Assembly: GCA_022768655.1 (NCBI GenBank)
Contig: JALEQD010000010.1
Location: forward strand, 1 to 41,632
DNA length: 41,632 nucleotides
DNA from: Anaeroplasma sp.
GTDB lineage: Bacteria > Bacillota_I > Bacilli_A > Acholeplasmatales > Anaeroplasmataceae
Direction of reading: 5' to 3'
This document shows positions 1 to 41,632 of the stretch, piece by piece. Below the pieces are notes generated by a model. That model was not told where the DNA came from, did no database searches, and saw only the letters and a program-made list of their open reading frames with translations. Position 1 is the stretch's first letter, and every line of letters begins with the position of its first letter. A program made the translations under genes and the position numbers.

Positions 1-46
1 TGAACTGGCTCTAAAAAAGTGGACAGTTTAGAAAAAGAGCCCACAT

Positions 47-82
47 AATCCCACGTTGGAGAAATCTAATGTGGGATTTTTA
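47..82 (+). terminator. Terminator-like hairpin just inside the IS left end
   Basis: AATCCCAC...GTGGGATT stem followed by TTT. Confidence 0.5.
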
Positions 83-113
83 TGATATTATAGTACTGTA
101 GGTGGTGCTTATA

Positions 114-536
114 ATGTCAAATAAATTATTTACTGAGCAAGAGCAAGATCTTCTAATAAAAAACCCGTATGTTAAGAAGGTCTCTTCTAAATCAATTACT
201 TATACTGAAGAATTTAGAGAGTTTTTCGTGAATATGTACAATCTTTCAAAGAAACCAACTGAGATTTTTATTATTGCTGGATTTGATCCAAAAATGTTAG
301 GGCATCAAAGAATTAAGCAAGCTTCTGAAAGATTTAGGGCAATGGAAAAGAGAATTGAAGGACTGAAAGATATGCGCAGTGAAAATTCGGGAAGACTGTT
401 AGAACGTGAATTATCCGATGAAGAGAAAATTGCCAAACTTGAAAATGAAAATAAAAAATTAAGGCAAGAACTTGAATTTCTAAAAAAAATGGAATTTTTA
501 GTGAGACAAGCGAAATTCAACAAGTCAAGGCAATAG
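114..536 (+). CDS. IS3-family transposase OrfA (HTH plus coiled-coil C-terminus)
   Basis: ORF 102..536; ATG at 114 is preceded by AGGTGGTG. C-terminus KIAKLENENKKLRQELEFLKKMEFL is typical of IS3 OrfA. Slippery A8 tract at 482-489. Confidence 0.8.
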   Translation: MSNKLFTEQEQDLLIKNPYVKKVSSKSITYTEEFREFFVNMYNLSKKPTEIFIIAGFDPKMLGHQRIKQASERFRAMEKRIEGLKDMRSENSGRLLERELSDEEKIAKLENENKKLRQELEFLKKMEFLVRQAKFNKSRQ

Positions 537-1465
537 ATAGATATAAAGCTATAGAAAAAGCAATAAGCCAGGATGATAATATGATGTCCATTGAAAGATT
601 ATGTGAATAGGCACAAGTATCAAGATCAGGCTTTTATAAATATTTAAATAGGATATCATCACCTAATAACAAGGAACTGCAGGATAGAGCAGATTTTGAA
701 CTAATTCTTGAAGCGTATAATTACAGAAGCTTCAAAAAAGGTAGTCGTAGTATCTTTATGAGATTACTTAGAAATGGGCATCCTATGAGTCGTAACAAAA
801 TACGTAGATTAATGAAGAAATATAATTTATTTTGCCCAATTCGAAAGGCTAATCCTTATACGCAAATGGCTAAAGCACTTGAAAAAAGTAGTGTAGCCCC
901 AAATCTATTAAAACGTGATTTTAAAGGAAAAGGTCCTAGATATGTTATTTTAACTGATATTAAATACATATTTTATGGTAATTGTCAAAAATGTTATGTA
1001 TCTGTAATGAAAGACGCATATACAAATGAGATATTAGGTTATGCCGTTAGTTCTTCTATGGAAGAGGATTTCGTATTAGATACTGTAAATATGTGTATGA
1101 AATTACATAAGCATGAAATACCACAAAATGCCTTAGTACATAGTGACCAAGGCATTCATTATAAGGCATATTCATTTAAAGCATTATTACATAATTATGA
1201 GTTGAGACAATCAATGTCAAGAAAAGCAAATTGTTGGGATAATGCCCCACAAGAATCATTCTTTGGACATATGAAGGATGAGATAGATATTTCAATGTGC
1301 AAAGAATTTGATGAAGTTAAGCTAAAAATAGTTGAATATATTGATTATTATAATAATGAAAGATATCAATGGGATTTAGCTTATCTTACACCGGTAGAGT
1401 ATTATCATTATACGATGACTGGTCAGTATCCTCTTGAATTAAAACACCTTCCAAAGAAGAAATAA
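482..1465 (+). pseudogene. IS3-family transposase OrfB (rve/DDE integrase), interrupted by in-frame TAG at 608-610
   Basis: The -1 frame after the A8 tract reads ...SETSEIQQVKAIDRYKAIEKAISQDDNMMSIERLCE*AQVSRSGFYKYLN..., then continues into ORF 758..1465 with DDE-type motifs (LTDIKYI, HSDQGIHY, SRKANCWDNAPQESFFGHMKDE). Confidence 0.8.
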
Positions 1466-1772
1466 ATTTATTCGATAATTCATCATACTTAGATTCAGTT
1501 ATAATTTTGGATAAATCATATCCCTCAATATTAAAGAATAATTGAAGAAATAATTCTTCAGATAGATTATTCCATGGATATTTCATAATCCAAAACATCT
1601 TATAGAATAAATAATCCTCATCAATTAAATATGAAGCTGCAAGCTTGACTTCATTATAGAATAAGATAAATTCATCATCCGATAATCCGTCAACATATTT
1701 AGATATGTATTTAGGACAACAATTACTGTTACAATAGCTTTTAAAGTTTTTAATGGTACTAGCATGTTTCAT
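1386..1772 (-). CDS. Hypothetical protein inside the IS, antisense to and overlapping the orfB 3' end
   Basis: 128-aa ORF starting MKHASTIKNFKSYCNSNCCPKYISKYVDG with an AAAGGATC Shine-Dalgarno-like sequence upstream. Confidence 0.5.
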   Translation of the reverse strand: MKHASTIKNFKSYCNSNCCPKYISKYVDGLSDDEFILFYNEVKLAASYLIDEDYLFYKMFWIMKYPWNNLSEELFLQLFFNIEGYDLSKIITESKYDELSNKFISSLEGVLIQEDTDQSSYNDNTLPV

Positions 1773-1797
1773 ATTAATAAGATCCTTTCATATAAAA

Positions 1798-1836
1798 ATG
1801 GTTACCAACGTCATATTGTTAGTAACCATATTTTAT
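1798..1836. terminator. Terminator-like hairpin just inside the IS right end
   Basis: ATGGTTAC-caacgtcatattgtta-GTAACCAT stem; on the minus strand it is followed by TTTTTAT. Confidence 0.45.
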
Positions 1837-2031
1837 TTCTTATAAATATAGATTAGTAGGTATTTTTTTCTTTTTGTCTACTAAACTGGTACCACTTCAC
1901 TGTGTTCAAGGTATTTTATTTTTATTATTAATTTGAAACTTTTTTTACATAACTTAAATTATAATTTTCACAATTAATATTTTGTGGATATATTATTAAC
2001 TTTATATTTTTAAAATATTTAGAAATAACAA

Positions 2032-2067
2032 AAAGACATCTCAAAATATAACTTTGAAATGTCTTTT
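2032..2067. terminator. Bidirectional terminator-like hairpin
   Basis: AAAGACATcTCAAA...TTTGAaATGTCTTT, downstream of the minus-strand gene 2143..4899. A second hairpin follows at about 2077-2104 (ATTTCTTATGTTT/AACATAAGAAAT). Confidence 0.6.
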
Positions 2068-2142
2068 ATATTGATTTCTTATGTTTAGCAAAAAACATAA
2101 GAAATGTGTTATAAATTTTGGATTTTAATTGAATTTTCTCAA

Positions 2143-4899
2143 CTAGCTGTTAGCAATAATAGAGTAAGTTATTTCAATTGAAGAAATTCTTAATTGCTGA
2201 TTTTCTTTATTTTGTAATGTAAATGATGAAGAATTAATTGCATAAACTCCTGTTTTTGCTTCTGTTGCTGTAGATTCGATTTTTGTATCTCCTACTTTTA
2301 CTGTAGCAGCAGTAGTTTTAGTAGTGTTGTTAAATACAATTTTTATAGAATTAATAACAACAGTAAATCCTGATATAGTATTTACTGAGAAAGTTAATTT
2401 ACTACCATTACCAGTACCTGCAGCAACTTTATCGCTTTCACGATATAATGATAAATAAGAAGGATTATCTCCTGCTGTATTGATCATAGGAATTGAAGAT
2501 AGACTATAATTTTCTAATGTAATTGTAAATAATCTCTCATCAAATCCTAATGTTGTAGCGTTATTTTCAGTTTTACTTAATTTAATATTATTCTCTGATG
2601 TATTTGAAGTATAATCACCAGTAACTTTTAAATTTTCTCCGGCTGTAATTCCTGTAGACTCAGGTAATTGTGCTTCTACAGTAACATCAGCAGTCTTTGT
2701 TTGATCTCCAATTGTAACTGAAATTGTAACTGTTGCAGAAACTGCTGCTTCAGCAGGAGTAATAGTTAGTTTACCTGTTGTAGCATTCCAAACTACTGCT
2801 TCACCACCATTAGCTACTGTTACAGTTAATGTTGAATCTTTATAAATTAAATTTAAAGTTTTTTCAGCATTTTTTTCAAATTTAGTAGTTCCAATTGTAG
2901 TCTTAATAGCGTCAACTTCTAATTGAGCTCTTACATCAGCAGCTCTTAAGTCTTCTACATAATCTAATGTATAAACAACAATTTGATTTGTTACAACACC
3001 ACTAGTTGTATTCTTAAAAATACCATAAGTACCTGTAATCTTATAAGACTCATTTGCTGATAAATATGCAGGATTAATACCCTTCATAAATACATTTATT
3101 TCTTTTGCTGCTTCACCTTCACCTACTACAAATACTTGATTTGAACCAGATTTTTCTTTGTATTTACCAGTGAATGATACAAACTTACCTTGAGTTTCAG
3201 CAGTAATAGTTAAACCATTAGCTGCTAAATCAGTAGTAACATCTGTAGGAGTAGCAGTACCTTCTTCTGTTGCTAAAATTGTAACATTTACTAATTCTAA
3301 AACATCATTATAAGTATCTTTCTTAGCAGAAACAGTAATCAAATCACCAATTTCCACATCTAATACTGTAGAATTAAAGATATAATATCCATTTCCATCA
3401 GCGTCTACAATATAAACTTCTGTCTTATTTTTAGATGATACATATACTTGTACAACTGTACCCTTTACATATAATACAGTATCATCTTCAGCATTTACAT
3501 AAGTTTCATGTGAATCAACTACAACATTCGCAAGTAATTTAATTGTAACTGTTTCAGTTGTTTTAACTTCTTCTCCAACCTTAACAGTTAATGTTAAAGT
3601 AACATCTGTATCTTCAGTAACTACTGCAGTAGTTAAGGTAGGAACAACTCTAGTTACAGCTGGAACATATCCTTCTTCTCCTTCAGTTCCTTGAGCTGGA
3701 GTAACAACGATAGTCTTTGTTCCAACTACAGCCTTATCACTATTTGAAGTCCATGTAGCAGTCATTCCAGTATAATTTGTATTTGCTTCAATATCAGCTT
3801 CATTAGCTAATACGATTTCCTTAATACCATATACTTGAGCAGGAACATTTGCTGCTGTTTTTACTTCATTTGCAAATCCATTAGAATAATCCCTAGTAAA
3901 AGATGCAGTTAAAGGAATAATTTGAGCATTATTATACCAACCAACAACACCTTCAATTGTTACAACATCACCAGCGATTAAGCCAGTTAATAATTTATAC
4001 TCATCTGATGCTTCAGGAGTTAAATATTTAGAAACCTTAACAGTAATTTGTTTAGATTTATCTGCTTGATCACCTACAACAATTGTAGTTCCATTTACAG
4101 AAACAACTGAAATATTTGTTAATTTAACTGGATGACATTGAATAGCCTTTGTAGGTAAATTTCCAGCTAAAACTGATTCAGTAATATCTGTTGCTGCTTT
4201 AACTGAATTTGCAGTATCATCAGTCATATAAGTACATGGATTTAATTCTCTTAAACCATTATATGTAGCAATTGTACCAGTAACATAAATTGTATTACCA
4301 ATCTTTAAATCTTTATCATATGCTTCTTGAGATGCACAAGCAAGACGATATGCTTCAAAGCCACCATCTTCACAAGCAATATATACAGATGTATTCTTAT
4401 AGCTTGCAGAATATGATTCTCTTGCAGTGATTACACCCTTTAATGTAATTGTATCACCTTTTTTAGCCTTATCATAATCCGCACAAGTAGATGCTACAAA
4501 CTTAGGAACAGTAAATCCAAATTCCTTTGATGCTTTATCTTCAGCATTATCTGGATTAGTAACTGTTGCTGTTAATTTAACATTTGCATCTTCCTTTAAT
4601 GAAGGATTATAAGCAACTGTTGCTGTAATTAATTTTGTTTCTTGATCTGCTTCACCGAAAGAAACAACAGGAGTATTTGATGTCCAAGCCACATTATATG
4701 TAACTCCATTATCTCCCTTAACAATACTTGATACTTCGAAATCTGCAGTAACTGCAGTTTGCTTATCTTGCATAAGCATAATTTTCTTTGTAGCTGCCTC
4801 AGCACCAGAATTTACTGGTTCTTTATCACATGAAGCTAATGTGAATAAAGAAAGAACTAAAGCTACCACAAATAAAGCAATTTTTTTTAATTGTTTCAT
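2143..4899 (-). CDS. Large secreted lipoprotein with repeated OB-fold-like and Ig-like segments
   Basis: Lipobox MKQLKKIALFVVALVLSLFTLASC. Several segments of the type DTITLKGVITARES..YIAC and VLYVKGTVVQVYVSSKNKTEVYIVDADG..GYYI suggest OB folds; Ig-like stretches such as TVTISVTIGDQTKTADVTVEA. Confidence 0.6.
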   Translation of the reverse strand: MKQLKKIALFVVALVLSLFTLASCDKEPVNSGAEAATKKIMLMQDKQTAVTADFEVSSIVKGDNGVTYNVAWTSNTPVVSFGEADQETKLITATVAYNPSLKEDANVKLTATVTNPDNAEDKASKEFGFTVPKFVASTCADYDKAKKGDTITLKGVITARESYSASYKNTSVYIACEDGGFEAYRLACASQEAYDKDLKIGNTIYVTGTIATYNGLRELNPCTYMTDDTANSVKAATDITESVLAGNLPTKAIQCHPVKLTNISVVSVNGTTIVVGDQADKSKQITVKVSKYLTPEASDEYKLLTGLIAGDVVTIEGVVGWYNNAQIIPLTASFTRDYSNGFANEVKTAANVPAQVYGIKEIVLANEADIEANTNYTGMTATWTSNSDKAVVGTKTIVVTPAQGTEGEEGYVPAVTRVVPTLTTAVVTEDTDVTLTLTVKVGEEVKTTETVTIKLLANVVVDSHETYVNAEDDTVLYVKGTVVQVYVSSKNKTEVYIVDADGNGYYIFNSTVLDVEIGDLITVSAKKDTYNDVLELVNVTILATEEGTATPTDVTTDLAANGLTITAETQGKFVSFTGKYKEKSGSNQVFVVGEGEAAKEINVFMKGINPAYLSANESYKITGTYGIFKNTTSGVVTNQIVVYTLDYVEDLRAADVRAQLEVDAIKTTIGTTKFEKNAEKTLNLIYKDSTLTVTVANGGEAVVWNATTGKLTITPAEAAVSATVTISVTIGDQTKTADVTVEAQLPESTGITAGENLKVTGDYTSNTSENNIKLSKTENNATTLGFDERLFTITLENYSLSSIPMINTAGDNPSYLSLYRESDKVAAGTGNGSKLTFSVNTISGFTVVINSIKIVFNNTTKTTAATVKVGDTKIESTATEAKTGVYAINSSSFTLQNKENQQLRISSIEITYSIIANS

Positions 4900-4937
4900 C
4901 TAAGCTTTTCTCCTTTTTATTTCATTTTATTTTTATA

Positions 4938-6248
4938 TCAACGAATAACTACGTCATCCATTGATATTAATGAAATCTGATAATTGTCATTATACTTTTC
5001 TATAATACCTGTTACATCAATTGTTTTGCCTTCAAAATTTGATTGTAAAACAATTGAATTAGAATCAACTTGATATTTTCCTGTTCTATCATATAAAACA
5101 GATGTACGAACCTTTACTATTTGTCCATCAACCTTACCTGTTATAGTAATAGCACCTTTACTTGATGATCCTGAGGTATTTGTAGTATAACAGCTAGTTA
5201 CAACAATATTTTTTAATGTAACTAAAGTAAATTCTTTTGCATAACTAGTAGTATCATTTAGTGATGCAGCAGTAATTTCTTGTGCCTTAACATCAACTTT
5301 TTCTAATAACTTAATATTATCTTTATTTGATGTCAAAAGCTTATCAACGATATCAGTTAACTGATAAACATTTCCTGTCTCATAATAAGTTATAGTACCA
5401 GAAACCTTAATTCTATTTCCTATTTCTTCCATATAACCTGTTGAAATTCCAGTAGGTCTATAGAACACTTGAATTCCATACCAAGTTTCTGTTTCTAAAT
5501 CTTCATCAATTAAATAGTATTCATTACCATCAATTCTAGCAATTGTTGCTGTAAAGATTACCTTCTTTAAATAATACTTACTATTTTGACCATTTTCATG
5601 CAAATCTTTTTGTAAAGCCATTAAAGTAGTTTCCATTGCTTCTGTATAGCAATAATCAGGGTCTGTTTCTCCCCAAACCTTAATACCTTTTTTACGAGCT
5701 TGATCTGCAGCAGCAATAAGCTCAGAAACATAATTTTTAACACCTGCATTTTTAGATACAGAATAGCCTTCTTGAACTAATTCTAAATTCAATAATTTAT
5801 ATTCTTCCTTATCTGGTAACTTATACCAAACCCAAGCTAACCATCTATCATAGTTATCTTGTTCTCCTGGTCCACCATCTGATGTAATAACTAATGAGGC
5901 AGCTGCCTTTACTAATCCCTTAGTAAAGTTTGAGGCAGCTACACCCCAAGCCTCTACTGCAGCAGTAGATTCTGGAGTGTCTACACCTAAAAATCTTAAC
6001 TTTAAAATTGAATCATCCTGACCAGTAACATGAATTGTATCTCCATCTACTGCTTGATATAAAGTGACCTCCTCTATACCATCCTTAGCAAACGTTTTTC
6101 CGGTAAAATCCTCGGTTAGTTTTACTTGAGAAACATAATCAACATCTGTTGCTGGCTCGCTTTCTTTTTCACCACAGCTTGTTAATGTGAAAAAAACGAA
6201 TAATCCTAGGACTAAAAGTAAACTAAATACTTTGCCTAATTTTTTCAT
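4938..6248 (-). CDS. Secreted lipoprotein, staphylococcal-type thermonuclease (SNase) with C-terminal OB-like domains
   Basis: Lipobox LTSC. AVDGDTIHV, LRFLGVDTPES and YDRWLAWVWY match the SNase catalytic motifs (R35/E43/R87 equivalents). Confidence 0.88.
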   Translation of the reverse strand: MKKLGKVFSLLLVLGLFVFFTLTSCGEKESEPATDVDYVSQVKLTEDFTGKTFAKDGIEEVTLYQAVDGDTIHVTGQDDSILKLRFLGVDTPESTAAVEAWGVAASNFTKGLVKAAASLVITSDGGPGEQDNYDRWLAWVWYKLPDKEEYKLLNLELVQEGYSVSKNAGVKNYVSELIAAADQARKKGIKVWGETDPDYCYTEAMETTLMALQKDLHENGQNSKYYLKKVIFTATIARIDGNEYYLIDEDLETETWYGIQVFYRPTGISTGYMEEIGNRIKVSGTITYYETGNVYQLTDIVDKLLTSNKDNIKLLEKVDVKAQEITAASLNDTTSYAKEFTLVTLKNIVVTSCYTTNTSGSSSKGAITITGKVDGQIVKVRTSVLYDRTGKYQVDSNSIVLQSNFEGKTIDVTGIIEKYNDNYQISLISMDDVVIR

Positions 6249-6250
6249 TA

Positions 6251-7636
6251 TTATTGACCTGCTTGATATTTACAATTCTTGATAGCTTTTGTGAAGTAGC
6301 TTTGAACTAGTTCATCAGTTACTGCAGCCTTATCTTGCATTAAGCTTGATACTAAGCTACCAACTTCATCACGAGCATAAGAAGAACCAATGAATACTTC
6401 AGAAGTAAAGTATGCATTATTTTGAGCAATTGCTTGTTTTGTTGCTGTTGCAGCAATTCCATTTTTAGTTCCATCAGCCTTGCTTAAGAAATTATTAACA
6501 TAAACTTCATTATTTTGAGCAGTTTTTGTAACTGGTAAATAACCAGAAGTCATAGCAAATCTAACTTGAACTGAATCTGTTAATAAATATTGAGTAAATA
6601 ACCAAGTAGCTAATACCTCTTGAGCATTGTCCTTCTTAAATAATACTAATGATGGACCTTGAGAAATAGCCTTTGCTTCTTTTCCTGCAGCATAAGGAAC
6701 ATTAGATACGCCTGTTTCAAATGCACCAGAACTATTAGCTTGATATGTTGCACCTGCAGTTGAACCAATACACATATAAGCACGAGAATCTAAAGATGTA
6801 TCTGTCATTAATGTATTAGTATATGTACCATAAATACCTTGAGTAGTAAAATAGCCCTTATTGTAGTTTTCTTTGAAAGTCTTCATTAAGCCTCTCATTC
6901 CTTCATTATCAAAATCAAATGAATTTTGAGAAGTATATGCATAACCATAAGTTTCTGATAATGTAATAAATAAATTTGAATCTGAATCATATCCTAATGG
7001 ACAAGATTTTGGATCAATTTCTTTAATTTTAGCACAAGTTTCCCACATTTCTTCCCAAGTTTTAGGAACTTTTAAATTATGCTCAGTAAAGAATGTCTTA
7101 TTGTAGAATAAAGCTTCTGTTGATTTTAAAAATGGCATTGTATACATTAAACCATCACCATATACTGAACCTTCATTATAGAAAGCCTCAACAAAATCTT
7201 CTTTAGTAGGTCCATCAAATTTTAATTCAGAACCACCAAGACCATACTTTCCATTTGCAATTACATCATCTAATGATACAGCAATTGTTGCCTCATTATA
7301 TAATGCAACATGGTCTGGATAGCAATATGCCATACTTGGATATCCTCCAGTACCCATATTTGTTACGATTTGATCACGTACATCATCATAACCACCAATT
7401 TGTTGATGTTCAACTGTAATGTTTGGATATAATGCTGTAAATTCTTCAATTGCTTCATTTAAAACCTTTTGTAAATTGTCACCTTGAGTGTGCCAAAATG
7501 TAATTGTTACTGGTGTTTGAGTATCAAACTCCTCTGGACATACAAAATTTGCTGCAACCTTTGTGCCACAAGAAGCTAAAGCTAAAGCACTAGCACCTAA
7601 AGCTGCTAAACCAAAAATTCTTTTTTGAAATTTCAT
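6251..7636 (-). CDS. ABC transporter extracellular solute-binding protein (CUT1 type)
   Basis: Lipobox ALASC; VTITFWHTQGDNLQKVLNEAIEEFTALYPNITVEHQQIGGYDD. Likely start is ATG at 7636 after AAGGAG; the track ORF start at 7654 is a TTG. Confidence 0.9.
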   Translation of the reverse strand: MKFQKRIFGLAALGASALALASCGTKVAANFVCPEEFDTQTPVTITFWHTQGDNLQKVLNEAIEEFTALYPNITVEHQQIGGYDDVRDQIVTNMGTGGYPSMAYCYPDHVALYNEATIAVSLDDVIANGKYGLGGSELKFDGPTKEDFVEAFYNEGSVYGDGLMYTMPFLKSTEALFYNKTFFTEHNLKVPKTWEEMWETCAKIKEIDPKSCPLGYDSDSNLFITLSETYGYAYTSQNSFDFDNEGMRGLMKTFKENYNKGYFTTQGIYGTYTNTLMTDTSLDSRAYMCIGSTAGATYQANSSGAFETGVSNVPYAAGKEAKAISQGPSLVLFKKDNAQEVLATWLFTQYLLTDSVQVRFAMTSGYLPVTKTAQNNEVYVNNFLSKADGTKNGIAATATKQAIAQNNAYFTSEVFIGSSYARDEVGSLVSSLMQDKAAVTDELVQSYFTKAIKNCKYQAGQ

Positions 7637-7657
7637 TTTAATTTTCTCCTTCAATTT

Positions 7658-8572
7658 TTAACCTTTTGTTCCGCTTCTAGAAACGCCTCTCATAATATAT
7701 TTCCTAAAGAAAATAAATATTAAGAAAAGTGGTATAGAAACAATTGTTACTGCTGCCATTTGTAATGGATAATCAACACGGCCTGATTCTGTTGTAAAGG
7801 CTGTACGAAGTCCATTTGTAATAAGCTTATAACTGTCGCTATTAGCAACAAGTCTAGGCCATACATATGAATTCCACGCTCCCATCATCTTAAGTATTGT
7901 AATTGAGATGATAGATGGCATTGAAAGTGGAACCATCACTTTAAACAAATATTTTAAATCACTTGTACCATCAACCTTTGCTGCATAATATAAGGAATCC
8001 GGAATTTGTTTGAAGTTTTGTCTTAATAAATAGATATAAAACACACTAACTAAAAATGGAATAATTAATACTGTATAAGAATTTGTCCACTCTAAGTTTG
8101 AAACTGTAACATAGTTTGTAATTGTAAACATTTCACCAGGAATCATCATTGTTGCAAGTAGAATTGTAAACAATAATTCTCTTCCCTTAAAATTAATTCT
8201 CGCAAAAGCAAATGCTGCTAATATAGTAATTAATAACGATAATATTGTAGATGTAACACCAACAATTACTGTATTAATCATATATCTACCAAAATCAGCT
8301 GCTTGCCAAGCATTCATATAATTTTCCCAATGAACCTCCATTGGCCAAAATGTAGGATTTGCCAAATAGTATTCATCCATAGATTTTAATGATGAATTAA
8401 TCATCCAATAGAATGGGAATATCATAATAAATGCTACAAAAATTAAGAACAAATATATAACAATTAATCTAATTACTTTAAAAATCTTTTGTCTTTTTGC
8501 TGCTTTTTTAAGTTCTTCATCACTTTTAATCAGTGATTGTAATTCAAGTTCTCTTTTAGATAATTCTTGCAT
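7658..8572 (-). CDS. Carbohydrate-type ABC transporter permease (MalG/UgpE-like)
   Basis: Multiple TM segments; EAA loop YYAAKVDGTSDLKYLFKVMVPLSMPSI. Confidence 0.9.
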   Translation of the reverse strand: MQELSKRELELQSLIKSDEELKKAAKRQKIFKVIRLIVIYLFLIFVAFIMIFPFYWMINSSLKSMDEYYLANPTFWPMEVHWENYMNAWQAADFGRYMINTVIVGVTSTILSLLITILAAFAFARINFKGRELLFTILLATMMIPGEMFTITNYVTVSNLEWTNSYTVLIIPFLVSVFYIYLLRQNFKQIPDSLYYAAKVDGTSDLKYLFKVMVPLSMPSIISITILKMMGAWNSYVWPRLVANSDSYKLITNGLRTAFTTESGRVDYPLQMAAVTIVSIPLFLIFIFFRKYIMRGVSRSGTKG

Positions 8573-8584
8573 TTAAACCACCTC

Positions 8585-9505
8585 CTAGTAATGAACCTTT
8601 TTCTTAGATACTAAGAATTGAATTAAGGTAATGAATAGAATGATTACGAATAAGAATAGTGCACCAGCAGCAGCTCTACCAGTCCATACCTGACTTAATG
8701 AATCATAAATAAATCCTACCATTGTTGTCATACCATAATCCTTTAGATTTTCGCCAAAAATACCAACAGCACTAGTATATTCTTTAAATGCTCCAATGAA
8801 ACCTGTAACTACAACATATAATAACATTGGAGAAATTAATGGAACTGTAATTTTTGTAAATACTCTAAATCTAGATGTTCCATCAACCCTTGCAGCATCA
8901 TAATATTGCTTATTAACAGATTGTAATGCACCCAATAAAATCATAATTTTAAATGGCAATGCATTCCAAATTATATATGTACATAGTACAAACATTTTAT
9001 TAAATTTAGGAGCATTAGTTGATACCCAAGTTAAATCAGTAACATCAACTCCAAAAAGCTGTAACAAATGATTAAACAAACCAATATTATTTACAACTGA
9101 TCCCGTTTGATAAACACTAAATATCATTGAAAATACCATACCAATGGCAATTCCATTTGTAACATAAGGTAAGAAATAAATTGTTTGTAAAAATGATCTA
9201 AGAGGTTTAATTGAATTTAAACCTACCGCAATCAACAATGCAATTATTGTTGAAAGAGGAACTGTAACAAACGCAATAATACACGTATTAACAAGTCCTT
9301 CAATCAAATAATCATTTTTAAATACCTGAACATAATTGTTAATACCAAATTTAAATGAAACACCTGATGCAGCTAAAGACTGCTTGTATCCATTTAAAAA
9401 TGATATATAAATAGTATTAACTAGTGGATAAAAAGTAAACACAGCTAAAATTATTAGTGCCGGTGCTAAATATATCCATGCTTTCCAACCATTTTTTTGT
9501 TCCAT
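8585..9505 (-). CDS. Carbohydrate-type ABC transporter permease (MalF/UgpA-like)
   Basis: Multiple TM segments; EAA loop YYDAARVDGTSRFRVFTKITVPLISPML. Confidence 0.9.
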   Translation of the reverse strand: MEQKNGWKAWIYLAPALIILAVFTFYPLVNTIYISFLNGYKQSLAASGVSFKFGINNYVQVFKNDYLIEGLVNTCIIAFVTVPLSTIIALLIAVGLNSIKPLRSFLQTIYFLPYVTNGIAIGMVFSMIFSVYQTGSVVNNIGLFNHLLQLFGVDVTDLTWVSTNAPKFNKMFVLCTYIIWNALPFKIMILLGALQSVNKQYYDAARVDGTSRFRVFTKITVPLISPMLLYVVVTGFIGAFKEYTSAVGIFGENLKDYGMTTMVGFIYDSLSQVWTGRAAAGALFLFVIILFITLIQFLVSKKKVHY

Positions 9506-9516
9506 AGAAATCCTCC

Positions 9517-10629
9517 TTATTCTGTAACAGGCTCATTAGCCTCTAAAGAAGGGCTTTCTTTTGGTTCATATAATCTAACTTCTGTTTCTTTATTGAACAA
9601 GAAAATCTTATTTGGTTTAATTGAAAGCTTAACCTCACCAACACCTACATTTACGTCTGCATCAACTATGATTCTTAGTGATGGCTTTAAGCATTCAGCA
9701 TGGTTAGCAATAATAGAAATATCTCTTCCCATTATCTCTAATTGTTGAACATTAACTGTAAATTCGCCATTTGGATCAACCTCACAGCCTTCGGGTCTAA
9801 TACCAACATATACTTCTTGATTTGGAAGTTTTGTATCCATAATTGCTTCTTCACCAATATAAACTTTACCATTTTCAATTTTACCATTAAATGTATTAAT
9901 AGGTGGTGTACCTAAAAATTGTGCAACGAATAAGTTTGCAGGATCATCATAAACCTTTTGAGGTGCATCCATTTGCTGAACTACACCTAATTTCATTACA
10001 ATGATTATATCTGAAATACTCATAGCTTCTTCTTGATCATGTGTAACGAATACAGTAGTTACTCCTGTTTCTCTTTGAATTCTTTTTATTTCTTCTCTTG
10101 TTTGTAATCTTAATCTAGCATCTAGATTTGATAGAGGCTCATCTAACAACAAAACATTAGGAGATTTAACTAACGCACGTGCAATCGCAACTCTTTGTTG
10201 CTGTCCACCAGAAAGCTCATTTGGCTTTCTATCCATTAAATTCTCTAATTGAACAAGCTTTGCTGCTTCTGTAGCTCTTTCTAAAGCAATTTTCTTTGGA
10301 ATTCTTTGATTTAACAAAGGAAACATTATATTTTGACCTACTGTCATGTGTGGATATAATGCATAATTTTGGAATACTAAACCAATACCTCTTTTTTCAG
10401 GTGCTAGCTTTGTAACATTGTTTTCTCCAAAATAAATTTCTCCTGAAGAAGGAGTTTGTAATCCTGAAATCATAAACAATGTTGTTGATTTACCACAGCC
10501 TGATGGTCCAAGCAATCCAACTAGCTTTCCATCTGGAATTTCAACATCCATATTATCGACTGCTCTTACTTCAGTCTTTGTTTTCTTGTTCATAAAAACT
10601 TTAGTTAAATTTTTAAGCACAATTTTCAT
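9517..10629 (-). CDS. ABC transporter ATP-binding protein (MsmX/UgpC-like) with TOBE-like C-terminus
   Basis: Walker A GPSGCGKST, signature LSGGQQQR, Walker B VLLLDEPLSNLD. Likely start is ATG at 10629; the track start at 10641 is a GTG. Confidence 0.93.
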   Translation of the reverse strand: MKIVLKNLTKVFMNKKTKTEVRAVDNMDVEIPDGKLVGLLGPSGCGKSTTLFMISGLQTPSSGEIYFGENNVTKLAPEKRGIGLVFQNYALYPHMTVGQNIMFPLLNQRIPKKIALERATEAAKLVQLENLMDRKPNELSGGQQQRVAIARALVKSPNVLLLDEPLSNLDARLRLQTREEIKRIQRETGVTTVFVTHDQEEAMSISDIIIVMKLGVVQQMDAPQKVYDDPANLFVAQFLGTPPINTFNGKIENGKVYIGEEAIMDTKLPNQEVYVGIRPEGCEVDPNGEFTVNVQQLEIMGRDISIIANHAECLKPSLRIIVDADVNVGVGEVKLSIKPNKIFLFNKETEVRLYEPKESPSLEANEPVTE

Positions 10630-10677
10630 AAAAAATTTCACCCCGATTTATTTTTTCGACAATCATAACTATACTTT

Positions 10678-10706
10678 ATTTTATCAAAATAAGCAAATAA
10701 TGTAAA
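10678..10706 (-). promoter_or_regulatory. Candidate sigma-A promoter for the ABC/nuclease operon
   Basis: Minus strand TTTACA-N17-TAAAAT upstream of the ATPase gene. Confidence 0.5.
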
Positions 10707-10754
10707 TAATATTGGTTGTATTATTACTTGTTTTTTACTACTTTTTTGTCAAAA

Positions 10755-10788
10755 AAACAAAAAAGGAGTATTATCTCCCCTTTTTTAA
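10755..10788 (-). terminator. Terminator-like hairpin downstream of the MBL-fold lipoprotein
   Basis: Minus strand AAAAAAGGGGAGATAATACTCCTTTTTTG; imperfect stem with a T-tract. Confidence 0.5.
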
Positions 10789-10803
10789 AAATTTTAAGCA
10801 AAA

Positions 10804-12450
10804 TTATCGTTTTTGATAGAATATTGTTGAATCTAATTTATACGAGTTTTCTCCTGTAACTTTTGCACCATTATAATAATAACCTTTTGTTGCACCAAAG
10901 CCTGTTACACCAATATTATTTATACCATTATCTACTAAATGAATTGTACCCATCGTTCCATTAAAATATACATTTCTACTGCTACTAATTTTATTTAATT
11001 CATAAAGTCTTGATAAAAATATTTTAGATGGATGATCATTAGCAAAAGGATTAAATGAATCAACAATTGCTGCAGAAATTAAACAAATTTCTGGATTAAT
11101 AAAATCTAAAAACCTTTTTGAATTTGTATTATGGGTACTTGAACCATGATGTGCTGCTTTATAAACAGTAATATTTTCAATATCTTCCTTCATTAAGCTT
11201 TCTTCAAAAATCAATTCATCTCCTGATATATCACCAGAAAACAAATAAGAATGATTTTTAAATTGTAATTTTACTACAACTGAGTAATCATTTTCATTAT
11301 CACTAGTAGCTTTTGAACCTGTTTTTGCATATTGATTTGTATTTAAAACCTCTAATGATAAATCATCTGAGAATTTATACTTCTTTTGTCCACCATTTGT
11401 ATAATTTACACAATCATAAGCAGAATAATACTTTGCTCCTAATTTAACATATGAATCACGAATACTTTCATATGTTTTTGAATTTCCGCCATCAGCATAA
11501 CCATAATCAATTATCAAACCAACTGAATTAATACTATTTAAAGCACCATTTGAAAAACCACCTAAATGATCACCATGTCCGTGAGTACCTATTAATACAT
11601 CGAGTTTTTTATCATCACAATAACTTAATAATAATTTATTAATATTAGGCCCATCTTCTTTTTGACCAGCATCAATAAGCATATCAAAATCTCCTGATTT
11701 TATGTAAATAGAATCACCATATTGATATACCATTTCAATAACATAGGTATCTAATATATTGCCGGTATTTACCTTAAAATCAGTATTAACTAAATTTTCA
11801 AGTTTACTTTCTATTTCTTGAGTTTTATCGTAAAATTCAAGACTTTCGCTTAAAAAAACAATGGTTTTTATTGCAGAGCTAACACTCTTTTTTAGTGTTT
11901 CTGAAATGTCAATTTTTATTTCTTTTATTTCTTCCTTATTAAATGTAATTTCTATTTTTATTGGATTAACTGTATCATACTGATAATCCTTTTCAAGATC
12001 ATTAGAAGTATTGGATATTAGATTTTTAAAATAAGAAACATTTGGTGTTTTTATAGTTTTCTTTGCTACACCATTAGAAATATCATAGTCCTTTATCTTA
12101 AATATATAATCTATTCCTATTAGAGAATATACATCAGAATATGTATAATCAATAGATTTAAAGGTATCACCTAATAAATAATAAAACTTATTATCAACTC
12201 TAGTGATATATCCCTCACCATTATTATTCTCAATTTCAGCAAAATAATTATTAGAATTTACATTAATTGTTTTAGTTGCTTGTATTAATACACCATTTTT
12301 ATCTATAACATCAGTTTTTTCTAAAAGCTTTACTTCTTTTAGATTGCTATATTCATTTAAAAGAATATAAAAATCTTCTTCTTTAGCACTACATGCTGAT
12401 AAAAATAAAACAAATAATGTTATTAAAAATATAATAAATCTTTTTTTCAT
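10804..12450 (-). CDS. Lipoprotein with ComEC/Rec2-like metallo-beta-lactamase domain
   Basis: Lipobox LSAC; IGTHGHGDHLGGFSNGAL, LFSGDISGDE and YKAAHHGSSTHNT motifs. Confidence 0.8.
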   Translation of the reverse strand: MKKRFIIFLITLFVLFLSACSAKEEDFYILLNEYSNLKEVKLLEKTDVIDKNGVLIQATKTINVNSNNYFAEIENNNGEGYITRVDNKFYYLLGDTFKSIDYTYSDVYSLIGIDYIFKIKDYDISNGVAKKTIKTPNVSYFKNLISNTSNDLEKDYQYDTVNPIKIEITFNKEEIKEIKIDISETLKKSVSSAIKTIVFLSESLEFYDKTQEIESKLENLVNTDFKVNTGNILDTYVIEMVYQYGDSIYIKSGDFDMLIDAGQKEDGPNINKLLLSYCDDKKLDVLIGTHGHGDHLGGFSNGALNSINSVGLIIDYGYADGGNSKTYESIRDSYVKLGAKYYSAYDCVNYTNGGQKKYKFSDDLSLEVLNTNQYAKTGSKATSDNENDYSVVVKLQFKNHSYLFSGDISGDELIFEESLMKEDIENITVYKAAHHGSSTHNTNSKRFLDFINPEICLISAAIVDSFNPFANDHPSKIFLSRLYELNKISSSRNVYFNGTMGTIHLVDNGINNIGVTGFGATKGYYYNGAKVTGENSYKLDSTIFYQKR

Positions 12451-12462
12451 ACTATACCCATA

Positions 12463-13842
12463 TTAATATTCACAATTTTTTGGAGTTCTTGGATATGGAA
12501 TAACATCACGTATATTTTCAATACCTGTTAGATACATAATTAAGCGTTCAAAGCCCATACCAAAGCCTGAATGAACACAGCCACCATATCTACGAGTATC
12601 TAAATACCAATCAATACCTTCCTTATCAATATGTAAATCATCCATTTTCTTTAAAAGAACATCAAGATTTTCTTCTCTTTGTGAACCACCCATAAGCTCA
12701 CCAGCCTTAGGTACAACTAAATCAACTGCGGCAACGGTTTTTCCATCTGGATTTAATTTCATATACCATGCCTTTATATCCTTTGGCCAGTTTGTAATAA
12801 ATACTGGACCATTAAAATATTCAGTAATATATCTTTCATGCTCTTTTGCAATATCATCATTATAATTAGGAGTAAATTCCCATTTTTGATTTGCTTTTAA
12901 TAATATATCAACAACATCATGATGAGAAATTCTTGTAAATTTAGCATTTAATAAGTCTGTAAGCTTTGTTTTTAATCCTTTTTCTACAAACTGATCACAA
13001 AAATCAATTTCAGCTGGACAATTATCTATAACATATTTGATTACATATTTTAGCATTTCTTCTTCAATATCCATTAGACCCTCTAAATCACAAAATGCCA
13101 TTTCTGGTTCAATCATCCAAAATTCATTGGCATGAGTTTGAGTATTTGAATTCTCTGTTCTAAATGTAGGTCCAAAAGTATATATATCACCAAATGCCAT
13201 TGCGAAGGTTTCACCTTGTAATTGTCCTGAACCAGTAATCCAAGCTTGTTTTCCAAATAAATCCTTTGAAAAATCAACCTTACCATCTTCATCATATGGT
13301 AAATTATTAAAATCTAATGTTGTAATTTTAAACATTTGATCTGATCCTTCACAATCAGCACATGTTATTAATGGTGTATGAACATACAAATAACCATTAG
13401 ATTGAAAATATGAATGTACAGCCATTGCTGCTACACTTCTAATTCTAAATACAGCATTAAATAAATTTGTTCTTGGTCTTAAATGAGCATTATCTCTTAA
13501 GAACTCTCTTGTATGACGCTTTGGTTGAATTGGGTAATCCTCAGGACAATCACCAAGCATTTCAACCTTAGTAGCATGTAATTCAAGAGGTTGCTTTGCT
13601 TCAGGAGTTAATACAACCTTACCTGTAACAGCAACAGATACACCTGTTCTAAATTTTGATATTTCTTCGAAATTTTCAAGCTTTTGATCATATACTACCT
13701 GTAAATTAGTAATAATAGATCCATCATTTACACTCAAGAAACCAAATTGAGCTTGTGCTCTATTTGTTCTAACCCATGCACATAAGAATATTTCTTGTTC
13801 TTTTGGGCTTTCAAATAATTTTTTAATTCTTACTCTTTGCAT
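12463..13842 (-). CDS. asnS: Asparaginyl-tRNA synthetase
   Basis: Class II aaRS: WVRTNRAQAQFGFLSVNDGS, FRTENSNTQTHANEFWMIEPEMAF, GFGMGFERL; preceded by a T-box. Confidence 0.95.
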   Translation of the reverse strand: MQRVRIKKLFESPKEQEIFLCAWVRTNRAQAQFGFLSVNDGSIITNLQVVYDQKLENFEEISKFRTGVSVAVTGKVVLTPEAKQPLELHATKVEMLGDCPEDYPIQPKRHTREFLRDNAHLRPRTNLFNAVFRIRSVAAMAVHSYFQSNGYLYVHTPLITCADCEGSDQMFKITTLDFNNLPYDEDGKVDFSKDLFGKQAWITGSGQLQGETFAMAFGDIYTFGPTFRTENSNTQTHANEFWMIEPEMAFCDLEGLMDIEEEMLKYVIKYVIDNCPAEIDFCDQFVEKGLKTKLTDLLNAKFTRISHHDVVDILLKANQKWEFTPNYNDDIAKEHERYITEYFNGPVFITNWPKDIKAWYMKLNPDGKTVAAVDLVVPKAGELMGGSQREENLDVLLKKMDDLHIDKEGIDWYLDTRRYGGCVHSGFGMGFERLIMYLTGIENIRDVIPYPRTPKNCEY

Positions 13843-13862
13843 AATTTTTCTCCTTTTAAAAA

Positions 13863-14098
13863 TAAAAAAACCTTAGATTTAAAATCTAAGGACGAATTAT
13901 CGTGGTACCACCTTAGTTCTATATATATAATATATAGCACTCAAATCCTTTAACGCAGGAATACGGATAGTTCTACTTACTTTCTTCTATCACTCAAAGG
14001 TGTTGTCCATTAAGAAATGTAATCTATTTTCACCATACATAGACTCTCTTATATACATTCTACTTAATTTTCTTCTTATCTTCGTTTTTTTATACTCT
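13863..14098 (-). promoter_or_regulatory. T-box riboswitch leader of asnS
   Basis: Minus strand AAGGTGGTACCACG T-box motif followed by terminator CCTTAGATTTTAAATCTAAGG-TTTTTTT. Upstream Stem I-like region contains GGACAACACC, consistent with an AAC (Asn) specifier. Confidence 0.93.
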
Positions 14099-14101
14099 TT
14101 T

Positions 14102-14130
14102 ATTATAGAACATTAATATTATTATTGCAA
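14102..14130 (-). promoter_or_regulatory. Sigma-A promoter for the asnS T-box transcript
   Basis: Minus strand TTGCAA-N17-TATAAT. Confidence 0.65.
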
Positions 14131-14144
14131 ATAATTTTTAAGTA

Positions 14145-14173
14145 GAATATTAATAAACAATACTGCATAAATT
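14145..14173 (+). promoter_or_regulatory. Candidate sporulation sigma-E-type promoter of the cwlJ-like gene
   Basis: GAATATT-N14-CATAAATT compared with the B. subtilis SigE consensus kmATATT-N14/15-CATACAmT. Confidence 0.5.
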
Positions 14174-14190
14174 TAGACAGAGGTGAAAAA

Positions 14191-14610
14191 ATGGCAATTA
14201 TTGCACATAACAATGAGGAAGTAAAGCTACTAGCTAGATTAATGCGTGCTGAAGCAGAATCTGATGGAAAAAAAGGTATGCTATGTGTAGGTAATGTTGC
14301 GGTAAATAGAGCACTTGCTAAATGTTATGAATTTAAAAACGTAACAACAGTATATAAAGCAGTAACTATGCAGCCTGGTGGCTTTGAAGCAACATATAAA
14401 AGCTATTTCTATCAAGCAGCAAGAAAATCAGAAATCGAATTAGCAAAAAGAATACTAAATGGCGAAAAGGTTCATCCGGCAACAAATGCTTTATGGTTTT
14501 ACAATCCTCATGGACAGTCCTGTAGATCAACATGGTATGGTGCATACAACACTGGAAAATATAAAAGCCACTGCTTCTATACACCACCTGATAGTGCAAA
14601 ATGCTATTAG
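14191..14610 (+). CDS. cwlJ: Spore cortex-lytic / cell wall hydrolase, CwlJ/SleB family
   Basis: LLARLMRAEAESDGKKGMLCVGNVAVNRA, YKAVTMQPGGFEA, NALWFYNPHGQSCRSTWYGAYNTGKYKSHCFYTP; adjacent to gerQ as in Bacillus. Confidence 0.82.
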   Translation: MAIIAHNNEEVKLLARLMRAEAESDGKKGMLCVGNVAVNRALAKCYEFKNVTTVYKAVTMQPGGFEATYKSYFYQAARKSEIELAKRILNGEKVHPATNALWFYNPHGQSCRSTWYGAYNTGKYKSHCFYTPPDSAKCY

Positions 14611-14625
14611 AAAGGAAGGATTATT

Positions 14626-14973
14626 ATTAATTATTATTACCCACTACCACCAGTATATCCATACCAATTTCAAGGATATAATCCCTACAACAATATGAGT
14701 CAAGAAAGACCTGATATGGATGAATCAAGCTATATTGAAAACATATTAAGATTAAACCTAGGAAAAGTAGTTTCAGTTTATATGAATTTTGAAAATTCAC
14801 AATGGGGATCAAAAATCTTCAAAGGAAAACTAGAAGCAGCTGGAAAGGATCATATTATCATATCTGATTTACAAACAAATATGAGATATCTTCTACTAAC
14901 AATATATCTAGATTATATTACATTTGATGAAGAAATAAATTATTATTATCCATATCAAAACACTCAAAAGTAA
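14626..14973 (+). CDS. gerQ: Spore coat protein GerQ, probable ATT start
   Basis: SYIENILRLNLGKVVSVYMNFENSQWGSKIFKGKLEAAGKDHIIISDLQTNMRYLLLTIYLDYITFDEEINYYYPY is GerQ-like. In-frame upstream sequence encodes a Pro/Tyr-rich N-terminus (NYYYPLPPVYPYQFQGYNPYNN) with AAAGGAAGG at 14611-14619. The first in-frame ATG is only at 14695. Confidence 0.85.
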   Translation: MNYYYPLPPVYPYQFQGYNPYNNMSQERPDMDESSYIENILRLNLGKVVSVYMNFENSQWGSKIFKGKLEAAGKDHIIISDLQTNMRYLLLTIYLDYITFDEEINYYYPYQNTQK

Positions 14974-14996
14974 TGCATACGCATTGCTTTTTTGTG
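14966..14996 (+). terminator. Terminator downstream of gerQ
   Basis: AAAGTAATGCatacGCATTGCTTTTTTG hairpin plus T-run. Confidence 0.65.
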
Positions 14997-15040
14997 TATT
15001 AAATAATAAAATATTAATAAAAGAAAAGAGGAATAAAAAT

Positions 15041-15436
15041 ATGTGTGTATTTTGTAAAATAATTAAAGGCGAAATTCCTTCAAAAAAAATTTATGAGGAT
15101 GATGATGTTTTAGCAATACTAGATATATCTCAAGCAACATTAGGACATACACTTGTATTACCAAAAAAACACTATGAAAATCTTTTTTCTATAGAAAATA
15201 ATGATTATTTGAAGGTAATGGAAAAAGTTAAAATGCTTGCTAAAGCTATTACATCAGCATTAAATGCTTCAGGATGTAATATTTTAAATAATTGCGGAGA
15301 ATTAGCAGGACAATCTGTTATGCATTTCCATGTTCACATCATTCCTAGATATGAAAATGATGATTTGAAAATTGAATTTAAAGAGCATAGCTTGAACTTA
15401 GAAGAAATACAAAAAATAATTGTTAATAAATTGTAA
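15041..15436 (+). CDS. HIT family hydrolase (Hint-like)
   Basis: MCVFCKIIKGEIPSKKIYEDDDVLAILDI ... QSVMHFHVHIIPRY; ATG at 15041 with AAGAGGAA upstream. Confidence 0.93.
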   Translation: MCVFCKIIKGEIPSKKIYEDDDVLAILDISQATLGHTLVLPKKHYENLFSIENNDYLKVMEKVKMLAKAITSALNASGCNILNNCGELAGQSVMHFHVHIIPRYENDDLKIEFKEHSLNLEEIQKIIVNKL

Positions 15437-15454
15437 TGCTTATAAATAAATTTC

Positions 15455-15486
15455 AAGGTAGATTAGAAATGATCTACCTTATTTTT
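15455..15486 (+). terminator. Rho-independent terminator of the HIT gene
   Basis: AAGGTAGAT-tagaaatg-ATCTACCTT then ATTTTT. Confidence 0.8.
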
Positions 15487-15585
15487 ATGAATGTTATATT
15501 TTTATCAAATTTCGGCAAAACTTTTTTCTTTAGAAATAAGATTAAGAAGAAAAAATAATAAAGTCAATAAGTGAAAAAAGAGATA

Positions 15586-15924
15586 TTATTTTATAATCTC
15601 ATTTAAATCTACAATCAATTTAGGTAAATCATATTTAACAGTATTATAAATAATATCTAATTGTATAGAACCATAATCATGAACAATTCTATTTCTTAAA
15701 CCACTAATTTTATTCCATGGTATATTAGGATATACTTCATTGATAGAAAGAGGTAATTTTTTCACATTTTCTGATATTTGAACGAATTTAAAACTAATTG
15801 CAGATGATAAAATCTCATCCATATTAAATTCCTGTAATGATATTGCTTCTAAATGTTTTATACAAAAATTAATATCATCGATTATTTTTTCAACATAATA
15901 TTTATAAGTTTTTCCATTATCCAT
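15586..15924 (-). CDS. HepT-like HEPN toxin
   Basis: RNRIVHDY (R-X4-H-X-Y HEPN motif); partner of the adjacent MNT-domain gene. Confidence 0.85.
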   Translation of the reverse strand: MDNGKTYKYYVEKIIDDINFCIKHLEAISLQEFNMDEILSSAISFKFVQISENVKKLPLSINEVYPNIPWNKISGLRNRIVHDYGSIQLDIIYNTVKYDLPKLIVDLNEIIK

Positions 15925-16393
15925 AAATCTTTATTCCGTCCTTCAATATTTCTCTTAAAAGTTCTAGATTATTTTCTAATTGATTAATCTTTAGTAAATC
16001 AATTCTTTTATGCAAGGTTTGTCTTAATTCTTCAACTAATCCAAAAAAATCTAATCCAGTTATATCAGAATCTATTATTAAATCTATATCACTAGTCTTA
16101 GTAGCCTTGTTTTTTGCATATGAGCCAAATAAATAACAAAAATTTATATTATATTTAGAAAAAACACTTTCAATTTTAATTTTTATATCTTCAATTTTTA
16201 AAATACCATTTTCTTCATCTATTAATGAAAATTCATTAAGCTTATATATATAATATTTGAGTTTTGAATCTTCATAGTCTAAAGCTTCATATTTTTGGTA
16301 TGTTCTCCTTGATATTCCCAATATTTTTGCAGCTTCAATTTGAGTTATGCCTAATGATTCCCTTATTATTCTAAGTTCACTCATTTTCTTCAC
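15917..16393 (-). CDS. MntA-like antitoxin: N-terminal XRE HTH fused to minimal nucleotidyltransferase
   Basis: ELRIIRESLGITQIEAAKILGISRRTYQKYE (HTH) and LFGSYAKNKATKTSDIDLII (GSX10DXD). Confidence 0.87.
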   Translation of the reverse strand: MKKMSELRIIRESLGITQIEAAKILGISRRTYQKYEALDYEDSKLKYYIYKLNEFSLIDEENGILKIEDIKIKIESVFSKYNINFCYLFGSYAKNKATKTSDIDLIIDSDITGLDFFGLVEELRQTLHKRIDLLKINQLENNLELLREILKDGIKIYG

Positions 16394-16407
16394 CTCACTT
16401 CAATATA

Positions 16408-16437
16408 AGTATATACCGATTTGCGCAAAATAGTCAA
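16408..16437 (-). promoter_or_regulatory. Promoter of the MntA/HepT operon
   Basis: Minus strand TTGACT-N18-TATACT, with TTTTGCGCAAA inside the spacer. Confidence 0.65.
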
Positions 16438-16490
16438 TATGTATGCGCAAAAATTACGCACAAAAAAATAATTTATGCGAAAAAAATGCA
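16421..16490. repeat. Candidate operator array (TGCGCA-type half-sites)
   Basis: TTGCGCAAAA (16421), TATGCGCAAAAA (16443), TTACGCACAAAAAAA (16454) and TTATGCGAAAAAAA (16473), upstream of the HTH-MntA gene. Confidence 0.55.
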
Positions 16491-16582
16491 CATTAATAAA
16501 TCATTATTGTGAAAGACAATTGTTTTATGTTTATTACATAATTCTTTCAAATTTATTTTTAAAATATGAAAAAATTGTATTT

Positions 16583-18898
16583 TTATTTTTTATTGAATGA
16601 AATTAATTCTTTTTTTAAATCATAAATGTTTGTTATAAATTTTCTATTTGTCCAATGTGGTGGCATTAGTGATAAATATTTTGAATATCCAAATCTTTCA
16701 TCAATTAATATCGCAACACCTCTATCTGTTTCTGTTCTTATTACTCTACCAACTGCTTGAATTACCTTCGTAATTCCAGGATAGGTATATGCATAATCAA
16801 AGCCTTTATTAAATTTTTGTTCAAAATAATCCTTTAATATATTATTTTCATCACAAATTAAAGGAAGTCCAACACCTACTATAATTACACCATTTAAAGA
16901 ATCTCCAATAAAATCTATTCCCTCAGAAAAAATTCCTCCCATAACAAATAGCCCAACCTTACAATTTGTTGTATTTTTAAATTTATTTATTATTTCTAAT
17001 CTTTCTTCTTCTGACATTGTATTTTTTTGAACAATTAGCTCATATGTGCTATCTTCTATTGCACTACTTACCATTTCTAAATACTGATATGAAGGGAAAA
17101 ATACAATATAATTTCCTGATTTTGTTGAAGTTAATATATCAATTGTTTCTATAATCATATCAATAGAATCTTCTCTATTTTTATATTTTGTTGATATTTT
17201 ATTATTAATAATAATATCTAAGTTATTAGAATCGAATGGCGATTTTAATTCTAAATATTTACCTTCCATTTGTGTAAGTAAGTTGGTATGATATTCAATT
17301 GGATATAATGTTGCCGAAAAAAATACTATTCCATGAATAGAATTTTTTATTGTTTCTAATAAAAATGAAGAAGCATCTAAGCAATAATAATTAATATAAA
17401 TATTATCATTTATTAATTTAACAAGATTTCTATGTGTAGGACCAAAAGAATCAGCAACACGAAGAAAATCTATTATTTTAAAATATACTTCCATTATTTC
17501 ATCTTTATTTGGAATTTTTTTATTTTCTTCAAATATTTGATCACATTTTATTGTAATTTGCTTTAAAAATGCATATAAATCAAGATTTTGAGTTGTATCA
17601 CAATATAATGCTTTATCGTTTAAAAATTCACGATAATTATTGATTACTTCTAATGCTTTATTACAATCACTTCTAATTGAAGGCTTATAATCTTTTAATT
17701 TTGATCTTAAAAGCCTTATATCTATTTCTGAAATAATTGCAGAATACATTTCTTTACTTCTACTTATTAAATTATGTGCTTCATCAACTAATACCTTAGG
17801 CTTATACGTATCATCATCAAAATACCTAATTAAATGTGCTTTTGGATCAAAAACATAATTATAATCGGCAATAACTAAATCACAAAAATATGATAAATAT
17901 AAGCTGAATTCAAAAGCACAAATTTTATGCTTGTTTGAAACACTTAATATTATATTTGCATCAAAAACATCATTATGCTCAAATATTTCTAATGTTGCAG
18001 CCTTAAGCTTATCAAAGTATCCCATTGCGAAAGGACAATCATCTGGATTACAATGTTTTTGATTATTGTTACATATTTTTCTTTTTGCTGTAATATCAAT
18101 TACTTTTATTTTTAAACCATTTGATTCTAATAATTTAATTGCTTCAAGTGGTGCATTTTTTCCACTACCTTTAGCAGTTAAATAAAATAATTTATCCTTA
18201 TCCTTTAATGTTTTTAATGCAGAAAACAATGTAGCCATTGTTTTTCCTATTCCTGTTGGTGCAATAGTATATAATATATCTTTATTATTTAATGCTTGAT
18301 ATACTGCACTCATTAATTCCTTTTGACCTTGTCTTTTTGTTTTAAAAGGAAATTCAATTGTTTTTATTGTTTTTTCTCTATTTTTTTGACTTTCATCAAT
18401 TAGATTTAACCAATGAATATATTCTTCTAATAAATTAAATGTAAATTCTTCTAATTCATCCTGCTTACATATTATATTAAAGCTTTTTGTTTCATAATCA
18501 ATTACGCTTATATATGTTAATCTGAGCCTAATAGGATCTATTGAATTTAATAAGCTATATAAATAACCATATATTTTTAATTGTGCTAAATGCTCTTTAT
18601 GATAATCTATAGTTATTTCATCTAAATCAAGGGTTGTGGATTTAATTTCTTCAATAATAATTTCATCATCAATATTTAATACACCATCAATATAACCATG
18701 AAGTAAGTAATTATTTCCTAAATAATTAATCTCTTTTTTTATATATACTTCACTTAATGATTTATTATTATATTTTTCTTGTAAATAATCATGAGCCTTT
18801 TGCCCTTTTAGCATATCATGATTTGAAAAGAATTCAGTTGTTAAATTACCACTTTGACATGTAAAATATGCTAATTCTTTAATGGCAATAGTCTCCAT
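16583..18898 (-). CDS. DinG/XPD-like DNA helicase with N-terminal PD-(D/E)XK-like domain
   Basis: Walker A TIAPTGIGKTMAT, DEAH box VLVDEAHNL, putative Fe-S cysteines CNNNQKHCNPDDC, C-terminal GVGLPLI..QAVGRVIR. N-terminal HGYIDGVLNIDDEIIIEEIKSTT resembles Cas4/RecB-like nucleases. Likely start is ATG at 18898. Confidence 0.85.
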   Translation of the reverse strand: METIAIKELAYFTCQSGNLTTEFFSNHDMLKGQKAHDYLQEKYNNKSLSEVYIKKEINYLGNNYLLHGYIDGVLNIDDEIIIEEIKSTTLDLDEITIDYHKEHLAQLKIYGYLYSLLNSIDPIRLRLTYISVIDYETKSFNIICKQDELEEFTFNLLEEYIHWLNLIDESQKNREKTIKTIEFPFKTKRQGQKELMSAVYQALNNKDILYTIAPTGIGKTMATLFSALKTLKDKDKLFYLTAKGSGKNAPLEAIKLLESNGLKIKVIDITAKRKICNNNQKHCNPDDCPFAMGYFDKLKAATLEIFEHNDVFDANIILSVSNKHKICAFEFSLYLSYFCDLVIADYNYVFDPKAHLIRYFDDDTYKPKVLVDEAHNLISRSKEMYSAIISEIDIRLLRSKLKDYKPSIRSDCNKALEVINNYREFLNDKALYCDTTQNLDLYAFLKQITIKCDQIFEENKKIPNKDEIMEVYFKIIDFLRVADSFGPTHRNLVKLINDNIYINYYCLDASSFLLETIKNSIHGIVFFSATLYPIEYHTNLLTQMEGKYLELKSPFDSNNLDIIINNKISTKYKNREDSIDMIIETIDILTSTKSGNYIVFFPSYQYLEMVSSAIEDSTYELIVQKNTMSEEERLEIINKFKNTTNCKVGLFVMGGIFSEGIDFIGDSLNGVIIVGVGLPLICDENNILKDYFEQKFNKGFDYAYTYPGITKVIQAVGRVIRTETDRGVAILIDERFGYSKYLSLMPPHWTNRKFITNIYDLKKELISFNKK

Positions 18899-18926
18899 AA
18901 TTATCACTTCCTTTATAATTAAGAAA

Positions 18927-18968
18927 AAATTCTATAATGCAATTATTTTTACTTACATTATAGAATTT
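18927..18968 (-). terminator. Terminator downstream of gyrA
   Basis: 13-bp perfect inverted repeat AAATTCTATAATG/CATTATAGAATTT, followed on the minus strand by a T-run. Confidence 0.75.
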
Positions 18969-18980
18969 CTATTTAATATA

Positions 18981-21503
18981 TTATTCTACTTCAGGTTTTA
19001 CTTCTTCAGTAGTTTCTTCTACTATTTCTTCGTTTTCTCTTTCAAATACCGCTACTGTCGCAATAGATTGATCCTGCTTTACCTTAAATAAAATTACACC
19101 CTGTGTTGCACGACCAGTTTGAGAAATATCAGAAACATGCATACGAATAACTACACCACGATCAGTTGTTATTAATAAATCATCATTTTCTGAAACGCTC
19201 TTTAATGCTACTAAATTACCATTCTTTTCAGTGATATTTAATGCTTTAACACCCATACCACCACGGCCTTGTAATCTATATTCTTTTGCTTCTGAACGCT
19301 TTCCATAGCCTTTTTCAGTAACAACTAATACTTCATTCTTTTCTTCAGTTACTACAGCCATTCCTACTATTTTGTCATTTTCTTCTAATGACATTCCTCG
19401 TACACCAGTCGCACTACGACCGATAGGACGAACATCATTTTCATTAAAGCGAATAGCTTTTCCATTTGAAGCACCTAAAACAATTTCTCTAGTACCATCA
19501 GTTACCTCAACACCGAATAATTCATCATCATCTGCTAAATTTATAGCGATAATACCATTAGTTCTAATGTTTTTAAATTGAGATACCTCTGTACGCTTAA
19601 CTGTACCATTCTTTGTGACAAAGAATAAATATGCATTATCATCATCTAATGATGAAACAGTTGTAACAGTTTGAAGCTTTTCATCTGCTTGAAATTCAAT
19701 AACATTTACAAGTGGAATTCCCTTAGATTGTTTATTTCCTTCTGGAATATTATAGCCTTTTAATGCATATACTCTACCTTTATTTGTAAAGAATAAAATA
19801 TATTTATGTGTATTTGTAGGCAAAATAATAGAAACATCATCATCATTGTGAGTTTTCATTCCTGATACTCCAACTCCACCACGACCTTGAGCCTTATATT
19901 CTTCTACCTTCATACGTTTAGCATAACCATTTTTTGTGATTGTTATAATAATATCTTCCTTTGGTATTAAATCCTCATTTGAAATATTTAAATCAACATG
20001 GAATGATAATTCACTCTTACGTTCATCACCAAAACGATTTTTAAGATCTAATAATTCATTAGTTAAAACTTCAACCTTCTTATCGTATGAACCTAATATT
20101 TCTCGATATTCCTCTGCAGTTTTTAATAATTGATCACGCTCTTCAACAATCTTATTGTAATTCATTCCTGATAATCTTTGAAGACGCATATCTAGAATAG
20201 CTTGAGCTTGAACATCAGTTAAATTAAATCTTTCAATAAGCTTTTCTTTTTCTGTTCCATCCTTTGTATTTCTAATTAAATGAACTACCTCATCAATATT
20301 ATCATGAGCAATTAATAAGCCCTCTAAAATATGAATTCTATCTAATGCCTTTTGTAAATCAAATTGAGTTCTACGTGTAACAATATCAATTTGATGCTTT
20401 AAATATACATCAATCGCATCATGTAATGTAATAGAAACTGGTCTATTATCAACGATACAAACCATATTCATACCATAAGATGATTGTAAAGGTGTATATT
20501 TATATAAATTATTTAATGCAACCTCTGGATTTACATCCTTACGTAATTCAACAACTATTTTTAAGCCATCCATTGATGATTCATCACGTATATCTGTTAT
20601 ACCATCAATGATTTTATCCTTTGCAACCTCTGCAATTTTTTGAACAATACGTGTTTTATTAATACCATAAGGTATTTCTGTAACAATTATTTCTGTTTTG
20701 CCATTATCTAATCTATCAATATGTGCCTTTGATCTAATAGTAATAGAACCATTTCCTGTAGTATAAGCAGAAATTAAGCCTTCTCTTCCTAAAATTAATC
20801 CACCAGTTGGAAAATCTGGTCCCTTTACATATTCCATTAAATCCTCACTAGTTAGTGCCGGATTATGAAGTAAAGCAATACAGCCATCAATAACCTCACC
20901 TAAATTATGTGGTGGTATATTTGTTGCCATACCTACTGCAATACCAGTTGCACCATTAACAAGTAAATTAGGAATACGTGCAGGTAAAAGCTTTGGTTCC
21001 ATTTCTGTTGCATCATAATTTTCAACAAAATCTACAGTATCCTTATCAATATCCTTTAGCATTTCCATTGCTAATTTTGACATTCTAGCCTCAGTGTAAC
21101 GCATTGCTGCTGCACCATCACCATCAATATTACCAAAATTACCATGTCCGTCTACTAATGGATAACGATAGCTAAAATCCTGAGCCATACGTACCATAGC
21201 TTCATAAATTGAAGAATCACCATGAGGGTGATACTTACCCATTACATCACCGACAATACGTGCTGATTTTTTATGTTGAACATTTGAAAAAACCTTTAAT
21301 TCATTCATACCGTATAAAATACGTCTTTGAACTGGTTTTAAACCATCTCTTGCATCTGGAAGCGCACGAGCAACAATTACTGACATCGCATAATTTAAAA
21401 ACGAAGTCTTCATTTTATTATTAACATCAAGCTCTTCAATACTATCAAATTTTCTATCAACTAGAGCCTTTTCAAAGGCTTGATCCTTTGTACTTAATGC
21501 CAC
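18981..21503 (-). CDS. gyrA: DNA gyrase subunit A
   Basis: [52 protein letters not shown]; GyrA-box-like [10 protein letters not shown]. Confidence 0.97.
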
Positions 21504-21515
21504 AGCCTACACCTC

Positions 21516-23555
21516 CTAAATATCAAGTGACGCAAATTCTGCGTTTTCTTGAATAAATACTTTTCTAGGTTCAACCTCTTCACCCATTAGCATCTCAAAT
21601 GTTTGATCAGCAATAATCGCATCCTCAAGGTGAACCTTAGTTAATGTTCTAGTTGTAGGATCCATTGTTGTTTCCCATAATTGTGAAGGATCCATTTCTC
21701 CTAGACCTTTATATCTTTGAACGTCATATTTTTTACCAAAATATTTTGTTGTTTTTAATGTTTCTAAGCTTGTATCAGAATAAACATAATCAAATTGATT
21801 ACCATATTTTATACGATATAGAGGTGGTTTTGCAACATAAATATAGCCTGCTTCAATTAAACCTCTCATAAAACGATAGAAGAATGTTAATAATAAAATA
21901 CAAATATGCTCACCATCAACATCAGCATCGGTCATAATTACTATTTTTTGATATCTTGCCTTTGTAATATCAAAATCATCACCAATTCCAGTACCAATAG
22001 CTCTAATCATTGTTTGAATTTCTTGATTTTCTAACGCTCTTGATAATTGTACCTTTTGTACATTTAATACCTTACCACGTAAAGGTAATATTGCTTGATA
22101 TGATGAATTTCTACCTGTTTTAGCTGAACCACCGGCAGAATCTCCCTCGACTAAATACATTTCAGATTTTTCAGGATCCTTGCATCTACAATCAGCAAGC
22201 TTTGATGAAAGCATTAAGCTTTCCATAGGTGATTTTCTTACTGCCTCTCTAGCCTTACGAGCATTAATTCTTGCACGTGATGCAATTAAGCATTTTTCAA
22301 TAATAGTTCTTGCATCTTGAGGATGCTCCTGTAAAAATCTTTCTAATGTTTCACCAAAGGCCTTTGATACTAACCCTCTTACCTCTGGATTACCTAGCTT
22401 TGATTTAGTTTGTCCTTCAAATTCAGGATTTGGATGCTTAATAGATATTATCGCAACAAGACCTTCAAGAGTATCCTCTCTTGTTATTTCTTCCATTGTT
22501 TTATCTTTATTCATTTTTAATAATTTATTTGCTTCAGCATATTTTTTAATTTCTCTTGTTAAAGCTAATTTGAAGCCCTCCTCATGATGTCCACCCTCAT
22601 GAGTTTTAACATTATTAACAAATGAATAAATAGCAGAATTATAAGATTCATTGTATTGCATTGCAACTTCAATAATAACGTCTCTTGTAACTTCTTTTCC
22701 TTCACTATTTAATTCTTTATAAGAACCTATTGAATTATTATAAATAATATCTTGATGTAATACATTTTTACCTTTTCCTAAAAATGAAACATATTCCTTA
22801 ACACCACCATCATAATGATAAGTATTTGAAATGATATTATCCTCATTTCTTTTATCAACAACAGTAATTGTTAAAATACTATTTAGATAAGCAGTTTGCT
22901 CCATTCTTTCAGCAATTGTCTTATAATCAAACAATAATGTTTCATGGAACATTTCAAAATCAGGCTTAAAAGTAACAATAGTACCTGTATGATCAGATGT
23001 TCCATGCTCATATAAATCGCTAACTATTTTACCACGCTCAAAGCGTTCTGTATAAAGCTTACCATTACGCATAACAGTAACCTCTAGCCATTCAGATAAC
23101 GCATTAACAACAGATGCACCAACACCATGTAAGCCACCTGATACCTTATAAGCACCATCATCAAATTTACCACCAGCATGTAACACTGTAAAAATAGCTT
23201 CTAGCGCTGGTCTTTTAGTTTCAGGATGTAGATCAATAGGCATACCACGTCCATCATCAGTCACTCTAATGATATTTGCTGGATGATCTGGGTTTGTATT
23301 ATCATCTGGTAATATTTCAATCGTAATATTACTTGCATAGCCTGCTAAGGCTTCATCAACTGAATTATCAGTAATTTCCCAAACTAAATGATGTAAGCCT
23401 GTTACACCAGTTGAACCAATATACATACCTGGTCTTTCTCTTACAGGCTCTAATCCCTTTAAAATTTTAATCTTATCAGCACCATAAGATTCTGAATTAG
23501 GATTATTTCCAGTTAATTGTTCAATTTCTGCCTTTACATCCTTATTTTCCATCAC
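21516..23555 (-). CDS. gyrB: DNA gyrase subunit B
   Basis: RPGMYIGSTGVTGLHHLVWEITDNSVDEA, EGDSAGGSAKTGRNSSYQAILPLRGKVLNV, QRYKGLGEMDPSQLWETTMDP. Confidence 0.97.
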   Translation of the reverse strand: MMENKDVKAEIEQLTGNNPNSESYGADKIKILKGLEPVRERPGMYIGSTGVTGLHHLVWEITDNSVDEALAGYASNITIEILPDDNTNPDHPANIIRVTDDGRGMPIDLHPETKRPALEAIFTVLHAGGKFDDGAYKVSGGLHGVGASVVNALSEWLEVTVMRNGKLYTERFERGKIVSDLYEHGTSDHTGTIVTFKPDFEMFHETLLFDYKTIAERMEQTAYLNSILTITVVDKRNEDNIISNTYHYDGGVKEYVSFLGKGKNVLHQDIIYNNSIGSYKELNSEGKEVTRDVIIEVAMQYNESYNSAIYSFVNNVKTHEGGHHEEGFKLALTREIKKYAEANKLLKMNKDKTMEEITREDTLEGLVAIISIKHPNPEFEGQTKSKLGNPEVRGLVSKAFGETLERFLQEHPQDARTIIEKCLIASRARINARKAREAVRKSPMESLMLSSKLADCRCKDPEKSEMYLVEGDSAGGSAKTGRNSSYQAILPLRGKVLNVQKVQLSRALENQEIQTMIRAIGTGIGDDFDITKARYQKIVIMTDADVDGEHICILLLTFFYRFMRGLIEAGYIYVAKPPLYRIKYGNQFDYVYSDTSLETLKTTKYFGKKYDVQRYKGLGEMDPSQLWETTMDPTTRTLTKVHLEDAIIADQTFEMLMGEEVEPRKVFIQENAEFASLDI

Positions 23556-24597
23556 TACTATCTCCTTTTTTATTATCTATTCTTATAACCAATGATTTTT
23601 TTAATATTTCATCTGGTATTTCTAATATTGAAGTCGTTGTAATAAACGTTTGATTCATATTCAAAACATATTTTGTTAAGCTTTGAATTCTTTTTTTATC
23701 CAATGTTGCATAAACATCATCAAGTAAAAGAATAGGCTTAATATTATATATATTTTTCATATATTCACATACCGCAAGCTTTAAAGCAACACATATTGTT
23801 TTTATTTGTCCTTCAGATGCATATATTGATGCATCTAAATTATTTATATAAACAATAAAATCATCTCTATGAGTACCAATATTTGTTACCTTAGCTAATA
23901 AATCAGCCTTTTCTTTAGCTTTAAATGATGAATAAATATTACCTTCATATGTTGGTTTATATTCAATTTTAATATTTTCAACATCTAAATCTTTTGATAT
24001 ATTTACTAATATTTGATTTATTTTATCAATAAAATCAATTCTCTTTTTATAAATAATTTCAAGAAAGCTAATCAATTGCTTTGTTAGAACATCAAGTAAA
24101 ACTAAATCAATATTTGTGGTTTTTAATAAATCATTTCTTTCTCTTAATATTTTTTTATAGGCTGTAGAAGCCTTCAAATATGATTTATCTAATAAAGATA
24201 TCTCTAAATCAAGAAAACGTCTTTTATCACCTTTAGAACCTTTAATAAGATTAATATCATATGGAGAAGATAAAATAACATTTATATTTCCAATAAAGTC
24301 ACTATTCTTTTTAATTTCTTGATTATTAATAAACAAAGATTTCCCATTTTTAGAAATAACCATTTTAATTTTTTTTAAAGCAGTTATTTCTAAAGATGAA
24401 AAATCTTTATCATTTAAAATAACATGTTCTAAATCATTAATTCTATGACTTTTAGTAGTAGAGGCTAAGTAAATAGCTTCTAATATAGAAGTTTTACCTG
24501 TTGCATTTAAACCACTTAATATTACTAAAGAATTGTTGGTTTCTAATTTTAAATTATCAAACAATCTAAAATTTTTTAATACAATTTGCTTTATCAT
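23542..24597 (-). CDS. recF: DNA replication and repair protein RecF
   Basis: LSGLNATGKTSILEAIYLASTTKSHR, ASEGQIKTICVALKLA, PILLLDDVYATLD; between gyrB and yaaA. Confidence 0.95.
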   Translation of the reverse strand: MIKQIVLKNFRLFDNLKLETNNSLVILSGLNATGKTSILEAIYLASTTKSHRINDLEHVILNDKDFSSLEITALKKIKMVISKNGKSLFINNQEIKKNSDFIGNINVILSSPYDINLIKGSKGDKRRFLDLEISLLDKSYLKASTAYKKILRERNDLLKTTNIDLVLLDVLTKQLISFLEIIYKKRIDFIDKINQILVNISKDLDVENIKIEYKPTYEGNIYSSFKAKEKADLLAKVTNIGTHRDDFIVYINNLDASIYASEGQIKTICVALKLAVCEYMKNIYNIKPILLLDDVYATLDKKRIQSLTKYVLNMNQTFITTTSILEIPDEILKKSLVIRIDNKKGDSSDGK

Positions 24598-24800
24598 TCA
24601 ATTATAAATTCTTTTTCTTGAATTTTTATTACATAGCTTGGATAAAGCTTTCTACCTCTTCTAGCTTCAAGCTCATTATTAACATAAACCTCATTTGAAG
24701 CTAGATAATATTTTGCTTCTCCACCAGATGAAATAATATTTTCCATTTTTAATAATTGTTGAAGAGTAATATATTCAGTATTAATTTTAACAGGTTTCAT
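24594..24800 (-). CDS. yaaA: S4-domain RNA-binding protein YaaA
   Basis: TLQQLLKMENIISSGGEAKYYLASNEVYVNNELEARRGRKLYPSYVI, upstream of recF. Confidence 0.92.
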   Translation of the reverse strand: MKPVKINTEYITLQQLLKMENIISSGGEAKYYLASNEVYVNNELEARRGRKLYPSYVIKIQEKEFIIE

Positions 24801-24821
24801 ATTATACCTTCTTTCTATATG

Positions 24822-24850
24822 ATTATATCATATAGAGCAAAAATAATCAA
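24822..24850 (-). promoter_or_regulatory. Sigma-A promoter for yaaA-recF-gyrB-gyrA
   Basis: Minus strand TTGATT-N17-TATAAT. Confidence 0.7.
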
Positions 24851-24975
24851 CATAAATGGCTCTAAAATTGATTTTTTTACTAAAAGGTATAAATATATTA
24901 GAAAAATAAAAAAAACGGCTTAATGGGCATTTAAATAATGAATTATTTGTAATGTTAAAAATAAAGTCAAAAGAA

Positions 24976-25002
24976 AACCCCACATTTTTATCATGTGAGG
25001 TT
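24976..25002 (-). terminator. Terminator of the pectate lyase gene
   Basis: AACCCCACAT...ATGTGAGGTT stem (one mismatch); minus-strand tail TTTTCTTTT. Confidence 0.75.
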
Positions 25003-25007
25003 GTTAT

Positions 25008-27698
25008 TTATTTATAAGATTTTAATAAATATCCTTCTTCATATGTTGTATTTATTCCAACCTTATATTTTGAATTTAAAAGATTAGATTCTAAATTATC
25101 TAAGCTAATTATTTTTTGAACAAATGGTGCTTTATTATCATTTGTTCTAAAGAAGAACTCATCATAATCTAATGAACCATTTTTTGAAAATTGTTCATTA
25201 TCATCAAATGATGAACCTGTATATACTGAATCAGTTGGTTCTACCTGATAGCTACAATTAATTAGTTTTGCACCACCAGCACCAATTCCATCATTATTCT
25301 TTAAAAGACTATAAATTCCTTTAAAAATACAGTTTTCTGAATATATTGAACCATCACAGCCTACAACAAAGCCTTGAGATACTAATGCACATTTCCATGA
25401 GCTATTTATATTTGATACTTTACTTGCCACGTTTGCTGTTTTTAATTCAGTACGGTAAGTATAATATTCTGAATTATCAAATATTGAATTTGTTACATAT
25501 GCATTTCCACCACGAACCTTTGGTAGACGATCCTCTATATTTTTAAAATAACAATTATCAATTGATAATGTTAAATTATAATTATAAGTTAAATCATCAT
25601 TACCATTACCAGTATCACCACATAGGAATGCTTTCTTTTGAGGAATCGCAATGCCATAAATAATTTGTTCTTTTGTTATTCCTGCATCTCTTAATGCTTT
25701 GTAATATAAATAATTATTATTACCTGCTTGATAATCAGCTTCTATTTCTGCCATCATTTTCATTAAATAGCCATTAGGATCATCACTACCAGCTTTAAAA
25801 TTACACCAAGAAATATGAACATTTGATGTATTATCACTTCCATATGGAGCATATTTATATGTACCTAATGTATCCTGAGTTGTATTAGCTATATCAATTT
25901 GACCATCATATGATTTACCAAATGTACAATGATCAATCCAAATATCATCACTATAGCCTATTTTGAAATATGCCCAACCAAAGGCATCCATATCTCCAAC
26001 CTTTGCGGTTGTTGATAGTTTTGAATCCTCCCATTGCCACATTTCATCCATTTCAATATTTCTAAAGACAACATTTTTACAATAATTAACTTTAAAGCCA
26101 CCATGAGTAATTTTAGAGCCATTTTTTGAATATATTAATAAATCGTTTATTCTTTGAACTAATATTTGACTCATTCCATATTCTTTAAACATAGAAGACA
26201 TTGTGTATGCTGTTTCACTACTTGCCTTTGTGAAATTTTGAACCATATTTGTAGCTTTTGCAGCTTCAGATAATTTATTCCAACCTAATTCTAAATCATT
26301 CATTATTTCAATAACATGAACAGAACCAGGTGAAATTAGCTGTTGTGAATATTCTACTTTAATGTAAGGTGATTCCTCATAATATGTCATTGAAACTGTA
26401 TAATTTGGATCTGTAAATGGTGTATCTACAGGAATTTTTGTAAATGTTCCATCACTATTTTTTAAGAATAATCCTTTATTTAAAGCATTTTGCCAATTTC
26501 CTTCATTTTTTCTTGTGTTATTTCTAACAACATAACCAACCTTATAATATTCCATTTCATTTGTATAATTAGGATTTGAAAATTTCGTATCAGCAGCAAT
26601 TTTTGTAAATGTGCCATCACTATTTTTAACAAATAAACCATTACTTAATAATGTTTTCCAATTTCCTTCATATTTGTGAGCATTTTCAACCTCAACATAA
26701 CCATTATTTTTTATAGATGTTAAATTATTTTCATAGCTTAATTGTGCATTTTTTAAGGCAGTTAAGAATTCATCTGCTGTTCTTACTTGAACATATGCAG
26801 AAGTATTTTCATATATTGAAAAATCAATATCATTTCCTGATAAATATCCCATTTGGGTAGGAATATATGTGATAATGTTTGAAGCAACACTTTTTTCATA
26901 ACGCTTATCATCTGATGCAGCAAAAACTATAATATTATATTCTTCTTTGCTTTCCTTAGGTAATATATATTTAGTATCTGTAGTTACTATTTCTTCATTA
27001 TTAACAGAAACAATATATTTTGATGCATTTTCAATAGCTTCCCATTCAATCATTCCACCTGTATTTTTTACAATTGGGGATTCTAATTGTGTTTCATATT
27101 TAAATGTTAATTTTACAATATCTGAATATTCGCTATCCTTATAATTTTTTAAAGTAGTTATAGCCTTAACCTTAATTTCATAAGTTCCTGAATGATCTGT
27201 TGGAATTTGATATTTTCTTTGTGTTGTAGATAAAGGTTCTTTATCTTCACCATTAATATTTATAATATATCCAGTTGCTAGATCAACAATCTTCCAGCTA
27301 ACCTCTAAATTATTATCACTTACTGTTAAAACTGGTGTATTTAATGATTTTCTTCTATCAATTGTAACCTTTAATTCATCAGAATAATCACTAGTTTTAT
27401 TTTCAATATCAACAGCTTGAACCTTAACAATATATTCTCCATCTTCATCAAAATTAGATAATTCATAGTATGTATTTGTTATATTAGCTCTATCAACACC
27501 ATTAATATTTATTATATATTTTGTAGCATTTTCAACTTTTTCCCATTCAATTTTATCGCTTGATAGGGTTAATACTGGTTTTTTTAATTGTTCTTGTATA
27601 GGATCTGGTGTTGGTGTAGGATTTTCTTCAAGTCCACAAGAGCTTATACCAAATATAAATATAAAAAATAACAATAATAATATAATTTTTTTCTTCAT
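25008..27698 (-). CDS. Lipoprotein pectate lyase (PL1-like) with N-terminal Fn3-like modules
   Basis: Lipobox ISSCG; DDIWIDHCTFGKSYDGQIDI, NVHISWCNFK and EDRLPKVRGGNAYVTNSIFDN match PL1. Three Fn3-like modules (e.g. PVLTLSSDKIEWEKVENATKYIININGVD). Confidence 0.85.
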   Translation of the reverse strand: MKKKIILLLLFFIFIFGISSCGLEENPTPTPDPIQEQLKKPVLTLSSDKIEWEKVENATKYIININGVDRANITNTYYELSNFDEDGEYIVKVQAVDIENKTSDYSDELKVTIDRRKSLNTPVLTVSDNNLEVSWKIVDLATGYIININGEDKEPLSTTQRKYQIPTDHSGTYEIKVKAITTLKNYKDSEYSDIVKLTFKYETQLESPIVKNTGGMIEWEAIENASKYIVSVNNEEIVTTDTKYILPKESKEEYNIIVFAASDDKRYEKSVASNIITYIPTQMGYLSGNDIDFSIYENTSAYVQVRTADEFLTALKNAQLSYENNLTSIKNNGYVEVENAHKYEGNWKTLLSNGLFVKNSDGTFTKIAADTKFSNPNYTNEMEYYKVGYVVRNNTRKNEGNWQNALNKGLFLKNSDGTFTKIPVDTPFTDPNYTVSMTYYEESPYIKVEYSQQLISPGSVHVIEIMNDLELGWNKLSEAAKATNMVQNFTKASSETAYTMSSMFKEYGMSQILVQRINDLLIYSKNGSKITHGGFKVNYCKNVVFRNIEMDEMWQWEDSKLSTTAKVGDMDAFGWAYFKIGYSDDIWIDHCTFGKSYDGQIDIANTTQDTLGTYKYAPYGSDNTSNVHISWCNFKAGSDDPNGYLMKMMAEIEADYQAGNNNYLYYKALRDAGITKEQIIYGIAIPQKKAFLCGDTGNGNDDLTYNYNLTLSIDNCYFKNIEDRLPKVRGGNAYVTNSIFDNSEYYTYRTELKTANVASKVSNINSSWKCALVSQGFVVGCDGSIYSENCIFKGIYSLLKNNDGIGAGGAKLINCSYQVEPTDSVYTGSSFDDNEQFSKNGSLDYDEFFFRTNDNKAPFVQKIISLDNLESNLLNSKYKVGINTTYEEGYLLKSYK

Positions 27699-27721
27699 TA
27701 TTTTAATTCTCCTTTAAAATT

Positions 27722-27735
27722 TGTAAACGCTTACA
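27722..27735. promoter_or_regulatory. cre-type (CcpA / LacI-family) operator
   Basis: TGTAAACGCTTACA fits the cre consensus TGWAANCGNTNWCA at every position; 24 bp upstream of the pectate lyase ATG. Confidence 0.75.
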
Positions 27736-27746
27736 ATCATATCAAT

Positions 27747-27776
27747 TAAAAAACATAATTATAAAAATTATGCTTT
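27747..27776 (-). terminator. Terminator downstream of dnaN
   Basis: Minus strand CATAATTtttatAATTATGTTTTTT. Confidence 0.55.
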
Positions 27777-27794
27777 TAAAATAATATAAATAAA

Positions 27795-28934
27795 TTAATT
27801 CATTCTAACAGGTAAAATTAATTGTGTTAGATTAGCATCATTTTCACCTGTAATAACAAATGGTCTAATTTCACCTGATAAATTTAATGAAACCTCTGTA
27901 GACATAAAGCTACGCAATGCTTCTAATAAATATCTTGAGCTAAAGCCTATTGTTATTGGATTAGATGCTTCAACATTTGTTGGAATGATTTCTTCTTTTG
28001 CATCACCAATTGATGCATTAGTAGAAGATATTTCTATAATTCTATCCTTTTTAATTGATAATTTAATAATACTATATGTAATTTCTTTATCTCTTTCCTT
28101 ATCTCTTGGAGATAATAATGAAACACGTTCAACCGCATCAACTAATTCATCCTTATTGAATTTAATTATAATTGGGAATTCATTAGGAATTAATTTAGAT
28201 GTTGGTGGATAATTACCATCTAATAATCTTGTTTGGAATAAGACATTTTTATATTTAATTAATAATTTATTATTTGAAAAATATAATGATAATTCATCAT
28301 CATATAAATCTATTGCCTTTAAAAGCTCATCTAATGATTTATTTGGAATTGTAATATTAAAATCATTATAATCCTCAATTGAAATTATTTTTTGAGATAA
28401 TCTAAATGAATCTGTTGCGGTAGCAATTAATTTTCCACCTTCATTTTTAAAATTAACACCTGTTAGGATTGGCTTTTTTTCTGATGCTGCAGTAGCAAAA
28501 ACTGTTTCTTTTATTATTTTCTTTAATATTTGAGCATCAAGCTTTAATGGATTTTCTAAGCATACGAAATCTACATTAGGATAATCCATATAATCCATAA
28601 TATGTAATTTATATTCACCACGATCTGCTCTAATTACTAAAATTTTATCATCTATTAAGTATAAATTAACCTTTTTAGAATTAATTTTTCTAATTATTTC
28701 AATAAAAAATTTACCTGGAACTACAGTTTTACCTGGTTCTGTAATTTCTAATGAAACATCATTAATTAAAACCTCAACTGATATATCTGTATTTGATGAT
28801 GTTAAATATAAATCAGAATCTGTTGCTTCAAATTTTATTCCTGTTAGAATTGGCATTGGTGATTTAGCTGGTAAACCACGAGAAATAACATTTAAATTTT
28901 CAAGTAGTATTTCTCGATCAATTGTAATATTCAT
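27795..28934 (-). CDS. dnaN: DNA polymerase III beta sliding clamp
   Basis: MNITIDREILLENLNVISRGLPAKSPMPILTGIKFEA ... C-terminal TQLILPVRMN; follows dnaA. Confidence 0.97.
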   Translation of the reverse strand: MNITIDREILLENLNVISRGLPAKSPMPILTGIKFEATDSDLYLTSSNTDISVEVLINDVSLEITEPGKTVVPGKFFIEIIRKINSKKVNLYLIDDKILVIRADRGEYKLHIMDYMDYPNVDFVCLENPLKLDAQILKKIIKETVFATAASEKKPILTGVNFKNEGGKLIATATDSFRLSQKIISIEDYNDFNITIPNKSLDELLKAIDLYDDELSLYFSNNKLLIKYKNVLFQTRLLDGNYPPTSKLIPNEFPIIIKFNKDELVDAVERVSLLSPRDKERDKEITYSIIKLSIKKDRIIEISSTNASIGDAKEEIIPTNVEASNPITIGFSSRYLLEALRSFMSTEVSLNLSGEIRPFVITGENDANLTQLILPVRMN

Positions 28935-28970
28935 TGTGATTCCTCCATAAAAAAATTAAATAAATAATAT

Positions 28971-29076
28971 TTGTTATTATTATTAGTACTGTGGATATGT
29001 GGATAAGTCAAAAAAATGACTTAAATACTAGGATAATTATATCATAAATAATGTGGAAAAGAAATAATTATCCACT
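28971..29076. promoter_or_regulatory. oriC sub-region between dnaA and dnaN
   Basis: Overlapping DnaA boxes TGTGGATAT (28990) and TGTGGATAA (28998), TGTGGAAAA (29052), TTATCCACT (29068), and an adjacent (TTA)4 tract at 28974-28985. Confidence 0.8.
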
Positions 29077-29081
29077 TATTT

Positions 29082-30395
29082 CTATACTTTTTTTAGTATT
29101 GAATCTATTGCCATTTTTAATTGTTCGTTGTTTATTAAATCATTTTCCATTTTTTTACAGCCATTCATTATTGTAGTATGGTCTCTACCATTCAAAATAG
29201 ATCCTATTTTTGAATATGTAAGATTATAATGTGTTTTTAAAATATACATCGCAATATGTCTTGGTAATACATATTTTGCACTTCTTGAATTACCTAATAA
29301 ATCAACAACACTAATATTATACATATTAGCAATAATAGATAATGCATCCTCATAATTGTTATTAATTGATGGCTTTTTTGCTTTAATTAATATCTCTAAT
29401 GCCTCTATAGCCATTTTTAAATTAGGCTTTTGCTGATATACCTCTGATACCCATAAAACTCTTGTTAAAGCACCCTCTAGCTCACGAACATTATCTGTAA
29501 AATTTTCAGCAATATAGTTTAATACCTCATCATCAATTTGTATTTCAGATGATTCAGCTAATTTACGCTTTAAAATATTAATTCTTTGATTTAAATCAGG
29601 CTGCTTAATATCAACAGTAATTCCCATTTGGAATCTAGATGTTAAACGATCCATTATTCCATTAAGCTTAGATGCTGGACAATCAGATGTTATAACAATT
29701 TGTTTTTGTCTTGATATCATATCATTAAATAATTTGAAAAATTCCTGTTGTGATGATTTTCCCTTTTCTAGCATTTGTATATCATCGACTAAAAGTACAT
29801 CTAAATTCTCATATTTTTCTTCAAAAGCCTTTAAATTATTATCTCTTGTTGCTTTACCATAATCCTCTAAATATTCATTAGCCTGAACATATAATATTTT
29901 ATTATTAACATCAGAATCAGATATATAATTACCTATTGCCTGCATTAAATGAGTTTTTCCTAATCCTACACCACCAAAAATATATAATGGATTAACAAAT
30001 GTACCAGGATTATCACCAACCTTTAATGCTGTTAAATATCCTAAACGATTAGAATCGCCAACAACTAAAGATTCAAAAGTATAATTTTCATTTAAATTAC
30101 TTTTATTAAGTGTAGTAAATGCTGGTTTTGGTGTTTGAGTAATTTCATTTTCGCAAACAAATCTAAATTTAAGCTTTTTCTTTGTTAAAGAAGATAAAAT
30201 TTCTACAATATTTTTCGCATATAAAGAATTAATTTTAGTTTTTATAAATATACTAGGAGTAAGAACATAAATTATCCCATTTTCTTCTTTAATAACATGC
30301 TTAACATCAGAAAATGTATTATTAAAAGTTTCCTCTGAAAGATTATATGATAATTTATCTAATACCTTATTCCATAAATCTTGATATTCATTCAT
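29082..30395 (-). CDS. dnaA: Chromosomal replication initiator protein DnaA
   Basis: LYIFGGVGLGKTHLMQAIGNYI, VLLVDDIQML, LPRHIAMYILKTHYNLTYSKIGSILNGRDHTTIMNGCKKM. Confidence 0.98.
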   Translation of the reverse strand: MNEYQDLWNKVLDKLSYNLSEETFNNTFSDVKHVIKEENGIIYVLTPSIFIKTKINSLYAKNIVEILSSLTKKKLKFRFVCENEITQTPKPAFTTLNKSNLNENYTFESLVVGDSNRLGYLTALKVGDNPGTFVNPLYIFGGVGLGKTHLMQAIGNYISDSDVNNKILYVQANEYLEDYGKATRDNNLKAFEEKYENLDVLLVDDIQMLEKGKSSQQEFFKLFNDMISRQKQIVITSDCPASKLNGIMDRLTSRFQMGITVDIKQPDLNQRINILKRKLAESSEIQIDDEVLNYIAENFTDNVRELEGALTRVLWVSEVYQQKPNLKMAIEALEILIKAKKPSINNNYEDALSIIANMYNISVVDLLGNSRSAKYVLPRHIAMYILKTHYNLTYSKIGSILNGRDHTTIMNGCKKMENDLINNEQLKMAIDSILKKV

Positions 30396-30440
30396 AAGTT
30401 ACACCTACAATTCTACATAAATATATCATAAAAAAATACT

Positions 30441-30700
30441 TTATCAACAAAAAGTTTTCCACCAAAAATGTGGATAACTTTTTTACTACACATGGTAAAA
30501 AAAACACAAAAATGTGGATAACTTCGTCAAAAAAAGGCTTAATAACAAGTTTTTTTGAAAAAAATAACAAATTCACTTGTGGAAAAAAATGTTGTTTTTT
30601 TATCCACATTTTACACAATAATACAAAAAAAATATTTAAAAATATAATAAAAAAATATCTTCTTATATATTAAACTTATTTAAAATTAAAAAAAAGTAAA
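30441..30700. promoter_or_regulatory. oriC sub-region upstream of dnaA
   Basis: TGTGGATAA at 30469 and 30513, TTATCCACA at 30600, variants TTATCAACA (30441) and TGTGGAAAA (30578), followed by a very AT-rich stretch. Confidence 0.85.
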
Positions 30701-30853
30701 GAAACAAGCTTATTATTAATTTTTTAGCAGCTAATAAAAGTGGTAATGAATTTAAGTTGAATAAAATAAAAAGGGAAGATTTTCACCTTCCGTTTTCTCA
30801 ATTATTTTCTTTTTTTTCTTTTAATTCTTTAATTTCATTTTACCTTAAATCTA

Positions 30854-31672
30854 TTATATTGTATAACACAAGCAATGATAAATGTCATTGCTTAATTCTT
30901 TTTCAAGAAGCTTTAATTCCTCATCAGTTGGTTCTAAAATATACATTGTAGGACCACTACCACTAATAAATACTTTATGATTTTTGGAAAGACTTTCATA
31001 AAGATTATTTAATTCTTTTGATATTGATAATGAACTTTTATTCAAATCATTAAAAATATTATCCTTTAATAATTTTAAATCATTATTAGCTAATGCTTTT
31101 TTAATATTATTTATTTTATCTAGCTTTGAAATATTATCATATATATAATTTTGATATACAGCCTTTGTTGATAAGCCTATTTGAGGTTTAATTAAATAAA
31201 CTTTAATTTTTGGAGTGTCAAAATCAAATGGATGAATTATTTCTCCTCTATTTGTACATAATGCTGCCTTATTCCTAATAAAAAATGGTACATCACTACC
31301 AATTAATGCTGCAATTTTTTCTAATTCATCAATTGAAGCATTTACATTATATAATTCATTTAATCCTTTAATTACAAAAGCAGCATCAGTAGATCCTCCT
31401 GCAAGTCCTGCAGCCATTGGAATATTTTTTTCTAATGTAATTTTGACACCGCCATTAATATTAAAATATGATATAAATTCCTTTGCTGCTTTAACACATA
31501 TATTATTTTCTATTTTATCATCAGCTACATAAATATCATTATCAAATTCTAATGTTAATTTATCATATATACTAATAGGTATCATAATATTATTTACTTG
31601 ATGATAACCATCCTTTTCTTCCATAACCTCTAAAGCTAAATTAATTTTAGCATTTGCATATAATTCAACCAT
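30854..31672 (-). CDS. ispE: 4-diphosphocytidyl-2-C-methyl-D-erythritol kinase
   Basis: AYAKINLALEV-type GHMP kinase start, NIPMAAGLAGGSTDAAFVIKGLNEL, SGSGPTMY. Confidence 0.94.
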   Translation of the reverse strand: MVELYANAKINLALEVMEEKDGYHQVNNIMIPISIYDKLTLEFDNDIYVADDKIENNICVKAAKEFISYFNINGGVKITLEKNIPMAAGLAGGSTDAAFVIKGLNELYNVNASIDELEKIAALIGSDVPFFIRNKAALCTNRGEIIHPFDFDTPKIKVYLIKPQIGLSTKAVYQNYIYDNISKLDKINNIKKALANNDLKLLKDNIFNDLNKSSLSISKELNNLYESLSKNHKVFISGSGPTMYILEPTDEELKLLEKELSNDIYHCLCYTI

Positions 31673-31683
31673 TTTTATACCTC

Positions 31684-32451
31684 TTATTTTACTAATAATC
31701 TCATTTTTCCATAGGTTTCTATACCACCAATTCCACCTTTTTTCATTTTTGAAAATGAATATACATTTTGTATATCAATTATTCTGTCAAATGGTGTAAT
31801 TGCCGCAAGAATTGCTACTATTGCAGGATCATATGCTTCTATATTTTTTCTATCAATAGAAGATGCAAAATTAGCACCTGATGCGATTAAAGCTTCAAAA
31901 TTACTTCCACAAGCACCAGCATATACGCATATATCATCTAAGGAATAATATTCTCTAATTTTAATTACTGCCTTCATAAAATTAAGACTATTTCTATAAT
32001 TATTTAAATCATATTTATCCTTTTTGTTATATGAATCATGTCCAGTTAATACAACAATATTAGGTCTATATTTTTGAATTAAAGAAATAATATCCTTATA
32101 AATATTTTCTTCTTGGATAATAATTCCTTGAGCATATAAATTTAATGATTTATATAAATTTAAGCATTTATCTAAATATTCATTATCACTATCAATATGT
32201 AATATTTTTCCTGTGATATGAGAAATTTTATCCTTATAGCTATCAATTATTTTTTTCTGATATTTTCTATCAGCCTCTTCATATTGTGTTAATTCCTCAT
32301 TTTTAATTTCTATTAAATCTGTTATTGGACTATCAGCAATTAATCTAATATATTTTCCTTGTAATATAGCAATATTATCCTTTATATCAATAATAGTAAA
32401 AACAATATCACAATTATATGAAATTCTTCCAACAGTATTTCCGATATTCAT
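31684..32451 (-). CDS. yabG: Sporulation-specific peptidase YabG
   Basis: PNIVVLTGHDSYNKKDKYDLNNYRNSLNFMKAVIKIREYYSLDDICVYAGACGSNFEALIASGANFASSIDRKNIEAYDPAIVA; adjacent to ksgA as in B. subtilis. Likely ATG start at 32451. Confidence 0.92.
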   Translation of the reverse strand: MNIGNTVGRISYNCDIVFTIIDIKDNIAILQGKYIRLIADSPITDLIEIKNEELTQYEEADRKYQKKIIDSYKDKISHITGKILHIDSDNEYLDKCLNLYKSLNLYAQGIIIQEENIYKDIISLIQKYRPNIVVLTGHDSYNKKDKYDLNNYRNSLNFMKAVIKIREYYSLDDICVYAGACGSNFEALIASGANFASSIDRKNIEAYDPAIVAILAAITPFDRIIDIQNVYSFSKMKKGGIGGIETYGKMRLLVK

Positions 32452-32488
32452 AACAATCACCAATTTATTTTATGAATTTTAAAATAAA

Positions 32489-33355
32489 TTATGATTGTTG
32501 TTCATTAGATAAATAATCTGATAATTTTATAAAATCATCAATTGATAATTCCTCTGATCTAACATTAATTTTTATATTATTATCAGTTAAATATTTTATA
32601 ATCTTATTTTTTTCATATTTATTAGATAAATTATTAACTAATGTTTTTCTTCTTTGGGAAAAACATTCTTTTATTAATTCAAAGAAAAAAATTTCATTTT
32701 TCACATTATATTTTTTTTCATCATATATATCTAATCTAACAACAGCACTATCAACATTTGGTGCAGGTATAAATACTGTTCTTGGAACATTACATACCTT
32801 TGTTGCAAAACAACGATACTGTATCGCAATTGATAATGCATTATAATCCTTTGTTCTTGGTTTTCCACAAATGCGTAATGCAACCTCAAGCTGCATCATC
32901 ATTACCAATCTTTTTATTTTGTTAGTTGTTGTTAATAATTTAAATATAATAGGAGTAGTAATGTAATATGGTAAATTGGCAACAACATATACATTTTCAT
33001 AATCTTTCAAATATGTATCAATATCATTATCAATATTTACTTCTAATATATCCTTATTTAATATTTTATAATTAGAAAAAGAAGAAAGATTATTTTCTAA
33101 TACTGGAATTAAATCCTTATCTATTTCATAACATAAAACAAAACCAGCCACATCACATAATCTTTCTGTTAGACTTCCTAAACCAGGACCAATTTCTATT
33201 ACAGCATCATTTTTTGTTATAGAAGCACTATCAACAATAGAGGTTAATATGTTTTGATCGGTTAAAAAATTTTGACCAAATTTTTTCTTAGCTTGTAAAT
33301 TATTATCCTGAAGTGCTTTATTAACAAAAGCCTGATTACCTATTTTAGCTGACAT
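32489..33355 (-). CDS. rsmA: 16S rRNA dimethyladenosine transferase
   Basis: KKFGQNFLTDQNILTSIVDSASITKNDAVIEIGPGLGSLTERL, VVANLPYYITTPI, SQRRKTLVNNL. Confidence 0.96.
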   Translation of the reverse strand: MSAKIGNQAFVNKALQDNNLQAKKKFGQNFLTDQNILTSIVDSASITKNDAVIEIGPGLGSLTERLCDVAGFVLCYEIDKDLIPVLENNLSSFSNYKILNKDILEVNIDNDIDTYLKDYENVYVVANLPYYITTPIIFKLLTTTNKIKRLVMMMQLEVALRICGKPRTKDYNALSIAIQYRCFATKVCNVPRTVFIPAPNVDSAVVRLDIYDEKKYNVKNEIFFFELIKECFSQRRKTLVNNLSNKYEKNKIIKYLTDNNIKINVRSEELSIDDFIKLSDYLSNEQQS

Positions 33356-33873
33356 AATAATTCCTCTATATCCTTTCTATTTTTATTAATTAAATTAATC
33401 CTTTTTAAAAAGGTTTTAGCATTTGGCTTTCCAATATTTAATATATTAGATAGCTTATCTCTTAAAGTTGCACTATTTTTACTACCAATTAAACCTAAAT
33501 CATACATATCCTTTAAAAAAAATGTTTCTTCTAATACTTGATTAGAATATACATTTTTTAATGAATCATAAATTGATTGTTTAGATGCATGCTCAATTCC
33601 AACCTTTTTCTTATTGTTACTGATACATTCATTTTTTCTTAAAAATGCATGCTTACAGCTTGGAACGGCCTGTGAAATAATAGTTCTGATTCTTTCACCT
33701 GGACTATCAGGATCAGTAAATATAATAATATTATTTGCCTTTGATAATTCCTTTATACAATTAATAGTATTATTACTTATTTCACTTCCATTTGTAATAA
33801 TACATGAAGCATCTGGAAAAACCTCTTTTACCTTTGCTTCATCATGTATTCCTTCAACTACAATAATATCCAT
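33340..33873 (-). CDS. rnmV: Ribonuclease M5 (TOPRIM)
   Basis: IIVVEGIHDEAKVKEVFPDASCIITNGSEI, IIFTDPDSPGERIR; overlaps the ksgA start. Confidence 0.93.
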   Translation of the reverse strand: MDIIVVEGIHDEAKVKEVFPDASCIITNGSEISNNTINCIKELSKANNIIIFTDPDSPGERIRTIISQAVPSCKHAFLRKNECISNNKKKVGIEHASKQSIYDSLKNVYSNQVLEETFFLKDMYDLGLIGSKNSATLRDKLSNILNIGKPNAKTFLKRINLINKNRKDIEELLCQLK

Positions 33874-33878
33874 ATTAT

Positions 33879-35093
33879 TTAATCCTCTTCAAAGTAATAG
33901 ATTCTTTCTATCATTTTATAGCTTGATAATGATAAGCTTTTAATAATTGGAGAATATTTATCTAATGATTTAATTGAACCATCTGGTAATAAAACCTTAA
34001 TATCCATAATATCTGTTTTTTTACTGTGAGAATATGCAACCTGAGATACTACAGTATTCTTATAATAATATTTACCATTAGGATTATCATATTTTTTAGC
34101 AAGATTATCTAAAAAATTTGGATCAGGATCATTTGCTAATTCTACAAATTTAAATAAATGTCTATTTTCAAACGCAGTTGCAAGTGTTTTTAATACATGA
34201 TCATTAGATTTTGTTAATTGTTTTATAAAGCCATTAACATATGCATCATCTAAATTAATATATTCTAAAATATCATTACAACCATTTAAAACATTAATAA
34301 AAGAAGATATATTAGCATCAATTTCAATATTTTCCTTTACTAAATCCTTAATTCTATTGTATATTCCTTCTAATAAGCATTCATACGCTCTAGCAACAGG
34401 ATGATAATAAACCTGGAAATACATATGATATCTACTCATCAAATATGATTCAATAGAATGTACTCCACTTGCACGAACTAGTAATTTATTATCTACCATT
34501 TTCATACTTCTTAATATTCTAAAATAATCAATATGTCCGTATGCTGCCCCAGTAAAATATGCATCTCTTGATAAATAATCCATTCTATCAACATCTAATT
34601 GTGATGATACTAATGATTCAATTAAAGGAAATTTACCATCATGACTAATAACAGATGCAATATCATCAGCAAGTGTATCTGATATTGATAATATTTTATT
34701 AACACTAGATTTTTCTGATTTAATAATATTAACAGTCATTTCCTCATGATTTTTTTCAATAACATGCTCAAAAGCATGACTATATGGACCATGTCCTATA
34801 TCATGAAGTAGTGCAGAGCATAAAAACACCAGTTTTTCATATTCTGATATTTCATTCATTCCTTCTACATTTATCAAAACCAAATTAGCCATTTGATAAA
34901 CACCTAATGAATGTGTAAATCTTGAATGCTCAGCAGTTTGAAATACCATACTAACACCAGATAATTGACGAATTCTACGTAATCTTTGTACTTCCTTTGA
35001 ATCAATTAAATCACTTATTAATTTGTAATCAACTGTTATATATCCATAAAGTGGATCACGAAAAACCTTTGTTCTTTCTAATTTAGTAAACAT
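33879..35093 (-). CDS. HD-domain phosphohydrolase (YwfO/dGTPase-like)
   Basis: EVQRLRRIRQLSGVSMVFQTAEHSRFTHSLGVYQMA, LLHDIGHGPYSHAFEHV, SQLDVDRMDYLSRDAYFTGA. Confidence 0.92.
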   Translation of the reverse strand: MFTKLERTKVFRDPLYGYITVDYKLISDLIDSKEVQRLRRIRQLSGVSMVFQTAEHSRFTHSLGVYQMANLVLINVEGMNEISEYEKLVFLCSALLHDIGHGPYSHAFEHVIEKNHEEMTVNIIKSEKSSVNKILSISDTLADDIASVISHDGKFPLIESLVSSQLDVDRMDYLSRDAYFTGAAYGHIDYFRILRSMKMVDNKLLVRASGVHSIESYLMSRYHMYFQVYYHPVARAYECLLEGIYNRIKDLVKENIEIDANISSFINVLNGCNDILEYINLDDAYVNGFIKQLTKSNDHVLKTLATAFENRHLFKFVELANDPDPNFLDNLAKKYDNPNGKYYYKNTVVSQVAYSHSKKTDIMDIKVLLPDGSIKSLDKYSPIIKSLSLSSYKMIERIYYFEED

Positions 35094-35188
35094 TTAATCA
35101 CCTGCTTAAAATATCATTAATTAAATTATATATTATTATTTATCATTTTTAAATCATTTATATTTTTTTCTTAATTATAAAAAAAGTA

Positions 35189-35197
35189 TGCTATAAT
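35189..35197 (+). promoter_or_regulatory. Extended -10 promoter for the giant pectinolytic lipoprotein
   Basis: TGCTATAAT, with a TTCTTA-like -35 element upstream. Confidence 0.5.
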
Positions 35198-35222
35198 TGT
35201 AAAAAAAAGAAATCAAAGAAAA

Positions 35223-38200
35223 ATGGTGATACATATGAAAATTATAAAAAAATTATTACTTATACTTCCAATTTTTAGCTTAGCATTTATAACATCATGT
35301 GGTGAAAATGATAATCCAAACAATAATCAAATAGAAAAAGAAGAATATTCTATTGATTTTGTTGTTAATGGAATTACTATTAATAATATTAAAGTAAAAG
35401 AAGGTAATGCAATTACATTACCAAATGAGCCTAATATAACAGGTTATACTTTTGATGGTTGGTTTTTAGATCAGGAATTTAAAAATAAATTACCTGATAA
35501 TTATATTCCTAATGGTAATATCACTATTTATGGTAAAACAACACCAATTGAAAAAGAAATTACAATTACGTTTGTTGCTGATACAACATCAACAGTAAAA
35601 ATTAAAGCAAATAGTAAGGTAGTAGAGCCAGAAGCTCCAACAAAGGAAGGATATACCTTCGATGGCTGGTATTTGAATAATTCATCAAAAAAATTTAATT
35701 TTGATACTATTATTACTGATAATATGACTTTGTATGCTAAATTTACAATAAATGAATATACTGTTTCATTTAACACATTTAGTGAAAGCACAATAGAAAG
35801 TAAAACAGTAAAATACAATACAACAATTAAAGCACCTACTGCGCCAACAAAGGAAGGCTATATCTTTGATGGCTGGTATAGTGATGAAAATTTTGTGAAT
35901 AAATTTAATTTTAATACACCAATTACAGCAAATACTACCTTGTATGCTAAATGGAATGCTTTACAATTTAATGTTACATTTAATACAAATGGTGGTAATA
36001 CAATTAATCCATTAGTTGTAGATTATAATACTGTATTAAATTCATTAGAGGTACCAACAAAGAAAGGCTATACCTTTGAAGGTTGGTATACTAATTCTAG
36101 CTTAACATCAAAATATAATAATACACCAATTACAGTAAATATCACATTATATGCAAAATGGAAAATAAATGAATATACTGTTTCATTTAATGTAAATGGT
36201 AATATCACAACACAAAAGGTAAATTACAATCAAAAAGTAACTAAACCTACTGATCCAAGCATAACAAATGGTAATTTTGCTGGTTGGTATACAGATAATA
36301 CTTATAATACATTATTTAATTTTGATACACTAATTACAGCAAATATCACATTATATGCAAAAATAAGTACAAACCCTATCGCAACATTTTATGTTGATAA
36401 TGCAATTTATGATTATGTTGAGGCTGATAGTAACAATAAAATATTAAAGCCAACTGATCCAACAAAAACAGGTTATACATTTATTAATTGGTATAAAGAA
36501 TCTACATTAACAAATGTCTTTAATTTTAATGAAGCAATATCTAATAATATTACTTTATATGCAAAATTTGGAATTAACACATATACTGTAACATTTAATA
36601 ATGATGGTAATATTACAACTCAAGAAATAGATTATAATCAAAAAGCAGTAAAACCAAATAATCCTTCTAAGGAGCATTATGATTTTATTGGCTGGTATTT
36701 AGATAATTCAACAAATGAATTTAATTTTAATACACCAATTATAGAAAATATTACTTTATATGCTAAATATACACTAAGTAAATATACTGTAACATTTAAT
36801 GTAAATGGTGGTTCTTTAGTTCAAAATCAGCAAATTGAATATAATAAGCTAGCAAATGAGGTTACAACAACAAAACAGCATTATACATTTGAAGGCTGGT
36901 ATACTGATTCTAGCCTAACAAATAAATTTATTTTTACTACTCCAATTACTGAAAATATTACATTATATGCAAAATGGGTAGAAAATAATAAATATACTAT
37001 TACATTTATTACTGATGATGTAACATATTTAACTACAACAGTTTATGAAAATGAGCTTTTAACAAAGCCAGCTAATCCTACAAAGGATGATTTATCATTT
37101 GAAGGCTGGTATACTGATTCTAGCTTAACAACTAAGTATGATTTTACAGAACCAGTTACAGAAGGCTTTAGCTTATATGCAAAATTTATTGAAACTCCAT
37201 TTACTGTTACAAATAATGGTGGTTATAATGAAGGAGCATATGTAGAATTTGAACTATTACCAGCATCAAATGTATCAAATTATAAAGTTTCATATAAAAA
37301 ATCAACTGATTCTAGCTACACACAAATTGATTCTAATTTAATTAGATTAATCGATACAACAACAGTAAGAGCTGATATCTTAGGCTTAAGTAAGGGTACA
37401 TATTCAATTAAAATTGAAACTACAGGAATAAGTACAAAAATTGAAGCCTATGTTAATAACATTAGTGTATCTGAAAACGATCGTTCAGGCTATGCTCATT
37501 TTAATAATTTAACTGGTGTTGGTGGTTATAACAATGATGGTACAGTAAAATCAAATGCACAAATAGTATATGTTAGTGAAGAAAATAAAAATACAGTTCA
37601 ATGTGTTATTGGAAGTAAAACATATACTGGTATTTCTGCGATATTACAAGCACAAAAAAATAATTCTAATCCATTAATCATTAGAATTATTGGTACTGTA
37701 TCTGCCGCAACATGGAATAAAATTGATTATAAAACAACATCAACAACACAAATCACACCTGATAAGGTAATAGGAAGTAATGGTAAAGCATTATCACTTA
37801 AAAATTACACAGAAGAAGAAATAATAAGTGGTGGATTTAATACATTAAATACCACAAAATATTCAAAATTAAATGGTTTATCAAATCGAATTAAATATGA
37901 TTCTTCAAAAAAAGAATTTGATTCATATTACAATATGCTTGATGTATCATCAGCTAAAAACGTAACAATTGAGGGTGTTGGTACAGATGCGACATTATTT
38001 CAATGGGGAATAACTTGGAAATCATGTCAATCAATTGAAGTAAGAAATCTAACATTTAATGATTATACAGAGGATGCTTGTAGCTTTGAGGGTGGATCAA
38101 GTGAAAACACTGAATCATTATCTAATTTCACATCAAAATATTATTGGGTACATAATAATACATTCAATTTAGGTGTAAATTATTGGGATGTATGTAATGA

Positions 38201-41200
38201 ACAGGATAAACATGAGGGTGATGGTTGTACAGATTTTAAATATGTAGCAAATGTTACTATATCTTATAATCATTATTACAAAACTCATAAGACAGGTCTA
38301 GTTGGTGGTGGTGATACACAGCACAGTGCAAACTTTACATTTCATCATAACTTCTACGACCAATGTCAATCAAGATTACCATTTGCAAGACAAGCAAATA
38401 TGCATATGTATAATAACTATTATTATGGTTCAACAGGTACAAATATGCAAATATATGCTGGAGCATATGCATTTATAGAAAATTGTTATTTTGAAAAAGT
38501 AAAAAACCCTATGGTTATGAAAACAGGTGGTGAAAGTACTTCATTAGGCTTTGTAAACCGTATAGGTGCAGCTAAGCTATATAATAATGTATTTAATGGC
38601 TGTAGTGGTACAAATAATGGTACAGTTGTTTCATCAAGAACAAAAGCTGTAACAAATGAAAATTGTTATAATCAAACATTTGATACAGATTCAAGTGCTT
38701 TCTATTATGATAGTACAAATCAAAAATCAAAGGTTACTTTACTTACAACACCAGAACAAGCAAAAATAGATTGTCAAAAATATGCAGGTACATTAACAAA
38801 AAATATGACTACTCCATCTACTGATATAACTGGTGGAAAAATTGAAACAAAAACATTTACAATAACATTTAATACAAATACTACTGATGTAGAAAAAGAA
38901 CCTCTAACTGTAGTTGAAGGAAATAGTATTACATTACCTAGCTTAGAAAGAACAGGCTATACATTTGGTGGTTGGTATTTAGATTCAAGCCTTACAACAA
39001 AAGCAAATGATGAATTTATTCCAACAGCAAACACTACCTTATATGCAAAATGGACTGAAAAATCAAATGTATCAGGAATAATTGCAGATGATATAGATGT
39101 TGGAACATCATATACTTCAGGAAGTAAAATTTATGATGGTGATTCATTCAGTGTAACCACAACAGGTATTAACCCAAAAATTTCTAAAAATTATTCAAAC
39201 GCAGTAGCTAATGATTCTTCTAATCTTACATTTACAACCGCATTTTTACCTGGTGGAACAACAAATGGTGGTTCAGTAGGCTATACAATTACAGCTAAAA
39301 AAACAACCATAGTTACTATTTACTTTACAATAACAGATTCAAAATTTACAACATCTGATCAATCAAAATCTGGTGAATTAAGAATTAATTCTAGTATAGT
39401 TACAACAATATCTGGAAGTAAATCAAACAAAATTGCTTATGCCTATAAGCTTAATATTACACAAGGACAAACATATTTTGTTGATTCATCTTCAAATCGT
39501 TTAGCTATATTTGCAATAATTGAAAATAATACAACTGAAGCAAATCCTACTAATGAAATATTAAACAGTATTTCATTAGGTTTTAATCAAACTGAATTAT
39601 TATCTTCAGGCTCTACAGCCGGAAACAGCGTTTATTATAATCATACTATAAAAAGAATATATAATTTAGGAGAAAGCTTTGATAGTTCATATCTAACAGT
39701 TACTAAAAATTCAACAATTGAAGGAACAACCGCTGATGTAATATTATTGTCTTCTGAATACACAATTGATTCTTCTTCATTTAATAAAGATGTAGAGGGA
39801 ACATATACAATCACAGTTTCTGTAACAATCGGTGATATTACAAAGCAAGATAGCTTTAAGGTATCTGTTGTTAATACATCTGTTTCTATAATTAATAATA
39901 TTGCCCAAGTTAAAGTAGATAAGACATATACAGGTATTATTGGAGCAATAGTTGATAATTATAATATGTTTACTTATATTGAAGAAGCATTAGAATATTT
40001 AGAATTAAATACATCATCAACACAAGAAAAATATCTATTAATAGCTGATGGTCTTTACAATGAAAAATTAGAAATAAATATACCTAATTTAACAATTTGT
40101 GGAACTAGCAAAGATAATACTATTATTGAATGGAATTCATTATATGGTATTAAAGATGAATCAGGATTTGAGCAGGTTACAGATTCAACACAAACTGTCG
40201 CAATAAGATCTAAAGCTACAAATGTCACAATTAAAAATCTAACAATTTCTAATTATTGGAATAGTGTAGATGTATTTAATCAAGCATTTGGTACAAATTA
40301 TAACGAGCATAGAGCATTAGCACTACTAGTTCAAACTGATAAATTCATTATGGATAATTGTAAATTATTAGGTTATCAGGATACATTAGAATTAATGACA
40401 GGTAGACAAATAATAAAAAATACCTATATTTCTGGTACAACTGATTTTATTTTTGGTACTAATAATACAACATATTTTTATAGATGTGAAATACATTCTA
40501 TTTCAACAGGTAAAACAGATGGTGGCTTTATAACAGCCTTTAAGGGCTCTAATAAAGGAGAATCTGATTACATTGAATATGGTGCAATCTTCAATGAATG
40601 TAATTTTACAGCTGATAGTGATGTAATATCAGCAGGTAATACCGCAATTGCACGTCCTTGGAATATTTATTCAAGTGTAATGATAATGAATTCAACACTT
40701 GCAGGCCATATTTCAACAAAAGGATATACAGATGGCACAACAAAAAATCAAAGATATGTAAAAATGAGCTCTGTTGCCCCTAATCTTAATACAATAAAAT
40801 TCTATGAATATAATAATACAGGTGCTGGTGCAATATCTACATCAGTTACTGGATGTACAGTAATAACTGATGCCACTTTAGCAAGTAATTATTCAGATTA
40901 TTCAAAAATATTTGGTGTTACAAATGGCGCACTAAAATTTTATTCTCAGCCATGGAATGGTGATTCAAATGAAGTAATAGCTGATGAATCAATATATTAT
41001 TTCTTTAATGGCGAGGAATCTTCTACAGGTACATCATATACATATACTCAAGCAATTGAAAATTCAAGTACAATAGTAGAGTGGAATGGTTTATCAATAA
41101 ATACTTCATCAAATGGTAAGCTTGCTTATAATACAGCTGGTTATACACAATTTAATACAAACACAACAATCACATTAACTGTTAAGAGTGGATATTCATT

Positions 41201-41357
41201 TACAATTTTAAGCTATCCAGGCCAACATAATTACACAGTTAATAATGTAGCAGTAACAGCTGATGAATATACAATTAATTGTACTGAGGAAACAACTATA
41301 GTTGTTAAAGCAACTAGTACATCATATATTTATTCAATCATATTAAGAAAAATATAA
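35223..41357 (+). CDS. 2044-aa lipoprotein: InlB/Listeria-Bacteroides repeats, PL1 pectate lyase domain, Ig-like linker, pectin methylesterase (CE8) domain, C-terminal beta-sandwich-like module
   Basis: Lipobox FITSCG; ten GYxFxGWYxD...TLYAKW units; PL1 WITWKSCQSIEVRNLTF..WVHNNTF..RLPFARQANMHMYNNYY; PME GYQDTLELMTGRQIIKNTYISGTTDFIFG and ARPW. Confidence 0.88.
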   Translation: MVIHMKIIKKLLLILPIFSLAFITSCGENDNPNNNQIEKEEYSIDFVVNGITINNIKVKEGNAITLPNEPNITGYTFDGWFLDQEFKNKLPDNYIPNGNITIYGKTTPIEKEITITFVADTTSTVKIKANSKVVEPEAPTKEGYTFDGWYLNNSSKKFNFDTIITDNMTLYAKFTINEYTVSFNTFSESTIESKTVKYNTTIKAPTAPTKEGYIFDGWYSDENFVNKFNFNTPITANTTLYAKWNALQFNVTFNTNGGNTINPLVVDYNTVLNSLEVPTKKGYTFEGWYTNSSLTSKYNNTPITVNITLYAKWKINEYTVSFNVNGNITTQKVNYNQKVTKPTDPSITNGNFAGWYTDNTYNTLFNFDTLITANITLYAKISTNPIATFYVDNAIYDYVEADSNNKILKPTDPTKTGYTFINWYKESTLTNVFNFNEAISNNITLYAKFGINTYTVTFNNDGNITTQEIDYNQKAVKPNNPSKEHYDFIGWYLDNSTNEFNFNTPIIENITLYAKYTLSKYTVTFNVNGGSLVQNQQIEYNKLANEVTTTKQHYTFEGWYTDSSLTNKFIFTTPITENITLYAKWVENNKYTITFITDDVTYLTTTVYENELLTKPANPTKDDLSFEGWYTDSSLTTKYDFTEPVTEGFSLYAKFIETPFTVTNNGGYNEGAYVEFELLPASNVSNYKVSYKKSTDSSYTQIDSNLIRLIDTTTVRADILGLSKGTYSIKIETTGISTKIEAYVNNISVSENDRSGYAHFNNLTGVGGYNNDGTVKSNAQIVYVSEENKNTVQCVIGSKTYTGISAILQAQKNNSNPLIIRIIGTVSAATWNKIDYKTTSTTQITPDKVIGSNGKALSLKNYTEEEIISGGFNTLNTTKYSKLNGLSNRIKYDSSKKEFDSYYNMLDVSSAKNVTIEGVGTDATLFQWGITWKSCQSIEVRNLTFNDYTEDACSFEGGSSENTESLSNFTSKYYWVHNNTFNLGVNYWDVCNEQDKHEGDGCTDFKYVANVTISYNHYYKTHKTGLVGGGDTQHSANFTFHHNFYDQCQSRLPFARQANMHMYNNYYYGSTGTNMQIYAGAYAFIENCYFEKVKNPMVMKTGGESTSLGFVNRIGAAKLYNNVFNGCSGTNNGTVVSSRTKAVTNENCYNQTFDTDSSAFYYDSTNQKSKVTLLTTPEQAKIDCQKYAGTLTKNMTTPSTDITGGKIETKTFTITFNTNTTDVEKEPLTVVEGNSITLPSLERTGYTFGGWYLDSSLTTKANDEFIPTANTTLYAKWTEKSNVSGIIADDIDVGTSYTSGSKIYDGDSFSVTTTGINPKISKNYSNAVANDSSNLTFTTAFLPGGTTNGGSVGYTITAKKTTIVTIYFTITDSKFTTSDQSKSGELRINSSIVTTISGSKSNKIAYAYKLNITQGQTYFVDSSSNRLAIFAIIENNTTEANPTNEILNSISLGFNQTELLSSGSTAGNSVYYNHTIKRIYNLGESFDSSYLTVTKNSTIEGTTADVILLSSEYTIDSSSFNKDVEGTYTITVSVTIGDITKQDSFKVSVVNTSVSIINNIAQVKVDKTYTGIIGAIVDNYNMFTYIEEALEYLELNTSSTQEKYLLIADGLYNEKLEINIPNLTICGTSKDNTIIEWNSLYGIKDESGFEQVTDSTQTVAIRSKATNVTIKNLTISNYWNSVDVFNQAFGTNYNEHRALALLVQTDKFIMDNCKLLGYQDTLELMTGRQIIKNTYISGTTDFIFGTNNTTYFYRCEIHSISTGKTDGGFITAFKGSNKGESDYIEYGAIFNECNFTADSDVISAGNTAIARPWNIYSSVMIMNSTLAGHISTKGYTDGTTKNQRYVKMSSVAPNLNTIKFYEYNNTGAGAISTSVTGCTVITDATLASNYSDYSKIFGVTNGALKFYSQPWNGDSNEVIADESIYYFFNGEESSTGTSYTYTQAIENSSTIVEWNGLSINTSSNGKLAYNTAGYTQFNTNTTITLTVKSGYSFTILSYPGQHNYTVNNVAVTADEYTINCTEETTIVVKATSTSYIYSIILRKI

Positions 41358-41363
41358 AAGTAT

Positions 41364-41405
41364 AAAATGGATATATTTCAAAATTATTGAAATATATCCA
41401 TTTTT
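41364..41405 (+). terminator. Rho-independent terminator
   Basis: AAAATGGATATATTTCAAaattaTTGAAATATATCCATTTTT. Confidence 0.85.
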
Positions 41406-41539
41406 GACATTATATTAATTTTTTCATATTTTAAAACTTTTTTTAAAAAAACTATATAATTCTAACTATTATTTATATGAAGGAGTAAAAAACCTTATTT
41501 TTTTTACTTCAAATTATAATAATAAGGAGAAAAAGAAAT

Positions 41540-41632
41540 ATGAAAAATGAAAATCTAAATGAACCAAATTTTAATTTAACAAATGATGTATTATTTAAGG
41601 ATTACTACAGTAATCCAGACAACCTAAGTGTA
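41540..41632 (+). CDS. 5' fragment of a possible Rpn-family PD-(D/E)XK nuclease/transposase, truncated by the window end
   Basis: MKNENLNEPNFNLTNDVLFKDYYSNPDNLSV after AAGGAGAAAAAG; 'LTNDVLFK' resembles the Rpn N-terminus. Very short. Confidence 0.4.
   Translation, partial: MKNENLNEPNFNLTNDVLFKDYYSNPDNLSV

What the first reader, a model, noticed from the sequence alone, without database searches (positions are those of the whole stretch)
35223..41357. Giant 2044-aa lipoprotein fusing pectate lyase and pectin methylesterase behind nine InlB-type repeats
One surface-anchored protein has a nine-repeat stalk, PL1 with a conserved RLPFAR site, a tenth repeat, a beta-sandwich-like module, an Ig-like segment and CE8 PME with GYQDTL/GTTDFIFG/ARPW. 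PME makes the demethylated substrate that pectate lyase needs, so the fusion is a self-contained pectin-processing enzyme. The tethering stalk in a pectinolytic lipoprotein is unusual.
Basis: partly seen in the sequence, partly recalled or inferred. Interest (0 to 1): 0.65.

Follow-up and report, generated by a model that had tools for sequence, protein, structure and literature searches.

The report
Surface-tethered double pectin-digesting enzyme
A gut-type bacterium carries one very long surface protein that holds two pectin-digesting enzymes on a spacer stalk; both enzymes look functional and the combination is neat, but similar enzyme pairs and similar stalked pectinases are already known or are common in this bacterial lineage.

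Summary
The start is probably 35235 (2040 aa). Every PL1 calcium and catalytic residue checked is present. The PME keeps its catalytic Asp/Asp/Arg and one oxyanion Gln; the other (PemA Gln153) is Arg, as in the Butyrivibrio PME crystal structure PmeC5. Both CBM-like modules have their best solved-structure matches in pectinase-associated carbohydrate-binding domains. The host has a murein wall and genes for galacturonate use.

The claim that a stalked pectinolytic lipoprotein is unusual fails. InlB-repeat pectate-lyase lipoproteins are common in gut Bacilli and Clostridia, and such PMEs are common in this GTDB family. PL1-CE8 fusion in one frame is rarer (4 of 55 genomes in the family, including this one) and arose more than once. 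PL-CE8 fusions are published from rumen bacteria: CE8-PL1-dockerin in Ruminococcus flavefaciens, and the 2089-aa PL9-CE8 protein of Butyrivibrio. Best reading: a membrane-tethered PME-plus-lyase surface enzyme, a new variant of a known kind. Activity and location are inferred.

The parts
35223..41357 (+). whole ORF, stalked PL1-CE8 lipoprotein (2044 codons from first ATG; 2040 from the likelier start at 35235)
35225..35230 (+). Shine-Dalgarno-like GGTGAT ahead of ATG 35235
   Evidence: read from sequence
35235..35300 (+). signal peptide ending in lipobox I-T-S-C (Cys26 counted from ATG 35223)
   Evidence: sequence; lipobox also found in most related PL frames and all long PME frames
35346..37184 (+). 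stalk: nine InlB B-repeat (PF09479) domains, aa 42-654
37185..37502 (+). ~100-aa segment between stalk and lyase, also seen in related PL lipoproteins, no Pfam family
37623..38669 (+). PL1 pectate lyase domain (family HMM aa 801-1149; Pfam core aa 893-1090); D951, D1000, D1004, K1023, R1051, R1056 match PelC D131, E166, D170, K190, R218, R223
38856..39050 (+). tenth InlB B-repeat
39117..39521 (+). beta-sandwich module, CBM-like; best fold matches are carbohydrate-binding domains of a putative pectate lyase
39627..39890 (+). Ig-like domain that precedes the PME in most relatives (Big_3-like in L071)
39942..40895 (+). CE8 pectin methylesterase; Q1719, D1720, D1741, R1811, W1813 conserved; R1697 replaces the oxyanion Gln (PemA Q153)
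40977..41345 (+). C-terminal CBM77-like domain (present in up to six tandem copies in related PMEs)
41364..41404 (+). hairpin followed by a T-run just after the stop codon: probable terminator, so the gene is probably transcribed alone. The scan listed the palindrome on the - strand

Best explanation
A membrane-anchored, surface-displayed bifunctional pectinase. The lipid-anchored N-terminus holds the protein in the membrane, and nine B-repeats span the murein wall and push the enzymes outward. The two CBM-like modules dock the protein on pectin. The CE8 domain removes methyl esters from homogalacturonan, and the PL1 domain on the same chain cleaves the exposed polygalacturonate by Ca-dependent beta-elimination. 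The products stay near the cell for uptake and galacturonate catabolism. Shown: domain content, order, catalytic residues, lipobox, walled host, pathway genes, recurrence. Inferred: activity of both domains, CBM specificity, stalk reach, proximity benefit.
For: Pfam/NCBIfam. PL1 aligns to PelC and PelII with the catalytic and Ca positions kept, essentially invariant in 80 relatives where aligned. PME aligns to PemA and carrot PME and its model matches PME structures (top E 1e-11). C-terminal profile: best solved-structure match is 5fu5, CBM77 (E 0.014); Foldseek also finds 5fu5 (prob 1.00, E 0.017); L071's counterpart scores CBM77 at 24.3 of 25 bits. Middle module: best fold hits 8x8h and 8wc1, carbohydrate-binding domains of a putative pectate lyase. 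Host has MurG-type and transpeptidase genes, four GH28, UxaC and KduI. Separate PL and PME stalk lipoproteins sit side by side in other genomes, including one of a different family of the order. Flg_new is used as a stalk domain (PMC9210967).
Against: No expression, localisation or activity data. The PME carries Arg in place of one oxyanion Gln; precedent exists in PmeC5 (PMC12109409), but that paper shows structure and docking, and I found no activity measurement for it in the passages read. CBM assignments rest on weak sequence scores and models of modest confidence (pLDDT 68 and 53). The nearest repeat of known structure, in Listeria InlB, may have a binding rather than a spacer role (PMC8900821).
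Confidence: 0.8

Rival explanations
1. Chiefly a fibre-binding adhesin: the repeats and CBM-like modules attach the cell to plant pectin, and enzymatic cleavage is secondary or one domain is dead.
For: Long stalk, two CBM-like modules, adhesin-like layout (Flg_new stalks, PMC9210967); oxyanion Gln to Arg swap in the PME.
Against: All PL1 catalytic residues and the PME Asp/Asp/Arg are tightly conserved; the Arg swap is shared by a whole clade (EHRALA motif) and by PmeC5, so it looks selected rather than decayed.
Confidence: 0.1
2. Released enzyme: the lipobox is used for processing but the protein is shed, and the repeats serve a role other than wall spanning, such as self-association.
For: The B repeat of InlB may form cohesive contacts (PMC8900821); no wall-anchor family was matched by Pfam.
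Against: Canonical lipobox, conserved across most relatives.
Confidence: 0.12
3. Assembly artefact joining two separate genes at a repeat.
For: MAG in 228 contigs; neighbouring PL and PME genes exist in relatives.
Against: Long repeat copies are at most 76% alike in DNA, the frame is intact over 6 kb, and the PL-repeat-PME order occurs in independent assemblies L110 and L071/L111, with a PL-PME frame also in L112.
Confidence: 0.03

Closest known systems
CE8-PL1-dockerin proteins of Ruminococcus flavefaciens (PMC4081043)
   Same: PME and PL1 pectate lyase in one chain, rumen
   Different: Opposite domain order; tethered through a dockerin to a cellulosome instead of a lipobox and stalk; no dockerin family matched here
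PmeC5 of Butyrivibrio fibrisolvens, 2089 aa (PMC12109409, PDB 9mm2)
   Same: Giant secreted PME-pectate lyase chain with binding modules; Arg in place of PemA Gln153
   Different: PL9 instead of PL1; YG/adhesin-type modules instead of B-repeats; described as secreted
[quoted passage not shown]
   Same: PME next to Ig-like and InlB-type repeats; pectin-selected beta-sandwich
   Different: No PL1 mentioned; Gram-negative host
Stalked PL1 lipoproteins and stalked PMEs of the same lineage (e.g. L033, L076, L125, L118, L132)
   Same: Same lipobox, repeats, catalytic domains and accessory modules
   Different: Lyase and esterase on separate, sometimes adjacent, genes
CBM77 module of a Ruminococcus flavefaciens pectate lyase (PDB 5fu5, CBM77-RFPL)
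   Same: Pectate lyase carrying a CBM77 module
   Different: Cellulosomal; the module here is divergent and scores below the Pfam cut-off

Membership tests
CE8 pectin methylesterase | Catalytic Asp, Asp, Arg and an oxyanion Gln on a right-handed beta-helix | tested here: met
   D1720, D1741, R1811, Q1719 conserved; fold match to PemA and others. The second oxyanion Gln is Arg1697, a clade-wide swap also in PmeC5
PL1 pectate lyase | Catalytic Arg, substrate Lys/Arg, Ca-ligand acids | tested here: met
   R1051, K1023, R1056, D951, D1000, D1004
Bacterial lipoprotein | Signal peptide ending in [LVI][ASTVI][GAS]C | tested here: met
   ITSC at residues 23-26; lipidation itself not testable
InlB B-repeat (PF09479) | Score above the Pfam cut-off | tested here: met
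   All ten stretches over cut-off
CBM77 | Score above the Pfam CBM77 cut-off; pectin binding | tested here: inconclusive
   Window domain has no CBM77 hit of its own; L071 counterpart 24.3 of 25 bits; family profile and fold both point to 5fu5. Called CBM77-like, not a member
Cellulosomal pectinase | Dockerin module | tested here: not met
   No dockerin family among Pfam matches at E up to 0.01
Functional bifunctional pectinase | Esterase and lyase activity on the same chain | not testable with these tools
   Needs purified protein

The most novel reading that the evidence does not exclude
Uncultured walled Bacilli of this family use a cellulosome-free pectin-degrading surface system built from interchangeable modules on B-repeat stalks, and selection has joined the lyase and the esterase into one tethered chain several times independently.
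Probability: 0.5. Interest if true: 0.45.

Novelty: new variant of a known kind. Interest (0 to 1): 0.3.

Why it matters
Methanol released by pectin demethylation feeds methylotrophic methanogens in the rumen (PMC12109409), and this little-studied family holds PME-family genes in 49 of 55 genomes searched, against 8 of 105 other genomes of the order at a stricter cut-off. The repeated joining of lyase and esterase gives a natural test of whether enzyme proximity on a cell-surface tether pays off.

Tried and rejected
Misassembly across repeats: rejected by DNA repeat scan and independent genomes. PME as dead enzyme because of Gln to Arg: not supported, since the swap is clade-wide and seen in a crystal structure (PMC12109409). 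A single origin of the fusion: the PL domains of the four fusions are rejected as one clade (AU p 3.9e-6), and window plus L071 alone at p 0.01. A structure model of PME plus C-terminus was weak outside the helix core (pLDDT 53). Alignments of the C-terminal domain with L025/L027 were poor and not used. Papers on PDB 8x8h/8wc1 were not found; the Monoglobus genome paper is not held. A direct literature search for InlB repeats with pectate lyase and PME gave nothing relevant. The family search tables were cut short, so fused frames may be undercounted, as may those broken at contig ends.

Full report
Observation. Pfam places ten InlB B-repeats, one PL1 pectate lyase and one CE8 pectinesterase on it, all above curated cut-offs. 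Nine repeats form an N-terminal stalk and the tenth lies between lyase and esterase. A better start is ATG 35235, preceded by GGTGAT, which yields MKIIKKLLLILPIFSLAFITSC with a lipobox. A strong hairpin with a T-run follows the stop codon at 41364-41404. The gene before it reads the other way, so it is probably transcribed alone.

Enzymes. Aligned with PelC (1air), the PL1 domain keeps the Ca ligands, the substrate lysine and both arginines: D951, D1000, D1004, K1023, R1051, R1056 (the D951 match is clearest in the alignment to 2qx3). In 80 distinct related rows these positions are essentially invariant where aligned. The CE8 domain keeps Gln1719, Asp1720, Asp1741, Arg1811 and Trp1813. The second oxyanion-hole Gln (PemA 153, carrot 113; numbering from my knowledge of those structures and from PMC12109409) is Arg1697. 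That swap marks a well-supported PME clade in this family with the motif EHRALA. The same Gln153/Arg206 difference is described for the crystal structure of Butyrivibrio PmeC5, where the authors suggest altered substrate positioning (PMC12109409). I therefore do not read it as inactivation.

Accessory modules. The beta-sandwich at 39117-39521 has no Pfam family, but its model (pLDDT 68) is closest to 8x8h and 8wc1, each described as a carbohydrate-binding domain of a putative pectate lyase. Its profile's best solved-structure match is CBM77 of R. flavefaciens, 5fu5, at E 0.014, and Foldseek finds the same structure from the predicted model. The window copy alone has no CBM77 hit, so I call it CBM77-like. 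The Ig-like domain precedes the PME in most relatives.

Context. The window lies in an unnamed 1.98 Mb MAG. The closest named relatives, some recognised by equal contig length, are rumen and gut MAGs labelled Acholeplasmatales, Erysipelotrichaceae or Bacillales. The genome encodes MurG-type and transpeptidase proteins, so it is walled and a lipid-anchored enzyme would need a spacer. It also encodes four GH28 proteins, UxaC and KduI, consistent with galacturonate use. It has two further PME frames with repeats (C41, C52), two short PMEs without signal peptides (C200, C205), and a repeat-bearing PL lipoprotein (C189).

How unusual. A scan of genome contigs returned 63 PL relatives. Over the loci fetched by then, 35 of 58 distinct PL frames with intact 5' ends carry B-repeats and 45 pass a strict lipobox pattern; the 14 long PME frames that pass it include 11 with repeats, and the only signal-less PME frames are eight short ones plus one frame with a doubtful start. 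Within the GTDB family 49 of 55 genomes have a PME-family match; elsewhere in the order 8 of 105 do at a stricter cut-off. PL1 and CE8 in one frame occur in four family genomes: the window's, G028 (L110), G012 (L111, the same as L071) and G014 (L112, cut at its contig end). In six genomes the two genes are neighbours (G002, G004, G007, G014, G021, G043), and in G056, from another family of the order, a five-repeat PL and an eight-repeat PME lipoprotein are adjacent.

Origin of the fusion. The PL domains of the four fusions do not form one clade (AU p 3.9e-6), nor do window plus L071 (p 0.01). In the PME tree L110's domain (as L081) sits apart, L071 and L112 pair together, and the window's copy groups weakly with a stand-alone PME (the window appears there as L009 and L016). 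The simplest reading is repeated joining, or domain exchange, of genes that often lie side by side.

Prior art. CE8-PL1-dockerin proteins are listed for R. flavefaciens and PL10-CE8 for R. albus (PMC4081043). PmeC5 is a 2089-aa CE8-PL9 protein (PMC12109409). Prevotella proteins combining pectin esterase, Ig-like and divergent InlB repeats are mentioned in a CBM screen that selected a pectin-binding clone (PMC10076258). Flg_new domains are treated as stalks in fibrillar-adhesin work (PMC9210967). I found no paper naming the InlB stalk-PL1-CE8 lipoprotein itself, but the library is partial.

Mechanism. Most likely the lipid-anchored stalk carries the enzymes through the wall, the CBM-like modules hold pectin, CE8 demethylates, and PL1 cuts the resulting polygalacturonate nearby. 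If each repeat is about 3 nm long (my estimate from the InlB beta-grasp domain), nine would reach roughly 25-30 nm. Activity, binding specificity, reach and any benefit from proximity are inferred.

Verdict. A real, well-built bifunctional pectinase and a new variant of a known kind, moderately interesting for rumen pectin and methanol biology. It is not a categorically new system.

Noticed in passing
25008-27698 (-): A second pectate-lyase-type lipoprotein (896 aa, fn3-like domains, ISSC lipobox, EDRLPKVR motif) sits between recF and dnaN in the replication-gene cluster. Relatives in G007 and G017 are not in that setting in the stretches fetched.
   Followed up: partly
PME clade with EHRALA motif (window R1697; L071, L076, L088, L089, L091, L096, L105, L112, L123, L126, L127): Clade-wide Arg in place of an oxyanion-hole Gln of CE8; functional meaning untested.
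   Followed up: partly
L117 (G010), 1952-7999: A 2015-aa PME lipoprotein with six tandem copies of the CBM77-like module.
   Followed up: partly
G024:C6, G003:C67, G013:C25, G008:C61, G014:C45: Giant frames of 2250-3500 aa holding two pectate lyase domains each.
   Followed up: no
6251-10641 (-): Sugar-type ABC transporter (solute-binding protein, two permeases, ATPase) in the same window; substrate unknown.
   Followed up: no
41540-41632 (+): Start of a further gene cut by the window end (LTNDVLFKDYYSNPDNLSV...), possibly an Rpn/PD-(D/E)XK-type protein by eye.
   Followed up: no
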